A stretch of 64,000 nucleotides of DNA from a bacterium (GTDB lineage: Bacteria; Vulcanimicrobiota; Vulcanimicrobiia; Eremiobacterales; Eremiobacteraceae): assembly GCA_902812405.1 (NCBI GenBank), contig CADDZI010000001.1:62001-126000 (forward strand). The letters run 5' to 3'. A program made the position numbers and the translations under genes. The notes beneath the pieces are model-generated. The model was given only the letters and a program-made list of their open reading frames with translations, was not told where the DNA came from and searched no databases. This document shows, in pieces, positions 1 through 64,000 of this stretch; within the stretch, counting starts at the first letter, position 1; each line of letters starts with the position of its first letter.

Positions 1-359
1 GCGTCGCTGCGCGCCCTGCGCCGTGAAGCTCCCAAGCTGTACGCGCGGCCGTAGAAGGTGAGGTTTTCGGCTACCGTGAGGTCGTTGTACAACGAGAACG
101 ACTGCGACATGTACCCGATGCTGCGGCGCACCTCGCGGTCCTCGCGAACGACGTCGAAGCCGTTGACCATTGCCCGGCCCGCGGTCGGCGCCACGAGGCC
201 GCACAGCATCTTGATCGTCGTTGACTTTCCGCTCCCGTTGGGTCCCAAGAAACCGAAGATGGAACCCGCAGCGATCTCGAGCGTCAGGTTGCGCACGACC
301 TCGCGCTGTCCGTAGCGTTTGGTCAGACCCCGGGCGCAAATTGCCGGTGCGTCGCTCAC
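1..359 (-). CDS. ABC transporter ATP-binding protein (N-terminal 119 residues, cut by window edge)
   Basis: This is the ATPase subunit of an ABC exporter and powers transport from the cytoplasmic face of the membrane. Translation from the GTG at 359 gives a nucleotide-binding domain with a Walker A motif (GPNGSGKST, about residue 40) and a Q-loop (GYMSQSFSLY). The signature motif and Walker B lie beyond the left edge. The GTG overlaps the stop of the HlyD gene in a GTGA junction, so the two are translationally coupled. An ATPase coupled to a HlyD-type adaptor resembles the YbhF/YbhG or DrrA-type multidrug exporters, whose ABC-2 permeases would be expected further left. The substrate cannot be inferred. 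The family assignment is firm. Confidence 0.9.
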   Translation of the reverse strand, partial: MSDAPAICARGLTKRYGQREVVRNLTLEIAAGSIFGFLGPNGSGKSTTIKMLCGLVAPTAGRAMVNGFDVVREDREVRRSIGYMSQSFSLYNDLTVAENLTFYGRAYSLGASRRRARSD

Positions 360-1468
360 AGGGCGACCTCGACGGTGGTCCCGGGGTGCAACTCGCGCCG
401 GGGATCGAGCACCCGTATCTTCACGCCGAAGGAGAGATTGGCGCGGTCTTCGGGCGTCTCGACGTCGCGCGGAGTGAACTGGGCTCGGTCGTCAATCTGC
501 TCGACAATGCCGTCGAAGATTCTGCCCGCCACGGCATCGGAGCGCACGCGAACATGGCGGCCGACCCGCAGCCGGCCCAGGTCGCGCTGCGCGACGTAGA
601 TGCGAACGTAGGGATTGAGAAATTCCAGCACGGAGGCGACGACGGCCTGGGGCGCGACGAGGTCGCCGGGGCGCAGGTCGAGGGCGTCGACGATGCCGTC
701 GGCCGGAGCGCGGACCGTCATCTCCGCCAAACGGCTTTGGGCTGCCGAAAGTTGGGCCCGAGCCGCCGCGACTGCTGCCGAGGCACTCTCCACGGCCCGC
801 CGGGCGACGGACAGTTCCTCGGGCAAGGATGCCTTCTCGTCTTGGGCGAGTGCGGCGGCCGCCGAGGCGACTTGAGCCCTTGCCGCCGCGACCGCGGCCA
901 CCGAGCTCGCGTAGGATGCCCGCGCGTCGTCCCGGGCCTGGGCCGGGATGGCCCCTTGCGCAAACAGGCTCTTGACACGGGCGTAGGTGAGCTGCTCGCG
1001 CTGCTGCTGTGCGAGGGCTTGGCGCAGGAGAGCCCGTGTGTTGCGCAGGGCGGCGCGCGCGGCACGTAATTGCTGCGGCTGGCCGCTCAGAGTGCCTTGC
1101 AGCACCGCCTCGCTGCGCGCCTGCTCGGCCTGCGCTTGCGCCAGGCTCTCGCGAGCGGCAGCAAGTTGCGCCCTCTGTTGCGTGTCGTCCAAGCTAACCA
1201 GCGGTTGACCGCGTTGCACGCGTTGTCCATCGGCTGCCCATACGTCGACGACGCGGCCGCCGATCGTACTGCCGACCTGAGCCGATTCGGCTTGCAGCGT
1301 GCCGCTGTAGGCGAAGGCGCTGGGGTGAGAACAGGCGGCCGCAAGAAGCGAGCCAGCGAGTGCCGGCACAAGCCGCGCCGGGACGAGGCATCTTTTCCGC
1401 GGCGTCGTGCCGACTCGGTCGACCGGACGGCTGCGGCCGGCCCGGGCGCAGGGGGATGCGCAACGCAC
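356..1468 (-). CDS. HlyD-family periplasmic adaptor, probable lipoprotein
   Basis: This is a membrane-fusion/adaptor subunit (YbhG/EmrA-like) that would link the ABC exporter to the exterior. A biotinyl-lipoyl-like half-motif (IGGRVVDVWAADGQRVQRG) is followed by a long Ala/Gln/Arg-rich coiled-coil hairpin, a second lipoyl half (MTVRAPADGIVDALDLRPG) and a beta-barrel domain ending in GTTVEVAL. A lipobox-like LLAAAC lies near the N-terminus. The start is uncertain. I chose the GTG at 1468, which clears the upstream DUF72 gene. A GTG at 1369 would put the lipobox only about 13 residues in. Longer readings of the frame run antisense-like through the DUF72 gene and are unlikely. It is coupled to the ATPase by a GTGA overlap. 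Confidence 0.82.
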   Translation of the reverse strand: MRCASPCARAGRSRPVDRVGTTPRKRCLVPARLVPALAGSLLAAACSHPSAFAYSGTLQAESAQVGSTIGGRVVDVWAADGQRVQRGQPLVSLDDTQQRAQLAAARESLAQAQAEQARSEAVLQGTLSGQPQQLRAARAALRNTRALLRQALAQQQREQLTYARVKSLFAQGAIPAQARDDARASYASSVAAVAAARAQVASAAAALAQDEKASLPEELSVARRAVESASAAVAAARAQLSAAQSRLAEMTVRAPADGIVDALDLRPGDLVAPQAVVASVLEFLNPYVRIYVAQRDLGRLRVGRHVRVRSDAVAGRIFDGIVEQIDDRAQFTPRDVETPEDRANLSFGVKIRVLDPRRELHPGTTVEVAL

Positions 1469-1512
1469 GCCGGCCGCTTTGAACTTGGCAACGGCAGCCC
1501 CTGCTCGGCATC

Positions 1513-2307
1513 TCACGTGCCGGGCGCCAGCATGCGCGATAACTGCCGTGCGTTGACTGCCGCCTGACCGAAGCGGTGGTTGTTGAAGAAGACGTACGTT
1601 TCGTCGGTCTGCTCGTCCAGCGCCGCAATGCGCTCGACCCATTCGGCCAGTTCGGATTCGCTGTACAGGTAGTCGTAACGCTCGGCGGCCTGGGTGTGAT
1701 GCCACCAGCGGGCGGCATTGCGGCCGTGGAAGCGAACGTAGCCGATGCGCGCGGTCACCTCCGCGGCGGGCCGCACGAGCGATCCCAAGCGCGGTTCGTC
1801 GACGTTGCATAAGCCGATCTGCAATTCGCGCAGGAGGCGCAGGGTTGCGTCGGTCTGCCAGTCTCGATGCCGAAACTCCGCCACGAGAGGCAGCGTCGGC
1901 CAGACATCGCGCAGGTGCCGCAGCCGCTCCCAGGCGCGAGGCGTGGGCCGCAGACTGTGGGGAAACTGCGCCAAGATCGCCCCCAGCTTGCCGCTGCTGC
2001 GCACGGGTTCGACGGCCTGCGCAAAGGCCCGGGCTTCCTCGAGGCTGAGATCGGCGTCGAGCGGGAGGTGGGTGAGACTGCCCGGCGCCTTGACGCAGAA
2101 GCGAAACTCCGGCGGCGTGCGCCGCTCCATGCTTGCGAAGACCCGGGGCGCGGGCGTCGCGTAATAGGTACTGTCGATTTCAACCGCACCGAAGCGGGCG
2201 GCATAGTAGGTCAACATCTGCGCCGGCTTCGTGCCCTTCGGGTAGAAAGGGCCTATCCAGTCACGATACGAGAAGCCGCAGGTGCCGACGTAGACGGTCA
2301 CGGGCAT
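1513..2307 (-). CDS. DUF72 (YecE-like) family protein
   Basis: A 264-residue TIM-barrel-like protein of the DUF72 family, whose biochemical role is unknown. The family pattern is clear: an N-terminal VGTCGFSYRDW, then FYP(K)GT, a YYAARFGAVEIDSTYY block and a C-terminal ETYVFFNNHRFGQA block with the conserved Asn-Asn-His. The length is normal for the family. It starts at ATG 2307 and lies between the exporter genes and the cyclic-di-GMP gene on the same strand, with small gaps on both sides. No operon logic is evident. Confidence 0.9.
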   Translation of the reverse strand: MPVTVYVGTCGFSYRDWIGPFYPKGTKPAQMLTYYAARFGAVEIDSTYYATPAPRVFASMERRTPPEFRFCVKAPGSLTHLPLDADLSLEEARAFAQAVEPVRSSGKLGAILAQFPHSLRPTPRAWERLRHLRDVWPTLPLVAEFRHRDWQTDATLRLLRELQIGLCNVDEPRLGSLVRPAAEVTARIGYVRFHGRNAARWWHHTQAAERYDYLYSESELAEWVERIAALDEQTDETYVFFNNHRFGQAAVNARQLSRMLAPGT

Positions 2308-2334
2308 CGCTTCGCAGTCCCTGCCGCCGAAACC

Positions 2335-4956
2335 TCATTGCGCGTTGGAGACCGCCAGATGCGTCTGACGGGCAAGCCAGCTTTCGAAGTCGGATGCCTC
2401 CATCGGCCGCGCGTAGAGGAAACCTTGAGCCAGCGTGCATCCCTCGCGCGCAAGCCAGCGAGCCTGTTCCGGGGTTTCGACCCCCTCGGCGATGACGTCG
2501 CGCCCCAGGTTGCGGCCGAGCGCGAGGATGGCCCGCACGATGGCGACGCTCTCCTCGTCGGCCGGAAGGCCGTCGACGAAAGACCGGTCGATCTTGATGG
2601 CATCTGCGCCGAGCTTCTTCAGGTACGACAGCGACGAGTAGTACGTCCCGAAATCATCCAGGACGCAGCGCAAGCCCAGGCGCTTGCAGTCGGCGATCGT
2701 GGCTTGAGCTGCGGTCGGGTCACGCAGAGCGGCGGTCTCGGTGATCTCGACATCAATATGGCGGGGGTCGGCGCCGCTTGCGGCAAGCGCCTCACGCACC
2801 GCCGCGACGAAGCCGGGATCCTGAAATTGACGTGCCGATAGGTTGACCCCAAGGCGCAAATGGAGGCCGCGTTCGGACCAGGCGTGCAGTTGCCGGAACG
2901 CCGTGCGCAGTACCCAAGTGCCGAGCAGGATCACGAGGTTTGTATCTTCGATCGGCGGGATGAACTGTTTGGGCGGGAGCTGGCCGCGTTCGGGGTGGCG
3001 CCAGCGCACGAGAGCTTCGCACCCGACCAGCGCCCTTGTGCGTATATTGAGGATGGGCTGGTACTCGAGAACGAACTCGGAGTGGGCCAACCCGCGGCGC
3101 ACGCCTTCCCGAATGGCCTGGCGGTGGTGGAGTTCGCGGGCGATGGCCGTGCTGTAGAATGCAAACCGGTCGCCTCCTTCTTCCTTGGCGCGGTACATCG
3201 CAGCATCGGCATTGGCAAAGAGAAGCTCGGGGGTGTCGCCGTCGGTGGGGAACAGCGCGATGCCGGCGCTGGCCGTGAGGTAGAAATCGTGATGCGCGGT
3301 GTGAAACGGTTCGGCCAGGGTCCGGCAGATGCGGGCTGCAAGTTCGCGGACATCGCCCGGTTCGACGATATCCGTCACCAAGACGGCAAATTCGTCGCCG
3401 CCAAGACGCGCCACGACGTCCTCACGGCGCACGACCGCCTGAAGACGGCGGACAGCCTCGATGAGGATGCCGTCTCCGCCCGGGTGGCCGATGGTATCGT
3501 TGACGTCCTTGAAGCGGTCCAGGTCGACGTAGATCAGGCCAAAGCGGCGGCCGCGGCGACGGGCGGCTGCGATTGCGTCGGCGAGACGCACATGAAATTG
3601 GCGGCGGTTCGGGATGCCGGTCAGCGAATCGTGGTAAGCCAGGTAGGCGATTTGACGGTCCTGCTCGCGCATGAGGAGGATGCGGGCGATGTAGTCGGCG
3701 AGCAGCTCCACGTAGGCTCGGTCTTCGTCACCGGCCGGCAGCGTGGCGGCGTCCCGCGTGACAAAGAGGAGAGCGCACAGACGGTCCCCCATACGCAGTG
3801 TCGTCCCGATGATGCAGGAAGCACCCAGAGGGGCGGCGTCCGGCCCCGTCAGCACAAGGCTGTGTTCCTCCTCGAGGACGCGCTGCGCGAGCGCGGCTAC
3901 GTCGGCGGGCAAACCCGGCGTGGCGGGGGCCAGGTAATCAATGACCGCCGCGCCGTTTTCGCGGTGCGCCAGCACGCCGTATTCGTAGCTCAGAGCGCGG
4001 CAGCCCTCTGCCAGGACGTGGCGCACCAAATCGTCGTGGCCCAGGTCAGACTGCGTCACCAGCCGCCACAAAGCATCCAGACGGCCGAGGCGGCGTTTCG
4101 CCCGGCGCTCTTCGTTCCTCAGGGTCGTCACGTCGCGAAACGACCAGACGCGCCCGACCGCGCGGCCATCCACCCGCTGCGGAATGGACAGACGTTCGAA
4201 GAGACGCCCGTCGGTGAACTCGATGACGTCGAAGCTCTCGGCCTCGGGTTGGGCGTAGAGATCCTTGACTTTGGTCAGGAAGGCCTGAGGGTCTTTGAGC
4301 TGCGCGAGGACGAACGCCAGCGCCTGATCGTCATCGCGCGAGGCCAGGACATCCTCGGGAATACGCCACATGCGATGGAAGCGCTCGTTGTAGCGCAGGA
4401 TCTTGCCCTGCAGATCAACGACCAAGATGCCGTCGGCCGTTGCTTCCAGCGTCGCCAGCAGCTGGGAGCGCTCGTTGAGCAGCGCTTCGTAGCGCCGTGC
4501 CGCAAGCGCGGCTTCGCGCGCGGTGCCGACCCAGACCCATCGGCCGTCCAATGCTGTCCGGTGAACGGTGAGACGGATGGGGAAGTTTGAACCGTCGTGG
4601 TGGCGGCCCAGCGTCTCGTAGGCGCCGTCGCGCCACGTCTCGACCAGGGCGTCGACGCGCCTGCCGATCATGTCCGCGGCGGCGAATCCGAACATGCGCT
4701 CCGCGCCCGCGTTGCACGACACGATATCTCCGTGCTCGTCGCAGACCAGAATCGCGTCGCCGATGATGGCCATACGCTTGTAGAGACTATCGGCGCCGTC
4801 CGACCGGTGCGTGCGGTTCGGCTGCGGGGCAATGTTGTGACGTCTGTCACCGCACTTGGGGCCCCAGCACCGGCTTTGGCATCCTGCTCCGCCGCAGCCG
4901 GGGCAGGGAACGGTGTACCCGCGGGGCGTGCATCCGGCCGGCAAGAGAAACGTCAC
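2335..4956 (-). CDS. PAS-PAS-GAF-GGDEF-EAL cyclic-di-GMP turnover protein
   Basis: A large signalling protein that could make and/or degrade cyclic-di-GMP. Two PAS domains (about residues 55-150 and 165-285) and a GAF-like region (about 295-430) precede a diguanylate cyclase domain. That domain has an intact GGDEF (519-523) and an RxxD inhibitory site (RRED, 510-513) exactly five residues upstream. The EAL domain keeps CEALVRW (EAL 647-649), DDFGTYYSSL, IKIDRSF and AEGVET, so phosphodiesterase activity is plausible. No membrane segment is seen. The first 60 residues are odd and Cys-rich (six Cys between 18 and 35). The true start may be a later codon such as ATG 4773, just before the first PAS domain. 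Confidence 0.9.
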   Translation of the reverse strand: MTFLLPAGCTPRGYTVPCPGCGGAGCQSRCWGPKCGDRRHNIAPQPNRTHRSDGADSLYKRMAIIGDAILVCDEHGDIVSCNAGAERMFGFAAADMIGRRVDALVETWRDGAYETLGRHHDGSNFPIRLTVHRTALDGRWVWVGTAREAALAARRYEALLNERSQLLATLEATADGILVVDLQGKILRYNERFHRMWRIPEDVLASRDDDQALAFVLAQLKDPQAFLTKVKDLYAQPEAESFDVIEFTDGRLFERLSIPQRVDGRAVGRVWSFRDVTTLRNEERRAKRRLGRLDALWRLVTQSDLGHDDLVRHVLAEGCRALSYEYGVLAHRENGAAVIDYLAPATPGLPADVAALAQRVLEEEHSLVLTGPDAAPLGASCIIGTTLRMGDRLCALLFVTRDAATLPAGDEDRAYVELLADYIARILLMREQDRQIAYLAYHDSLTGIPNRRQFHVRLADAIAAARRRGRRFGLIYVDLDRFKDVNDTIGHPGGDGILIEAVRRLQAVVRREDVVARLGGDEFAVLVTDIVEPGDVRELAARICRTLAEPFHTAHHDFYLTASAGIALFPTDGDTPELLFANADAAMYRAKEEGGDRFAFYSTAIARELHHRQAIREGVRRGLAHSEFVLEYQPILNIRTRALVGCEALVRWRHPERGQLPPKQFIPPIEDTNLVILLGTWVLRTAFRQLHAWSERGLHLRLGVNLSARQFQDPGFVAAVREALAASGADPRHIDVEITETAALRDPTAAQATIADCKRLGLRCVLDDFGTYYSSLSYLKKLGADAIKIDRSFVDGLPADEESVAIVRAILALGRNLGRDVIAEGVETPEQARWLAREGCTLAQGFLYARPMEASDFESWLARQTHLAVSNAQ

Positions 4957-5003
4957 GACCTGGGGGGAGGGCGTCGCGGCGCCTGGCGGACGCTGACCGA
5001 GCG

Positions 5004-5432
5004 TCAGGATGGCGTATCGGAGTCGAGTCCGGCGGGCTGACAGAGTTCGATCAAAGTACCCCCGGTGTACGACGGATGGATGAAAGCGATGCGGTTGCCG
5101 TGTGCACCGCGCCGCGGGTGTTCGTCGATAAGCGGCACGCCGCTGTCTTTCAGGCGCGCGAGCTCCGCCCGGATGTCCGCGACGCGATAGGCAACATGAT
5201 GCAGCCGGGCCCGATGCGTGCCCAAGAAGCGTGCAATCGGCGAGTTAGGATCAAGAGGCGTCAGCAGCTCGATGATCGCGTTCCCCGCGCGCAGCCCGAC
5301 CACGTCCACGCCCTGCTCCCGGATCCGCTCGCGGTAGGCAACGGAGAATCCCAAACGGGCAAATGTGGCTTCGGTTTCCGACGCATCCGCAACCACCAGG
5401 GCCACGTGGTCGAGGTCGGGAGGGTTCGTCAT
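5004..5432 (-). CDS. mce: Methylmalonyl-CoA epimerase
   Basis: A 142-residue glyoxalase-fold (VOC) protein that interconverts (S)- and (R)-methylmalonyl-CoA. The N-terminal DHVALVVAD, the central LHHVAYRV and the C-terminal GTLIELCQP supply the His, His and Glu metal ligands expected in the family. The length is normal. The ATG at 5432 overlaps the stop of the upstream mutase gene (ATGA), which fixes both the start and the coupling. A longer open frame upstream is only read-through of mutase sequence. As the last gene of the propionyl-CoA operon it joins the carboxylase product to the mutase substrate. Confidence 0.95.
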
Positions 5433-7015
5433 ACGGCGTGGGCGGGGCGGTAGGTGGAGAACACCGCACGCAGCGCATCGCAGATTTCGCCCAGCGTGCA
5501 GCGCGCGTCCACGGCTGCGATGAAGGCGGGCATCAGAGGCGCTTGTGAGCGGGCGGCGTCGGTGACGGCTCGCAAGCAGGCGACAACCCGCTGGCCGTCG
5601 CGCGCGGCGCGTACCTGCGCAAGGCGCCGGCACTGTTCGCGTTCCAGGGCTGGGTCGATGCGTTGCAGGCGAATGTTCTGCGCACGGCTCTCGGGATCGG
5701 CGAAGCGGTTGACGCCGACGATGACGAGCTCGCCGGCATCGATGGCGCGCTGGGTCTGGTAGGCGGTGTCGGCGATCTGCTGCTGCATCCAGCCGCTCTC
5801 GATGACCGCAACGGCGCCCCCGCGCGCGCTCACCTCATCCATCAACCGGCGCGCCTGCGCCGCCAGATCGGCGGTCAGGCGCTCGATAAAGTAGGAACCG
5901 CCCAACGGATCGGCGGTGTCCGGAATGCCGGTCTCGTAGGCAATGATCTGCTGGGTGCGCAACGCCAGCCGGGCCGCATCTTGGGTGGGTAGCGCGAGTG
6001 CTTCGTCCGCGGCATTCGTGTGCAGAGACTGGGTGCCTCCTAAGACCGCCGCCAGCGCCTGCAGGGTGACGCGCACGACGTTGTTCTCGGGTTCCTGCGC
6101 GGTGAGAGTTGAGCCGCCGGTCTGGGTGTGGAAGCGCATCAGCCACGAGCGCGGCGAGCGGGCACCGAACTCGTCGCGAAGCATGTGGGCCCACAGCTGA
6201 CGGGCCGCCCGAAACTTAGCGATTTCTTCGAAGAAGTGATTGTGCGCATTCCAGAAAAAAGAGATGCGCGGCGCGACGGCATCCACCGCCAGGCCGGCAT
6301 CCATCGCCGCCTGCAGGTACGCACGCGCGTTGCAGAGTGTAAACGCCAGCTCCTGCGCCGCATTGGCACCCGCCTCGCGAATGTGGTAGCCGCTGATGCT
6401 GATCGTGTTCCAGTGCGGGACGTGCTCGGCGCAGTATCGCATGAGGTCGGTCACCAGGCGCAATGATGGCGCGGGCGGGTAGATGTACGTTCCGCGCGCC
6501 GCGTACTCTTTGAGGATGTCGTTTTGCGACGTACCGGCCAGCGCATCCCAGGGGATGCCGCGCCGTCGAGCAACCACCAGGTACATGGCGAGCAGGATGG
6601 CGGCCGGCGCGTTGATCGTCATCGAGACGCTGACGCGATCCAGCGGAATGCCGTCGAAGAGCGTCTCCATGTCGTCCACGGTGTCGATCGCGACGCCCGT
6701 CCGTCCCACCTCGCCCGCCGCCAGGGGAGCGTCCGAGTCCAGGCCCATCTGGGTCGGGAGATCAAAGGCCACCGAGAGGCCGGTCTGACCCTGCGACAGG
6801 AGGTAGCGATAGCGTTCGTTCGATTCGCGTGCGGTCGCGTAGCCGGCGTATTGGCGCATCGTCCACAGACGGCTGCGGTACATATGCTCGGCGATACCGC
6901 GCGTGTACGGAAACTCGCCCGGGCCAGGCTGATCCGGCAAGTTAAGATCTGCGACGTCCGCGGCGCGATAGACGGATGCGACGGGAATGCCGCTTGTCGT
7001 GTGGCGCGCCTTCAT
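5429..7015 (-). CDS. Methylmalonyl-CoA mutase, large (substrate-binding) subunit
   Basis: Catalyses the adenosylcobalamin-dependent rearrangement of (R)-methylmalonyl-CoA to succinyl-CoA. The 528-residue protein carries only the TIM-barrel part of the enzyme. The B12-binding domain (DxHxxG) is absent and must come from a separate small-subunit gene not found in this window. Seen: [34 protein letters not shown] and ARGTYIYPP. From memory of the Propionibacterium enzyme, the Tyr of RQY and the Arg of ARGTYIYPP match Tyr89 and Arg207, which favour methylmalonyl-CoA over isobutyryl-CoA, where Phe and Gln occur. The usual YPTMY segment reads AEHMY here. ATG 7015 was chosen because the upstream extension has no family similarity. 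Confidence 0.92.
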
Positions 7016-7161
7016 GGGCGCAGCCTTAGGCGCGCGCCCCCGGCATTCCGTCCGCCCATGCTTGCGGTGACTGGCCGCATTCCGCCGATTTACGGCAAAC
7101 AAGGTCCAAAAACGGCGGTGCCCTGTCTTCGCCCGATACTCCGCCGGCATCGGGCCGGTCG

Positions 7162-9039
7162 TTAGGGCGTGGCGCGGCGGTCTTGTCGATTCTGTTCAAA
7201 CCCGGGCGACTCACCCGGGACGGCGTCGGGAGAGCGGTAGGCACCCTCGGGAGGATGGTGGGGCCGGCTGCCATCCCCCAGCGTCACGAGGGTCGTCCCT
7301 CGCTCGACCGTCTGACCGACCTGCGCCGCCACCGACAGCACGACGCCCGGCGCACGCGCGGTGACTTCATTCATCATCTTCATCGCCTCGACGACCGCGA
7401 CGACCTGACCGGGTACAACGGCGTCTCCCGGCTTCACGCGTAGCTCGGCCAAAATGCCGTGCATGGGTGAGGTCACCGCGATGTGGCCCTGGTGGCCGCC
7501 TTCGGCCAGCGGTGCCCCGTGGACGGGTGCAACCCAACTGGATGCGCCCGGCGCGGCAGGCGCGCGGGACTGCAGGCCCGCGACGGTGACCGTAAATCTC
7601 TTTCCCTCGACCTCGACGGTGAGGGTTTGCACTCCGCCCGCCGAAGGAGATGATGCGGATGGGCCGGCGCCGGCGGCCTCAGGCTCCCGCAGCGCCGCGG
7701 CACGTTGCTTGAGGAACTCTGCGACGGTCGCCGTCGTGTACTCGCCCGACCGGAAGGCCGGGTCGGCGATGAGCAGCCGGTACAACGGGATTGTCGTCTC
7801 CACCCCGTCGACGAGGTACTCGCGCAGGGCCCGCAGCATCCGGGTCCTTGCTTCGTCGCGGTCGGCGCCCCAGGCGACCAACTTGGCAATCAGCGAGTCG
7901 TAGTCGGCACGGACTTCCCAGCCGGCGAACGCCGCACTATCCACCCGGATGCCCGGGCCGCCCGGTTCGACGTAGCGGATGATCCGGCCGGGTGCAGGTG
8001 CAAAATCGCGACCCGGTGCTTCGGCGTTGATGCGGCATTCGATGGCGTGACCGCGCGGCACGAGATCGTCCTGGGAGCACCACAACGGCTCGCCGGCGGC
8101 AACGCGAATCTGCGCTTTGACGAGGTCAAAACCGTACACCATTTCGCTGACGGTGTGCTCAACCTGAATGCGCGTGTTCATCTCGAGAAAGTAGAAGGAA
8201 TCGCCGTCGACCAGACACTCGATCGTTCCCACGCTGTCGTAGCCAATCCGGCGCGCGAGGTTGAGGGCGGCCGCGTGCATGCGTTCGCGAAGGCCGGATG
8301 CAATGCAGGCCGGGCTCTCCTCAATCAACTTCTGGTGGCGGCGCTGCAGCGAGCAGTCGCGCTCGCCCAGGTGAACCGCGGCCCCGTACCGGTCGCACAG
8401 GACCTGGACTTCGACGTGTTTGGGCCGCGCCAGGTAGCGCTCGAGGTAGACTCGCCCGTCTCCGAAGTACGCGGCGGCCTCCTTGCGTGCGAGCGACCAG
8501 GCGGATGCAACGTCGGCCGGGGTCGGGGCGACTTTGAGACCCTTGCCGCCGCCGCCAGCGGAGGCCTTGATGGCCACAGGGTAGCCGATGCGTTCTGCTA
8601 TCTCGAGAACCGCAGCCGGATCGGTCACTTCGGCCGTCGAGCCTTCGACAAGCGGCAGGTTCGCCGTCCGGGCGGTCTCGCGGGCTGCGAGTTTGTCACC
8701 CATGCGCGCCATGGCCGCAACCGACGGACCGATGAAGGTCAGACCGTGTGCTGCACAGGCCGCGGCAAAGGACGCGTTCTCTGCCAGAAACCCATACCCA
8801 GGATGCACGGCATCGCAGCGCGAGCGCGCCGCCACCGCCAAAAGTTTCTCGATATTCAGATAGGATTGCGCCGCCGCCGCGGGGCCGATGTGGTAGGCTT
8901 CATCCGCCAGCTGGACGTGCAGTGCGTCGCGATCGGCATCGGAATACACGGCAATCGTTGCCACGTCCAGTTCGCGGCAGGCGCGGATGATGCGCAGCGC
9001 GATCTCGCCGCGGTTGGCGACAAGGATGCGCTTAAACAT
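7162..9039 (-). CDS. Acyl-CoA (propionyl-CoA) carboxylase alpha subunit: biotin carboxylase + carrier
   Basis: A 625-residue biotin carboxylase fused to a biotin carboxyl carrier domain. It carboxylates biotin with ATP and bicarbonate and hands the group to the carboxyltransferase encoded upstream. Visible features are [16 protein letters not shown] at the N-terminus, the ATP-grasp glycine loop [12 protein letters not shown], the catalytic MNTRIQVEH and a C-terminal EAMKMMNE, whose Lys is biotinylated. A Pro/Ala/Ser-rich linker separates the domains. The ATG at 9039 lies inside the end of the preceding small gene (8-base overlap). About 146 bases separate it from the mutase gene. Propionyl-CoA is inferred as substrate from the mutase and epimerase downstream. 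Confidence 0.93.
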
Positions 9040-9241
9040 GGTGTGCGACCTGTTCCAGACGTGCCCGCTCGCGCCACGACAACCCCTCGAACGCCACCTG
9101 AACCGGCATTCCAAGGGCCTGCCAGAGTCGGCCGGCGCGCGCGGACGACGGCCTCGGCATCGCCGCAAGAAACTGCAGGGCGACCTCGATTGCAGCGGCC
9201 TCGTCGAGGGAGGGTTGCGGTGCAATCGCGAGAATCTTCAC
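9032..9241 (-). CDS. Small epsilon-like acyl-CoA carboxylase subunit (69 aa)
   Basis: A short gene lying exactly between the carboxyltransferase and biotin carboxylase genes. Its GTG (9241) overlaps the carboxyltransferase stop as GTGA and its TAA lies 8 bases inside the biotin carboxylase start, so all three are coupled. The protein begins [18 protein letters not shown] and has one Trp in GRLWQALG. The pattern of a short beta-strand, Pro, a helix rich in Glu/Ala, and then a basic/Trp tail recalls the AccE/PccE epsilon subunits of actinobacterial acyl-CoA carboxylases, which stabilise the alpha-beta complex. That similarity is a weak pattern match and may be wrong. The position and coupling strongly support a real gene. 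Confidence 0.7.
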
Positions 9242-10788
9242 AGCGGGATGTTGCCGTGCTTGCGCGCCGGGCGGCCAACCCGCTTGCCGTCCAGCGTGCG
9301 CAAAGCCCGGATGAGCAGCGGTCGGGTGCGAGCCGGATCGATGACCGCATCCAGGTAGCCGCGCTCGGCTGCCACGTACGGGTTGGCGAAGCGCTCGACG
9401 TACTCGGCCACCAATTCCTGCGTGCGGGCTTCGGGATCGGCGGCCCGCGCAATCTCCTCGCGGAAGATGATCTTGACCGCACCCTGCGGACCCATGACCG
9501 CGATCTCCGCCGTCGGCCAGGCCAGGTTGACGTCGGCCCGGATGTGCTTGCTGCACATGACGTCGTAGGCGCCGCCGTAAGCTTTGCGCGTGATGACGGT
9601 CAGCTTGGGCACGGTCGCTTCGGCAAAGGCATAGAGGAGCTTGGCACCGTGCTTGATGATCCCGCCGTGCTCTTGGTCCAGGCCCGGCAAAAACCCCGGA
9701 ACGTCGACGAAGGTGACCAGCGGGATGTTGAACGCATCGCAGAAACGGACGAAGCGGGCGCCTTTGACCGAGGCATCGATGTCCAACACGCCGGCCAAGA
9801 CCGCCGGCTGGTTGGCGACCACGCCGACCGGTCGCCCGTCCAGGCGCGCGAAACCGACCAGGAGAGAACCGCCGAAACCTTCGTGCACTTCAAAGAAGTC
9901 CGCACGGTCAACGACGCGCAGGATGATCTGGCGCATGTCGTAGGGCAGGTGGGAGGCTTCGGGTATGATGTCGATCAGGCTGTCGTCGCCGCGTTCCGGG
10001 TCGTCGTCTGCAGCCGTAGCCGGCGGATCGTCCAGATTATTCGAGGGCAAAAAGGAGAGCAGGCGACGGACCTGGGCGAAGGCATCGGCTTCGGTCGGCG
10101 CCACGAATTGGGCCACGCCGCTTTTTGTGGCGTGCGTCTGCGCCCCGCCTAGCTCCTCGAACGTCACCTCCTGACCGGTCACCGTCTTGATGATCTCCGG
10201 TCCGGTAATGAACATGTGCGCGATGCGATCCACCATCAGGATAAAGTCGGTGATGGCCGGGCTGTAGACGGCCCCGCCCGCGCACGGACCGGCGATGAGC
10301 GAGATCTGGGGAACGACACCCGAGGCCTGAACGTTGCGCCAAAAAATCTCGGCATAGCCGCCCAGGCTGACGACCCCCTCCTGGATGCGCGCCCCGCCCG
10401 AATCATTGATGCCGATGATCGGACAGCCGATCGTCAGAGCAAGGTCCATGATTTTACAGATCTTTGCGGCGAAGACTTCCCCGAGCGAGCCGCCGAGAAC
10501 GGTAAAATCCTGGGAGAAGACACACACGCGGCGCCCGTCCACCGTTCCATGACCTGTGACGACGCCGTCGCCGACGAAGCGCTTGTCGGCCAAGCCGAAC
10601 GCATCCGTGCGGTGCACGGCGAAGGCATCCAGCTCAATGAACGAGCCGGGATCCACAAGCAACTCAATGCGTTCGCGGGCGGTCAGCTTGCCGCGCTCGT
10701 GTTGGCGGGCAATCGCGGCTTCACCGGCCGGGGCGGCGGCCTGCGCAAGTTTTTGGCGCAGCAATTCAAGCTTGGCCTCGTGACTCAT
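9238..10788 (-). CDS. Acyl-CoA (propionyl-CoA) carboxylase carboxyltransferase beta subunit
   Basis: A 516-residue carboxyltransferase with both crotonase-like halves, transferring carboxyl from biotin to propionyl-CoA to give (S)-methylmalonyl-CoA. Seen: [18 protein letters not shown], the oxyanion-hole glycines of [24 protein letters not shown] in the N-half, and [23 protein letters not shown] with the [11 protein letters not shown] block in the C-half. The length is typical of PccB/MmdA. It is the first gene of the minus-strand operon, coupled by GTGA to the epsilon-like gene. The decarboxylase MmdA is a homologue, but the biotin carboxylase in the same operon points to a carboxylase. Confidence 0.94.
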
Positions 10789-10844
10789 ACTCGGGCCTTA
10801 CCGCGCGGGACCGGCGCGAACCTCCGTGGCAGACGCCGGGTGCT

Positions 10845-10903
10845 GCGGTGCAGCGGGATGTTCTGCACCGCCGGCACTGCGTCCATGCGAAGTGCCGGCG
10901 GTG
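10845..10903. promoter_or_regulatory. Two mutually exclusive inverted repeats in a divergent intergenic region
   Basis: Between the divergent carboxyltransferase gene (start 10788, minus) and the gene at 10969 (plus) lie two overlapping perfect inverted repeats. GCGGTGCAG (10845-10853) pairs with CTGCACCGC (10863-10871). CACCGCCGGCACT (10866-10878) pairs over 13 bp with AGTGCCGGCGGTG (10891-10903) across a 12-base spacer. The middle segment is shared, so only one hairpin can form at a time in RNA. Alternatively the 13-bp dyad is a protein operator for one of the divergent promoters. No T-run follows, so it is not a canonical terminator. Confidence 0.5.
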
Positions 10904-10968
10904 TCGTGCTTACCGATCCGTCGCCCAGCACAGGACGCTCTGCCGTGCCGCCCGAAAGGCGACCCCGC

Positions 10969-11346
10969 ATGGCTCAGGTCCTTATGCTGCAATTCGACAC
11001 GGACCCCGCGTGTGCCGAGCGTTGCCATCTGTTGCGCGCGGCCGGTTTTGAGGTCGCGCAAGCCGAACCACGTTGGCCCGAGTTTTTCGATGCGGTCGCT
11101 GCGCACCGGCCGTCGGTCATCGTGATTGCCGCAAGCCGCATTTCCACGCATGCTCTAGAAGCAGCCCGCTACCTGGGCGAGGGTTTCGCGACGCGCGACA
11201 TTCCCGTCATCCTGGTGGACGTGCGACCCGAAGACCGCAAGAGAGCTGCGACGTCGGCACCCCGCGCCCGCATTGTCGAGCGTGGCGATCTCGTGCCGGC
11301 GGTGAAAGCGGCCTTAGAACCGACTCGGGCCAGGCCAAACGGGTAG
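10969..11346 (+). CDS. Degenerate response-regulator receiver-like protein
   Basis: A 125-residue protein with the alternating strand/helix pattern of a CheY-like receiver: VLMLQFDTDPACAERCHLLR, then FEVAQAE, PSVIVIAAS, DIPVILVDV, RIVERGDLVPAVKAAL. The position that normally holds the phosphoacceptor Asp (end of strand 3) reads AAS, so ordinary phosphorylation is unlikely. There is no output domain. It starts at ATG 10969, and a longer open frame upstream crosses the intergenic inverted repeats. It faces the S41 protease gene tail to tail. The fold is inferred only from the pattern and the partner is unknown. Confidence 0.6.
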   Translation: MAQVLMLQFDTDPACAERCHLLRAAGFEVAQAEPRWPEFFDAVAAHRPSVIVIAASRISTHALEAARYLGEGFATRDIPVILVDVRPEDRKRAATSAPRARIVERGDLVPAVKAALEPTRARPNG

Positions 11347-11383
11347 GACCTTCGCCCAGGCCGCGTGGGCGGAAGACGTATAT

Positions 11384-11481
11384 CGGTCGCGCTTGCGCGG
11401 TCGAGAGGTAAGATGTGTAGCGGCCGCGCTTGCGCGGCCGAGAGATAAGATGTGTAGCGGCCGCGCTTGCGCGGCCGAGAG
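11384..11481. repeat. Three tandem palindromic repeats, 37-bp period
   Basis: Three near-identical units begin at 11384, 11421 and 11458. Each has a 20-base palindrome: CGGCCGCGC, TT, GCGCGGCCG in units two and three. They are joined by a 17-base linker that includes GAGAG and TAAGATGTGTAG. Unit one has C-to-T changes in both arms, which still allow G-U pairs in plus-strand RNA. The array lies between two convergent genes (ends at 11346 and 11491), a place where a bidirectional terminator or dispersed palindromic element would fit. It is not CRISPR, because the linkers repeat as well. Confidence 0.8.
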
Positions 11482-11490
11482 AACGTTCGG

Positions 11491-12519
11491 CTAGAGAGAA
11501 CGCAGCAGATATGTCAGAGCCGCTTGCAACTGCGGATCCCGGCCGCCGGCGCGGTTACGAGCCGTTGCGGGTACGCGATCATCCGGTATGACGCCTCGAC
11601 CTTCAAGTTGGCGGCCGCGCGCATCGTAGATGGCCAGGGTGGCAACCCGAAGGAGTCCGCCGTCCGCCAAGCGTTCCTCGGCATCCACGCCCAGCACGTG
11701 TTTGGCCGTCGGCTCTCCGATCACAATGGCCCGGTGGTAGATCTGAAGCGCCGAAGCCAGGATCTCCGCGCCGCTTTCGCTGGTCCCGTCAACCACGACA
11801 GCCAAACGTCCGCCATAGTGAATGCCGGCCGCGGCGCTCGCACGAAAGAGGCGGACGCCCAAGATCCGATAGCGGCTGCGGGCGCCGGCAACCACGGTCC
11901 CCGGCGGTAAGAAGACTCCGGCCGTCGCGGCCACCGAGTCGATCATGCCGCCCGGGTTGCCGCGCAGGTCCAACACCAAGGCCGGTTTTGACGCCAAGGA
12001 GGCCATAGCCCAGCCTAGCTCCGTGGCCATGTGGTCCGGGAACGACCCCACGTGAAGGTAGCCGACGCGAGGAGTCAGAGAAGACCAATCCATTTCCGAC
12101 CCCGGCCGCGCCGGGCCGGCGTCCGGGCCGCTCCCCGTACGCTCATCTGCGGCATCCCCCGACGGTGGAAAAATTCCGGTGTGGCTGTCGCCCAGATACT
12201 GCAGCATCTTTCGCAAGAGGACATAGCGTTCCGCGACGGTCGGCGCGCGGAGGACCAGCGGCCGGAACTCTTCGGTGATCCGGCGCCAATTGCGGCCGTG
12301 GAAAGATGGATCGTAGTACCGCAGGGCGACGGTCATCGCCACCTCGTTGAAGACCCGTTCGCCGGGCGGTTCGCGGACCAGGCGCTCAATCCAGGTTGCG
12401 GCGACGGCCGCTACGGCAGCTAGGCAAGCCGCGGCTACGGCAGCTCTGCGCAGCCGCCGCCGGCGGCGCAACGCCACATACGGACGCGCCGCCGACTCGA
12501 AGTCAAGCACGGCGTCCAT
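11491..12519 (-). CDS. Membrane-anchored S41 (C-terminal processing type) peptidase
   Basis: A 342-residue S41-family serine protease. A basic stretch and a hydrophobic segment (about residues 25-43) form an N-terminal anchor, so the catalytic part is extracytoplasmic. The domain shows LGDSHTGI, LVLDLRGNPGG, the nucleophile region VVDGTSESGAEILASAL and GEPTAKHVLG, in which the Lys could be the general base. No PDZ domain is recognisable, and the length is short compared with CtpA. The ATG at 12519 overlaps the end of the FolK-FolE2 gene by 17 bases. The substrate is unknown. Confidence 0.85.
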   Translation of the reverse strand: MDAVLDFESAARPYVALRRRRRLRRAAVAAACLAAVAAVAATWIERLVREPPGERVFNEVAMTVALRYYDPSFHGRNWRRITEEFRPLVLRAPTVAERYVLLRKMLQYLGDSHTGIFPPSGDAADERTGSGPDAGPARPGSEMDWSSLTPRVGYLHVGSFPDHMATELGWAMASLASKPALVLDLRGNPGGMIDSVAATAGVFLPPGTVVAGARSRYRILGVRLFRASAAAGIHYGGRLAVVVDGTSESGAEILASALQIYHRAIVIGEPTAKHVLGVDAEERLADGGLLRVATLAIYDARGRQLEGRGVIPDDRVPATARNRAGGRDPQLQAALTYLLRSL

Positions 12520-14026
12520 CGCCGGCCAGGTGTGCGGCGTCGCCCCCTCCGATACGGTACAGCCACTCGTCGAATGTCGTGTGCGCGACGCTCTCGCCTC
12601 GCAGCTCCCGGCGCAATTCCCCGAGCGTGCACGACGTCTCGGCCACCGCGTCGTGCTTGTGGATGCTTTCGTCGTTGCGCTGGCGCGCGAAGACGAAACT
12701 GTCGTCCGGAAGGTCTGTCAGCGCGTCGTGCACGTAGCGCAGCATCTCGCGGACAACGTCCTCGACGAAGCGCGGGCTGTGATGAGCTTTGGTGACGACG
12801 AAGAGTTCGTCCGGCCGTTTGAGCAAGTCGTATGTCTCGGAGGACATGGACTGTTCGACGATCTCGACGAGCTGCGCGACTTCCACCGGCTGCTCGGAAC
12901 CGATGATTAGTGTCCCGCATCCGCGCTGGTTGTGTGTCGGCATCGGGATCAGGCTGAGAACCTTGTCCACCTGTGCCTCCGCGAAGCCTTCGGCCAGCAA
13001 ACGTTCTCGAGACCAGTCGGCGAACATAGACTGGGCGCAGGGACAGGCGGTCATTCCCTCGACCTCGACGCCCACGGCGCGCCGCGTGCCGCGGGGCGTC
13101 GCCGCAGCCCGGCCGAGGATCGTGTAGAACTCCCGAACGGGCAGCGCGCTGACCGGGGTGTGACGGCGCAGGCCGAGTGCGGCCCGCACCCGGACTTCAG
13201 CCCGTTCCGCATTCTGGCTTTCCACCACCCGGCGCGCCAGCTCGGCCGCCAGCGCATCGACGCTCTGACCGTCGCACGTCAGCTCGGCGAGGGCGTCTTC
13301 CAGGTCTTGCGAGAATCGCGACATGTGTACCCCGGCGTGCTGTGCGTCCAGGTCGACGTACACATCCAGAGTCGCCAGCGTCTGCTGGAGGTCCCCGCCG
13401 TCCGCACGCACACAGAGCAGCGTTCGCACGCCCTCGACCCCCACCCGATTGAGAGCCAGGGGCACAAGGGGTCTCGCTTCTTGGACGTCGCGCCGGATGC
13501 GGGTGACGAGCCCTCCCTCCCGCCGGCTCACACCCGAAGCATCGACACCGCGCGCCAGCTCGGCGATCGTCTTGCCCGATCGAGGGTCGACGAGTTCGGG
13601 CGCGATCTCGGCCAGAGGCACGAGAACGAAGGCGCGTTCGGTCAGACCCGGATGGGGGATGGTGCAGGCGTGATCGGCCAGGACGAGATCGCCGTACAGG
13701 AGCAAGTCGAGGTCAATGGCCCGCGGCCCGAGCGGCGTGCCGGGTTGACGACCGACCTGGCGCTCGATCGCGGCCAGGGCGTTTCGCAACTCGTGCGGTG
13801 CCAGGACCGTGTAGCCGGTACAGACCAAGTTGAGGAAGTTGGGCTGGTCGCGAAAGCCGACCGGCAGCGTGTCGTACACCGAGGAGATCCGGTCGATCCG
13901 AACAACGGTTCGCAACCGCTGCAACGCGGCAACGAGGTTCCCTTGGCGGTCGCCGATGTTGGATCCCAAGGCAATCGCCACCCGGTGTTCGGTGCGGGCG
14001 GCTGTGGACGAGGCGCTGGTGGACAC
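12503..14026 (-). CDS. Fused HPPK (FolK) - GTP cyclohydrolase IB (FolE2)
   Basis: A 507-residue protein joining two folate-pathway enzymes. Residues about 14-165 are 6-hydroxymethyl-7,8-dihydropterin pyrophosphokinase (IALGSNIGDRQGNL, QPNFLNLV, PRAIDLDLLLYGD, IPHPGLTERAFVLVPLAEI). From about residue 173 the protein is a GTP cyclohydrolase of the COG1469/FolE2 type (TRIRRDVQ, NRVGVEGVRTLL, GVHMSRFSQDLEDAL, the Cys site EVEGMTACPCAQ, IPMPTHNQRGCGTL). No stop separates them. A GTG just before the junction could still allow internal initiation. The start is either GTG 14026 or GTG 13981, directly at the FolK domain. FolE2 makes dihydroneopterin triphosphate, the first pathway step, and FolK acts later. 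FolB and FolP are not in the window. Confidence 0.87.
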   Translation of the reverse strand: MSTSASSTAARTEHRVAIALGSNIGDRQGNLVAALQRLRTVVRIDRISSVYDTLPVGFRDQPNFLNLVCTGYTVLAPHELRNALAAIERQVGRQPGTPLGPRAIDLDLLLYGDLVLADHACTIPHPGLTERAFVLVPLAEIAPELVDPRSGKTIAELARGVDASGVSRREGGLVTRIRRDVQEARPLVPLALNRVGVEGVRTLLCVRADGGDLQQTLATLDVYVDLDAQHAGVHMSRFSQDLEDALAELTCDGQSVDALAAELARRVVESQNAERAEVRVRAALGLRRHTPVSALPVREFYTILGRAAATPRGTRRAVGVEVEGMTACPCAQSMFADWSRERLLAEGFAEAQVDKVLSLIPMPTHNQRGCGTLIIGSEQPVEVAQLVEIVEQSMSSETYDLLKRPDELFVVTKAHHSPRFVEDVVREMLRYVHDALTDLPDDSFVFARQRNDESIHKHDAVAETSCTLGELRRELRGESVAHTTFDEWLYRIGGGDAAHLAGDGRRA

Positions 14027-14070
14027 GGCGTGGGCTTCGCGCAGCGCGTTGGCGATTCCGGTCGCGGTCC

Positions 14071-14100
14071 TTGACAGTCGCGTCCATCCGCGAGTATCAT
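14071..14100 (+). promoter_or_regulatory. Probable sigma-70-type promoter for clpC
   Basis: TTGACA at 14071-14076 and TATCAT at 14095-14100 are separated by 18 bases, close to the housekeeping consensus. A start near 14107 would give clpC an untranslated leader of about 350 bases. No CtsR-type heptad repeat was recognised next to it. Confidence 0.65.
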
Positions 14101-14106
14101 CGCAGT

Positions 14107-14458
14107 AGGCCTCAAGGGCCGCGCTCCACGGCGTACTGATCGGCGAGCGGGTCGGGCGACGAACCCGCATCCGGATTGTGCAATCCGGGCGTAGCGATTG
14201 GCAGCTCCAATCGGGCGAAAGCCGATGCACCATCCTGAGTTCTCTCGGGCACCAGTACAGCACGGACCGCGTTCCTTGAGGCTTGCGCATTGTGGAGCTC
14301 ACCTCGGCTTCGGCCGATGACCCCTCCAAAGGCGGGCCGGCGGGTTGAATGCGAACGCAGGACCGGCGTCGAACATACCAGCGGGGTAAATCCTCGCCGC
14401 CGCGTGCGGCAGCCGGGGCGCAGCTCCCATCCAGGCGCCCAAGGAGAGAGAGACGAGC
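14107..14458 (+). promoter_or_regulatory. Long hairpin-rich 5' leader of clpC
   Basis: About 350 bases with no supportable gene. Perfect inverted repeats follow one another: GCGGGT/ACCCGC (14147-14168), CCGGATTG/CAATCCGG with a 2-base loop (14171-14188), CGATTGG/CCAATCG with a 5-base loop (14195-14213), TCGGC-TTCG-GCCGA (14304-14317), and GGGCGC/GCGCCC (14416-14440) directly against the AAGGAG ribosome-binding site (14441-14446). I do not recognise a known riboswitch or T-box consensus. A structured regulatory leader is inferred. Confidence 0.5.
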
Positions 14459-16945
<2,487 letters not shown>

Positions 16946-16956
16946 AGACCGGTCAA

Positions 16957-16988
16957 GCCCGCGTCTGCGGGCCCCGGGTTGCACCCGG
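16957..16988 (+). terminator. Tandem GC-rich hairpins after clpC
   Basis: GCCCGC/GCGGGC with a GTCT loop (16957-16972) is followed at once by CCGGGT/ACCCGG with a TGC loop (16974-16988), 12 bases after the clpC stop. There is no U-tract, so termination would be imperfect or need Rho. The phosphofructokinase gene follows on the same strand. Confidence 0.45.
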
Positions 16989-17066
16989 CCTGCCGGCCGC
17001 CCGGCGGGCCGACGCCGATGTTCGGCTGCGGGGCCGTACCGCGTTTCCTCGGAGCTTCCCCGATCT

Positions 17067-18374
17067 TTGAAGCACGCGCCGGAGGCCGTCGGGCGCACCT
17101 CTGCCAACCCATCCGGTGTGACAACCCTGGGCATCTTGGTAGGGGGCGGGCCCGCTCCCGGCATTAACGGCGTCATCGCAGCCGCGACGATTGAAGCCAT
17201 CAACGAAGGCTGCCGCGTCCTGGGCATCTACGACGGCTACCACTGGCTTGCGGCCGGGGATACCGGTCACGTGACCGAGTTGCGCATCGAGGACGTCAGC
17301 CGGATCCACTGGCTGGGAGGCTCGCTCTTGCGCACGTCGCGCACCAACCCGGCGCAGAGTCCCCAGACGCTGGCCAACGCGCTGCGCGTCGTGCGCGACC
17401 TGGGCATCACGCATCTCCTATGCATTGGCGGCGACGACACAACGTTCGGGGCGCTGCGCCTGGCGGAAGCGGCGGGCGGCGAGCTGCACGTGGCCACGGT
17501 GCCCAAGACGATCGACAACGACCTCCCGCTGCCCGACAACATGCCGACATTCGGGTTCGAGACGGCGCGCGCCGTCGGCACGAGCATTGTCGAGAGCCTC
17601 ATGGAGGATGCACGGACGACGACCCGTTGGTACCTCGTCGTCACGATGGGCCGCAAATCGGGTGCCCTGGCCCTGGGCATCGCCAAGGCGGCCGGCGCGA
17701 CCCTGGCCACGATTCCCGAAGAGTTTGGACCGCCTCCCGTGCCGCTGGCGCTTGTCACGGATACGATCCTCGGCAGTATTCTGAAGCGGCGTGCCGCCGG
17801 TCACGATCACGGCGTGGCTCTCGTCGCCGAGGGTGTCGGAGAAAAATTGGATCGGGAGGAGCTTGGCAGGCTCGAGGTGAGCCGGGATGCGTACGGCAAC
17901 GTTCGGCTGGCCGAACTGGGTTTGAGCGGCCTTCTGTCGGCTGCCCTCAAACGCAGCCTCAGCGAGTTGGGTCTTCCCATCACCGTCGTTGCCAAGGACA
18001 TCGGCTACGAGCTGCGTTGCGCCAAGCCGGTAGCCTTCGACATTGAGTACGCGCGGACGCTGGGTTATGGCGCGGTGCGCTATCTGTTGACTGGCGGTTC
18101 GGGTGCCATGGTCGCCCTGCGCGGCGGCAAGGTCACGCCTGTGACGCTGCAGGAGATGACCGACCCGCTCACAGGGCGCATTCGTGTGCGGCTGGTGGAT
18201 ACGCGCACCGAAGCGTACGAAGTCGGGCGTAAGTACATGATCCGGCTTGAGCCCGGCGACTTCGAGGAACCTCGACTCTCACGGTTGGCGGCGGCCGCCG
18301 GGATGGACGCGCGCCAGTTTCAGCAGCGTTTTGAGCCTGTCGTGCACGCCACTGAGCACGTGCCTTCCATCTGA
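17067..18374 (+). CDS. Phosphofructokinase, PPi-dependent type by motif
   Basis: A 435-residue PFK-family enzyme that phosphorylates fructose 6-phosphate. Two diagnostic motifs are of the pyrophosphate type: GGDDT (121-125; the ATP enzyme has GGDGS) and PKTIDND (146-152; the ATP enzyme has PGTIDND). Further family blocks are LGILVGGGPAPGINGVI, VVTMGRKSGALALGIA and the C-terminal GYGAVRYLLTGGSGAMV. A reversible PPi enzyme could serve both glycolysis and gluconeogenesis. The start is uncertain: TTG 17067 has a GGAG 12 bases upstream, while GTG 17118 lies directly before the first strand. The 3' end overlaps the opposite-strand anti-sigma gene by 96 bases. Confidence 0.9.
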   Translation: MKHAPEAVGRTSANPSGVTTLGILVGGGPAPGINGVIAAATIEAINEGCRVLGIYDGYHWLAAGDTGHVTELRIEDVSRIHWLGGSLLRTSRTNPAQSPQTLANALRVVRDLGITHLLCIGGDDTTFGALRLAEAAGGELHVATVPKTIDNDLPLPDNMPTFGFETARAVGTSIVESLMEDARTTTRWYLVVTMGRKSGALALGIAKAAGATLATIPEEFGPPPVPLALVTDTILGSILKRRAAGHDHGVALVAEGVGEKLDREELGRLEVSRDAYGNVRLAELGLSGLLSAALKRSLSELGLPITVVAKDIGYELRCAKPVAFDIEYARTLGYGAVRYLLTGGSGAMVALRGGKVTPVTLQEMTDPLTGRIRVRLVDTRTEAYEVGRKYMIRLEPGDFEEPRLSRLAAAAGMDARQFQQRFEPVVHATEHVPSI

Positions 18375-18827
18375 CCGGCCGTTTGAGACGGCCACGGGCA
18401 GGGAATCGCCGCCGGCCGCCCGGTAGTGCAGGTACTTCACGAGCCGGACGCGGGTCCCGAATTTGGTGACCGAAAAGCAGACGTCATCCATGAGGGATCG
18501 CATGATGAAGATCCCCAGTCCGCGCATGCCCAAGCGTTCAGGCGGCAGGCACTCGCCCTTGCCGGCCGGATCAAACCCGCGTCCGGCATCGGCCACTTCA
18601 ACAACCACGGCCTTCCGGAGTTTGTCATATGAGCAGGCGACGGTAAAGTGGCCATCCGCCACATGTCCGTGCTCGGCCGCGTTGTTGCACGCCTCGCCGG
18701 CAGCCAGGGTCAGGTCGTTGACCTCAGCCGGGGAAAGCCCGCAGGAACGGGCAAAAGACGCCAGGTCCCGGCGGGCACGCGGGACAGAGGAATAGTTGCT
18801 CGCATAGCGGCGCCGAAAGCCTCTCAT
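18279..18827 (-). CDS. RsbW/SpoIIAB-like anti-sigma serine kinase
   Basis: A GHKL-fold ATP-binding protein of the RsbW/SpoIIAB class, which sequesters a sigma factor or phosphorylates an anti-anti-sigma protein. Seen: N-box EACNNAAEHGH, G1 box VADAGRGFDP, and G2-like RGLGIFIMRSLMDDV. The kinase domain ends near VRLVKYLH (about residue 133). The remaining 50 residues are low in family similarity and are encoded antisense to the end of the phosphofructokinase gene. No sigma factor or STAS partner lies beside it, so its target is unknown. It starts at ATG 18827. Tail-to-tail overlap with the neighbour is 96 bases. Confidence 0.85.
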   Translation of the reverse strand: MRGFRRRYASNYSSVPRARRDLASFARSCGLSPAEVNDLTLAAGEACNNAAEHGHVADGHFTVACSYDKLRKAVVVEVADAGRGFDPAGKGECLPPERLGMRGLGIFIMRSLMDDVCFSVTKFGTRVRLVKYLHYRAAGGDSLPVAVSNGRSDGRHVLSGVHDRLKTLLKLARVHPGGRRQP

Positions 18828-18882
18828 GGCACAAACATGCTACTGATTAGCATTCCCCGCCGGCCAAAGCCAAAACCTCACC

Positions 18883-20151
18883 TCAGCCGCTTTTTGTGCC
18901 GACGAAGGCGTGGCTGACGAGATTGGCGCCAAACCAGTACCCCACTTCCCGCACATCGCGCACCCCGAGGATGAGAACATCCGCCCGTTTGCCCGGTGTC
19001 AGGCTGCCCACCTCGCCGGCCAAGCCCAGAGAGTAGGCGGCATTGAGGGTGACCGCCGCAAGCGCCTCATGAGCCTGCAGGCCCATCCACCGGCGTGCGA
19101 TGTGGATGACCATTTGGAGCGAAAAGCACGGGCAGGTGCCGGGGTTGTAGTCGGTTGCCAAAGCGACCGGCACGCCGGCGGCCATGAGCTCACGGGCCGG
19201 AGCTTGGCGCGGCAAGCCGAGGAAGGCGGCGGTTGCCGGGCACAGGACGGCGATGCAGCCCGCATGGGCCAGCGCCGCGATGTCGGCGGGCGTGATAAAG
19301 GTGAGGTGGTCGGCGCAGACCGCACGCAGGCGCGCCGCCAGCTGCGCGCCGCCGCTGTGGCTGAGTTCCTCGGCATGCAGACGCGCCCGCAGACCGTGCG
19401 CCGCACACCTGCGCAGGAAGCGCTCGCACTGATCGGGCGAGAAAAAGCCGATCTCGCAGAACGCATCCGCAAAGCGCGCCACACCCTGACGGGCAACCGG
19501 TTCGACGACGTCCCGGCACAGGTAGGCAACGAAGTCATCCGCCGTGCCATACTCGGGGGGCACGGCGTGAGCTCCGCAAAACGTCGCGATGACGCGCGGC
19601 TGTCCGGCGTCGCGGCCCAGGCGCTCGCAAACGGCCAGCAGGCGCAGTTCGCCGTCACGCGTCAAGTCGTAGCCGGACTTGATCTCGACGGTTGTCGTGC
19701 CGTGCCGTCGCATGAGGTCCAACCGCTCGCGGCCGTGCGTTAAAAGTTCGTCCTCACATGCCCGGCGTGTTGCGGCGATCGTGTGGGCCATGCCCAAACG
19801 AGGCGGGCGGCCGGCCGCCAGGTCCTCGAAGTCAGCCGCCCGGTCACCCGCAAAGAGCGCGTGCGTGTGCGCATCCACGAAGCCCGGCACGACGAGCCTG
19901 CCGCCCGCATCGTAGTCGGCAAACGAGGAACCAAACCGCGAGCGCGCGTGCGCGATGCGCTCCGCGCACACCGCGTACGAACCGGCTGTGGTGATGACGC
20001 CGTTTTCGGCGAGAAGGCAGCCGCGAGCGACGACCCCCATGTCGTCCGCGTCGATGCGGGCCTGCGGCCCGGCGGCGGCAGCTAGCGGTTGCAGCGTGAC
20101 AAGCGTTGCGTTGTGGATAAGGTAGGAGCGCGGTGCGGCGGCCTCTACCAC
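18883..20151 (-). CDS. hutI: Imidazolonepropionase
   Basis: Third enzyme of histidine degradation, hydrolysing imidazolone propionate to N-formimino-L-glutamate. The 422-residue amidohydrolase has the metal site VDAHTHALFAG, the substrate loop TTTVEIKSGYDL, FCGAHAVP, LHAEELSHSGG and the catalytic ATDYNPGTCP (family form SDxNPGS). The length is normal. The GTG start at 20151 overlaps the end of the formimidoyltransferase gene by 7 bases, so the two are co-transcribed and coupled. hutU and hutH sit about 8 kb away in a separate minus-strand operon. Confidence 0.96.
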   Translation of the reverse strand: MVEAAAPRSYLIHNATLVTLQPLAAAAGPQARIDADDMGVVARGCLLAENGVITTAGSYAVCAERIAHARSRFGSSFADYDAGGRLVVPGFVDAHTHALFAGDRAADFEDLAAGRPPRLGMAHTIAATRRACEDELLTHGRERLDLMRRHGTTTVEIKSGYDLTRDGELRLLAVCERLGRDAGQPRVIATFCGAHAVPPEYGTADDFVAYLCRDVVEPVARQGVARFADAFCEIGFFSPDQCERFLRRCAAHGLRARLHAEELSHSGGAQLAARLRAVCADHLTFITPADIAALAHAGCIAVLCPATAAFLGLPRQAPARELMAAGVPVALATDYNPGTCPCFSLQMVIHIARRWMGLQAHEALAAVTLNAAYSLGLAGEVGSLTPGKRADVLILGVRDVREVGYWFGANLVSHAFVGTKSG

Positions 20152-21023
20152 GTGACGTGCGACGGCTCAATGGCGGCAACCCGGGCATAGTAGGCGGCGC
20201 TCGTCGCCAGAACCGATAGCGGTGCGACGCCGACCAGTTCACAAGCTGCAATGCGGACGCCGGCCGCCGCGGCCTCGGCTCGAACGAGTTCCGTGACGCG
20301 GTAGAGAGGCGCGGCGGTGACGTCCACGACGTTCATCGAGACCTGCACCAGGCCGCCGGGCAGGGCAAATCCGAGGGCCTTGATGCCGATCAGCCCGCCG
20401 GAACGCTGCCGTACGCTTCGCGCGATACGCTCGGCGAGCGCGAGATCGGTTGTCGCCAAGTTGACGTTAAAGGCGACGAGGACGCCGCGGGCGCCGACGG
20501 CAGTGGCGCCGGCGGTCGGATGGAGAGCCGGTTCGCCGACGTCCGGATGCCGCTGCGGGTCACTCACCGCGGTGAGCAGGCCCTCGAACTGGCCCTTGCG
20601 GAGGGCCGCCAAGTCACGCCGGTCGGGACGCGTGGCGGCGCGTTCATAGAAGTAACAGGGGATGCGATAGCGCTCCCACAGGCCTTGCGCACAGCGACGT
20701 GCCAGCAGCACCGCCTCGTCCATCGTCGCGCCATCGAGGGGGACAAAGGGCACGACGTCCAGTGCGCCGATGCGGGGATGCTCGCCGCGATGCGTGCGCA
20801 GGTCGACGTGCTCGACAGCCACACCGGCGATGCGCAGGGCGGCCTCGACGACGCCGTCGCCGGTCCCGACCAGAGTGAAGACGCTGCGGTTGTGGGCGGG
20901 GTCGCTCTGAACGTCGATCAGCCGCACGCCCGGCGTCTGAGCGGCGGCCGCCGCAATGGTCTCAATGACCTCCCGGCGCCGGCCCTCGGAAACGTTGGGA
21001 ACGCATTCGAAGAGCTTCTTCAT
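20145..21023 (-). CDS. Glutamate formimidoyltransferase (stand-alone FtcD N-domain)
   Basis: Moves the formimino group from formiminoglutamate to tetrahydrofolate, completing histidine breakdown to glutamate. The 292-residue protein starts KKLFECVPNVSEGRR and shows SDPAHNRSVFTLVG, HRGEHPRIGALDVVPFVPL, PCYFYE and LVAFNVNL, all typical of the transferase. The cyclodeaminase domain of the animal bifunctional enzyme is missing. ATG 21023 was chosen because the family begins there; an upstream extension has no support. It is the first gene of the operon with hutI. It diverges from the leucine operon across a 65-base gap, which must hold both promoters. Confidence 0.94.
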   Translation of the reverse strand: MKKLFECVPNVSEGRRREVIETIAAAAAQTPGVRLIDVQSDPAHNRSVFTLVGTGDGVVEAALRIAGVAVEHVDLRTHRGEHPRIGALDVVPFVPLDGATMDEAVLLARRCAQGLWERYRIPCYFYERAATRPDRRDLAALRKGQFEGLLTAVSDPQRHPDVGEPALHPTAGATAVGARGVLVAFNVNLATTDLALAERIARSVRQRSGGLIGIKALGFALPGGLVQVSMNVVDVTAAPLYRVTELVRAEAAAAGVRIAACELVGVAPLSVLATSAAYYARVAAIEPSHVTW

Positions 21024-21088
21024 CCGGCGAGAGCCCGTTTGCGCCGGGCAGGCCGCGTCCCTTGCAATACGTAAGGTAGGGGCCGTCC

Positions 21089-22696
21089 ATGAGCGTTCTC
21101 CCAACGCGGGTCGACGCCGCGTCCGCCGACTTTGCAGCCAATCGCGAGGCGATGTGTGGGCTGCTGGCCGAGTTGTCGGAGCGTACCATGCGCGTCAGCG
21201 GCGGCGGCGGACCAGAGGCGATGGCGTTGCACGTTTCCCGCAACAAGCTGCCGGTTCGCGAACGGATTGCCCGGTTGCTCGACCCCGAGACGGCTTTCCT
21301 TGAATTGTCGACCTTGGCCGCCTGGGATATGTATGACAATCAGGCTCCGGCGGCCGGGATCGTCACCGGCATTGGGCTCGTAAGCGGCCGCGAGTGCGTC
21401 ATCGTTGCCAACGATGCGACGGTCAAAGGCGGCACGTACTATCCGATGACCGTCAAAAAGCATCTCCGGGCTCAGGAGATCGCCGAGCAAAACCGCCTGC
21501 CCTGCATTTACCTCGTGGATTCGGGCGGCGCCTACCTGCCGCTCCAGGCGGAGGTGTTTCCGGATCGCGATCACTTCGGACGCATCTTTTACAATCAGGC
21601 GCGCATGTCGCGGCTTGGCATCCCGCAGATTGCGGTGGTGATGGGGTCGTGCACGGCAGGCGGCGCCTACGTTCCAGCGATGTCGGACGAGACGATCATC
21701 GTCAAAGGGCAGGGCACGATCTTTTTGGGCGGCCCGCCGCTTGTGAAGGCCGCGACGGGCGAGATCGTCAGTGCCGAGGAATTGGGCGGCGCGGACGTTC
21801 ACTGCCGCATCTCGGGGGTGACCGACCACTACGCCCTGTCCGACGATCACGCCCTGGCGTTGTGCCGCGAAGCCGTCGCCCACCTCGGCGCTCGCCGGCC
21901 GGTACCCTGGCCGATGCGCGATCCGCGTCCGCCGGCCTACGATCCGGCCGAGCTGTACGGTATCGTGCCTCGCGATTGGCGCAAGCCGTACGACGTCCGC
22001 GAGGTGATCGCCCGCATCCTCGACGGCAGCGACTTCCATGAGTTCAAGGCGCTGTACGGCGACACGATCGTCTGCGGCTTTGGGCACATCCAGGGGCACC
22101 CGGTTGGTGTTGTCGCCAACCAGGGAATCCTCTTTTCGCAAAGCGCCCTCAAAGCGACTCACTTCATCCAGCTATGCTGTGCTCGCGGCACACCTTTGGT
22201 GTTCTTGCAGAACATTACTGGCTTCATGGTCGGCAAGCAGTACGAAGAAGGCGGCATCGCAAAGGATGGCGCGAAGATGGTCATGGCGGTGGCCAATGCG
22301 GACGTACCCAAGTTTACGGTGATCATCGGCGGGTCGTTCGGCGCCGGCAACTACGGCATGTGCGGGCGGGCCTATGCTCCGCGGCAGTTGTGGATGTGGC
22401 CCAACGCACGCATTTCGGTGATGGGCGGACCGCAGGCGGCCAGCGTCCTCCTCACCGTGCGCCTGGAGGCAAGCGAACGCCAGGCAAAGACGATGACGCG
22501 GGATGAACAGCTGGCCTTCATGCAGCCGATCCTCGACAAGTATGAGACGGAGGGCAGCCCCTACTACAGCACGGCACGGCTCTGGGACGACGGCATCATC
22601 GACCCGGCGCAGACACGAGACGTGCTGGCGCTGGGACTGGCGGCCGCGGCCAACGCGCCCGTACCGCGCTCGTCGTTCGGCGTCTTCCGGATGTAG
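21089..22696 (+). CDS. liuB: 3-Methylcrotonyl-CoA carboxylase beta (carboxyltransferase) subunit
   Basis: A 535-residue biotin-dependent carboxyltransferase of leucine degradation. The sequence follows MccB closely: [110 protein letters not shown] (the whole in two overlapping blocks) and [15 protein letters not shown]. It is the first gene of a four-gene plus-strand operon whose products act in consecutive steps, which supports methylcrotonyl-CoA as substrate. A geranyl-CoA carboxylase is the main alternative but does not fit the HMG-CoA lyase downstream. A 117-base gap follows. Confidence 0.93.
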
Positions 22697-22813
22697 TAGC
22701 CGGCGGGCGCACATGCCTCGGTATCGTCCGGATGGTGCATGGATAGTGCGGGTGTTGACACGTGCGTCACCCGGCGCCGGAAAGGCGCACGGCCAAGTGC
22801 GAGAGGAGAGGAC

Positions 22814-23599
22814 ATGATGAGTGAACCGGTCCAGGTCACGTACGACGACGGACGAATCGCGCGCGTGCGCCTATGCCGCCCGGAGGTCCGCAATGCCATG
22901 GATGCGGCGATGGTCACCGGCCTGAGCGAGGCATTTCAGCGCTGCGCCCAGGACCCGGCGCTGCGCGCAGTTGTGCTCGAGGGCGAAGGACGTTTTTTCT
23001 GCGGTGGCGCGGACATCGCAACCATGCGCGACTCGCTGGCTTTGAGCGAGGAGGAAAATCTCCGGGATGCCTTGGCCCTCTCGGACATGTTCGGGGCGAT
23101 CGAGAGCTGCCCCGTGCCGGTCGTCGCCGCGGTGCGCGGGGCGGCGCTGGGCGGAGGTGCCGGGCTCGTGGCTTGCGCCGACGTCGGCCTGGCCGAGGAA
23201 GATGCAATCTTCGGTTTCACCGAGGTCAAGCTCGGCATCGTGCCGGCAGTCATTTCGCCGTTCGTCATTCGTAAGATCGGACCGGGGCACGCCCGCGCCC
23301 TCTTTCCGACCGGGGAGCGCTTTGCGGCCGAGCGCGCCCTGCGCATCGGTTTGATTCACCAGATCGCCCCTCCCGGCCAGCTGGAAGCCCTCATCGCCGC
23401 AACCCTGCGCGAAGTGTGCAGCGCCGGACCACAGGCGGCACGTTTGGCTAAACACATCGCGCGCACGGTCCCGACCCTGCCGCCCGACGAGATCCGGGCA
23501 TGGACGGCGGGCCGCATTGCCCGGCAGCGCGTCAGCCCGGAGGGTCAGGAAGGCTTGCGGGCCTTCTTGGACAAGCGGCGGCCGGCGTGGAGTTCGTGA
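22814..23599 (+). CDS. liuC: Enoyl-CoA hydratase, probably methylglutaconyl-CoA hydratase
   Basis: A 261-residue crotonase-family protein. It has the oxyanion-hole segments GRFFCGGADIATM and VRGAALGGGAGLVACADVGLAEE and the FGFTEVKLGIVPA block with a catalytic-type Glu. Its position between methylcrotonyl-CoA carboxylase subunits and HMG-CoA lyase indicates hydration of 3-methylglutaconyl-CoA to HMG-CoA; on sequence alone only the superfamily is certain. The start ATG 22814 (or the next codon, ATG 22817) is preceded by GAGAGGAGAGGAC, a strong ribosome-binding site. Its TGA overlaps the GTG of the next gene (GTGA). Confidence 0.9.
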   Translation: MMSEPVQVTYDDGRIARVRLCRPEVRNAMDAAMVTGLSEAFQRCAQDPALRAVVLEGEGRFFCGGADIATMRDSLALSEEENLRDALALSDMFGAIESCPVPVVAAVRGAALGGGAGLVACADVGLAEEDAIFGFTEVKLGIVPAVISPFVIRKIGPGHARALFPTGERFAAERALRIGLIHQIAPPGQLEALIAATLREVCSAGPQAARLAKHIARTVPTLPPDEIRAWTAGRIARQRVSPEGQEGLRAFLDKRRPAWSS

Positions 23600-25611
23600 C
23601 GCCCTTCGCCTCAATCTTGATCGCCAATCGCGGCGAGATCGCGGTGCGCATCGCGCGCACCTGTCGCGCACTCGGCGTGCGCTCGATCGCGATCTACTCC
23701 CACGCCGACGCCGCATCGCTTCACGTTCGCGCCTGCGACGAGGCCGTGCCCATCGGCGGGCGGGCGCCGGCCGAGTCGTACTTGCGCGGCGATCTCGTCA
23801 TTGCCGCCGCCAAACGCAGCGGCGCGCAGGCCCTCCACCCGGGCTATGGCTTTCTTTCCGAGAATCCGGACTTTGCGCATGCCTGCGAGAAAGCTGGCAT
23901 CGTCTTCATCGGGCCTACGTGCGAGGCGATGCGCGCCGTCGGCGACAAGATCGCGGCCAAAGAGATCGCCGCCCGGGCTGGGGTGCCCGTCCTGCCGGGT
24001 TATAGCGGGCCCGATCAGTCGGCTGCGGGTTTGGGTGCCGCGGCTCGGCAGATTGGATTTCCCGTGCTCATTAAGGCGGCGGCGGGCGGCGGCGGCCGGG
24101 GCATGCGCTTGGTCGAAAGCGAGGACGCCTTTGAGGCCGCCTTGCGCGCAGCACGCCGGGAAGCCCGCGCCGCCTTCGGTGACGATCGGGTTTTCTTGGA
24201 GCGCTACCTGCGGACGCCGCGCCACATTGAAGTGCAGGTACTGGCTGATAGCCGGGGTGAGGTCGCCGCGCTGGGCGAGCGCGAGTGCTCCGTCCAACGC
24301 CGCTATCAGAAGATGGTTGAGGAAGCACCCTCTGCGGCCGTGGACGATGCGCTGCGCAGCCGCCTCATAGCCGCCGCCGCCGCCATCGCCCGTGCCGTCG
24401 GCTACCGTAACGCGGGTACCGTTGAATTCATCCTGGATGAGGATGGCTCGTTCTACTTTCTGGAAATGAACGCGCGGCTGCAAGTCGAGCATCCCGTGAC
24501 GGAGTTGACGACCGGCCTGGACCTCGTCGCCGAACAGCTCTGGCTGGCTGCCGGCCGGCCTCTCTCGGATGCCGTCCGGAACTGCCGCACCAGCGGTCAT
24601 GCGATCGAAGCCCGCATCTATGCGGAAGATGCCGCGCACGGTTTCGTCCCCTCGACCGGCACGATCACCTGTTACCGGGAGCCGGCCGGTGTCCGTGTCG
24701 ACAGCGGCGTCGCCGCCGGTTCGCCCGTGCCCGACGCCTACGATGCGATGATCGCGAAGGTGATCGCACACGGGGCATCGCGGGAAGAGGCCCGTCAACG
24801 GCTGGCGACAGCTCTCGACGAGTACGTCATCGGCGGTGTCGCAACCGGCACCGGCTTCGTCCGTTGGATCATCGAGCATCCCGACTTTGCCGCGGCGCGC
24901 ACGCGCACGGACTTTCTGGCGCGCACGCTTCCCGCAGCGGATGCGATCCCGGCACGCGTGCTCGGCCTGGGCGAGGATGGCGGGTCGGCCGGCGAGCTTG
25001 CGGCCATGGTAGCAGCCGTCGCACGCCGCATGCCGCCCGAACTCGATGCTGCAACACCGCCGTCGGCAACCTACCGCCGTCTGGGGAACTGGCGTCACTC
25101 GGTCCAACCCGTCGAGGTGAGTTTTGCCGAGGTTGGACGTCCCGTGCAGGTCAGCTGGGATCATGCAGCCGGAACCTATGTCGCACGACTGGAGGGCCGC
25201 CGGGCCCGGATCCGGCCGTGCGGTCAGGGCATCTTTGAGGTGCAAGATGAGGCTGTCCGCCTGTGGGCCGGGGCATGGAGACCTGAGGCGGCCGAGGTCG
25301 CGGTCAGCCTGCGGGGTCTGGTCATGACATTTTCCCGCGCCGCAGAGACCAGCGTAACGCGGCGCAAAGATGATCCGTCAGGCCCCGGCGAGTCCGGTTC
25401 GCTGCCCGCTCCGATGAGCGGACGCATCGCTCAGGTCAACGTCGCGCCCGGCCAGAGCGTCGGCGCGCACGACGTCCTCATGGTCATGGAGGCGATGAAG
25501 ATGGAGCATGCCATCGCGGCGCCGTATGCAGGCCGGGTCGCGCAGGTCTGCGTCCAGCCGGGCCAAACGGTCCGAGCCGGCGAACCGCTCGCCGTCCTCT
25601 CCCATGAATGA
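23596..25611 (+). CDS. liuD: 3-Methylcrotonyl-CoA carboxylase alpha subunit (biotin carboxylase-carrier)
   Basis: A 671-residue biotin carboxylase fused to a biotin carrier domain. Seen: SILIANRGEIAVRIARTCR, HPGYGFLSENPDFA, the glycine loop KAAAGGGGRGMRL, EMNARLQVEHPVTE, a linker/BT domain (about 500-590), and a C-terminal EAMKMEH with the biotinyl Lys. GTG 23596 overlaps the hydratase stop as GTGA; GTG 23587 is an alternative. It overlaps the lyase gene by 8 bases. It partners the carboxyltransferase encoded two genes upstream. It is a second paralogue of the biotin carboxylase at 7162-9039, so the window encodes two separate acyl-CoA carboxylases. Confidence 0.94.
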   Translation: MTPFASILIANRGEIAVRIARTCRALGVRSIAIYSHADAASLHVRACDEAVPIGGRAPAESYLRGDLVIAAAKRSGAQALHPGYGFLSENPDFAHACEKAGIVFIGPTCEAMRAVGDKIAAKEIAARAGVPVLPGYSGPDQSAAGLGAAARQIGFPVLIKAAAGGGGRGMRLVESEDAFEAALRAARREARAAFGDDRVFLERYLRTPRHIEVQVLADSRGEVAALGERECSVQRRYQKMVEEAPSAAVDDALRSRLIAAAAAIARAVGYRNAGTVEFILDEDGSFYFLEMNARLQVEHPVTELTTGLDLVAEQLWLAAGRPLSDAVRNCRTSGHAIEARIYAEDAAHGFVPSTGTITCYREPAGVRVDSGVAAGSPVPDAYDAMIAKVIAHGASREEARQRLATALDEYVIGGVATGTGFVRWIIEHPDFAAARTRTDFLARTLPAADAIPARVLGLGEDGGSAGELAAMVAAVARRMPPELDAATPPSATYRRLGNWRHSVQPVEVSFAEVGRPVQVSWDHAAGTYVARLEGRRARIRPCGQGIFEVQDEAVRLWAGAWRPEAAEVAVSLRGLVMTFSRAAETSVTRRKDDPSGPGESGSLPAPMSGRIAQVNVAPGQSVGAHDVLMVMEAMKMEHAIAAPYAGRVAQVCVQPGQTVRAGEPLAVLSHE

Positions 25612-26533
25612 TGCACGGCCAGCCGGCGGGGTGCTGTCCGGTCTACCCGCGGCCGTGACGGTCGTCGAGGTGGGGCCGCGCGACGGTCTGCAAAACGAAC
25701 GCGTCTTCGTGCCGACCGAGGCCAAGATCGCGTTTGTGGACGCCCTCGCGGCGGCGGGACTGCCGGTCATCGAGGTGACGTCGTTCGTCCGGCCCGACGC
25801 CATTCCTCAACTGCGCGACGCGGAGGATGTCATGCGCGGCATCGCCAGGTGCGCCGCCGTGCGCTATGCCGCGTTGGTACCCAACGAGCGGGGCCTCGAG
25901 CGGGCGCGCTCGTGCGGCGTTGCCGAGATTGCGCTCTTTACGGCAGCCTCGGAGACATTTGCCCGGCATAACATCAACGCCGGCATCGAGGAGTCGCTGG
26001 CGCGTTTTGCGCCGGTCATACGCCGGGCACACGCCGACGGGATGCGCGTGCGGGCCTACGTGTCAACCGCCTTCGGTTGCCCCTACGAGGGACGGGTTGC
26101 GCCGGCGGCGGTGTGCGCCGTCATGGAGAAGCTGCTTGCACTGGGCGCCGACGAAATCAGCATCGGCGATACCATCGGCGTCGCGACACCGACGCAGGTT
26201 GCGGAGCTGTGCGCGTTGCTACTGCGGCACGCCGACCCGGCACGCCTGGCGCTGCATTTCCACGACACGCGCGGCACAGCTCTGGCCAACGTGCTGGCGG
26301 GCCTCTTGGCCGGCATCGCAGTCTTCGATGCCTCGGCGGGCGGTTTAGGCGGATGTCCGTACGCCCCCGGGGCGGCGGGCAACCTCGCGACCGAGGACCT
26401 TCTGTACATGTTGCACGGTATGGGCATCCAGACCGGCGTGGACCTCACAGCCGTCGTGCGGGCCACCCGGCTCATCGCCGGCTACCTCGACCACCCCCCG
26501 ACGTCCAAGTACTACGCGGCGGCTACGTCCTGA
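25604..26533 (+). CDS. liuE: Hydroxymethylglutaryl-CoA lyase
   Basis: Last enzyme of leucine breakdown, cleaving HMG-CoA to acetoacetate and acetyl-CoA. The 309-residue TIM-barrel protein has VVEVGPRDGLQNE, IEVTSFVRPDAIPQL, VSTAFGCPYEG, GDTIGVATPTQV, LHFHDTRGTALAN and the signature GGLGGCPYAPGAAGNLATEDLLYM, which carries the catalytic Cys (written here as consecutive family blocks). The start ATG 25604 lies within the preceding gene (8-base overlap), so translation is coupled. The 3' end overlaps the convergent GGDEF gene by 11 bases. Family and context agree. Confidence 0.95.
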   Translation: MNDARPAGGVLSGLPAAVTVVEVGPRDGLQNERVFVPTEAKIAFVDALAAAGLPVIEVTSFVRPDAIPQLRDAEDVMRGIARCAAVRYAALVPNERGLERARSCGVAEIALFTAASETFARHNINAGIEESLARFAPVIRRAHADGMRVRAYVSTAFGCPYEGRVAPAAVCAVMEKLLALGADEISIGDTIGVATPTQVAELCALLLRHADPARLALHFHDTRGTALANVLAGLLAGIAVFDASAGGLGGCPYAPGAAGNLATEDLLYMLHGMGIQTGVDLTAVVRATRLIAGYLDHPPTSKYYAAATS

Positions 26534-27479
26534 GCCGCTTTGCGTTGATGAGAGTGTTCGTCGCCTCTTCGAATGTGCGCGGGAGACCGGTGCTTGCGTT
26601 GCGCAGGGCGATCCCCAAGGTCGCCTTGATGCCTTCCTTTTGGAGCCAGCCTCCGACGCGGTCGAAGATACCCTTGGCGCCCTTCAAACCGCACTCGACG
26701 GCCAAGATCGCAAACTCATCCTCGCCGGTCCTGGCGACGACGTCGTAGCCGCGACAGGCACGCTTGAGAATGTTGGCGGTCTTGGCCAGCAAATCGTCAC
26801 CCGCCTGGCGACCGTGCTCGGCGTTGATCGAGCGCAGCGAATCCAAGTCGATGCAGATGACGCACGCCGAATGGTTGTGGCGGGCGCAGCGCGCCTCCTC
26901 AGCGACCAAGATGCGGTCCCATGCTCTGCGGTTGAAGGTTTGCGTCAGTTTATCGACGAGCACCTCGCCCGGCTCGACCTCGAGCTGCTGCGCGCCGAGG
27001 TTGGCGTTCTTCTCGCGCGAGGCGACCGCACCGAGCAAACCGGCCACCATATCCACGAGCCACTGCTGCTCGCGAAGCTCGTCGCCACGGGGAGAGCGAT
27101 CCATGCCGGCCAGCGTTCCATACACCTTGCCGTCGCCTAACACCAGAGGGGCACCGGCGTAGGCGGCGATCCCGAAGACGGCTGCAAGCGGCGCCGAGGA
27201 GTAGGCGGGGACGTCGGCGACGCGGGGCGCAATCCGCGGGCCGCTGCCGGCGACCATGCGCCAGCACAGGGTGTCGCTATAGGCGATGGTGTCACCGCTC
27301 TTGATCCCCAGATCTCCCGTGCAGCTCAGGACAACAAGCTCGTCGCCGTCGATGCGCGTTACCATCCAAAATGCAAGACCGACCTTCTCGCGCAGCAGGC
27401 GCAGGGCAACCTCCGCGGCGGAGCCGAAATCTTCATACCGTTCGCGCTCGCCGGACCCGGCAGCCAAAGCGTCGTTCAT
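26523..27479 (-). CDS. GAF-GGDEF diguanylate cyclase (GEDEF variant)
   Basis: A 318-residue soluble signalling protein. Residues about 15-155 form a GAF-like sensor (VALRLLREKVGLAFWMVTRI, GAPLVLGDGKVYGTLAGMD). The C-terminal domain has DKLTQTFNRRAWDRIL, CIDLDSLRSINAEHG and the active-site loop RTGEDEFAIL. The loop is GEDEF rather than GGDEF, a variant that can be active in some proteins. An RxxD inhibitory site (RGYD) lies five residues before it. No EAL domain is present. Together with the gene at 2335-4956 it gives two cyclic-di-GMP proteins in the window. It is convergent with the HMG-CoA lyase gene, overlapping by 11 bases. Confidence 0.85.
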   Translation of the reverse strand: MNDALAAGSGERERYEDFGSAAEVALRLLREKVGLAFWMVTRIDGDELVVLSCTGDLGIKSGDTIAYSDTLCWRMVAGSGPRIAPRVADVPAYSSAPLAAVFGIAAYAGAPLVLGDGKVYGTLAGMDRSPRGDELREQQWLVDMVAGLLGAVASREKNANLGAQQLEVEPGEVLVDKLTQTFNRRAWDRILVAEEARCARHNHSACVICIDLDSLRSINAEHGRQAGDDLLAKTANILKRACRGYDVVARTGEDEFAILAVECGLKGAKGIFDRVGGWLQKEGIKATLGIALRNASTGLPRTFEEATNTLINAKRLRT

Positions 27480-27548
27480 GCTAATGGTATCGGCGTGTGG
27501 GCGCTGGCGTTTGCGGGGACGGGCGTCGTGTGCAGCGGTCCGGAAGAC

Positions 27549-28259
27549 TCACGCAGGTCTGCCGTCTGGTCTGGGCGGCAGGTCCCACAAGACGATCTCA
27601 GCCTTGCCTCGCACGGCAAAACCGTCTTCATCCGCCATCCGCAGAGCGTCGCCCGTTTGGAGCCGCTCGCCGTCGACGTCGGCTTCGCCCTCGGCGATGA
27701 AGAGAAAGCCGAACCGGCCGGCGTCGAAACGGTGTACCAGACGTTCGCCGTCCAGGCGTGCAACGACCAAACGCGCATTTTGGTACAAAGCGATCGGTGC
27801 CGCATCCGGGTTGCCTGCGGCGGCCACAAGCCATCGTCCGCGCCTGTCCTCGACCGAAAAATCCCGCTGCCCATAGCGAACGGCCAGCCCGGCCGACGGA
27901 GGGAGAATCCACATTTGAAGCAGGTGGAGCTCCTCCTCGCCCCGGTTGTACTCCGAGTGGCGCACGCCCGTCCCCGCGCTCAGGTACTGCATGCCGCCGG
28001 ACTTCACGATACCCCGGTGACCCGCGCTGTCCTCGTGGGTCAATTCTCCGGCCAGCACGTAGGTGATGATTTCCATGTCGCGATGGGGGTGCATGGGGAA
28101 ACCGGTGTGGGGTGCGATGCGGTCGTCGTTGTGGACGCGCAGAGCGCCCCAGGCGAGGTTGCCGGGATCACGGTAGTCCGCGAAACTGAATGAATAGCAG
28201 GTTTGCAGCCAGCCGTAATCCGCGCAGAAGCGATCCGACGCGCGTTGCACGCAGCGCAC
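27549..28259 (-). CDS. Pirin family bicupin protein
   Basis: A 236-residue bicupin resembling bacterial YhhW/pirin. The N-terminal cupin has the metal ligands in HPHRDMEIITYVLAGEL and GTGVRHSEYNRGEEELHLLQ, followed by a degenerate C-terminal cupin (FLFIAEGEADVDGERL). Bacterial pirins often have quercetinase activity in vitro, but their physiological roles are poorly known. It starts at ATG 28259 and lies 4 bases from the end of hutU on the same strand, so it may be co-transcribed with hutH-hutU. No functional link to histidine breakdown is evident. Confidence 0.88.
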   Translation of the reverse strand: MRCVQRASDRFCADYGWLQTCYSFSFADYRDPGNLAWGALRVHNDDRIAPHTGFPMHPHRDMEIITYVLAGELTHEDSAGHRGIVKSGGMQYLSAGTGVRHSEYNRGEEELHLLQMWILPPSAGLAVRYGQRDFSVEDRRGRWLVAAAGNPDAAPIALYQNARLVVARLDGERLVHRFDAGRFGFLFIAEGEADVDGERLQTGDALRMADEDGFAVRGKAEIVLWDLPPRPDGRPA

Positions 28260-28263
28260 TCCG

Positions 28264-29925
<1,662 letters not shown>

Positions 29926-29929
29926 GGCG

Positions 29930-31462
29930 TCACAGCGGACCCAGCTCGCGCTCGACGGCGGCAACGAGTTCGTTCGAGCGCACGAGCTCCAACGCGGCGG
30001 CGATGTCGCGGCTGAGGTTGCGGTCGTCCTCCAGGTGCGGCACCCGCCGGCGCACGAGCTCGTGGGCGACGGCCGTACCGCGCCCGGGTGTCAGAGGCCG
30101 GCGAAAGTCCAGTGCCTGGGCTGCGATCAGCAATTCAAGGGCGACAACCGTCTCGAGGTTGCGCACGACCGTGGCGCATTGACGCGCGGCGATCGTGCCC
30201 ATGCTGTTATGGTCCTCCTGGCCGGCTGAGGTCGGAATGGAATCCACGGACGCGGGCACGGAGAGCGCCTTGTTTTCGCTGACCAAGGCGGCGGCGGTAT
30301 ACTGGGCCAGCATGTACCCGCTGTGGAGGCCGCCGTGGCGGGTCAAGAACGGCGGCAGTCCCTCCGCACCCGACAGCAACTTGTCCATGCGCCGCTCAGT
30401 GATGGAGGACACGTCGGTCAGCGAGATCGCCGCGTAATCCAAGGCCAGTCCGACGGGGGCGCCGTGGAAATTACCGTTGCTGACGAGTGCGTGGTCCTCG
30501 GCGAAGACGATGGGGTTGTCCGTCACCGCGTTGATCTCCGTTTCCAGCGTCCGCCAGGCGAAACTCAGGCAGTCGCGTGCGGCTCCGTGAACGACCGGCA
30601 TGCACCGGAACGAGTACGGATCTTGCACGCGGTCGCACTCCCGATGCGAGGCCACGATCTCGGAACCGGCCAGCAGGCGGCGCAGGTTGGCTGCCACGCA
30701 CAGTTGGCCGGGGTGCGGCCGCAGGGCCTGGAGCCGCTCGGCGAAGGCGGCGTCCGTGCCGAGATAGGCCTCCAGGCTCATGGCACCGGTGATGTCGGCG
30801 GCGGCCAGCGCCCGCCGGGCACGGACGAGGGCCAGGCTTCCCAGAGCGGTCATCACCTGTGTGCCGTTGATGAGCGAGAGCCCTTCCTTATACGACAACG
30901 GGAGAGGCTGCAAACCAGCCTGTTGCAGAGCCTGACCGCCGGGTAGACGGTTGCCCCGATACCAGGCCTCGCCCTGTCCAATGACCACGAGCGCCATGTG
31001 CGCGAGGGGCGCCAAGTCCCCCGAGCATCCGACCGACCCTTGAGAGGGAATCACGGGCGTCACCTGGCGGTTGAGCATGTCGATGAGGAGCGTGACCAGT
31101 TCGGGACGGACGCCGCAATATCCGGCCGCCATCGCATGTGCGCGCAGGAGCAGGGCGGCGCGGGTGGCGTCGCCCGGCAGGGGCGGCCCGACGCCGCATG
31201 CGTGGCTGAGGACGAGATTGCGTTGCAACTGTTCGGCCTGACCGGGCTCGATGCGAACGTTCTTGAGGCGGCCGAACCCCGTCGTGACGCCATACACCCT
31301 GCCGTCGCCACGGATTGCCTCTTCGACGACCGCCCGGCCCGCCTGGATCCGGTCTCGAGCCCGTGGGTCGAGCGCAACCGGAGCGCCGTCAACGGCAACG
31401 CGGTACACAAGAGGCAAGGTAAGGTTGGTGCCGTCTAGGAAAATCTCCGCCAGCACGTCCAT
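29930..31462 (-). CDS. hutH: Histidine ammonia-lyase
   Basis: First enzyme of histidine degradation, deaminating histidine to urocanate. The 510-residue protein has [19 protein letters not shown], the MIO-forming loop [24 protein letters not shown] and the QEDHNSMG block. The prosthetic group normally comes from Ala-Ser-Gly; here the triplet is Cys-Ser-Gly, a known natural variant that still contains the essential Ser-Gly. ATG 31462 gives the family-typical N-terminus. The much longer open frame upstream runs antisense through cmk. It diverges from cmk across an 86-base gap in which I saw no clear promoter. Confidence 0.96.
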
Positions 31463-31548
31463 GGGGCTGCTCTTCGCCCAGCAGGACGGCGGCTCCGGCT
31501 GTGGCCGGTTGCGGCGTTTGTCGGGCTTAGGGTCCGGCGCCGACGAAG

Positions 31549-32241
31549 GTGGCAGTGATCGCGAAAACTCCCTTGCGCATCGCAATTGACGGCCCCGTCG
31601 CCTCGGGAAAGAGTACGGTTGCCGCGCGGCTGGCGCAGCGGCTGGGTTGCCCTTTCCTCGATACCGGTGCTCTGTACCGCGCCGTAGCGCTGGGCGCTCT
31701 GCGGCGCGGGTTGCGCCCGGAGGATCCTGCCGTGTGCGATGTGGCGGATGCTGTTCGCGTGGAGCCCGGCGAAGGGTGCAATCCGTGGCAGGCGCGTATC
31801 CGGCTGGACGGAACGACGGTCGGCGAGGACCTTTTTTCACCGGAGGTTTCGCGTGTCGTCTCCGCGATTGCCGCATTGCCCGACGTGCGCAGACGCCTAC
31901 TTCCCGTCCAGCGAAAATTTGCCGACGGACGCAACGTCGTGATGGCTGGGCGCGACATCGGCACCGTCGTCCTGCCGGATGCGCGCCCCAAGTTTTTCCT
32001 GACCGCATCTCTGCCGGCCAGAGCCGAGCGTCGCTGGCGGGAGCTGCGAGCTCAGGGTGCAGCGGTAACGCGGGAAGCTGTCGAGAGCGAGATTGCCGTC
32101 CGCGACCGGCGCGATGCGACGCGCTCCGTCTCGCCTCTCCGGCCCGCACCCGATGCGCTGATCGTCGACACGTCGGAGATGACGGCGGACGAGGTCGTCG
32201 AGATGCTGCTGCGGCACATCGGAGAAACCCTCCGGACATGA
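31549..32241 (+). CDS. cmk: Cytidylate kinase
   Basis: Phosphorylates CMP and dCMP to diphosphates. The 230-residue protein shows the P-loop IAIDGPVASGKSTVA, FLDTGALYRAVALGALR, the NMP-binding region, AGRDIGTVVLPDA and the basic lid RDRRDATRSVSPLRPAPDA. The start is a GTG at 31549. Its stop overlaps the ATG of the acyltransferase gene (ATGA). The cmk-plsC-ispH order is a familiar arrangement in Bacillota. Confidence 0.96.
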   Translation: MAVIAKTPLRIAIDGPVASGKSTVAARLAQRLGCPFLDTGALYRAVALGALRRGLRPEDPAVCDVADAVRVEPGEGCNPWQARIRLDGTTVGEDLFSPEVSRVVSAIAALPDVRRRLLPVQRKFADGRNVVMAGRDIGTVVLPDARPKFFLTASLPARAERRWRELRAQGAAVTREAVESEIAVRDRRDATRSVSPLRPAPDALIVDTSEMTADEVVEMLLRHIGETLRT

Positions 32242-32897
32242 CCGCGGCCAGGCTGCAGACCAGTATCCTCTACCGAACCGCCAAGTACATTTTGCGGCCT
32301 CTCACGCGCTGGCTATTCCGCGTTCGGGTCGAGGGTGATGAGAACGTTCCGCCGGCCGGAGGTCTTGTCGTGGCCTGCAATCATGTGTCATACCTCGATC
32401 CCCCGCTGCTTGGCAGCTGGTTCCCGCGCACGATCCACTTCATGGCCAAGCGCGAGTTGTTTGCAGGTCCGGGCGGCGCACTCTTGCGGGCGCTGCATGC
32501 CTTCCCGGTCGATCGCGAGCGGGCGGATGTTGCAGCATTCCGGCGCGCATTGACGATCGTACGGGCCGGCGGCGTCGTCGGCATTTTCCCTGAGGGACGT
32601 CGCAATCTGGACGGCGAGGCACAGGCCCGTCAGGGAGCGGTTTTGCTTGCCGCGACGGCGGGCTGTCCGGTGCTGCCGGTTGGCCTTGCAGGCACGCGCA
32701 GCGCGGCACGGCGCCTATGGTGCGGCTGCGTTGCGATTCGCATAGGCCGGCCCCTGCACTTCCAGGGAAGCCCGCGCCGGCCCACGAAGGCGGAGCTCAA
32801 AGAGTGGACGGACCTGGTCGCGGCACGCATCGCCGCGTTACGGGAAGGCAATGGAAATACACAAGGCGCGGACCCAAGGTTTCTGCTTCGGCGTTGA
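32238..32897 (+). CDS. plsC: 1-Acyl-sn-glycerol-3-phosphate acyltransferase
   Basis: A 219-residue membrane-associated acyltransferase making phosphatidic acid from lysophosphatidate. The catalytic HX4D motif (NHVSYLDP), the FPEGRR substrate motif and the VLPVGLAGT block are present. ATG 32238 overlaps the cmk stop, and the last 47 bases overlap ispH. With PlsX and the fatty acid kinase genes 10 kb downstream it belongs to the phospholipid pathway. Confidence 0.93.
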   Translation: MTAARLQTSILYRTAKYILRPLTRWLFRVRVEGDENVPPAGGLVVACNHVSYLDPPLLGSWFPRTIHFMAKRELFAGPGGALLRALHAFPVDRERADVAAFRRALTIVRAGGVVGIFPEGRRNLDGEAQARQGAVLLAATAGCPVLPVGLAGTRSAARRLWCGCVAIRIGRPLHFQGSPRRPTKAELKEWTDLVAARIAALREGNGNTQGADPRFLLRR

Positions 32898-33708
32898 GCT
32901 GACGTACCGCAAGGCGCTGGCCGAAACGGCAGAGCGCAGCGACGTGCACACGATGGGCAACATCGTGCACAATCCCATCATCGTGCAGGAGCTCGAGCAG
33001 CGCGGCCTGCACAACGTGGAGTCTCTGGACGAGGTGTCGTCAGGGACGCTCTTCGTCCGTGCCCACGGCTTGCCGCCGCAGACCATCCAAGCGGCGGAGG
33101 CCAAGGGCCTGCGGGTTGTCGACGCAACCTGCCCGATGGTCACCCGGACGCAGCGACTGGCGAAGAAGCTCCACGAGGAGGGACGCACGGTTGTCATCCT
33201 CGGCGATCCCAACCATCCCGAGGTGAAAGGTATCGCGGGGTATGCCCCGGGCTGCATCATCCTCAACGAATGGCCGGCCGACGAAACGGAGATTCGGCGC
33301 GCCCGGCGCATCGCGATCGTCGCGCAGAGTACGCTGAACGGCGATACCTTCCGCGACCTGGTCGGCCGCATCGCGGCGATCAACTACGAAGTGCGGGTCT
33401 ACAACACGATCTGTTCGGACACGCAAGGCCGGCAAAAATCGGCTCGTGAGCTGGCGGAAGAAGTCGACACGATGATCGTCATCGGCGGGTCCAAGTCGGC
33501 CAATACGCGTCACCTGGCGGAGATTGCACAGTCACGCGGCGTCACCGCCCACCTCATCGAAAATGCCGGCGACCTGCGGCGCGAGTGGTTTCGGGGAGAC
33601 GAACGCGTCGGGATTGCCACCGGCGCCTCGACGCCCGGTTTCTTGGCCGACGACGTCATCGACAAGCTGCTCGAGTGGTTTCCCGACGCCCAGGCGGTGG
33701 GCGTCTAA
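32851..33708 (+). CDS. ispH: 4-Hydroxy-3-methylbut-2-enyl diphosphate reductase
   Basis: Last step of the MEP isoprenoid pathway, an iron-sulfur enzyme making IPP and DMAPP. The 285-residue protein has the three cluster cysteines in ARTQGFCFGVELTYRKA, VVDATCPMVTRTQ and YNTICSDTQGRQ, plus the conserved MGNIVHN and GNPNHPE-like GDPNHPEVKGI. The start ATG 32851 lies within plsC and follows GGGAAGG. The RpsA fusion found in some Bacillota is absent. ispD and ispF of the same pathway lie at 47-48 kb. Confidence 0.97.
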   Translation: MEIHKARTQGFCFGVELTYRKALAETAERSDVHTMGNIVHNPIIVQELEQRGLHNVESLDEVSSGTLFVRAHGLPPQTIQAAEAKGLRVVDATCPMVTRTQRLAKKLHEEGRTVVILGDPNHPEVKGIAGYAPGCIILNEWPADETEIRRARRIAIVAQSTLNGDTFRDLVGRIAAINYEVRVYNTICSDTQGRQKSARELAEEVDTMIVIGGSKSANTRHLAEIAQSRGVTAHLIENAGDLRREWFRGDERVGIATGASTPGFLADDVIDKLLEWFPDAQAVGV

Positions 33709-33801
33709 GCCGCACGGCGACGCAGCCTGATCCTACCCGAGAGCGGACTGCCGCCGATCTGGTCTGTGCCCGGCGGGTACGCGTGCCGATACGTATGAGC
33801 G

Positions 33802-36800
33802 GTGGCAAAACCAGCCAAAACTGCTAAACCTGCTCGCGCCGCGGACGCGGCGCCTACGCCCGCTCCCGGCCGGATGAATCCGGTGCGGTCTGCCGGAACG
33901 CCTCTTACCAAGCAGGAGTGGCAGACGGTTGGCATCTTCCTCGGCGCCGGCTTGGTTCTGCGCGCTGTCATGATGCCGGCGACGGGTCATGCGACCGACG
34001 TCGGAACGTTCGAGTCCTGGACGCTGAGTCTCGTCAAGTATGGTATCCCGGGCTTCTACGGGCATGCGGGCTTTGTCGACTACCCGCCCGGGTACATGCT
34101 CATCCTGGCCGCCTTTGGCGCCCTGTACAATCTGCTCCAGTCACACCTCGCGGTGCCCTTCGACCTGCTCCATGTGACGGTCAAAGCACCTGCGGTTGCC
34201 GCGGATCTGGGTCTGGCGTACCTGGGATTCCTCATGGCGCGGCGCACGTGGTCGTCGCGGGCGGCTCTCTGGACCATGGGACTGTTCGTCTTCAATCCAG
34301 CCGTCTGGTTCGTCTCGGCCTATTGGGGACAGGCGGATGCCGTTACCGCGGTGTTCGTTGCCTGGGCGGTCTACATGATGCTGACCCAGCGTTACGAGGT
34401 GGGCTGGATTCTCTTCGCCTTCGCAGTCCTCATCAAGCCCCAGCCCATCGTTGCGCTGCCGGTTCTGGTCATCTGGCAGCTGCGCACCGCGCGGCAAGCA
34501 TGGCGGCTGGCGCTAGTGCCGGTCCTCGGTCTGACCGTCGCCTACCTCGGGACCGTGTTTTTCGCACCGGATCGCGATCCGGCCGGTACACTCGCCTGGT
34601 TGTACGACCGCTACCATACGGGGACGGCTCTCTACCCGTACAATTCCTGCAATGCGTTCAACCTCTACTCGACCCGTCTGGATTTTTGGCAACCCGACGG
34701 CAAGCTGATCCCCGGCCTGCCCGGCTTTGAAGGCTGGCCGCAGTGGGCCTGGGGTGTCGCGATCGTCGCCGCCTTCGTGTTTGCCATCTCGGTGCGGGCC
34801 TGGCGTACGATGGCCCCTGCGGCCGAGCGCTCCGAACGCGAAGCGTCGCTCTACCTCGCGCTCTTCCTGTCGCTCTTGGGTTTGTTCATGTTCGGGACGC
34901 GCATGCACGAGCGCTATCTCTTCTCGGCGCTGGCGTTTGGACCGCTCATCTGGAATGCGGGTGCCGCTTACCGGTTGGTCTATGCGGTCCTGAGCGGAAC
35001 CTTTATCATCAACCTGCTCTACTCGCTCGTCTACCTGTATCAGCCCAGTCAAGACCTGGCGCCGTGGCTCGTCCATCCGCTCTCCATCCTCAATGTGCTG
35101 TGCCTGTTCGTGGCAGCCGGCGCGTACCTGATTCCGGAAGTCCACGCCTGGTGCGAAGACCTCGCGCAGCAGGTGCGGGGTCCGCGCGGCGAGGCACGGT
35201 CTCGGAGGCTCGTGCCCCTGGCTCACGAGGGTCTGGTCGGCCTCGTGCGCATCGACTACGCGATCCTGTCCGGTTTGACAATCCTGACCGGAGCGCTGCT
35301 CTACCTGCACATCAACCGCCCGGCCGAACGCATCTTCGATGAAATCTACTACGCCCGTTCGGCGCAAGAGTATCTGCACCATCGGTCGCAGTTCGAGTGG
35401 ACGCATCCGCCTCTGAGCAAGCTGATCTTGACGGTCGGCGCCTGGCTGTACCCGGTTGATCCCGTCGGCGCACGCCTCATGAGTGCGCTCTTCGGCACGC
35501 TGACGGTTCCCTTGCTGTATGCCTTCGCCAAGCGGCTGTTCGGCTCAACCCTGGCGTCGGCGACGGCGGTCGGGTTGCTGCTCACCTGCGGCTACTTTTA
35601 CGTTCAGTCGCGCATCGCGACGCCCGAGATCTTCGTTGCCTTCTTCGCGTTGGCGACGATCTATTGCCTGTATCGCCTGTGGATCGCAGCGCAGATCGTC
35701 CGCAGCCGCAGCGGCGCCATGTTGCCCGACGGCAGCCGTGTCCAGGGCGGCGAGGTGTGCTTTGAGTTTGGGGAACGCATGCCGTTGCGCGCCGCGCGCC
35801 TGACCGAAGCCGGGCAGACGACAATCTGGACTGCGGACGGGGCGCGCGTGGAGGAGAGCGGTTCGGCGCTGACCTGGCGTACCGACGCGACGATCGTAGG
35901 GCGGGTGGGCGGCCAGCCCGTGCGCGACCGGCAACCTTGGCCCGTCTGGCTTGGGTTGACGTGCCTTGCGGTGGCCTGCGTCATCGCGAGCAAATGGAAT
36001 GGCTTGTTCGACCTGGGCGTGGCGTGGCTGGTGGCCGCCGCCGTCACCATGCAACGCCGCCTGCCCTGGCAGAGCGAGCGGCCTGCCGCGGCGCGGCCGC
36101 CGCGGCGCTTCGTGTGGGGTAACGCATACGGATTTCGGCTGCTGATCTTCATCCCGGCCTCTCTCGCCGTGACTGCCGTCGTTTACCTGCTGACGTACAT
36201 TCCGTTCTTCCAGATCGGGAACGCCAATCTCGGCCTCCACGGAACGTTTCATGATTTCCTGGCGCTGCAGTGGCAGATGTTCCACTACCACTACGACCTG
36301 AAAGCCACTCACCCATACGCCTCGAAGTGGTGGACCTGGCCCTTGGAGCTGCGTCCGGTCTCGTACTACTACCACGTCTTCAGCGGCACGACGCCGCCCA
36401 AACAGATCGTGGCCGAGGTCTTGGCGCTGCCCAACCCGTTCGTCTGGCTCCCGCAGCTCGTCACCGTCCCGCTGACAGCCGTCATGGCGTGGCGGACGCG
36501 TCACAAGGGAATGCTCTTGTGTTGCGTCGCGTACGTGCTGCAGTGGCTGCCATGGATTGCGTCGCCGCGCATCGATTTCCAGTACAACTTCTATCCGAAT
36601 ACGGCTTTGATCTGCCTGTGCGGTGCGTATGTTCTCATGCTCGCCTGGCGGGGCGCCGCGCAGCTGGGACCCGTGCGGGTCATCCGCGGCATCATTCTCG
36701 CCTACCTTGCGGCCTGTGCGGTGTCGTTTTGGTTCTTCCTGCCCATCCTCAACGGCACGCCGATCACCTGGACGCAGTGGCATGCCCGCATCTGGTACGA

Positions 36801-36834
36801 CGACGGGGCGCCGCACCCGTACGGCTGGATTTGA
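33802..36834 (+). CDS. Double GT-C glycosyltransferase: mannosyltransferase-like half fused to a PMT (GT39) half
   Basis: A 1010-residue polytopic membrane protein that appears to be two lipid-carrier-dependent glycosyltransferases in one chain. Residues about 41-446 form a GT-C unit with the early Asp (HATDVGTFESW), DYPPGYML, VSAYWGQADAV and GTRMHERYLF, as in DUF2029/GT87-type mannosyltransferases. Residues about 480-1000 resemble the PMT/GT39 protein O-mannosyltransferases (IFDEIYYARSAQEYL, TEWTHPPL-like FEWTHPPLSK, SRIATPEIFVAF). A polar segment of about 75 residues (634-712) is inserted in the PMT half. Start is GTG 33802. The GT2 gene 3 bases downstream would supply the polyprenyl-phosphate sugar donor. 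Protein or envelope mannosylation is inferred. Confidence 0.85.
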   Translation: MAKPAKTAKPARAADAAPTPAPGRMNPVRSAGTPLTKQEWQTVGIFLGAGLVLRAVMMPATGHATDVGTFESWTLSLVKYGIPGFYGHAGFVDYPPGYMLILAAFGALYNLLQSHLAVPFDLLHVTVKAPAVAADLGLAYLGFLMARRTWSSRAALWTMGLFVFNPAVWFVSAYWGQADAVTAVFVAWAVYMMLTQRYEVGWILFAFAVLIKPQPIVALPVLVIWQLRTARQAWRLALVPVLGLTVAYLGTVFFAPDRDPAGTLAWLYDRYHTGTALYPYNSCNAFNLYSTRLDFWQPDGKLIPGLPGFEGWPQWAWGVAIVAAFVFAISVRAWRTMAPAAERSEREASLYLALFLSLLGLFMFGTRMHERYLFSALAFGPLIWNAGAAYRLVYAVLSGTFIINLLYSLVYLYQPSQDLAPWLVHPLSILNVLCLFVAAGAYLIPEVHAWCEDLAQQVRGPRGEARSRRLVPLAHEGLVGLVRIDYAILSGLTILTGALLYLHINRPAERIFDEIYYARSAQEYLHHRSQFEWTHPPLSKLILTVGAWLYPVDPVGARLMSALFGTLTVPLLYAFAKRLFGSTLASATAVGLLLTCGYFYVQSRIATPEIFVAFFALATIYCLYRLWIAAQIVRSRSGAMLPDGSRVQGGEVCFEFGERMPLRAARLTEAGQTTIWTADGARVEESGSALTWRTDATIVGRVGGQPVRDRQPWPVWLGLTCLAVACVIASKWNGLFDLGVAWLVAAAVTMQRRLPWQSERPAAARPPRRFVWGNAYGFRLLIFIPASLAVTAVVYLLTYIPFFQIGNANLGLHGTFHDFLALQWQMFHYHYDLKATHPYASKWWTWPLELRPVSYYYHVFSGTTPPKQIVAEVLALPNPFVWLPQLVTVPLTAVMAWRTRHKGMLLCCVAYVLQWLPWIASPRIDFQYNFYPNTALICLCGAYVLMLAWRGAAQLGPVRVIRGIILAYLAACAVSFWFFLPILNGTPITWTQWHARIWYDDGAPHPYGWI

Positions 36835-36837
36835 CGC

Positions 36838-37545
36838 GTGAGGCAGCGCGCAGCGTCGCTCTCGGTCTTCTTCCCGGCGTACAACGAGCAAGACATCATC
36901 GGCACCACCCTGGCGCGGGCCCAAGAGGTGATACCCCGTGTCGCCCGCGACTACGAGATCATCGTGGTTGACGACGGCAGCTCGGACGGCACGGCGGCCA
37001 TCGTTGAAGAGATCGCGGGCCGGGATGCCCACGTGCGGCTGGTCCGCCACGCCGCAAATGCAGGCTACGGAGCGGCCCTGCGGACTGGTTTCGCCAGTGC
37101 CCGCCATGAGCTCGTCTTCTTCACCGACGCCGACGGGCAGTTCGACCTGCGCGAGATCGACGCGCTTCTCGACCGTTTGTCCGAAGCACCGGTCGTCGTC
37201 GGTTTTCGGCTGCGCCGCTCCGACCCGTGGTATCGCCTAGTCATTGCCAAAGTCTACAACCTCATCATTCGTGTGGTCTTCGGTTTGCGCGTGCGCGACA
37301 TCGACTGCGCGTACAAGTTGCTGCGCCGCGACGTCCTGCAGCAGGTCATGCCGCTCGAATCCAGCGGCGCCTTCGTCAGCTCGGAGTTGCTGATCAAGTT
37401 GCGCCGGCTGGGCGTGCCGATGGTCGAACAGGGCGTCCACCATTATCCGCGCAAGACCGGCGTCTCCAAAGGTGCGACGCCGCGGGTCATCGCCGCAACG
37501 ATGCGCGACATCGTGCGCCTGCGCTTGGGCCGGCGTCTGGCGTAA
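36838..37545 (+). CDS. Polyprenyl-phosphate glycosyltransferase (DPM1-like GT2)
   Basis: A 235-residue GT-A fold transferase of the dolichol-phosphate mannose synthase type: FFPAYNEQDIIG, IIVVDDGSSDGTAAIVEE, HAANAGYGAALRTGF, the metal-binding FFTDADGQFDLREI and DIDCAYKLLRRDVLQ. No C-terminal membrane helices are present, so it resembles the soluble DPM1 class. It probably moves a sugar from a nucleotide donor to undecaprenyl phosphate for the GT-C/PMT fusion, whose stop lies 3 bases upstream. The start is GTG 36838. The sugar identity is inferred. Confidence 0.9.
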   Translation: MRQRAASLSVFFPAYNEQDIIGTTLARAQEVIPRVARDYEIIVVDDGSSDGTAAIVEEIAGRDAHVRLVRHAANAGYGAALRTGFASARHELVFFTDADGQFDLREIDALLDRLSEAPVVVGFRLRRSDPWYRLVIAKVYNLIIRVVFGLRVRDIDCAYKLLRRDVLQQVMPLESSGAFVSSELLIKLRRLGVPMVEQGVHHYPRKTGVSKGATPRVIAATMRDIVRLRLGRRLA

Positions 37546-37634
37546 CCCAGGCGCCCGCTCCGCCGGGCCCGCCTACCCCTGCGGGATGGGCATCACAGGT
37601 TTTGCCGGCGCGCCCGCCAAAAGGCATACGAAAG

Positions 37635-38396
37635 ATGTCCGGTCATTCCAAGTGGCACAACATTCGCCTGCGCAAGGGGAAAGCGGATGCGCAGCGCGGT
37701 CAGCTGTTCACGAAGCTGAGCAAGGAGATCATCGTCGCGGCCCGCAGCGGTCCCCCCGATCCGGAGGCAAACCTGCGGCTGAAGATCGCCGTGGCGCGGG
37801 CGCGGGATGCCAACATGCCGATGGATACGATCCGGCGGGCCATCGCGCGGGCCTCGGGTGAGGGGAAGGCCGAAGCGCTGGAGGAAATTCGGTACGAAGG
37901 CTACGGACCGAAGGGTGTCGCGGTGATCGTGCACGCGGTGACGGACAACCGTAACCGGACCGCCTCCGAGATGCGCCGGATCTTTTCGCGTCACGGCGGC
38001 AGCCTCGGGGAAACGGGCAGTGTGGCGTGGATGTTCGACGAACGGGGCGTCATCCAGTTTGACCGGGCGGGCCTGCGCGAAGAGGATATCCTCGAGGCGG
38101 CGATGGTGGACGGCGTCGTCGACGTCAGCCTGGACGGCGAGAATGTCGAGGTTCACACCGAACCGCGCGCCCTGGCGTCGGTCCGCGAGCATCTCGAGCG
38201 AACGCTTTTGACCAAAGCCGGGGTCGCCGTGCGCTCCGCACGTTTGGAGTTCCGGCCCAAGGTTGCAACCCCGATCGCCGCGCAGGATGCCCCCGAGGTG
38301 CTGCGCTTCCTCGATGCTCTCGAGGAGCACGACGACGTCAGCCTCGTATCGTCGAGCGCCGATATTGCGGACGCAGTGCTCGAAGCGCTGGCATGA
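37635..38396 (+). CDS. YebC/PmpR family protein (TACO1-like)
   Basis: A 253-residue protein with the family N-terminus SGHSKWHNIRLRKGKADAQR, the middle YEGYGPKGVAVIVHAVTDN and ETGSVAWMFDERG. YebC proteins are described as transcriptional regulators and, more recently, as ribosome-associated factors that relieve stalling at difficult sequences. ATG 37635 gives the standard N-terminus. The stop overlaps the next gene (ATGA), tying it to the PASTA protein. No ruvC-ruvA-ruvB genes follow, although they often do. Confidence 0.96.
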   Translation: MSGHSKWHNIRLRKGKADAQRGQLFTKLSKEIIVAARSGPPDPEANLRLKIAVARARDANMPMDTIRRAIARASGEGKAEALEEIRYEGYGPKGVAVIVHAVTDNRNRTASEMRRIFSRHGGSLGETGSVAWMFDERGVIQFDRAGLREEDILEAAMVDGVVDVSLDGENVEVHTEPRALASVREHLERTLLTKAGVAVRSARLEFRPKVATPIAAQDAPEVLRFLDALEEHDDVSLVSSSADIADAVLEALA

Positions 38397-39484
38397 CCTC
38401 AGCCCCGCAGGGGCCGCGACGCCGGCGTCTGCGACGGGCTTCGCGCCGCGCGCCGGACCGGCTGATGTACCTGCCCCTCCTCTGCGGGCTCCTGTTCGTC
38501 CTGACCGTCGGCGGGGTGGTGTGGGCGGTTAGGGTGTGGCTGACGCCGGCCTCCGGCATCGCGACGGTCCCGGCTCTCCAAGGGATGCCGATCGAGCGCG
38601 CCCACGCCGCGGCGGCGCACGCCGGACTCGGCGTCCGGGTCATCGCGCACCACGCGGACTTCCATGCCGCACAGGGTACCGTCATCGGTCAGCTGCCGGC
38701 AGCCGGCGAGCGGGTACGAGCCGGCCGGGTCGTTGACGTTATCCTCTCGGACGGCGTGCCGATGGTGCGCACGCCCAATCTCAGCAATCTGTCGCTGCGT
38801 GACGCGACAGTTGCGATCGAAAATGCCCACCTGGTGCCGGGCGAGGTGACGCACAGCGCCGACGAGCGCGTCGTCGCGGGTCAGGTGATCGGTCAGCATC
38901 CGGATCCGCTGACGCTGGTCCCTGCCGGCAGCCGGGTGAGCATCGTCGTTGCAGCCGGCCGGCCCCGCGTTTTTGCCCCCAATTTCATCGGCATGCCGGT
39001 TGATGCAGCTCGTCGCGCGGCGCACGACGTCCATGTGGCCGTGGGGACGATAACCCGGTTACCGGTTGCGCCGGGCGCAGCTCGGGCGGGAACCGTCGTG
39101 GCGCAGAACCCGCAGCCCGGACGGCCGCTCGCTCCGGAGCAGACGATCGACCTTCAGGTTTCGGGCGGTCCGCCTTCGGCGACGCCGGCGCCGGCTGCCT
39201 CGGGCGGCCTGGTCCCGGCGGCCGCTCCATCCGCTTCCGGGTTGGGGGCTGCGGCGCTGCCCTCACCGGATGCCACGCGCATCATGCGCGTCTCGGTTGC
39301 CTTGCCACAGTCGACGCAGGCCGAACCTGTCCGTGTCGTGCTGGAAGATGCCAGCGGCTCGCGCACAATTTTCGACCAGATCACACGCGGAGGCGTGACG
39401 ATCTCCTTCCAAGTGACCGTCGTCGGTCAAGGGACGCTCGAAACCTACGTGAACGGCAAACTTGTCAGCTCGACCCCACTCTGA
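38393..39484 (+). CDS. Membrane-anchored protein with three PASTA domains, no kinase
   Basis: A 363-residue protein: a short basic cytoplasmic tail, one membrane helix (about 25-47), three PASTA repeats (about 58-120, 125-189 and 192-258), a Pro/Ala linker and a C-terminal beta-rich domain (about 285-363, RIMRVSVALPQ to YVNGKLVSSTPL). PASTA domains normally bind muropeptides or peptidoglycan in Ser/Thr kinases and PBPs. Here no kinase or transpeptidase domain is attached or adjacent. The ATG overlaps the yebC stop. It may sense or bind cell wall for another protein. Confidence 0.85.
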   Translation: MTSAPQGPRRRRLRRASRRAPDRLMYLPLLCGLLFVLTVGGVVWAVRVWLTPASGIATVPALQGMPIERAHAAAAHAGLGVRVIAHHADFHAAQGTVIGQLPAAGERVRAGRVVDVILSDGVPMVRTPNLSNLSLRDATVAIENAHLVPGEVTHSADERVVAGQVIGQHPDPLTLVPAGSRVSIVVAAGRPRVFAPNFIGMPVDAARRAAHDVHVAVGTITRLPVAPGAARAGTVVAQNPQPGRPLAPEQTIDLQVSGGPPSATPAPAASGGLVPAAAPSASGLGAAALPSPDATRIMRVSVALPQSTQAEPVRVVLEDASGSRTIFDQITRGGVTISFQVTVVGQGTLETYVNGKLVSSTPL

Positions 39485-39533
39485 GCCGCCAGCGGCAGCG
39501 GAGTGTTCGCGCGAAGCGTGGAAGAGCCGTCCC

Positions 39534-40217
39534 ATGGCAGGCCACCCGGACGGACTGCGGCGGATCAAGATTGCGCCCTCGCTTCTCTCGGCGGATTTTG
39601 CACGCATCGCCCAGACGATCGCCACGCTGGAGACCGCCGGGGCTGACTACCTGCACCTCGACGTTATGGACGGCCGCTTCGTACCCAATATCACGTGGGG
39701 GCCGAAGATCATCGCCGACCTGAGGCCCTTAACCCGGCTGCCGTTCGACACCCACCTGATGATCGTCGAGCCGGAACGCTACGTCGGGGACTTCGCGCGA
39801 GCTGGCGCCGATATCATCACCGTCCACTGGGAAGCAACGGTGCACGCGCAGCGCCTGCTCAACCAGATCAAAGAGATGGGCATCCGAGCCGGTCTGTCTC
39901 TCAACCCGGCGACGCCGCTGTGCGTGCTCGAGGATATTCTCAGCGACGTGGACGTTTTGCTCATCATGAGCGTCAATCCGGGGTTCGGCGGGCAAAAGTA
40001 CATTCCGGGGTCGACCCGCAAGATCGCGGCGGCGCGTCGCCTGTTGGACGAGCGGGGCAGCGGCGCGGAACTGGAGGTTGACGGAGGCGTTCACCTCGAC
40101 AACCTGCGCGAGGTCGTCGAGGCCGGCGCGCAGACGATCGTCATGGGGGCGGGCATCTTCGCCGGCGGCGAGCCGGCTTTGGCGCTGGAACGCGCCCGCG
40201 CCGTGTGCAGCCGGTGA
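39534..40217 (+). CDS. rpe: Ribulose-phosphate 3-epimerase
   Basis: Interconverts ribulose 5-phosphate and xylulose 5-phosphate. The 227-residue TIM barrel has IAPSLLSADFARI, HLDVMDGRFVPNITWGP, THLMIVEPERY, VHWEAT (family form HxE), SVNPGFGGQKYIP and VDGGVHLDNL, which together give the His/Asp metal ligands. ATG 39534 was chosen because the upstream extension runs into the end of the PASTA gene. Its TGA overlaps the start of thiL (GTGA). Confidence 0.96.
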   Translation: MAGHPDGLRRIKIAPSLLSADFARIAQTIATLETAGADYLHLDVMDGRFVPNITWGPKIIADLRPLTRLPFDTHLMIVEPERYVGDFARAGADIITVHWEATVHAQRLLNQIKEMGIRAGLSLNPATPLCVLEDILSDVDVLLIMSVNPGFGGQKYIPGSTRKIAAARRLLDERGSGAELEVDGGVHLDNLREVVEAGAQTIVMGAGIFAGGEPALALERARAVCSR

Positions 40218-41305
40218 GCCCGCGCCTCACGGAAGACCGCTTCATCGAGCTTATCCGAGACGCCGTCGGACCCCCGCCACGCCGCATCCGCTGCGGCATC
40301 GGTGACGATGCGGCGGTGTGGAAGGTGCGCCGCTCGCGTTTATCGCTTGTGACGACCGACGCGCTCATCGACGGCGTGCACTTTATCGCCGATCGCACGT
40401 CGCCCGCGGCCCTGGGTCACAAGGCGCTCGCGGTCAGCCTGTCCGACATCGCGGCCATGGGAGGTGTGCCCAGTCTGGCGGTCATCGCGTTGGGGCTTGC
40501 CCGCAGGCCTGATGAAACGTGGACCCGCGACTTGTACGGCGGTATGGCGAAGCTGGCCGCGCGCTGTGCGTGCGCCATTGCCGGAGGAGATGTGGTCCGC
40601 TCGGGTACCCTTATGCTTGCCGTGACGGTTGTGGGCGAAGTACGGCGCAGTGACCTGCGGCTGCGCAGCGGGGCCAGGCCGGGGGATGTTCTGTGCGTCA
40701 CGGGGCCGCTGGGATTGGCTGCCGCCGGATTGCGCCTCGTGCGTGGCAATGCCGTGCCCGAGGGCACACCCTATGCGGCCGGCCTGCGGGCCGCCTACGA
40801 GACGCCCTGGCCGCGCCTGCGCGAAGGCGCCATGCTGGCCGCTTCGCGGGCAACCCACGCGCTGATGGACATCTCAGACGGTCTGTCGCTGGATGTCGCA
40901 CGTATGGCCGCCGCATCCGGTGTTGACGTCTGTTTGGATGCGGAGGCTCTGCGCGAAGCGATTCCGCCCCAGATCGCCCCCTTCGACGATGCTCTGGACC
41001 TCATGCTCCACGGCGGCGACGATTACGAACTCCTGGCCGCCGTGGATGGACGTGCCTATGCGCATCTGGCACGCCGCTTTGCGCGACGGTTTGGCCGCGA
41101 CCTGCGTGCGGTCGGACGCTGCGAACCTGGAACCGGGAACGTGTGGTGGGTGGAGGGTACGACGCGGACCTTACATGCGCCGCGCGGTTACGATCACCTG
41201 TTAGACGGCGCGAACGACTCTTCCGGAGCGCAGGCAGGACGTGCAGACACGCGCGGTGCGAACGGAACCACCGGTCTTCACGCGAACCGCCTGGAGATTG
41301 GGTAG
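40214..41305 (+). CDS. thiL: Thiamine-monophosphate kinase
   Basis: ATP-dependent conversion of thiamine monophosphate to thiamine pyrophosphate. The roughly 363-residue protein has [57 protein letters not shown] and [13 protein letters not shown], all family hallmarks. GTG 40214 overlaps the rpe stop; GTG 40205 is possible. The conserved domain ends near [16 protein letters not shown]. The last 34 codons are antisense to rpmB, and the tail-to-tail overlap is 105 bases. Confidence 0.93.
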
Positions 41306-41392
41306 CCACCGGCGCCGCGTCTTGCGCATCGAGTGACTGACGTTATTGCCGGCGGCAGGCCCTTTGCCGCATACCTGACATCTCTTGGCCAT
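41201..41392 (-). CDS. rpmB: 50S ribosomal protein L28
   Basis: A 63-residue L28 of the zinc-binding form: [20 protein letters not shown], then [15 protein letters not shown] and [16 protein letters not shown], with two CxxC pairs. It starts at ATG 41392, diverging from fakA. The stop lies 105 bases inside the 3' end of the thiL frame on the other strand. rpmB next to the DAK-type kinase gene (fakA) is a common Bacillota neighbourhood. A longer upstream frame is not needed. Confidence 0.96.
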
Positions 41393-41487
41393 CGACGGGT
41401 TGACAACTCCGCAGGGAAGAACGGGCGAGAAAGCCGACAACTTCATATGGTAGCACAGCCTGCTGCTCAAGACAAGGGTCCGTCGGC

Positions 41488-43146
41488 ATGAGTGAAGGTG
41501 CGGAGCCAACTTCCGTCGCAGCCGGTGCCGCGCGTCCGCTGACGCGTTGTGACGGCATCGCCTTCGTTCGGTTTCTCGCCGCCGGCACGTACTTTCTGCG
41601 AGCCTACCGAAACGTCGTCAACGACCTCAACGTGTTTCCCGTCCCGGACGGGGACACGGGGACAAATATGCTGTGCACGGTTCGTCAGGCGCTACGCGCG
41701 GCACGTACGGCCCGCAGTCGGGATTTATCCGTCGTTGCGGCAGCCGCCGCAAACGGCTCCCTGATGGGCGCGCGCGGCAACTCGGGCGTCATCATCTCGC
41801 AAATGTTTCGCGGCTTCGCGCACGCCGTGCGCCACCGGCAGGCGATCGAAACCCGGGACCTGGCGGCGGCCATGCATGAGGCGGTGCACGCGGCACGGCA
41901 GGCACTCGTCACACCGGTCGAGGGGACGATGCTGTCCGTCGCCTCGGCGGCGGCGCAGGCGGCGTTTAAGGCCGCGCTGGACGAGCCCGACTTTTTGGCC
42001 GTCCTGCACGATGTCGTCAACGCCGCACATGCGGCCCTGGAGAAGACGCCCGACCAATTGCCTGTGCTGAAGGAGGCGGATGTCGTCGATGCCGGGGGTC
42101 AAGGCTTCGTGTATTTCATGGAGGGGGCCGTCCGCATGCTGCCCGGCAGAGCGCCGTACCGCACGGCCTTTCCCCGTCGCCCCTTGCGGCGCGCCACATT
42201 CACGCGGCGTCAGAGGGTTGACCTACATCGCTACTGCACGGAGTTTGTCCTCACCGGCGAGCGCGTCTCGTCCTCGGAGCTTCGCCGGCAACTGGCCGAA
42301 CAAGGCGATTCACTCATCGTGGCCGGCGACCGGCGGGCTTTGCGCGTGCACATCCACACCGACGACCCAGAGCGTATCCTCGGCCTGGCACGGCATGCAG
42401 GTGACGTCTCGCGGGTTAAGGTCGACGACATGCGCGAACAGCACCGCATGCTCGTCGTCGCCGGCGAGATGCGTCCACGCGGTATCGTCTGCGTCGTGCC
42501 GGGCGAGGGCTTTGCGAGGATCTGCAGGGAACTTGGAGCCGACGTCACCGTCCGAGGCGGACCTCACGCCAACCCTGCCGTCGGGGACCTGCTCACCGCC
42601 GTGAACAGCGTTTTGGCGCAAACAGTCTACCTGCTGCCGAACGATGCCAACACGGTCGCGACCGCCCGCCAGGTGCCGCCTCCGCCCGACCGGAGGGTGG
42701 TCGTGCTGCCGACGCGCACGATCGCCGAAGGTATCGCCGCACTGTTTGCGCTGCTCGAGGCGCCCGCGGAGGACACGGTTGACCCCGCACGCCTGCTGCG
42801 GACGTCACTTGCGGGCAGCGGGGAGATCTTCCGCGCCGGACGTGCAAGCCGCGTGGGAGGCATCGCAGTGCGCCGGGGAGAGCTCGTCGGCTCGTTTTTG
42901 GCCGCCGGTGCCGAGCAGCCCCGTCTCCTGTACGGCCGGGACGCGGCGGCCATTGCTGCCGCCATCCTGCGTGCGGCGGGCGAGAGCGAGGTCACATTGG
43001 CCACGCTCTACTACGGCGTGTCGCGCTCGCGCCGCGACGCGGAGGCGGTCGCCGAACGCTTGCGCAATCTCTTCCCCAGGCTGACCGTCGAAGTGTACTA
43101 CGGCGGTCAAGACGCTACGGAGTACGTACTATCCCTTGAGCGATGA
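41488..43146 (+). CDS. fakA: Fatty acid kinase, FakA (DAK-type) subunit
   Basis: Phosphorylates FakB-bound fatty acids for entry into phospholipid synthesis. The 552-residue protein begins with a DhaL-like kinase domain ([64 protein letters not shown]), followed by the FakA-specific middle ([24 protein letters not shown]) and a C-terminal DegV-like region. It is coupled by an 11-base overlap to plsX and is followed by a DegV gene, so the whole fatty-acid incorporation module lies together. The start shown, ATG 41488, fits the family. Confidence 0.93.
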
Positions 43147-44185
43147 GAGATCAGGCCGTGGCATCCGCGTCGCCATCGACGCGATGGGCGGCGACCATGC
43201 CCCCGAGCAGATCGTGGTGGGCGCCGTACGTGCCGCGCGGGAGCTGGCGTGCGACATCGTTCTGGTCGGCGACGAGAGCCGGGTTCGTTCCTTGGCGGAG
43301 GCGGCGGGCGAACTCCCCGCCGGTCTGAGCATTGTGCATGCCGAGGATGCGGTGGCGATGGATGAATCGCCGGCAGCTGCCGTGCGGCGCGGGGCGGCGA
43401 CGTCCATGGGGGTCATGATCGACCTGGTACGCGCGGGAAGCGCCCATGCCGCTTTTAGCGCCGGCAACAGCGGCGCGCTCCTGGCGCTGGCGACCGTTCG
43501 CCTGCGCACGCTGCCCGGCATCGCCCGCCCCGCGATCGCGACGGTCTGGCCGGCCCGCGCCGGTCCGATGCTCTTGTTGGATGCAGGCGCGAACGTGGAC
43601 TGCAAGCCGGAATGGCTGGTTCAATTCGGCATCATGGGCAGCGCGTACGCACGCGGCGTCTTGGGCATCGAGAACCCCGGGGTCGGCCTGCTCTCGGTCG
43701 GGGAAGAAGAAGGGAAGGGCAATGCCCTGACCGAGGCCGCATACGAGCTGCTGAAATCGGCGCCCGTCCGCTTCATCGGCAACGTCGAAGGCCGCGACCT
43801 GTTGCTCAACCGTGCGGACGTCGTCGTCTGTGACGGTTTCGTCGGCAACGTGGCGCTCAAGCTGGCCGAATCCGCGGGCGAGTACTTCTTCGGCGTCCTG
43901 CTCGCCCAAGCGTCGTCCAGCTTGCGCGGCAAGCTCGGTTTGGCGATTCTGCGACCCGCTCTGCGCGCCGTACGCCGGCGCTTCGACCACCGGGAGTATG
44001 GCGGTGCACCCCTTCTGGGGTTGCGCGGGCTGTGCCTGGTCGGTCACGGACGTGCCGACGCCCGGACCGTCGTCAGCGCGTGCCGCAGCGCGGTGCGCGC
44101 CGTTGTGCAGGACGTCGTGGGCCGCATCGCCCGGCTGGCCGCTCCGCCCGAAACGGGCGAGGCGGCGGGAAGGCCGTCCGCATGA
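43136..44185 (+). CDS. plsX: Phosphate acyltransferase PlsX
   Basis: Interconverts acyl-ACP and acyl-phosphate for glycerol-3-phosphate acylation. The 349-residue protein shows VAIDAMGGDHAPEQIVVGA, SAGNSGALLA, LLDAGANVDCKPEWLVQF, GLLSVGEEEGKGN and VVCDGFVGNVALKLAE. The best in-frame start is TTG 43136, inside the end of fakA. Its stop overlaps the ATG of the DegV gene (ATGA). plsY was not seen in the window. Confidence 0.95.
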   Translation: MSDERSGRGIRVAIDAMGGDHAPEQIVVGAVRAARELACDIVLVGDESRVRSLAEAAGELPAGLSIVHAEDAVAMDESPAAAVRRGAATSMGVMIDLVRAGSAHAAFSAGNSGALLALATVRLRTLPGIARPAIATVWPARAGPMLLLDAGANVDCKPEWLVQFGIMGSAYARGVLGIENPGVGLLSVGEEEGKGNALTEAAYELLKSAPVRFIGNVEGRDLLLNRADVVVCDGFVGNVALKLAESAGEYFFGVLLAQASSSLRGKLGLAILRPALRAVRRRFDHREYGGAPLLGLRGLCLVGHGRADARTVVSACRSAVRAVVQDVVGRIARLAAPPETGEAAGRPSA

Positions 44186-45024
44186 GCCGGGTCGCGATCG
44201 TGACGGATTCGACGGCCGATCTGGGAGATCTCGCCGCGGCGTCGGACATCACAGTCGTCCCGTTGACTGTTTCCTTTGGCACGCGCACCTACCGCGACGG
44301 CGTCGACCTAACCCACGAAGCATTCTACCGTCTGCTGAGCAGCGAGCCGACCATGCCGGTCACGGCACAACCCTCCCCGAGTGCCTTCGCCGACGTCTAC
44401 CGCCGCTTGTTCGCGGACGGGGCGCCGGCGATCGTCTCGCTGCACCTGTCGGCGGCCTTGTCGGGAACATACGGCGCCGCGCTCCAGGCCGCGCGTGAGG
44501 TGGATCCGCAGCGTATCGCCGTGCTGGACACGCGCAGCGTCTCGCTCGGCTTGGGACTGCTGGCATTGCAGGCTGCACGCGACGCGGCCGCGGGCGTTGC
44601 CCCCGAGACGATCGTCGAGCGCATTCGCGAAGCCGGCCGACGCGTGGAATTGTATGCGGCCATCCCGAACCTCGCGTTTTTAGCACGTGGCGGCCGGATC
44701 GGTCGGCTGGAAGGCTTGGTGGGGAACGTCTTGCAGATCGTTCCGGTCGCGACCTTGCGCGATGGTGTCGTTGAACTGTACGCCAGGGTGCGTACGGTGA
44801 GCCGCGCCCTCGAGCGCTTGGTGGAGATTGCGCGATCGCGTCTTACAGGCGTGACCGGGGCTCGCATCGCCGTCCTGCACAGCGCCGCCGAAGACCGGGC
44901 CCGGGAGCTGGCGGCCGCACTGCAGGAAACCCTGCGGCCTGCGGAGCTCGTCATGAGTTGGGTGGGGCCGACGGTCGGCGCGCATGCCGGTCCGGGAGCG
45001 GTCGGCGTCGTGTTCATCCCATGA
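44182..45024 (+). CDS. DegV family fatty-acid-binding protein (FakB-type)
   Basis: A 280-residue DegV protein that binds a single fatty acid and presents it to FakA. Seen: VAIVTDSTADLGD, PLTVSFGTRTYRDGVDL, TAQPSPSAFADVY, SLHLSAALSGTYGAALQAA, and the C-terminal VGAHAGPGAVGVVF with the conserved His. Context (fakA and plsX immediately upstream, ATGA coupling) supports the FakB role. The lipid preference cannot be read from sequence. Confidence 0.92.
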   Translation: MSRVAIVTDSTADLGDLAAASDITVVPLTVSFGTRTYRDGVDLTHEAFYRLLSSEPTMPVTAQPSPSAFADVYRRLFADGAPAIVSLHLSAALSGTYGAALQAAREVDPQRIAVLDTRSVSLGLGLLALQAARDAAAGVAPETIVERIREAGRRVELYAAIPNLAFLARGGRIGRLEGLVGNVLQIVPVATLRDGVVELYARVRTVSRALERLVEIARSRLTGVTGARIAVLHSAAEDRARELAAALQETLRPAELVMSWVGPTVGAHAGPGAVGVVFIP

Positions 45025-46217
45025 TGCGTGCTGCGCCGCCGGCCGGCGTCGCGCCGGCGTGGACCGCGCAGACGAGCGACAATGGCGTGGGTGTGTACGT
45101 TCACCTGCCGTTTTGCGATCGCATCTGTCCGTATTGCGACTTTGCGGTCGTGCCCTACGAATCGCAGTTTGCGCGACGCTACGTGGATGCCGTGCTCCGC
45201 GAGCTGGCCGCGACGACGCCCCGGCCCGTGCAGACGATCTATCTTGGCGGCGGCACGCCGTCTCTTCTCGGCACGGCGATCGCAACGCTGCTGACCGCCA
45301 TTTTCGACCACACCGGCGTGGCGCCCGGATCGATCGAATGCACGCTCGAGGCCAATCCGGCCCGCAACGCCGAGCACCTGGCGGCCTGGCGCGCGGCCGG
45401 TGTGAACCGGCTGTCTGTCGGCGTGCAATCCTTCAACGACGCTGAACTGCACCGGCTAGGCCGCAACCATGACGCAGCGACTGCGGCCGCATTCGTGAGA
45501 CGGGCGCGGGATGCGGGCTTCACGAACATCGGCATTGACATCATGGCCGGCATACCTGGGCAAACCCCGTCGACGCTTTCCCGGTCGCTCGAAACCGCCT
45601 GCGAGCTTGGTGTACCCCACATCTCCCTCTACGCCCTGACGGTCGAAACCGGGACGCCCTATGCGCTGTGGCGCGATCGAGCTCCGGCTGCGTTTCCGGG
45701 TGAGGATGCCGTTGCAGCAATGTTGGAAGATGGCGCCGCACGGCTCGCGGCGGTCGGGCTTCGGCAGTACGAGATTTCCAACTTCGCGCGTCCGGGTTTT
45801 GCCTGTGCGCACAACATCGGCTACTGGCGTCAACGCGATTGCATCGGTCTGGGGGTGTCAGCCGCCGGCTACGAAGCCGGCCGGCGCTACCGCAACGTCC
45901 GATCGACGTTGGAGTATTGTCGCCGCATGGAACGTGGCGAGAGCCCTCGTCAGAGCATCGAGGAGCTGCCGTGGCCGGCTCGGGTGGGGGAGGCGGCCAT
46001 CCTGGCCCTTCGCATGGTGGACGGCATCGATAACGAGTCCTTTCGGGCACGGTTTGGCCTCGATCCACGCCGGGTTTTTGCCCGCGCAATCGAAAGATGC
46101 GCGGCTGCCGGCCTTCTCGAAGCGGACACAGCGGGAATCCGGCTGACGCCTGGCGGACGATTGCTGGCCAATGTTGTGTGCGTGGAATTTCTCGAGCCGG
46201 AGCTGGCACCGGCGTAA
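45021..46217 (+). CDS. hemW: HemW-like radical SAM protein
   Basis: A 398-residue radical SAM protein of the HemW/oxygen-independent coproporphyrinogen oxidase-like group. The cluster motif is HLPFCDRICPYCDF (CxxxCxxC), followed by YLGGGTPSLL, ECTLEANP, NRLSVGVQSFND and GIPGQTPSTL. HemW proteins are heme chaperones rather than HemN oxidases. The HemN-specific N-terminal extension and extra Cys are absent. The start ATG 45021 overlaps the DegV stop. In many genomes hemW precedes hrcA-dnaK; here it precedes the PIN/TRAM gene. Confidence 0.92.
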   Translation: MMRAAPPAGVAPAWTAQTSDNGVGVYVHLPFCDRICPYCDFAVVPYESQFARRYVDAVLRELAATTPRPVQTIYLGGGTPSLLGTAIATLLTAIFDHTGVAPGSIECTLEANPARNAEHLAAWRAAGVNRLSVGVQSFNDAELHRLGRNHDAATAAAFVRRARDAGFTNIGIDIMAGIPGQTPSTLSRSLETACELGVPHISLYALTVETGTPYALWRDRAPAAFPGEDAVAAMLEDGAARLAAVGLRQYEISNFARPGFACAHNIGYWRQRDCIGLGVSAAGYEAGRRYRNVRSTLEYCRRMERGESPRQSIEELPWPARVGEAAILALRMVDGIDNESFRARFGLDPRRVFARAIERCAAAGLLEADTAGIRLTPGGRLLANVVCVEFLEPELAPA

Positions 46218-46232
46218 GCGGGGCTGAAAACC

Positions 46233-47282
46233 GTGCGCCTGCTCTTTCGCCTCATCTTCGCCTGCCTGCTGGGTCTGGTAGGCTTGCTCGCCGGCCACGA
46301 GCTTGCGCGCAGCCTGGGGTGGACCTCGGCGGCCGCTCTGCAGGGGGATGCACGCCTGGTGGGGTTGCCGGCTTTTGGCATGCTCCTCGGCGTGGCCGTC
46401 TCACCTCTGGCCGCGCGCGGGTTTGAACGGATGGTCAGCCGCATCGAAGATGCCGTTGCACGCCACAATCCGGCCGAAGCCCTCTCCGGCGCGATCGGCC
46501 TTGTCGTTGGCCTCGTCGTTGCCTTCTTCGTGCGCGACGTCTTCACGTCGTTCTCGCAGGTGCCGCGTTTCGGCCCCCTCCTGTCGTTCATCATCTACTC
46601 ATTCATCACGTTGTTCTTTGGCTACGTCGGCATCCGCGTCGGTTTACGCCAGCGCTTGACGTGGTGGTCCCGCGGCGCCGCCTACCACGGCGAATCGCCT
46701 CCCAAGCTCCTCGACACCTCGGTGATCGTCGACGGGCGGATCGTCGAGATCGCGCAAACCGGATTTTTGGATGGCCGCGTCTTGGTGCCGCGCTGTGTTC
46801 TGCGCGAACTGCAAATGATTGCGGATTCCGCAGATCCTGTCAAGCGCAGCCGCGGGCGGCGCGGTCTGGAAGTCTTAAGCACGTTGCGCGACGTCGTGCC
46901 GCACTTTGAGGTCTGCGACCTCGACACGCCGGAACCCGATGTGGACGGCAAGTTGATTGCTCTGGCCGGCACCTTGGGAGCGCAGATTCTCACCAACGAC
47001 TACAATCTCAACCGGGTGGCGAAGGTCCAGGGCGTGCGCGTCCTCAACATTAACGAACTCGCCACCGCGCTCAAGCCCGCCGTCTTGCCGGGTGAGGAGA
47101 TGACGGTCGCCGTCATGAAGGAGGGCAAGGAACCGCACCAGGGCGTCGCCTACCTGGACGATGGGACCATGGTGGTGGTCGAGAATGCGCGCCGCCTGGT
47201 CGGCCAACAGCTTGACGTCGTCGTCACGTCCGTGTTGCAGACGGCCGCCGGCCGTATGATCTTTGCGAAACCCAAAGGCTGA
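46233..47282 (+). CDS. Membrane PIN/TRAM-domain protein (YacL-like)
   Basis: A 349-residue protein with several N-terminal membrane helices (about residues 3-25, 45-60, 83-103 and 115-135), a PIN nuclease-like domain (KLLDTSVIVDGRIVEIAQTG, VLRELQMIADS, ILTNDYNLNRVA) and a C-terminal TRAM domain (GEEMTVAVMKEGKEPHQGVAYLDDGTM in two blocks, VVVTSVLQTAAGRMIFA). This architecture is conserved as YacL in Bacillota and actinobacteria, next to ispD, as here. RNA binding or cleavage at the membrane is inferred. The start is GTG 46233. Confidence 0.93.
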   Translation: MRLLFRLIFACLLGLVGLLAGHELARSLGWTSAAALQGDARLVGLPAFGMLLGVAVSPLAARGFERMVSRIEDAVARHNPAEALSGAIGLVVGLVVAFFVRDVFTSFSQVPRFGPLLSFIIYSFITLFFGYVGIRVGLRQRLTWWSRGAAYHGESPPKLLDTSVIVDGRIVEIAQTGFLDGRVLVPRCVLRELQMIADSADPVKRSRGRRGLEVLSTLRDVVPHFEVCDLDTPEPDVDGKLIALAGTLGAQILTNDYNLNRVAKVQGVRVLNINELATALKPAVLPGEEMTVAVMKEGKEPHQGVAYLDDGTMVVVENARRLVGQQLDVVVTSVLQTAAGRMIFAKPKG

Positions 47283-48021
47283 GGCTCACGACGTCCGCCT
47301 GCCGGAACCGCCTCCCGTCGTCTGTGCGGTTGTGGCGGCCGCCGGTCAGGGTGCGCGCTTCGGCCAGCCCAAGCAGCTCATCGAACTGGCCGGCAAACCG
47401 CTCGCGGCGTGGTCTCTGGAGCTCTTCGCGCGTGCGACGGAGGTTGCGTGGGTGGTTGTGACCTGCGACCCGCGTCAGAGATCGGCTTTTGAGCGCCTCG
47501 CGTCGGACATCCTGGGGCCGAAGCTGCACGCGATCGTCGACGGCGGCGCGCGCCGACAAGATTCGGTCTACGCGGCCGTGCGCGCGATCCGCGTGCCGGC
47601 GGACATCGTCGTCATCCACGACGGCGCCCGTCCGTTTGCCGGGCGCTCCTTGCTGCGGGCGGTTATTGCCAAAGCGTGCCAGAGTGGCGCGGCCATCGCC
47701 GCCGTACCGGTGACGGATACGATCAAGCAGGCGACAGAGTCGGGGAGCGTCCTGGCAACCGTACCACGCGAGCGGCTGTGGGCGGCGCAAACACCCCAGG
47801 CGTTCGCCCTTGCGACGCTTCTCGAAGCCCACCGCAAGGCCGAGCGCGAGGGATATTTGGCCACCGACGATGCGGAGTTGGTGGAACGGCTGGGTACGGC
47901 GAATGTCGGCATCGTCGAGGCCTCGTACGACAACCTCAAGATTACGACGCCCGAGGACGTGGTGGTCGCCGAGCGCATCGCGGCGGTGCGCCGCACAGGG
48001 CCGGAGAGGTACGGCGGATGA
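47263..48021 (+). CDS. ispD: 2-C-methyl-D-erythritol 4-phosphate cytidylyltransferase
   Basis: MEP-pathway enzyme joining CTP and methylerythritol phosphate. The 252-residue protein has VVAAAGQGARFGQPKQLIEL, VDGGARRQDSVYAAVRAI, IHDGARPF, VPVTDTIKQ, AAQTPQAF and TDDAELVE. The best start is TTG 47263, overlapping the PIN/TRAM gene by 20 bases. The consensus begins about 15 residues later, so a shorter form is possible. ispF follows after 35 bases. Confidence 0.95.
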   Translation: MRNPKAEAHDVRLPEPPPVVCAVVAAAGQGARFGQPKQLIELAGKPLAAWSLELFARATEVAWVVVTCDPRQRSAFERLASDILGPKLHAIVDGGARRQDSVYAAVRAIRVPADIVVIHDGARPFAGRSLLRAVIAKACQSGAAIAAVPVTDTIKQATESGSVLATVPRERLWAAQTPQAFALATLLEAHRKAEREGYLATDDAELVERLGTANVGIVEASYDNLKITTPEDVVVAERIAAVRRTGPERYGG

Positions 48022-48056
48022 CGAATGCTCCAAGGCAGGCGCGCCCGTGAGGGTAG

Positions 48057-48575
48057 ATGAGAATCGGCTTTGGATTTGACGCCCATCGCCTCGTAGAAGG
48101 CAGGCCGCTCGTGCTTGCCGGATGCCGGATTCCCTTTCCGCGCGGGCTGGAGGGCCACTCGGACGCCGATGTCGCCGCCCATGCCGTCATCGATGCCGTC
48201 TTGGGGGCCGCGGCGCTGGGCGATTGCGGCTCGATGTTTCCGGCAAGCGACCCGCGTTATGCCGCTGCGGATAGTCTGGATTTGCTGCGGCAGGCGGTGA
48301 GGGCCGTGCGGGTAGCTGGTTTTGCCCCGTCTCAGGTGGACTGCACGATCGTTGCCGAGGAACCCGCGCTTGCCCCGCACGTGCCGGCCATGCGTCGCAA
48401 CTTGGCCGAGGCGTGCGGCATCCGGCTTGAAGAGTGCACGGTCAAAGCCAAGCACACCGAGGGCATGGGCTTTACCGGCGAAGGCGTGGGCATGGCGGCG
48501 TTTGCGGTTGCGGTCATCGAACCGTCGACCGCCGGCCCTCGCCGGCCGGCGGACGGGGCAGGCTTCCTGTCATGA
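48057..48575 (+). CDS. ispF: 2-C-methyl-D-erythritol 2,4-cyclodiphosphate synthase
   Basis: The following MEP-pathway step, a 172-residue zinc enzyme. Seen: RIGFGFDAHRLVEGRPLVLA, PFPRGLEGHSDADVAAHAVIDA (metal ligands Asp, His and His in two blocks), LGDCGSMFP and KAKHTEGMGFTGEGVG. It is separate from ispD, whereas some bacteria fuse the two. Its TGA overlaps the gltX start (ATGA). Confidence 0.96.
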   Translation: MRIGFGFDAHRLVEGRPLVLAGCRIPFPRGLEGHSDADVAAHAVIDAVLGAAALGDCGSMFPASDPRYAAADSLDLLRQAVRAVRVAGFAPSQVDCTIVAEEPALAPHVPAMRRNLAEACGIRLEECTVKAKHTEGMGFTGEGVGMAAFAVAVIEPSTAGPRRPADGAGFLS

Positions 48576-50065
48576 GCGGCGCACCCGCCGTCCGGGTTCG
48601 GTTTGCGCCGTCCCCGACGGGCTCGCTGCACGTTGGCGGTGCGCGCACCGCACTCTTCAATTACCTCTTCGCGCGCCGCTATGCCGGGCGGTTTGTGTTG
48701 CGCATCGAAGACACGGATACGGCGCGCTCCGAGCGGGTCTACGAAAGGGCCATCCTCGACGACCTGCGCTGGCTGGGTTTGTCCTGGGATGAGGGGCCGG
48801 ATAGAGGCGGACCGTATGGCCCGTATCGGCAGAGCGAGAGAGCCGAACGCTACCGCAACGCCGCGGCAGTCCTGCAGGCGGCGGGCGCGGCCTACGAGTG
48901 CTTCTGTTCAGCCCAGGAATTGGATGCGCAGCGTGCCGAGCAGGAGCGCCAGGGCCTGGCGCCGCGCTATCCGGGCACCTGCCGGCGGTTGACGGCCGCC
49001 CAGCGCGCCGCCTACGAAGCGCAAGGTCGCCGGCCGGCCCTGCGGTTTTGCATGCCCCAAACTGAGATTGTCGTTCGCGACCTGGTGCGCGGCGAGGTGC
49101 GTTTTCCGGGCGGCAGCATCGGCGACTTCGTCATTGTCCGATCAGACGGCCGACCCGCGTACAACTTTGCGGCGGTTGTTGACGACGATCAGATGGCGAT
49201 CAGCCACGTGATCCGTGCGGACGAGCACCTGCCCAACACACCCCGGCAGATCGCGCTCTACGAGGCTTTGGGACGGCCGCAACCTGCGTTTGCGCACGTC
49301 TCGATGATCCTTGCGCCGGACCATCAGAAGTTGTCCAAACGCCATGGCGCGGCATCGCTGGCCGACTTCCGCGAGCAGGGCTACCTGCCGCAGGCGCTGG
49401 TGAACTACCTGGCGCTCTTGGGCTGGTCACCCAAGGACAATCGCGAGATCTTCTCGCTGGACGAACTGACCGCCGCATTTTCGCTGGACCACGTGCAAGC
49501 AGCGCCGGCCGTCTTCGATGCGGCAAAGCTGCGCTGGTTCAACGCCCAGTACATCCGCCGTCTGCCGGCAGACGAGTGGGCGCGTCTCGTGCGCGAGGCG
49601 TGTGCGGCGCATGACGCGCTGCGCGATCTGCCCGAGCTGAACGATCCGGCGTGGGTCGAGCTCCTGGCGGGCGCGCTGCGCGACCACGTCGAGGTGCTGG
49701 CCCAGGTTCCGGCGGCAGTGGAGGCCTTGTTGGTGAACACGCCGCGTGCGAGTGCGCTCCCGCTATCCTTGGATGCGCCGACGAGGGCGTTCTTCGAGGA
49801 GCTGCGCGCAGCAGCCGCGGCCTGCGCCTCGCGGGAAGAATTTGCCCGGCTGGCCGGCCGCGACCGGCTGACTGCCTGGGGTGCACGATACGGTTTAGCC
49901 GGTCGGACGCTGTTTCGCCCGCTGCGTCTTGCGCTGACGGGCGAAGAGCACGGCCTGGAGATGCCCGTGCTCCTGCAGGTGCTGGGACCGCAGCGAGTGG
50001 CCGAGCGGCTGCGCGCAGCTGTGGCGGCACAATCCCCTGCGACCCGGGCCGGTGAGGCGACATGA
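48572..50065 (+). CDS. gltX: Glutamyl-tRNA synthetase
   Basis: A 497-residue class I synthetase charging tRNA-Glu. Seen: RVRFAPSPTGSLHVGGARTA (HIGH-type), RIEDTDTARS, RADEHLPNTPRQI, and the KMSKS-type loop HQKLSKRHGAASL. The length is normal. ATG 48572 overlaps the ispF stop. The stop at 50063-50065 also sits in an ATGA, so a short open frame (50062-50280) is coupled to it and carries the cysteine leader peptide in its 3' part. Confidence 0.96.
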   Translation: MSGAPAVRVRFAPSPTGSLHVGGARTALFNYLFARRYAGRFVLRIEDTDTARSERVYERAILDDLRWLGLSWDEGPDRGGPYGPYRQSERAERYRNAAAVLQAAGAAYECFCSAQELDAQRAEQERQGLAPRYPGTCRRLTAAQRAAYEAQGRRPALRFCMPQTEIVVRDLVRGEVRFPGGSIGDFVIVRSDGRPAYNFAAVVDDDQMAISHVIRADEHLPNTPRQIALYEALGRPQPAFAHVSMILAPDHQKLSKRHGAASLADFREQGYLPQALVNYLALLGWSPKDNREIFSLDELTAAFSLDHVQAAPAVFDAAKLRWFNAQYIRRLPADEWARLVREACAAHDALRDLPELNDPAWVELLAGALRDHVEVLAQVPAAVEALLVNTPRASALPLSLDAPTRAFFEELRAAAAACASREEFARLAGRDRLTAWGARYGLAGRTLFRPLRLALTGEEHGLEMPVLLQVLGPQRVAERLRAAVAAQSPATRAGEAT

Positions 50066-50176
50066 TTCGGTCCGTGCTGCGACCCGGCCCGCACCCGACG
50101 CACTGTCGCGCACGATGCGTGAGCCCGTCCGAAGCCGTGCCGGTGTTGGTCGACGCAGGAGGCTGGTGGGCAGGAG

Positions 50177-50297
50177 GGCTGCCTGCAGCCGTGAGAAGTG
50201 GAGTGGCGATGACGGATCTCGCGTGCCGCCGGGTGCCTTCCCCGAATTTGCCTGTTGCAGCCTCCGGCTGCTGCTGTTGACGGGCGCAAACGCGCCC
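50177..50297 (+). promoter_or_regulatory. Competing hairpins of a probable cysteine attenuator
   Basis: Two copies of the complementary pair GGCTGC and GCAGCC occur: 50177-50182 with 50185-50190, and 50257-50262 (GCAGCC) with 50266-50271 (GGCTGC, which contains the first Cys codon). Either copy can pair with its neighbour or cross-pair with the other. A third hairpin, GGGCGC-AAAC-GCGCCC (50282-50297), starts right after the leader stop codon. No U-tract follows, so the output could be Rho-dependent or translational. A canonical T-box sequence was not found in the gltX-cysE gap. Confidence 0.6.
50209..50280 (+). CDS. Cysteine-rich leader peptide (23 codons) upstream of cysE-cysS
   Basis: A short open frame starts at ATG 50209 with GGAG five bases upstream and encodes MTDLACRRVPSP followed by NLPVAASGCCC. 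It ends with codons TGC TGC TGT and the stop TGA at 50278-50280. The three terminal Cys codons, with a fourth at codon 6, lie just before a GC-rich hairpin and 81 bases before cysE. This is the layout of a translation-dependent sensor: shortage of Cys-tRNA would stall a ribosome on the last codons and change folding of the following RNA. Similar polycysteine leaders are known in mycobacteria. A 72-codon form from ATG 50062, coupled to gltX, shares the same end. Confidence 0.65.
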   Translation: MTDLACRRVPSPNLPVAASGCCC

Positions 50298-50361
50298 TGA
50301 CGTCTTCCCCCGCAAGCGTCTGGCCGGATCTTCCCTCCCTGCGCAGGCAGAAAGCACACAC

Positions 50362-51036
50362 ATGAAACGCGAGTCTTTTCTTTCCGAAATCCGTGCCGAC
50401 TGGCGCGCCTGCTTTGAGCGCGATCCGGCCGCCAGACATTGGCTGGAAGTGCTCTTGGCGTATCCCGGTTTTCACGCCATCCTTGCCCACCGCATCCTGC
50501 ACCGGGTGCACCGCGCCGGCCTACCCGTCCTGGCGCGCGTCGGTGCGCACGTTGTACGCTTCCTCACCGGTATCGAGATCCATCCGGCCGCTGAGATCGG
50601 CGCGGGCTTTTTCATCGATCACGGCATGGGTGTCGTCATCGGAGAAACGACCGAGATCGGACGCAACTGCACGCTGTACCAGGGCGTGACCCTGGGCGGC
50701 ACGAGCCTGCAGCGCGGCAAGCGCCACCCGACGCTGGAGGACAACGTCGTCGTGGGTGCGGGCGCGGCGATCCTGGGGGCCATCGTCATCGGTGCGAATA
50801 CCAAGGTGGCGGCGGGCGCGGTCGTCGTCAAGTCGGCGCCCGCCAACAGCACCGTCGTCGGCGTCCCGGGGCGGGTCGTGTTCGTGGACGGCAAGCGCGT
50901 GCGGGAACCGGTCGTGCCGCAAGTGGATATGCCCGACCCGACAACCGAAGCTCTGACCGCATTGGGTAAGCGGGTGGAAGAACTCGAGGCCCGCCTGCGG
51001 GAGGTGGAAGGTTCGCGTGGCACTCCGACTCTATAA
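50362..51036 (+). CDS. cysE: Serine O-acetyltransferase
   Basis: Makes O-acetylserine, the carbon skeleton for cysteine. The 224-residue protein has a short N-terminal helical region and the left-handed beta-helix GIEIHPAAEIGAGFFIDHGM, GVVIGETTEIGRNCTLYQGV, TLGGTSLQRGKRHPTLEDN, with the active-site Asp-His (FIDHGMG). It is of the shorter (Bacillus-like) type. A C-terminal coiled coil follows (ALGKRVEELEARLREVE). It overlaps cysS by 20 bases. Expression is probably controlled by the leader peptide upstream. Confidence 0.95.
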   Translation: MKRESFLSEIRADWRACFERDPAARHWLEVLLAYPGFHAILAHRILHRVHRAGLPVLARVGAHVVRFLTGIEIHPAAEIGAGFFIDHGMGVVIGETTEIGRNCTLYQGVTLGGTSLQRGKRHPTLEDNVVVGAGAAILGAIVIGANTKVAAGAVVVKSAPANSTVVGVPGRVVFVDGKRVREPVVPQVDMPDPTTEALTALGKRVEELEARLREVEGSRGTPTL

Positions 51037-52486
51037 CACGCTGACGCGACGCGTCGAGACCTTCGACCCGCTCCAGCCGGGGCGGGTCTCGCTCTACGTG
51101 TGCGGCATGACCCCCAGCTTCCACCCCCACCTTGGTCACGCCCGGACGTTCCTCACCTTCGACGTCTTGGTGCGCTACCTGCGGGCGCGCGGCTTTGAGG
51201 TCACCTACGTGCGCAACATCACGGATATCGACGACAAGATCATCGAGCGTGCCAACGCTGAGGGCGTTGCCTGGGACGACGTCGTGAACCGCTACTACGG
51301 CGAGTTCACGGTCTGCGCGCAACGATTGGGCCTGCTCACGCCGAGCGTCGAACCGCGGGCGACCGACGAGATTCCGGGCATGGTTGACTTCATTCGCCGT
51401 CTCGTCGAGCTGGGGGCGGCGTACGAAACCGCGGATGGCGTCTACTTCTCCGTGGCGCACGACCCGCGCTACGGGAGCTTGAGCCGGCGCAACCTCGACG
51501 AATTGCGGGCCGGCGAACGGATCGCCGTACGCGAGGAGAAAAGGGATCCGCTTGATTTTGCGCTCTGGAAGAAGGCAAAGCCGGGTGAACCGACGTGGCC
51601 CAGCCCGTGGGGTCCGGGCCGGCCGGGCTGGCACATCGAGTGCTCGGCCATGTGCCGGCGCTACCTCGGGGATCAATTTGACATCCACGGGGGTGCATCG
51701 GATTTGGTCTTCCCTCACCACGAGAACGAGGTCGCGCAGACGGAGACCGTCACGGGCAAGCATCCCATGGCGCGATTTTGGATCCACGCCGGTCTGCTCA
51801 ACGTCGATGGTCAGAAGATGAGCAAGTCGGCCGGCAACTTCGTGCCGCTGCCGGAGCTTTTGGACCGCTTCCCCGCGGCGGCCGTCCGCTACTTGTTTCT
51901 GCAGACAGGGTACCGCAAACCGTCGAATTTCAGCCTGGCGGCGCTCGAGGCGGCGGTGCGCGGTTTGCGCGGCCTGTATGCGGATGTCGACGCACTGCCG
52001 AGCGGTCCGCTCGTGCCGGATGGTCCGACAGCTGCGGGCGAAAGGCTGGCGTTGCCGGATGAGTTCGCTTCGTACCTTGATGACGACCTGAATACAGCCG
52101 GGGCGCTGGGCTGGTTGCAGCGTGCGCTGCGGGCGCAGCGCGCTGCCGGCACCGATCCTGCGACCCGCGATGCACGTGCGCGCACGCTGCGCGCGTGCCT
52201 GGACGTGCTGGGTTTACCCCCCAGCGGAGCGCACGCATCCCTCACCGCCCGGACCGTCGAGGTGCGGCTGGACGACGGCCATCGCAAGTTGCTGGCCGCG
52301 ATTGCCGGCGACGAGGCACCCGACGACCGGGCGCTGATCCAGCGCGTGGTCGAGCTGCGCCAGGCCGCGCGGGCGCGCCGTGACTATGCCGAATCGGACC
52401 GCCTACGTGATGTGCTGGGGCGTGCCGGGATCGTGCTCCATGACGGCAAGAACGGCACGGAGTGGAGGTTTCATGAGCCGGCGTGA
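51017..52486 (+). CDS. cysS: Cysteinyl-tRNA synthetase
   Basis: A 489-residue class I synthetase. Seen: LYVCGMTPSFHPHLGHARTF (zinc Cys and HIGH), TDIDDKIIERA, GWHIECSAM, FPHHENEVAQ and DGQKMSKSAGNFV. The start GTG 51017 lies inside cysE, so the two are coupled. Pairing cysE with cysS under one leader links cysteine synthesis and charging. It overlaps rlmB by 14 bases. Confidence 0.97.
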   Translation: MALRLYNTLTRRVETFDPLQPGRVSLYVCGMTPSFHPHLGHARTFLTFDVLVRYLRARGFEVTYVRNITDIDDKIIERANAEGVAWDDVVNRYYGEFTVCAQRLGLLTPSVEPRATDEIPGMVDFIRRLVELGAAYETADGVYFSVAHDPRYGSLSRRNLDELRAGERIAVREEKRDPLDFALWKKAKPGEPTWPSPWGPGRPGWHIECSAMCRRYLGDQFDIHGGASDLVFPHHENEVAQTETVTGKHPMARFWIHAGLLNVDGQKMSKSAGNFVPLPELLDRFPAAAVRYLFLQTGYRKPSNFSLAALEAAVRGLRGLYADVDALPSGPLVPDGPTAAGERLALPDEFASYLDDDLNTAGALGWLQRALRAQRAAGTDPATRDARARTLRACLDVLGLPPSGAHASLTARTVEVRLDDGHRKLLAAIAGDEAPDDRALIQRVVELRQAARARRDYAESDRLRDVLGRAGIVLHDGKNGTEWRFHEPA

Positions 52487-53225
52487 GCGCGATGAGGAAG
52501 AGATCACCGGCTTTCATGCGGTGGACGAAGCGCTGAGTGCCGGAGAACGAATGCTGTGGCTGCGCGTCGCCGCGCCGCGGCTGCGCGATGCACGCGTCCG
52601 CACTCTCGTCGAGCGGGCGCGGGAGCGGAGCATTCCGATTGAGGTCGTCGACCCCCGCTCGATGAAAGGCCGAGGCATGCCAAAGGGCGGACTTTCCGCA
52701 GGCGTGCCGCCTTTTCGCTACGCCGCTTGGGCTGATGTGCGGGCCACGGTGCGCTCGGCGCCGGCGGTCCTCGTCCTCGTCTTGGATCACCTCGAAGACC
52801 CGCACAACGTCGGCGCGATTCTGCGCAACGCCGAGGGTGCGGGGGCGGATGCGGTCATCGTGCCCGACCGGCGCAGTGCGGGCGTGACGGCCGCCGTGCG
52901 CCGTGCCGCCGCCGGAGCCGCGTCGCACCTCAGGATAGCCCGCGTGCCGAATATCGCCGCCGCGCTCATGGCGCTCAAAGACGACGGCTGCTGGGTGGTG
53001 GGGCTGTCACCGGACGAGCGCGCCGCACCCTACGACCGCGAGTCCTACGCTCCCAAGTGTGCTCTCGTCATCGGGGCCGAACACCGCGGTGTCTCGCACC
53101 TGGTGGCGCAGCGGTGCGACGGGCTCGTACGCATTCCGCTTCGCGGGCGGGTTGCTTCGTTGAATGCCGCCAGCGCCGCGGCGGTCGTTTTGTTTGAGAT
53201 CGCCCGGCGCCGCGCGCACGCGTGA
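52473..53225 (+). CDS. rlmB: 23S rRNA/tRNA 2'-O-ribose methyltransferase (SpoU/TrmH family)
   Basis: A 250-residue SPOUT methyltransferase. It has an N-terminal substrate-binding domain beginning ITGFHAVDEAL and the knotted catalytic domain: VLDHLEDPHNVGAILRNAEG, the motif 2 region ALVIGAEHRGVSHLV, and motif 3 RIPLRGRVASLNAASAAAV. Its position between cysS and sigH, a Bacillota order, supports the RlmB (YacO-like) label over other TrmH members. ATG 52473 follows a GGAGG site within the cysS end. Confidence 0.92.
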   Translation: MSRRERDEEEITGFHAVDEALSAGERMLWLRVAAPRLRDARVRTLVERARERSIPIEVVDPRSMKGRGMPKGGLSAGVPPFRYAAWADVRATVRSAPAVLVLVLDHLEDPHNVGAILRNAEGAGADAVIVPDRRSAGVTAAVRRAAAGAASHLRIARVPNIAAALMALKDDGCWVVGLSPDERAAPYDRESYAPKCALVIGAEHRGVSHLVAQRCDGLVRIPLRGRVASLNAASAAAVVLFEIARRRAHA

Positions 53226-53322
53226 CAGCTGCCAAGCCGGCGCGGACGGTTTGTCAAGAGGCCGGACGCCCCTGCGCTGCGAGTGTGACCGCGCCAAAAC
53301 AGGCTGAAGTCACCCCGTCTCC

Positions 53323-53351
53323 TTGACGAAACCCGGCATCGAACATATAAT
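53323..53351 (+). promoter_or_regulatory. Near-consensus sigma-70 promoter for sigH
   Basis: TTGACG (53323-53328) and a perfect TATAAT (53346-53351) are separated by exactly 17 bases, the clearest promoter in the window. Transcription would begin near 53358. A perfect 7-bp hairpin, CTGCCGG/CCGGCAG with a 4-base loop (53361-53378), lies at the 5' end of the RNA and could stabilise it or regulate it. Confidence 0.85.
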
Positions 53352-53406
53352 CGGTAAGGACTGCCGGGCCTCCGGCAGCCGCGAGAGCAGGGGGTACGAA
53401 AGAACT

Positions 53407-54054
53407 TTGGGGGCACTTCACCCGGTCGAGGAGACCTACGACTACAGCGAGCGGGCAGATGAGGAACTGGTCAATGCGGCCAAGTGCGGGGATAACCTCG
53501 CCATGGAGTACTTGCTCAACAAGTACAAAAATTTCGTCCGCATCAAGGCCAAGAGCTACTTCCTCATCGGTGCCGATCGCGAGGACATCATCCAAGAGGG
53601 CATGATCGGCCTGTACAAGGCGGTCCGTGACTTCCGCGCTGACAAGTTGTCGTCGTTCCGCGCCTTCGCCGAGCTGTGCATCACGCGGCAGATCATCACG
53701 GCGATCAAGACCGCGACGCGGCAAAAACACATTCCGCTCAACCAGTACATTTCGCTGAACAAGCCGATCTACGATGAAGACAGCGAGCGGACGCTGCTGG
53801 ACGTCATGGCCAGCGCCAAGATGTCGGACCCGGAGGAGCTGGTCATCAACCAGGAGGTCTCGGAAGACATCAAGGAGCGGATCCAGGAGAACTTGAGCGA
53901 CCTCGAATCCCAGGTTCTGCTGAGTTACCTGGAGGGCAAGTCGTATCAGGAAATGGCGCGCGACCTCAACCGCCACGTCAAGTCCATCGACAACGCCCTG
54001 CAGCGCGTCAAGCGCAAGATCGAAAAAAACCTAAGCGAAGTCGAGCTCTACTAA
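53407..54054 (+). CDS. sigH: RNA polymerase sigma factor, SigH (Spo0H) type
   Basis: A 215-residue sigma-70 family factor. Region 2 reads AMEYLLNKYKNFVRIKAKSY and FLIGADREDIIQEGMIGLYK, almost the SigH consensus. Region 4 is LSDLESQVLLSYLEGKSYQE followed by RHVKSIDNALQRVKRKI. The position after rlmB is that of Bacillota sigH. In sporulators it acts in the transition state; no sporulation gene is present here, so its regulon is unknown. The start is probably TTG 53407, since a longer frame would begin inside the -35 box of the promoter. Confidence 0.93.
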   Translation: MGALHPVEETYDYSERADEELVNAAKCGDNLAMEYLLNKYKNFVRIKAKSYFLIGADREDIIQEGMIGLYKAVRDFRADKLSSFRAFAELCITRQIITAIKTATRQKHIPLNQYISLNKPIYDEDSERTLLDVMASAKMSDPEELVINQEVSEDIKERIQENLSDLESQVLLSYLEGKSYQEMARDLNRHVKSIDNALQRVKRKIEKNLSEVELY

Positions 54055-54061
54055 AGTGCGG

Positions 54062-54092
54062 GCGGGCGGCGATGCGGCCGCCCGCAGCCTTT
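54062..54092 (+). terminator. Hairpin terminator after sigH
   Basis: GCGGGCGGC (54062-54070) pairs perfectly with GCCGCCCGC (54077-54085) across a 6-base loop, 7 bases after the sigH stop. A weak T-run (CCTTT) follows. It fits an intrinsic terminator for the sigH transcript. Confidence 0.65.
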
Positions 54093-54178
54093 CCGAGGGT
54101 GCGGCCCGCAAGGCCGGCGCCGTCTGCAGGCGACCGCAAAAACGCCACACAGGCCCGCGCCATCAGGACCGCGAGGGC

Positions 54179-54214
54179 CCTAAGGTCGGTGCCGTGTGCG
54201 GCCGACCTTAGGAG
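54179..54214 (+). promoter_or_regulatory. Hairpin burying the ribosome-binding site of the 95-aa gene
   Basis: CCTAAGGTCGG (54179-54189) and CCGACCTTAGG (54202-54212) form a perfect 11-bp stem with a 12-base loop. The AGGAG ribosome-binding site (54210-54214) starts inside the 3' arm, two bases before the ATG at 54217. If formed in the mRNA, the stem would block translation initiation. It could also be a protein-binding dyad or a terminator for upstream RNA. Confidence 0.6.
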
Positions 54215-54216
54215 TA

Positions 54217-54504
54217 ATGCACTACCTGCGCGTCCGCTACCGGCACGATGTCATCTGCACGGTCTCCGATTGCGGCGAGCTCATTGTACCTGAAGGCAAA
54301 ACCTCGGACGTCGTGTACCCGGACGGCGCCCTGGTGAAGCTGCCGGTCGAGGAACGTGATCTGCGCAGTGCATTCTCGCTGGACTGTCCGGCTGGACATA
54401 CCAACGATCTCTATGCGCCGCGCGATCTGCATGTCATCAAGTCCTCCTCGCCCGGGGAAGCGGATTTTCGCCCCATCACTTTGCGGACCAACCTCGGCTC
54501 ATAG
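54217..54504 (+). CDS. Small CxxxxC...CPxGH protein of unknown function (95 aa)
   Basis: I do not recognise this gene. The 95-residue product begins HYLRVRYRHDVICTVSDCGE and has Cys14, Cys19, Cys57 and His61 (the last two in CPAGHTNDLY). That set could bind one zinc ion as a small ribbon. No signal peptide or membrane segment is seen. It sits alone between the sigH terminator and the propeller protein, with its ribosome-binding site inside a perfect 11-bp hairpin. The ATG at 54217 was preferred over the GTG at 54196, which lies in the hairpin loop. Confidence 0.7.
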   Translation: MHYLRVRYRHDVICTVSDCGELIVPEGKTSDVVYPDGALVKLPVEERDLRSAFSLDCPAGHTNDLYAPRDLHVIKSSSPGEADFRPITLRTNLGS

Positions 54505-54566
54505 TCTGCCACCGGCTTTCGTTCGCGAAAAGAAAAGCCGGCCAGCCCTGCGAACCCGGAGGCATC

Positions 54567-57500
54567 ATGAGACGTCTATGGCATGGCTGCCTGCGGGCAG
54601 CCCTTCTCTTGTTCTTCGTGTTGGTTGGACAGGCAGCGCGGACGCAGCCAGCCGCGCCCATCGACCCTTCGCTGTACGCGGGGCTGCACTGGCGCTTGGT
54701 GGGACCCTTCCGCGGAGGCCGTGTGCTGGCGGTGTCCGGTGTGCCGGGCAACTCGACCTTGTTCTACTTCGGTGCCGTGGATGGCGGCGTCTGGCAGACG
54801 GAGGACGCCGGCCGGACGTGGCGGCCGATTTTCGACGGACAGCCGGTGTCATCGATCGGCGCCATCGCCGTTGCACCGTCGGATCCGCGCCGCATCTACG
54901 TGGGGACGGGTGAGGCCGACATGCGCTCCGACATCACGTTCGGCGACGGCATGTACGTGTCGACCGACGGCGGACGCAGCTGGCGGAGCAGCGGTCTCAC
55001 GGATACGCGTCACATCGGGTGGGTCGAGGTCGATCCGCACGATGCGCGCCGGGTCTTTGTCGCAGCATTGGGACACGCCTACGGGCCGAATGACGAACGC
55101 GGCGTCTTTGTAAGCCTGGATGGCGGCATGACCTGGCGGCGCGTTCTCTTCCTCAACCCGGACACGGGAGCGATTGACGTCAAGATCGATCCAGGCAACC
55201 CGCGGCACGTCCTCGCGGCACTCTGGCAGACCCGCCGCCCGCCGTGGAACATCTATCAGCCCTCCAACGGCCCGGGTAGCGGCCTCTACGAGTCGCGCGA
55301 CGGGGGCGCGTCGTGGCACCGTCTCGTTGCCGGTCTGCCGCGACGCGGCCTGGGGCGCATGGGGATCGCGTTTTCGCCTTCCCAACCGCGTCGCATCTAC
55401 GTGCTGGCAGATGCCGCGCGCGGCGGCTTGTATCGTTCGGATGACGGCGGGCGGCGATGGCGGCGCGTCAATGCCGACCCGAGGCTGTGGTCGCGGGGCT
55501 GGTACTTCTGCGGCGTCACGGTTGATCCACACGACCCCGACACCGTCTACGTCAACGATACGGCGCTCTACCGTTCGCGCGACGGCGGACAAACGTTCAC
55601 CGCGATCAAAGGATCTCCCGACGGCGACGACTTCCACACGCTGTGGATTGACCCTCGCGACCCGCAGCGGATGATCTCCGGGTCCGACCAGGGTGCCAGC
55701 GTCAGCCTCAACGGCGGCCGCACATGGAGCACGTGGTACAATCAGCCGACCGGACAGTTCTACCACATCGCAACCGATACCGCGTACCCGTTTAACCTCT
55801 ACGGCGCCCAGCAGGACAGCGGGGCGGCGGCAGCGCTCAACCGTTCGGTGTACTCGTCTTTGACCTTTCGGGATTGGCGGGCAATCGCGGCCGGCGGCGA
55901 GAGCGACATGCTGGCGCCCGACCCTCTGTCCGCCGACACCGTCTTCGGGGGGCGCGTCGAGCGGTATGACCTGCGCACGGCTCAAGATCAGGTCATCGAC
56001 CCGACGCTGGCCCATCCGGGCATCTTGTGGCGTCAAACCTGGACGCTGCCGCTTGTGTTCTCGCCTGCCGACCCGCACGCGCTGTACTTCGGGCGCCAGG
56101 TTCTGTTTCGCACGCGTGACGGCGGGAAAACATGGCACATCATCAGCCCCGATTTGACGCGGCCTCGCCCCGGGGTTCCGCCGACGCTGGATCCGGCCAC
56201 GGCCGCCGACACGCTGGGCATCGGGCCGCGGCGCGGCGTCATCTATAGTATCGCTCCGTCGCCGCTGCGGGCAGACGTGATCTGGGCCGGGACCGATGAC
56301 GGGTTGATCTGGCGCACCGCCGACGGTGGAGAGCACTGGCACAACGTGACGCCCGCCGGGCTTGGTTCGTGGAGTAAAGTGACCGGCATCGAGGCCTCAC
56401 CCTTTGACGCGGCCTGTGCCTATGCCGCCGTCGATCGACACCGACTGGAGGATCCGGCTCCCTACCTGTATCGGACATGCGACGGCGGGGGCCACTGGCA
56501 CCTCATCACGCATGGCCTGCCGGGCGATGCCTGGCTCAATGCCGTCCGCGCCGATCCCGCCGTCCGCGGCCTGCTCTATGCCGGTACCGAGACCGGAGTG
56601 ATGCTCTCCTTCGACGACGGCGATGACTGGCTGCCCTTGCAGCTCAATCTACCGGTCGTCTCAGTTCGCGATCTCTCCATCCGCGGCGATAGCCTGGCGA
56701 TTGCAACGCACGGTCGCGGCTTTTGGGTTCTCGACGATCTGGCGCCTCTGCGCCAGATGGCGGCGGCCGCCGGGGCCCGGGGGCCGTACCTCTTTGCCCC
56801 GGCTGCCGCAATTCGCGTGCGCCCCGGGAACGACCAAGGTGAACGGCTTCCTCCCGAGGAGCCTGCAGCTCCCAACCCTCCGACAGGAGCTCTCATCGAC
56901 TACGAGCTTCCCGCCGGGGGTGCAGCCAGGGTCGACATTGCCATCTCCGACGCCGCCGGCCACACCGTCGCATCATGGTCCAGCTCGCGAGCCGGGCCAG
57001 TCCCCAACCCCAACGACTTTCCCTTCATGGCGCTCTACATTCCGCATGTGGCTGTTCCCACAACTCGCGCCGGCCTCAATCAATTCGTGTGGGATTTTCA
57101 CGTGAGCCCGCCGCCGGATACACCCGGCGGCGAGCAAGCCGTGGGGCCGCTGGCGCCTCCCGGCAACTATACGGTCACGCTCACGGCGGATGGCCGTGTC
57201 CAGCGGCGCAGTCTGATCGTCCTCAAAGATCCGCGCATACAGGCAGGCAATGCTGGCCTGCGGGCGCAGTATCTCTTTGCGCTGCAGATCGAAGAGAGTG
57301 CGGCACGCCTCAATCGCGCCTACCGGCTGCTCGACGGCACGCTGGCTCACCTGTCGCAAAGCCATTCGGCAGAGGTCCAGGCATGCGTGCGCCGTCTGCG
57401 CGCCATCGCCGGTGCTCCGGCGCCCAGATCGCCCGACAATTCGGTGGGGTATCCGGAGACAAACCTGACCTCACTCCACTACCTCATGGGCCAGCTCATG

Positions 57501-57647
57501 AGCCTCGAGGCGATGGTGGAGAGTGCCGACGCGGCGCCGACGCCGGACGCGCAGCGCGCGTTTGCGGCCTTAGATGCCTCCGGCCGGGCGGCGGTGGACC
57601 GCATACCGTCAGGCACGTGCGGTGTGACGCCGCGACCGGGGACTTAA
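54567..57647 (+). CDS. Secreted BNR/VPS10-type beta-propeller protein
   Basis: A 1026-residue exported protein with a signal peptide (basic start, then LLLFFVLVG, cleavage near residue 26). The body consists of repeated Asp-box/BNR units such as VWQTEDAGRTWRPI, MYVSTDGGRSWRS, VFVSLDGGMTWRRV, LYRSDDGGRRWRRV and FRTRDGGKTWHII, as in sialidase-like and VPS10/sortilin-type propellers. The C-terminal 250 residues hold a beta-sandwich-like part (GLNQFVWDFHV, PGNYTVTLTADG) and a helical end. Large proteins of this class are often annotated as glycosyl hydrolases without proof. ATG 54567 follows a GGAGG site. It is convergent with the next gene, with a 4-base overlap. Confidence 0.85.
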   Translation: MRRLWHGCLRAALLLFFVLVGQAARTQPAAPIDPSLYAGLHWRLVGPFRGGRVLAVSGVPGNSTLFYFGAVDGGVWQTEDAGRTWRPIFDGQPVSSIGAIAVAPSDPRRIYVGTGEADMRSDITFGDGMYVSTDGGRSWRSSGLTDTRHIGWVEVDPHDARRVFVAALGHAYGPNDERGVFVSLDGGMTWRRVLFLNPDTGAIDVKIDPGNPRHVLAALWQTRRPPWNIYQPSNGPGSGLYESRDGGASWHRLVAGLPRRGLGRMGIAFSPSQPRRIYVLADAARGGLYRSDDGGRRWRRVNADPRLWSRGWYFCGVTVDPHDPDTVYVNDTALYRSRDGGQTFTAIKGSPDGDDFHTLWIDPRDPQRMISGSDQGASVSLNGGRTWSTWYNQPTGQFYHIATDTAYPFNLYGAQQDSGAAAALNRSVYSSLTFRDWRAIAAGGESDMLAPDPLSADTVFGGRVERYDLRTAQDQVIDPTLAHPGILWRQTWTLPLVFSPADPHALYFGRQVLFRTRDGGKTWHIISPDLTRPRPGVPPTLDPATAADTLGIGPRRGVIYSIAPSPLRADVIWAGTDDGLIWRTADGGEHWHNVTPAGLGSWSKVTGIEASPFDAACAYAAVDRHRLEDPAPYLYRTCDGGGHWHLITHGLPGDAWLNAVRADPAVRGLLYAGTETGVMLSFDDGDDWLPLQLNLPVVSVRDLSIRGDSLAIATHGRGFWVLDDLAPLRQMAAAAGARGPYLFAPAAAIRVRPGNDQGERLPPEEPAAPNPPTGALIDYELPAGGAARVDIAISDAAGHTVASWSSSRAGPVPNPNDFPFMALYIPHVAVPTTRAGLNQFVWDFHVSPPPDTPGGEQAVGPLAPPGNYTVTLTADGRVQRRSLIVLKDPRIQAGNAGLRAQYLFALQIEESAARLNRAYRLLDGTLAHLSQSHSAEVQACVRRLRAIAGAPAPRSPDNSVGYPETNLTSLHYLMGQLMSLEAMVESADAAPTPDAQRAFAALDASGRAAVDRIPSGTCGVTPRPGT

Positions 57648-59483
57648 GGCCGGTTGTCGGCGTCGCCACCGGATGTGGCCGCCGGGAGCAAGCGGGTAGC
57701 GCGCAGACGCGCGAGTTCCGACTCCAATTCTTGCGCGCGCAAGTTCTCGTACGTCACCTGGGCCGCGCGGCACAGGTGGGCCAGGCCTTTGACTTCGTCG
57801 GGATCGATCTCCGCACCGCTGTCGTGCGGCCCGTAGAGCACAAACCCGGCGAGCGAACGCTGCGCGATGATGGGCATGGCCAGCACGGGACTGCGCTCGC
57901 CGCCGGGAGCGCCGTCCAGTTGCCAGCCTGTGTGCACAAGACGCAGAGGGTTCCAGTCGGCCTCCAACGCCAAGACGAGCGGCGTATCGTGTGCAACGGC
58001 CGGCTGTGGCCCGTCCGCCCATCCATAGGCAAGCACGCGCCGGAAGCCGCCGTTGCCGTCGCGCCGGAAGAGAGCGGCCGACGATAAGGACAAACACGCG
58101 GCGGCTTCGCTGACGACATACCGGTCGACCGTTCCGCCCTGTGTGGCGTGTGCGACGGCGCGGGCGTCGAGGGCCAGCCGAGCCAGCGCCTCACGCCGGG
58201 AGCGGAAGAAGATCCCGTCAACGAGGCTGCCCAAGCGTTTCTCGATGGCGCTCATCCAAAAGCTCAACGCGATCGCGAACGCAATCTCAAACGTCAGAGC
58301 CAGCCGGGCTTGGGCCAGTTCGTGGCCGACAAACCACTCGATGAGGCTGAAGACAACGATGACGATGCCGCTGACGAGAGCAAAGAGCAAGGCACGGTTA
58401 ATGACGAAGCCGACGTCGACGACACGGTGCCCAATGACGGCGTAGGCGACGGCAAGCGGCAGCGCCGTGTTGACGCAAAAGAGCAGGCTTTGAACCCAGC
58501 GCGGTGCTGTGACGGGTAAGACCGAGCTGAACGCCAGGAGCCCGGCGAGGTAGGTGCTCGCCAGGCCGACGAACAAGCCCGCGACCACCCATCGGATACG
58601 CGGGCGGTTGAGCGGGTCACCGCGGACGTACGTCTCGAGAACCGCGTACATGCCGAGGATGAAGGCCAGGCCTTGAACGGCAAGCATGTACCTCTGAAAC
58701 GTCTCCGCCGGTCGCCCCAGCAGCATATTTGCCACATCCGGGTAGAGGATAAGAGCGGCAAAGCCGACCGCAAGAGTGGGCAGGGCGCGCCGTACCACGC
58801 GCCGCCATGCCCGCTTGGGTGGGGCCAGAAAATCAAGCGCGAAGACGACAAGCCCCGCCGTTCCGGCGGCAGTCAGCACGTCGCCGAGCAGGACAGCGGC
58901 GACATGTATCGCGGATCCCGGGAAGCGAGAAAACGATGCAAAAGGCGATCCCTGGACTGTAGCCCAGGCAGTACAGGAAAAAGCCCCATGTCATCGGGCT
59001 GGGACGAGCGATCACGAGGACCCCGCCCACGCCGATGAAAATCGCCGCGGCCAAGGTTCGCAAAACGAGCCCCAGCTTGGAGAGGGCCGGGTAGTCGGCC
59101 GGTTGGGGAACGAGAATCACTCGCCGTTCGGTGCCGTTGCGGACGATCCAGATGGGAATGGGCGTTGCGGCCGCAGCCCGGGCCGGAGAGCCGCTCACAT
59201 ACACGCGGGATAGGAAGGGAGTCCGGGCGAGATCGACGCGGTCACCTGGGAGGATGCCGTTACGCGCCGCGGTTGAACCAGGAGCGACGGCTTTGACTCG
59301 TCCATCATAATCTGTCTGCATTCCGGTTTCGCCGTTGGGGGTCCATGCGGCACCCGCAGGGTTCCAGACCAAGCTGAAATTGGCCAGCGTGGTTCCGAAG
59401 ACCAGCACGGAGAGCAACACGACCTCACAATTCGAGCCACGGTGTGCGATGCACCGGGCGCCGCGTGCGTCATTGAGGTCCAC
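57644..59483 (-). pseudogene. PDZ - multi-helix membrane - GAF protein, split by a frameshift
   Basis: Two overlapping minus-strand frames appear to be one gene. The first (59483 down to 58833) has an N-terminal anchor (VVLLSVLVFGTTLANFSLVW), a PDZ-like domain (VKAVAPGSTAARNGILPGDR) and a membrane helix ending MTWGFFLYCLGYSPG. The second (about 58992 down to 57644) continues with GSPFASFSRFPGS, then helices (AIHVAAVLLGDVLTAAGTAG onward), about six to seven in all, and a C-terminal GAF-like domain (about the last 170 residues). The frames must join between 58833 and 58992, probably near 58950-58985. This may be a real inactivating mutation, a programmed shift or a sequencing error. No kinase or other output domain follows the GAF. 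Confidence 0.75.
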
Positions 59484-59727
59484 CTATTCGCCAGCCGGCT
59501 CGCAGTGCACTTGCAGTCCGGCGATTCCCGCGGACGGTCGACTCGGCGATTTCGAGGCGTGCGCGCAAGCACGCCTCCCGGCACGTTTTCGAGCGAGGGG
59601 TTAGCCGGGCGACGCCGGGCCGCCATCCAGGGGCGGCGCGATGCGAAAGAGGGAAGGTCGAAGAGGGACGGAAGGACGATGGTAACCGCGGCGGCTTTGC
59701 GTCTCGGGTAGAAAGGAAGATGTCGGA

Positions 59728-60003
59728 ATGCCAAAATACGTCATCGAACGCGAGCTGCCGGGGGCAGGCCGCCTGACCCCGGAAGAACTTGCCGGAATTG
59801 CGCGCACGTCCTGTTCCGTACTGTCGGATCTCGGTCCGTCAATACAATGGGTCCACAGTTACGTGACGGCCGATAAGATTTACTGCGTGTACATCGCGCC
59901 GGACGAGCAGGCCATCCGCGAACATGCCAAGCGCGGTGGCTTTCCCGCCAACCGTATCAGTGAGGTCACGACGACGATCGATCCGACGACTGCGGAAGCC
60001 TAG
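59728..60003 (+). CDS. DUF4242 (SCO4226-like) small protein
   Basis: A 91-residue protein with the family pattern YVIERELPGAGRLTPEELAG, SIQWVHSYVTADKIYCVYIA and HAKRGGFPANRISEV. The Streptomyces relative SCO4226 is a nickel-binding ferredoxin-like-fold protein; otherwise the role is unknown. ATG 59728 follows GAAAGGAAG. It is a single-gene unit, with 244 bases on its left (no supportable gene there) and 284 on its right before the tRNA. Confidence 0.85.
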   Translation: MPKYVIERELPGAGRLTPEELAGIARTSCSVLSDLGPSIQWVHSYVTADKIYCVYIAPDEQAIREHAKRGGFPANRISEVTTTIDPTTAEA

Positions 60004-60092
60004 CGGACCACATCGGTCGCCCATGCCTGCCTGCCGTTGCGGCCGGCAGGCAGCCGACCCTGTGCGCCGCGCCGCACGCACGAAATGGCCTC

Positions 60093-60200
60093 GCGCCCTC
60101 CTGGTCGTGGATGTTTGCAGGCGCCGTGGCTCAGGCTGCAGCTCGCCCTCCTCGCGTCCTCCTAGTCGTGGATGTTTGCGTGCCCGTCATCGCGCAGGCT
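60093..60200. repeat. Imperfect direct repeat, 61-base spacing
   Basis: A block of about 45-50 bases beginning GCGCCCTCCTGGTCGTGGAT (60093) recurs as GCGTCCTCCTAGTCGTGGAT (60154). Both continue GTTTGC and end in CAGGCTGC. The region between the DUF4242 gene and tRNA-Thr holds no supportable gene. It looks like a local duplication with divergence. Confidence 0.6.
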
Positions 60201-60287
60201 GCGGTCGGCGCTGGGCCGCATGAGAAGGCGAGCCGGTGCTCGGCGAACAAGGTGGGTGCTCCAAGAGCCCTAGAAACCGGGCGCTGC

Positions 60288-60360
60288 GCCGACGTAGCTC
60301 AGCCGGTAGAGCAGCGGTTTTGTAAACCGCGGGTCGGGGGTTCAAATCCCTCCGTCGGCT
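60288..60360 (+). tRNA. tRNA-Thr (anticodon UGU)
   Basis: A 73-base cloverleaf. The acceptor GCCGACG (60288-60294) pairs with CGTCGGC (60353-60359). The D-arm is GCTC...GAGC, the anticodon stem GCGGT/ACCGC encloses TTTGTAA (anticodon TGT, reading ACA), and the T-arm contains GGTTCAAATCC. The discriminator is T and CCA is not encoded. Confidence 0.96.
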
Positions 60361-60477
60361 TCTTTTGCCTTATACCTTCGTGCTGGGTCTGGGAGCTGTA
60401 CGGCGGCAAACGGTCGCTCCTCATTTTCCATGGCTGCCAACTGGCATCTGCCTCATAAAATAAGGCTTAGACGCCTC

Positions 60478-60506
60478 TTGCCCGAATAAACCGTGTGTGG
60501 TATCAT
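60478..60506 (+). promoter_or_regulatory. Probable promoter of the lrp-kamA operon
   Basis: TTGCCC (60478-60483) and TATCAT (60501-60506) are separated by 17 bases, 31 bases before the GTG of the Lrp gene. The surrounding DNA is AT-richer than its neighbours, as expected for a regulated promoter. An Lrp autoregulatory site may overlap, but no clear operator was recognised. Confidence 0.6.
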
Positions 60507-60537
60507 CAAATAGCCTAACAACGTACGGGAGATAGCC

Positions 60538-61050
60538 GTGCTGAGTACGTCGTCCGCCTCCGTTGATCAGTTGGACCTTCAACTGATGGAGGCTTTGCAA
60601 CGCAACGGTCGAGCAACGTTTGCCGAGCTCGGCGAGCTCGTCGGGCTCAAGGCCGCCTCCGTGCACGAGCGTGTCAAGCGCCTCGAGGCCCGAGGCTTCA
60701 TCCGCGGGTACACGGCCCGCCTGGACGGGCGGCTTTTGGGCCTCCAGTTAACGGCGTTCGTCAGCTGCTACACATCGGCGAGCACCGACTACGACGAGTT
60801 GACGTCGATCGTGGCCCAGCTGCCGGAGGTATGTGAGATCTACAGCGTCACTGGGGAAGAGACGTACATTCTGCGGGTCATGACACGCTCGACGGTGGAT
60901 TTGGACGACTTTTTGGCGCGCTTGAAGAAGATTCCCGGCGTCGAGCGGACCAAGACGATGATCGTGCTCTCGACTCCTTTTGAGCGCGGGGGCATTACCT
61001 TGCGGGAGGACGGCGTTCCGGCCGCCCGCCGCTTACGGAGCGTGCGATAA
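60538..61050 (+). CDS. Lrp/AsnC family transcriptional regulator
   Basis: A 170-residue feast/famine regulator. The N-terminal winged helix-turn-helix is LDLQLMEALQRNGRATFAEL followed by VGLKAASVHERVKRLEARGF. The C-terminal RAM effector domain includes LTAFVSCYTS, VCEIYSVTGEETYILRVM and IPGVERTKTMIVLS. GTG 60538 follows GGGAGA. It is two bases from kamA, so it probably controls that gene, with an amino acid such as lysine as the inferred effector. The C-terminus is about 20 residues longer than typical. Confidence 0.93.
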   Translation: MLSTSSASVDQLDLQLMEALQRNGRATFAELGELVGLKAASVHERVKRLEARGFIRGYTARLDGRLLGLQLTAFVSCYTSASTDYDELTSIVAQLPEVCEIYSVTGEETYILRVMTRSTVDLDDFLARLKKIPGVERTKTMIVLSTPFERGGITLREDGVPAARRLRSVR

Positions 61051-61052
61051 CG

Positions 61053-62432
61053 ATGTCCGCACTGTCAGTCAGCATTCCCACGCCTGTCCGGCCCCTCAAG
61101 CCGCCGGCGGGTCCCGAGGCGTTGGAGCACATGAACCTGCGCCAGGGAGAGTTCTGGCGAGTCATTCCGGCCTACAAGGACGTCGACAGCGACACCTTCC
61201 TCAATCACCTCTGGCAGTACCAGCATTCGGTGAAGACACCTGAGGAGCTGCAACATACGGTGCAGGACCTAGCGCCGCCGGCGTTCATCGAGGACATGCG
61301 AGCTGGTTTTCACCGGGCACCGATGAATGTCCGGGTCTCGCCCTACATGATCGCTTTGATCGACTGGAGCAACCCCTACACCGATCCCATTCGCACGCAG
61401 TTCATCCCCCTGGCTTCGCGTCTGCTGCCCGATCACCCCAAGCTGTCTCTCGATTCCCTGCACGAGCTGGAAGATTCTCCCACCCCCGGCCTCACGCACC
61501 GCTACGTGGACAAGGCACTCTTTTTGCCGACCAACGTCTGTCCGGTGTACTGCCGCTACTGCACGCGATCGTATGCCATCGGGGGCGACACCGAGGTTGT
61601 CGAGAAGGCGGAGCTGGCGACCAATCAGCAGCGCTGGCAGCAGGCCTTCGCCTACATCGCCTCGCGGCCGGAATTGCAGGACATCGTCATCTCGGGCGGT
61701 GACGCCTACCAGCTGCCGGCGAAGAGTCTGCGGAAGATCGGTGAGACGCTGCTGGACATGCCGAACATTCGACGCATCCGCATCGCCTCCAAGGGTCCGG
61801 CGGTGATGCCCAGCAAGATTCTCACCGACACGGCCTGGACGGAGGCCCTGGTCGGGTTGGTCGAGTGCGGCCGCAGGCTCGGCAAAGACGTCATGCTGCA
61901 CACGCACTTCAATCATCCCAACGAAATCACGTGGATCACGCAGCAGGCGATGCAGCTGCTCTTCGAACGCGGGGTCATGGTCCGCAACCAGAGCGTCCTC
62001 ATTCGCGGCGTCAACGACGATGCGCGGACGATGCAGCTGCTCGTGCGCCGGCTGGGCTACATCAACGTTCACCCGTACTACGTCTACATGCACGATATGG
62101 TGAAAGGCGTCGAGGACTTGCGCACGACCGTGCAGACCGCGATCGACATCGAAAAGTTCGTGCGTGGCTCAACGGCCGGCTTCAATACGCCGACCTTCGT
62201 GTGCGATGCCCCAGGTGGGGGCGGCAAGCGGGACGTGCACAGCTACGACTACTACGATCGGGAGAATGGCATCGCCGTGTACAGTGCACCGAGCGTCAAG
62301 CCGGGACGATGGTTTTTGTACTTTGATCCGATCGACCAACTCTCGCCGGCGGCGCAGGAGCGGTGGAAGGATCCGCGTACCCAGGATGAGATGATCGCAG
62401 ACGCGACGGCACGCGCTGCAGAGGGCCGCTAG
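61053..62432 (+). CDS. kamA: Lysine 2,3-aminomutase (KamA-type radical SAM enzyme)
   Basis: A 459-residue PLP- and SAM-dependent aminomutase moving the alpha-amino group of lysine to C3. The cluster motif CPVYCRYC (163-170) lies in NVCPVYCRYCTRSYAIGGDT. The PLP Lys is in DAPGGGGK. The Asp of that motif and the Asp in YMHDMVKGVEDLRT match the two acidic residues that hold the lysine side chain in clostridial KamA, as I recall it, arguing against glutamate 2,3-aminomutase. Too long for EpmB. It is co-transcribed with an Lrp regulator. The usual partners (ablB acetyltransferase, or kamD/kamE) are not in the window, so osmolyte synthesis versus fermentation is undecided. Confidence 0.9.
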   Translation: MSALSVSIPTPVRPLKPPAGPEALEHMNLRQGEFWRVIPAYKDVDSDTFLNHLWQYQHSVKTPEELQHTVQDLAPPAFIEDMRAGFHRAPMNVRVSPYMIALIDWSNPYTDPIRTQFIPLASRLLPDHPKLSLDSLHELEDSPTPGLTHRYVDKALFLPTNVCPVYCRYCTRSYAIGGDTEVVEKAELATNQQRWQQAFAYIASRPELQDIVISGGDAYQLPAKSLRKIGETLLDMPNIRRIRIASKGPAVMPSKILTDTAWTEALVGLVECGRRLGKDVMLHTHFNHPNEITWITQQAMQLLFERGVMVRNQSVLIRGVNDDARTMQLLVRRLGYINVHPYYVYMHDMVKGVEDLRTTVQTAIDIEKFVRGSTAGFNTPTFVCDAPGGGGKRDVHSYDYYDRENGIAVYSAPSVKPGRWFLYFDPIDQLSPAAQERWKDPRTQDEMIADATARAAEGR

Positions 62433-62478
62433 AGGCGCCGTACACGGTTTTCGGACGATAGACGCATATCCGCTCCGA

Positions 62479-62784
62479 GCGTGGCGCAGCGGCTACCGTG
62501 CGAGTTCCAGCCTCGACCCGGCGGCCGATCCCGACGATCCCAACGGGATGTATCAAGACTGGAGCGCGCAGGCCGTGCAAAAGCGCGGTGGTTCCTTCAT
62601 GCTGTGCCACAACGCGATGACCGCCGTTGCGGGCCTCTTTGCCGACGGTATGCGCAAAGATCCCCGCGCCGTCCTCTCGGACTTCGAACGGAACACGCTG
62701 CCCGGGTTCCTTGTCGTTCCGGCCGGTGTCGCGGCCGTTCAGGCGGCGCAACTGAAAGGGTGGAAACTGTTTCCGGTCGGGTAG
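62479..62784 (+). pseudogene. 5'-truncated remnant of a secreted/Tat-type protein gene
   Basis: An open frame without a credible start runs into this region from inside kamA. From about 62479 it reads like a real protein end: AWRSGYRASSSLDPAADPDD, then MYQDWSAQAV, GGSFMLCHNAMTAVAGLFAD and LPGFLVVPAGVAAVQAAQLK. The CHNA and LVPAGV-type blocks recall the C-terminus of exported proteins annotated as Tat-signal or DsrE-like, a weak match from memory. Only ATG 62548 could start a 78-residue product. A decayed gene whose 5' part was lost is more likely than a functional small protein. No other gene is seen from 62785 to the tRNA at 62997. Confidence 0.5.
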
Positions 62785-62996
62785 AGGCTATCCGGCCGCG
62801 GGGGCGGGTGCACGCCTTGGGATGCATGCCGGCGTAAGGCCGCCTGGGCGCGACTGACGGGTGCCCGGCATGGCGCGGCTTGTGTGGAGGAAGGGCGGCA
62901 GCCGGCCGAAGAGGCGACAGGCTGCCCCTGATTCGCAACGCGCGAAGGGGCCGAGCATGGACGGCGCTGCGCGGCGCAGAAATGAAGGGCCCCGGC

Positions 62997-63080
62997 GGGC
63001 AGGTGGCCGAGTGGTTAATGGCAGCAGACTGTAAATCTGCCGCGCACAGCGCTACGTAGGTTCGAATCCTACCCTGCCCA
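62997..63080 (+). tRNA. tRNA-Tyr (anticodon GUA)
   Basis: An 84-base class II tRNA with a long variable arm. The acceptor GGGCAGG (62997-63003) pairs with CCTGCCC (63073-63079), with discriminator A. The anticodon stem GCAGA/TCTGC encloses CTGTAAA (anticodon GTA), and the T-arm contains TAGGTTCGAATCCTA. CCA is not encoded. Confidence 0.96.
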
Positions 63081-63117
63081 GCGATGCCTCCATTGGCGCG
63101 CTGCCCAAAACGTCTGG

Positions 63118-63672
63118 TTAGGTCATGGGAGCCCGGACGCGCCTCCCGGGTGCGAATTGCTGCGGGTCGTAGTTGGGATCGTTGCGCGGCCTGGGCACGT
63201 CTTTCCACCACTCGCTGTAGCGCGCCAGCCAATCGAAGTTCTCGTAGATATAGTCGTTGTTCTCGAAGCGCCGCCGATGCAAGATGAACGGTTGGATGGT
63301 CTGCCAGTGCGTGCGAATCAGCAATCCCACCGCATCGACAATCAGCGAGGCGTTGAGGACGCCGCGGCGTGCCAGGCAGGCGACGGTTTCCATGTACTGT
63401 CCGACGACGTAGAGAGCCCGCTCATCGGCGGATCCGGGGTAGCGGGAGCGCAGATCCTCATCCGTCGGGTAGCGTTCGTGCACGCCCTGCAACTGCTGAA
63501 AAGCCTCCACGACCGGGGCGGCGGAAATCCGGTCGATCGCGTCGAGCAGAGCCAGGGCATTGCGTTCGTGGGAGATTTCACGGGTCTGGCGGGCCAAGAA
63601 GAACGTCGTGAAGACGACGGCCGCAAAAGCGATGATGACGGACGCCAAAGGCACGAGATTGTCAATGCTCAT
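63118..63672 (-). CDS. Membrane-anchored DUF4760-like protein
   Basis: A 184-residue protein with one N-terminal membrane helix (LVPLASVIIAFAAVVFTTFF) followed by a soluble helical domain: RQTREISHERNALALLDAID, ALYVVGQYMETVACLARRG, and a Trp-rich end (FDWLARYSEWWKDVP). The arrangement resembles the DUF4760 group of small membrane proteins with unknown function; the match is by pattern only. It starts at ATG 63672. Its end faces tRNA-Tyr, with 37 bases between. The 275 bases to the next gene hold no supportable feature. Confidence 0.7.
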   Translation of the reverse strand: MSIDNLVPLASVIIAFAAVVFTTFFLARQTREISHERNALALLDAIDRISAAPVVEAFQQLQGVHERYPTDEDLRSRYPGSADERALYVVGQYMETVACLARRGVLNASLIVDAVGLLIRTHWQTIQPFILHRRRFENNDYIYENFDWLARYSEWWKDVPRPRNDPNYDPQQFAPGRRVRAPMT

Positions 63673-63947
63673 GGCTCATTCTCCGAGCGTGCGCCTGGGC
63701 GCAGGGAATGTGCTCTTCGGTATCGTCCCGGGTGCGACCTCGACCCGCAACCTGCGAAGGTGCGCATGCGCCAAAGGACGAGAATGGCCGTGATGCTGGA
63801 ACGGTCAGGGCATGCCGGCCATGGAGGCCGGGCAAAAGTGCCGAACGGGCCGCGTGGGAGCGACGGCCGGAGCGCGCAGGGTCGTTTCGGGACGCGGCGG
63901 AGCACGCACGCGTCAGCCGTCGCCATCCCGAGGAGGAAAGGCAAGGA

Positions 63948-64000
63948 ATGCGCCGGTCGGTCGGGGTGTGGGCGTGGGTGACGCTCGTTTCTGCAGCGTT
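63948..64000 (+). CDS. Start of an exported protein (cut by window edge)
   Basis: ATG 63948 follows a strong GAGGAGGAAAGG ribosome-binding region and begins MRRSVGVWAWVTLVSAA, a basic start followed by a hydrophobic stretch, as in a signal peptide. Only 17 codons are in the window, so the family is unknown. Confidence 0.6.
   Translation, partial: MRRSVGVWAWVTLVSAA

Follow-up and report, generated by a model that had tools for sequence, protein, structure and literature searches.

We found that the gap between gltX and cysE in this genome encodes a short peptide ending in three Cys residues, which is almost certainly a real, conserved and regulatory Cys leader peptide, and that cysteine-responsive translational attenuation of cysE-cysS, as modelled by folding, is probably the best explanation for the arrangement. 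A Cys-ending ORF was present at the same place in most relatives, and the codons next to its Cys run were complementary to the ribosome-binding region of cysE.

The gltX-cysE-cysS locus

The window, i.e., the whole 64,000-nucleotide stretch that was analysed, contains gltX, cysE and cysS, each identified with an NCBIfam equivalog model at a score above its cut-off (Table 1). The gap between gltX and cysE is 296 nt long, and the leader ORF within it runs from an ATG at 50209 to a TGA at 50278-50280, followed after 81 nt by the cysE ATG at 50362. The 23-codon Cys-ending frame, the GGAG site, the hairpin and the 81-nt spacing described in the initial annotation could all be located in the sequence. 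Since the start of cysS overlaps the end of cysE, translational coupling of the two genes is plausible, and cysS was found downstream of cysE in all 14 family loci. Consensus scans of the window revealed no sigma-70-like promoter in the gltX-cysE gap and no terminator-like site in 49900-50500, the latter in agreement with the earlier remark that a U-tract is absent. No RNA family of Rfam was found in the gap, in which the search returned one chance match to a snoRNA at E<=5.

Table 1. Features of the gltX-cysE-cysS locus, in coordinates of the window
Feature	Coordinates	Strand	Basis
gltX (glutamate--tRNA ligase), operon gene 5' of the leader	48572..50065	+	TIGR00464, 491 bits (cut-off 290)
Ribosome-binding site (GGAG), 5 nt 5' of the leader ATG	50200..50203	+	sequence
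Leader ORF, MTDLACRRVPSPNLPVAASGCCC (23 codons plus stop)	50209..50280	+	sequence; a Cys-ending ORF occupies this place in 11 of the 13 family loci that could be tested
Anti-SD strand of a predicted long-range helix with 13 pairs and a bulge at 50256	50247..50260	+	MFE pairing with 50339-50351; lost in all 150 synonymous recodings
Terminal Cys codons TGC TGC TGT, proposed sensing codons	50269..50277	+	sequence and relatives
Hairpin GGGCGC-AAAC-GCGCCC, starting 1 nt past the leader stop, no U-tract	50282..50297	+	compensatory changes in relatives
cysE ribosome-binding region with weak SD AGGCAG (50345-50350), leader-paired in the predicted off state	50339..50351	+	folding
cysE (serine O-acetyltransferase), proposed regulated gene	50362..51036	+	TIGR01172, 227.5 bits (cut-off 210.7)
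cysS (cysteine--tRNA ligase)	51017..52486	+	TIGR00435, 442 bits (cut-off 340)

Conservation of the Cys leader

The family set comprised 14 genomes, one of which (G013) was cut by a contig end, leaving 13 testable gltX-cysE gaps. Using a fixed rule (a short ORF no more than about 260 nt 5' of cysE, with at least three Cys among its last eight codons), we found matches in 11 of these 13 loci, compared with 0.12 expected from dinucleotide shuffles, and none on the antisense strand of the family loci. The leaders ended in SCRCCC (two), SSCCCC (two), SCCC (two), CCCSC (two), SCCCCR, CCCCCCGCCCCC and, in the window, GCCC, with the stop placed at the Cys run or one codon beyond it in all 11 (in G001, one Arg codon later). 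Their N-terminal parts were dissimilar across most genera, and most relatives' leaders lacked a clear SD of their own. The comparison of gaps that had been proposed as a check was thus borne out, in that the Cys-run frame, the stop and the hairpin were kept in most relatives and the rest drifted. The two relatives with no Cys leader were G005, the gap of which is only 17 nt, and G007, the gap of which contains no Cys codons. In the latter (locus L015), a short Cys-free ORF, MDTAMKPPPADIQF, occupies the place of the Cys leader and may represent a decayed or re-purposed leader.

Because TGCTGCTG reads as a Leu run in another frame, both frames were tested. A close in-frame ATG was present for the Cys frame in 11 of 11 leaders, compared with 1 of 11 for the Leu frame, the ends of which were scattered. 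We also found that the bare CCC-stop string occurs 3-17 times per family genome, near the reversed control in most; such a string is therefore no evidence by itself, the evidence being position and conservation. In a survey of these strings, 91 family sites were catalogued, 80 stretches were fetched, frames were determined at 83 sites and six were examined in detail. The sites read looked like chance occurrences, often out of frame within genes, and a genome-wide cysteine regulon was rejected; nor did any further conserved Cys leader emerge among them in the family genomes. Similarly, a scan upstream of cysK-like genes yielded no conserved Cys leader in the part of the loci that was parsed.

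Predicted pairing between the leader and the cysE ribosome-binding region

The leader strand that is predicted to pair with the cysE ribosome-binding region has counterparts in the relatives. Specifically, seven relatives had GUCCUGC or a near variant in their Ser-Cys codons, which matched GCAGGAC with 7-8 perfect pairs. The longest Watson-Crick helices between leader and SD summed to 76, whereas leaders that had been shuffled gave 60.1 +/- 3.3 and never more than 70 in 400 trials. When the window leader was recoded synonymously, pairing between SD and leader was 0.72 for the natural sequence and 0.14 for the recoded ones, with 0 of 150 reaching as high; over 11 leaders the same procedure gave a combined p of 2.8e-4, which is a guide only since the relatives share ancestry and are not independent, and overall stability was not in excess. 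The complementarity between leader and SD exceeds what the peptide requires. Two of the 11 cases were weak: in G006 and G001 the SD helix was absent from the predicted ensemble, though complementary strings were present.

Helix length and synonymous recoding were used in place of RNAduplex energies, which gave a weak signal against shuffles because shuffled SDs keep their complementary composition. Helices were counted per sequence, since the MAFFT alignment of whole gaps misregisters the anti-SD.

The initial annotation had pointed to a different structure, a pair of competing folds formed by GGCTGC and GCAGCC. Both copies are present in the window, the first as GGCTGC 50177-50182 and GCAGCC 50185-50190, the second as GCAGCC 50257-50262 and GGCTGC 50266-50271, one arm of which includes the first terminal Cys codon. 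Such pairs were not seen in the leaders of relatives, and we rejected these hairpins as the switch; the structures that recur are the helix between leader and SD and the post-stop hairpin, which are nested rather than mutually exclusive.

Post-stop hairpin and simulated stalling

The post-stop hairpin (arms GGGCGC 50282-50287 and GCGCCC 50292-50297 in the window) starts 0-4 nt past the stop in most relatives, the exception being the genus of G004 and G011, in which it has another, longer register. Double changes preserve it: GGGCGC/GCGCCC is replaced by GGGUGG/CCACCC in G001 and by GCGGC/GCCGC in G003 and G010. The hairpins of single relatives were often no better than shuffles, the genomes being G+C-rich, and the argument for this element is carried by the compensatory changes, not by the stability of any single hairpin. 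Among the 11 family leaders, only that of G008 (locus L003) had a U-tract after the hairpin, GGGGCGCCTGGGCGCCC being followed there by TTTCCTTTTTTTT; this relative may have gained an intrinsic terminator and a transcriptional output.

Stalling was simulated by masking a ribosome footprint in the thermodynamic fold. In the window, the SD was unpaired at 0.02 in the free RNA and at 0.48 when the first Cys codon occupied the A site, an effect that depends on the footprint, the boundary shifting by about one codon and a footprint reaching 12-14 nt 5' of the A-site codon reducing it to 0.03-0.14; with the ribosome at the second or third Cys codon or at the stop, the value was 0.02-0.04. Some Cys position raised SD accessibility in 8 of 10 relatives; it was hardly changed in G001 and showed a small, mixed response in G006. 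The hairpin formed at 0.81 with the ribosome at the first Cys codon and was melted with the ribosome at the stop.

These data suggest the following model. In the resting state, 50247-50260, just 5' of the terminal Cys codons, would be base-paired to 50339-50351, which would make the cysE ribosome-binding region inaccessible, with the hairpin nested within this helix and compatible with the off state. When charged tRNA-Cys is present, ribosomes would pass the three Cys codons, end at the TGA and leave, after which the helix would re-form and cysE would be off. Should charged tRNA-Cys run short, translation would halt once the first Cys codon has entered the A site, and the halted ribosome would cover the anti-SD strand, so that the cysE site opens; cysS expression would follow that of cysE through the overlap of the two genes. 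The stalling, the switch itself, the coupling to cysS and a transcript running through from gltX are what we infer from the arrangement. The initial annotation had left open whether the output is Rho-dependent or translational, and the translational alternative, by way of sequestration of the SD, has now gained sequence support, which the Rho-dependent one has neither gained nor lost.

Alternatively, the Cys leader may sense cysteine but act through premature termination, either intrinsically at the post-stop hairpin or with the aid of Rho, rather than by masking the SD. The compensatory changes in the hairpin and the terminator-like arrangement of G008 are consistent with this explanation, as are the proposal of Rho for mycobacterial cys leaders (PMC1262725) and the intrinsic terminator of the Rhodobacterales cysS leader uORFC-8-2 (PMC8632094). 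We nevertheless consider it unlikely: apart from the rarity of U-tracts and the lack of a terminator-like site in the window, no antiterminator partner was seen for the hairpin, and a terminator at this position would have the wrong sign for read-through upon starvation, because in the simulation the hairpin stays free during a stall at the first Cys codon and is melted by a ribosome at the stop codon. The hairpin was therefore rejected as a terminator outside G008.

Rather improbable is a leader that senses cysteine and acts by another route, such as ribosomes that scan or reinitiate between the leader and cysE, or a change in mRNA stability through the stalled ribosome and the hairpin. The leader often begins shortly past the gltX stop, so that local coupling is plausible, and the hairpin is placed where slowing or protection would be possible; however, a distance of 56-100 nt from stop to start across a hairpin disfavours simple reinitiation, and the SD complementarity beyond the needs of the peptide would be left unexplained. 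That the frame is non-regulatory, i.e., a chance Cys-ending ORF or a run read in the Leu frame, is very improbable despite the abundance of CCC-stop strings and the Leu run one frame away, given the number of loci matched, the start and stop that fit the Cys frame only, and the leaders of Chloroflexota and family f3 (see below), which keep Cys without the wording of the Leu run.

Comparison with known systems

Translational attenuation by SD masking, the reading that we favour, has its closest parallel in mycobacteria. Polycysteine ORFs of mycobacteria, called leaderless in the title of the work by Canestrari et al. from 2020 (Mol Microbiol 114:93-108), are reportedly cysteine-responsive attenuators. 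Like these, the window leader has a Cys run at the stop of a short ORF before cysteine genes, with no conserved terminator, and in both cases the proposal is that the leader masks the downstream SD until a ribosome stalls and exposes it, here on the basis of prediction and simulation. Unlike these, it belongs to another phylum and to a gltX-cysE-cysS arrangement rather than the mycobacterial cys operons, has a GGAG of its own and lies behind gltX, and in most relatives is followed closely by the hairpin with compensatory changes.

Cys leaders without terminators have been predicted in Mycobacterium, Propionibacterium and Bifidobacterium (PMC1262725). Two further articles, both of which cite the work of Canestrari et al., attribute an SD-masking model of translation attenuation to cysteine genes of M. 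smegmatis (PMC13236596) and describe polycysteine ORF attenuators as conserved in M. tuberculosis (PMC9094748). The leader uORFC-8-2, which precedes cysS in Rhodobacterales, has two Cys codons and a U-run and is interpreted as a case of transcription attenuation (PMC8632094). It resembles the window leader in being a short ORF with adjacent Cys codons and two stems before a gene of cysteine use, but differs in its U-run and intrinsic terminator, the window having no U-tract and cysE-cysS as the regulated unit. The LEU element of actinobacterial leuA (PMC1262725) is similar in the predicted pairing of a run of cognate codons with the SD of the gene that follows, but it concerns leucine and has a pseudoknot architecture, and mutations of its Leu codons were reportedly without effect on regulation. 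In contrast to trp-type attenuators, no mutually exclusive antiterminator and intrinsic terminator were found in the window. A literature search, the coverage of which excluded most subscription journals, yielded no report of a Cys leader for Vulcanimicrobiota or Chloroflexota; polycysteine attenuation would thus extend beyond the groups described in the literature surveyed. The layout is also compact, with the codons adjacent to the Cys run doubling as an anti-SD.

T-box elements and Cys leaders in other phyla

Similarity searches for the T-box (RF00230) gave no match in the window or in the 14 family genomes, in accordance with the earlier claim that no T-box precedes cysE. As a control, 13 of 16 Bacillota-type loci retrieved with the same CysE had RF00230 5' of cysE, and in Bacillota loci with gltX directly upstream it lay inside the gltX-cysE gap. 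The earlier statement that Bacillota relatives use a T-box here therefore holds for the Bacillota, but not for the kinship, since in the CysE tree the host protein clustered with sequences named Candidatus Eremiobacterota/Vulcanimicrobiota, outside the Bacillota. The T-box and the leader share the same operon place and the same proposed signal, uncharged tRNA-Cys; the T-box RNA reads the tRNA directly, whereas in the case of the leader the reading would be done by the ribosome that translates it.

Cys leaders were also found elsewhere. In family f3, of the same class, three of four loci had the order gltX-leader-cysE-cysS, with leader endings CCRRCSR or CCRRCKR. In a group of Chloroflexota the order was ispF-leader-cysE-cysS, with leaders CCACL, CCACP, CCGCP and CCVCP and, in four, a strong hairpin beginning at the stop. 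A strict Cys-leader rule was matched in 8 of 30 Chloroflexota loci, compared with 0.14 expected; none of the 16 family f2 loci and none of the 77 other named loci matched it. The test for SD masking in the Chloroflexota and f3 set was not significant (combined p 0.057), and we therefore claim only a leader and a hairpin there. On the CysE tree, at least 11 changes of leader label are required, a count that includes patchy losses and undetected cases.

On these grounds, we lean towards the view that cysteine-responsive leader control of cysE-cysS recurs, unrecognised so far, beyond Actinobacteria and Rhodobacterales, with Vulcanimicrobiota/Eremiobacterota and Chloroflexota as at least two further phyla that use it, and that in Vulcanimicrobiota/Eremiobacterota it takes the position of the Bacillota T-box, so that ribosome-based and RNA-based readers of the same tRNA may have replaced each other in one slot. 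Two unrelated sensors of tRNA-Cys charging would then occupy the same gltX-cysE gap in different phyla, and whether a leader peptide took over from the T-box or the T-box from the leader can therefore be tested directly. A short Cys-ending ORF with a post-stop hairpin before cysE may also serve as a marker when cysteine control is sought in lineages that lack cultured representatives.

Several minor observations were made in these additional loci. Four Chloroflexota loci (L252, L254, L255 and L256) have a layout unlike that of the window's family: a CGYAAYG-type string, located after the hairpin and before the cysE SD, is able to pair with the Cys codons themselves (UGUUGCG). In L252 and L280, also of Chloroflexota, AATACTAA / TATACTAA strings lie 10-20 nt 5' of the leader ATG, suggesting that transcription may start at or near the ATG, as in the leaderless polycysteine ORFs of mycobacteria. 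Directly 5' of the cysE start, six family f2 loci (L016, L018, L020, L024, L025 and L028) have a repeated TTGACGG...GGGTTA(A/C)ACTGTT string, which resembles a strong promoter whose transcript would have a very short 5' UTR or none, at the place taken by the attenuator in the leader family.
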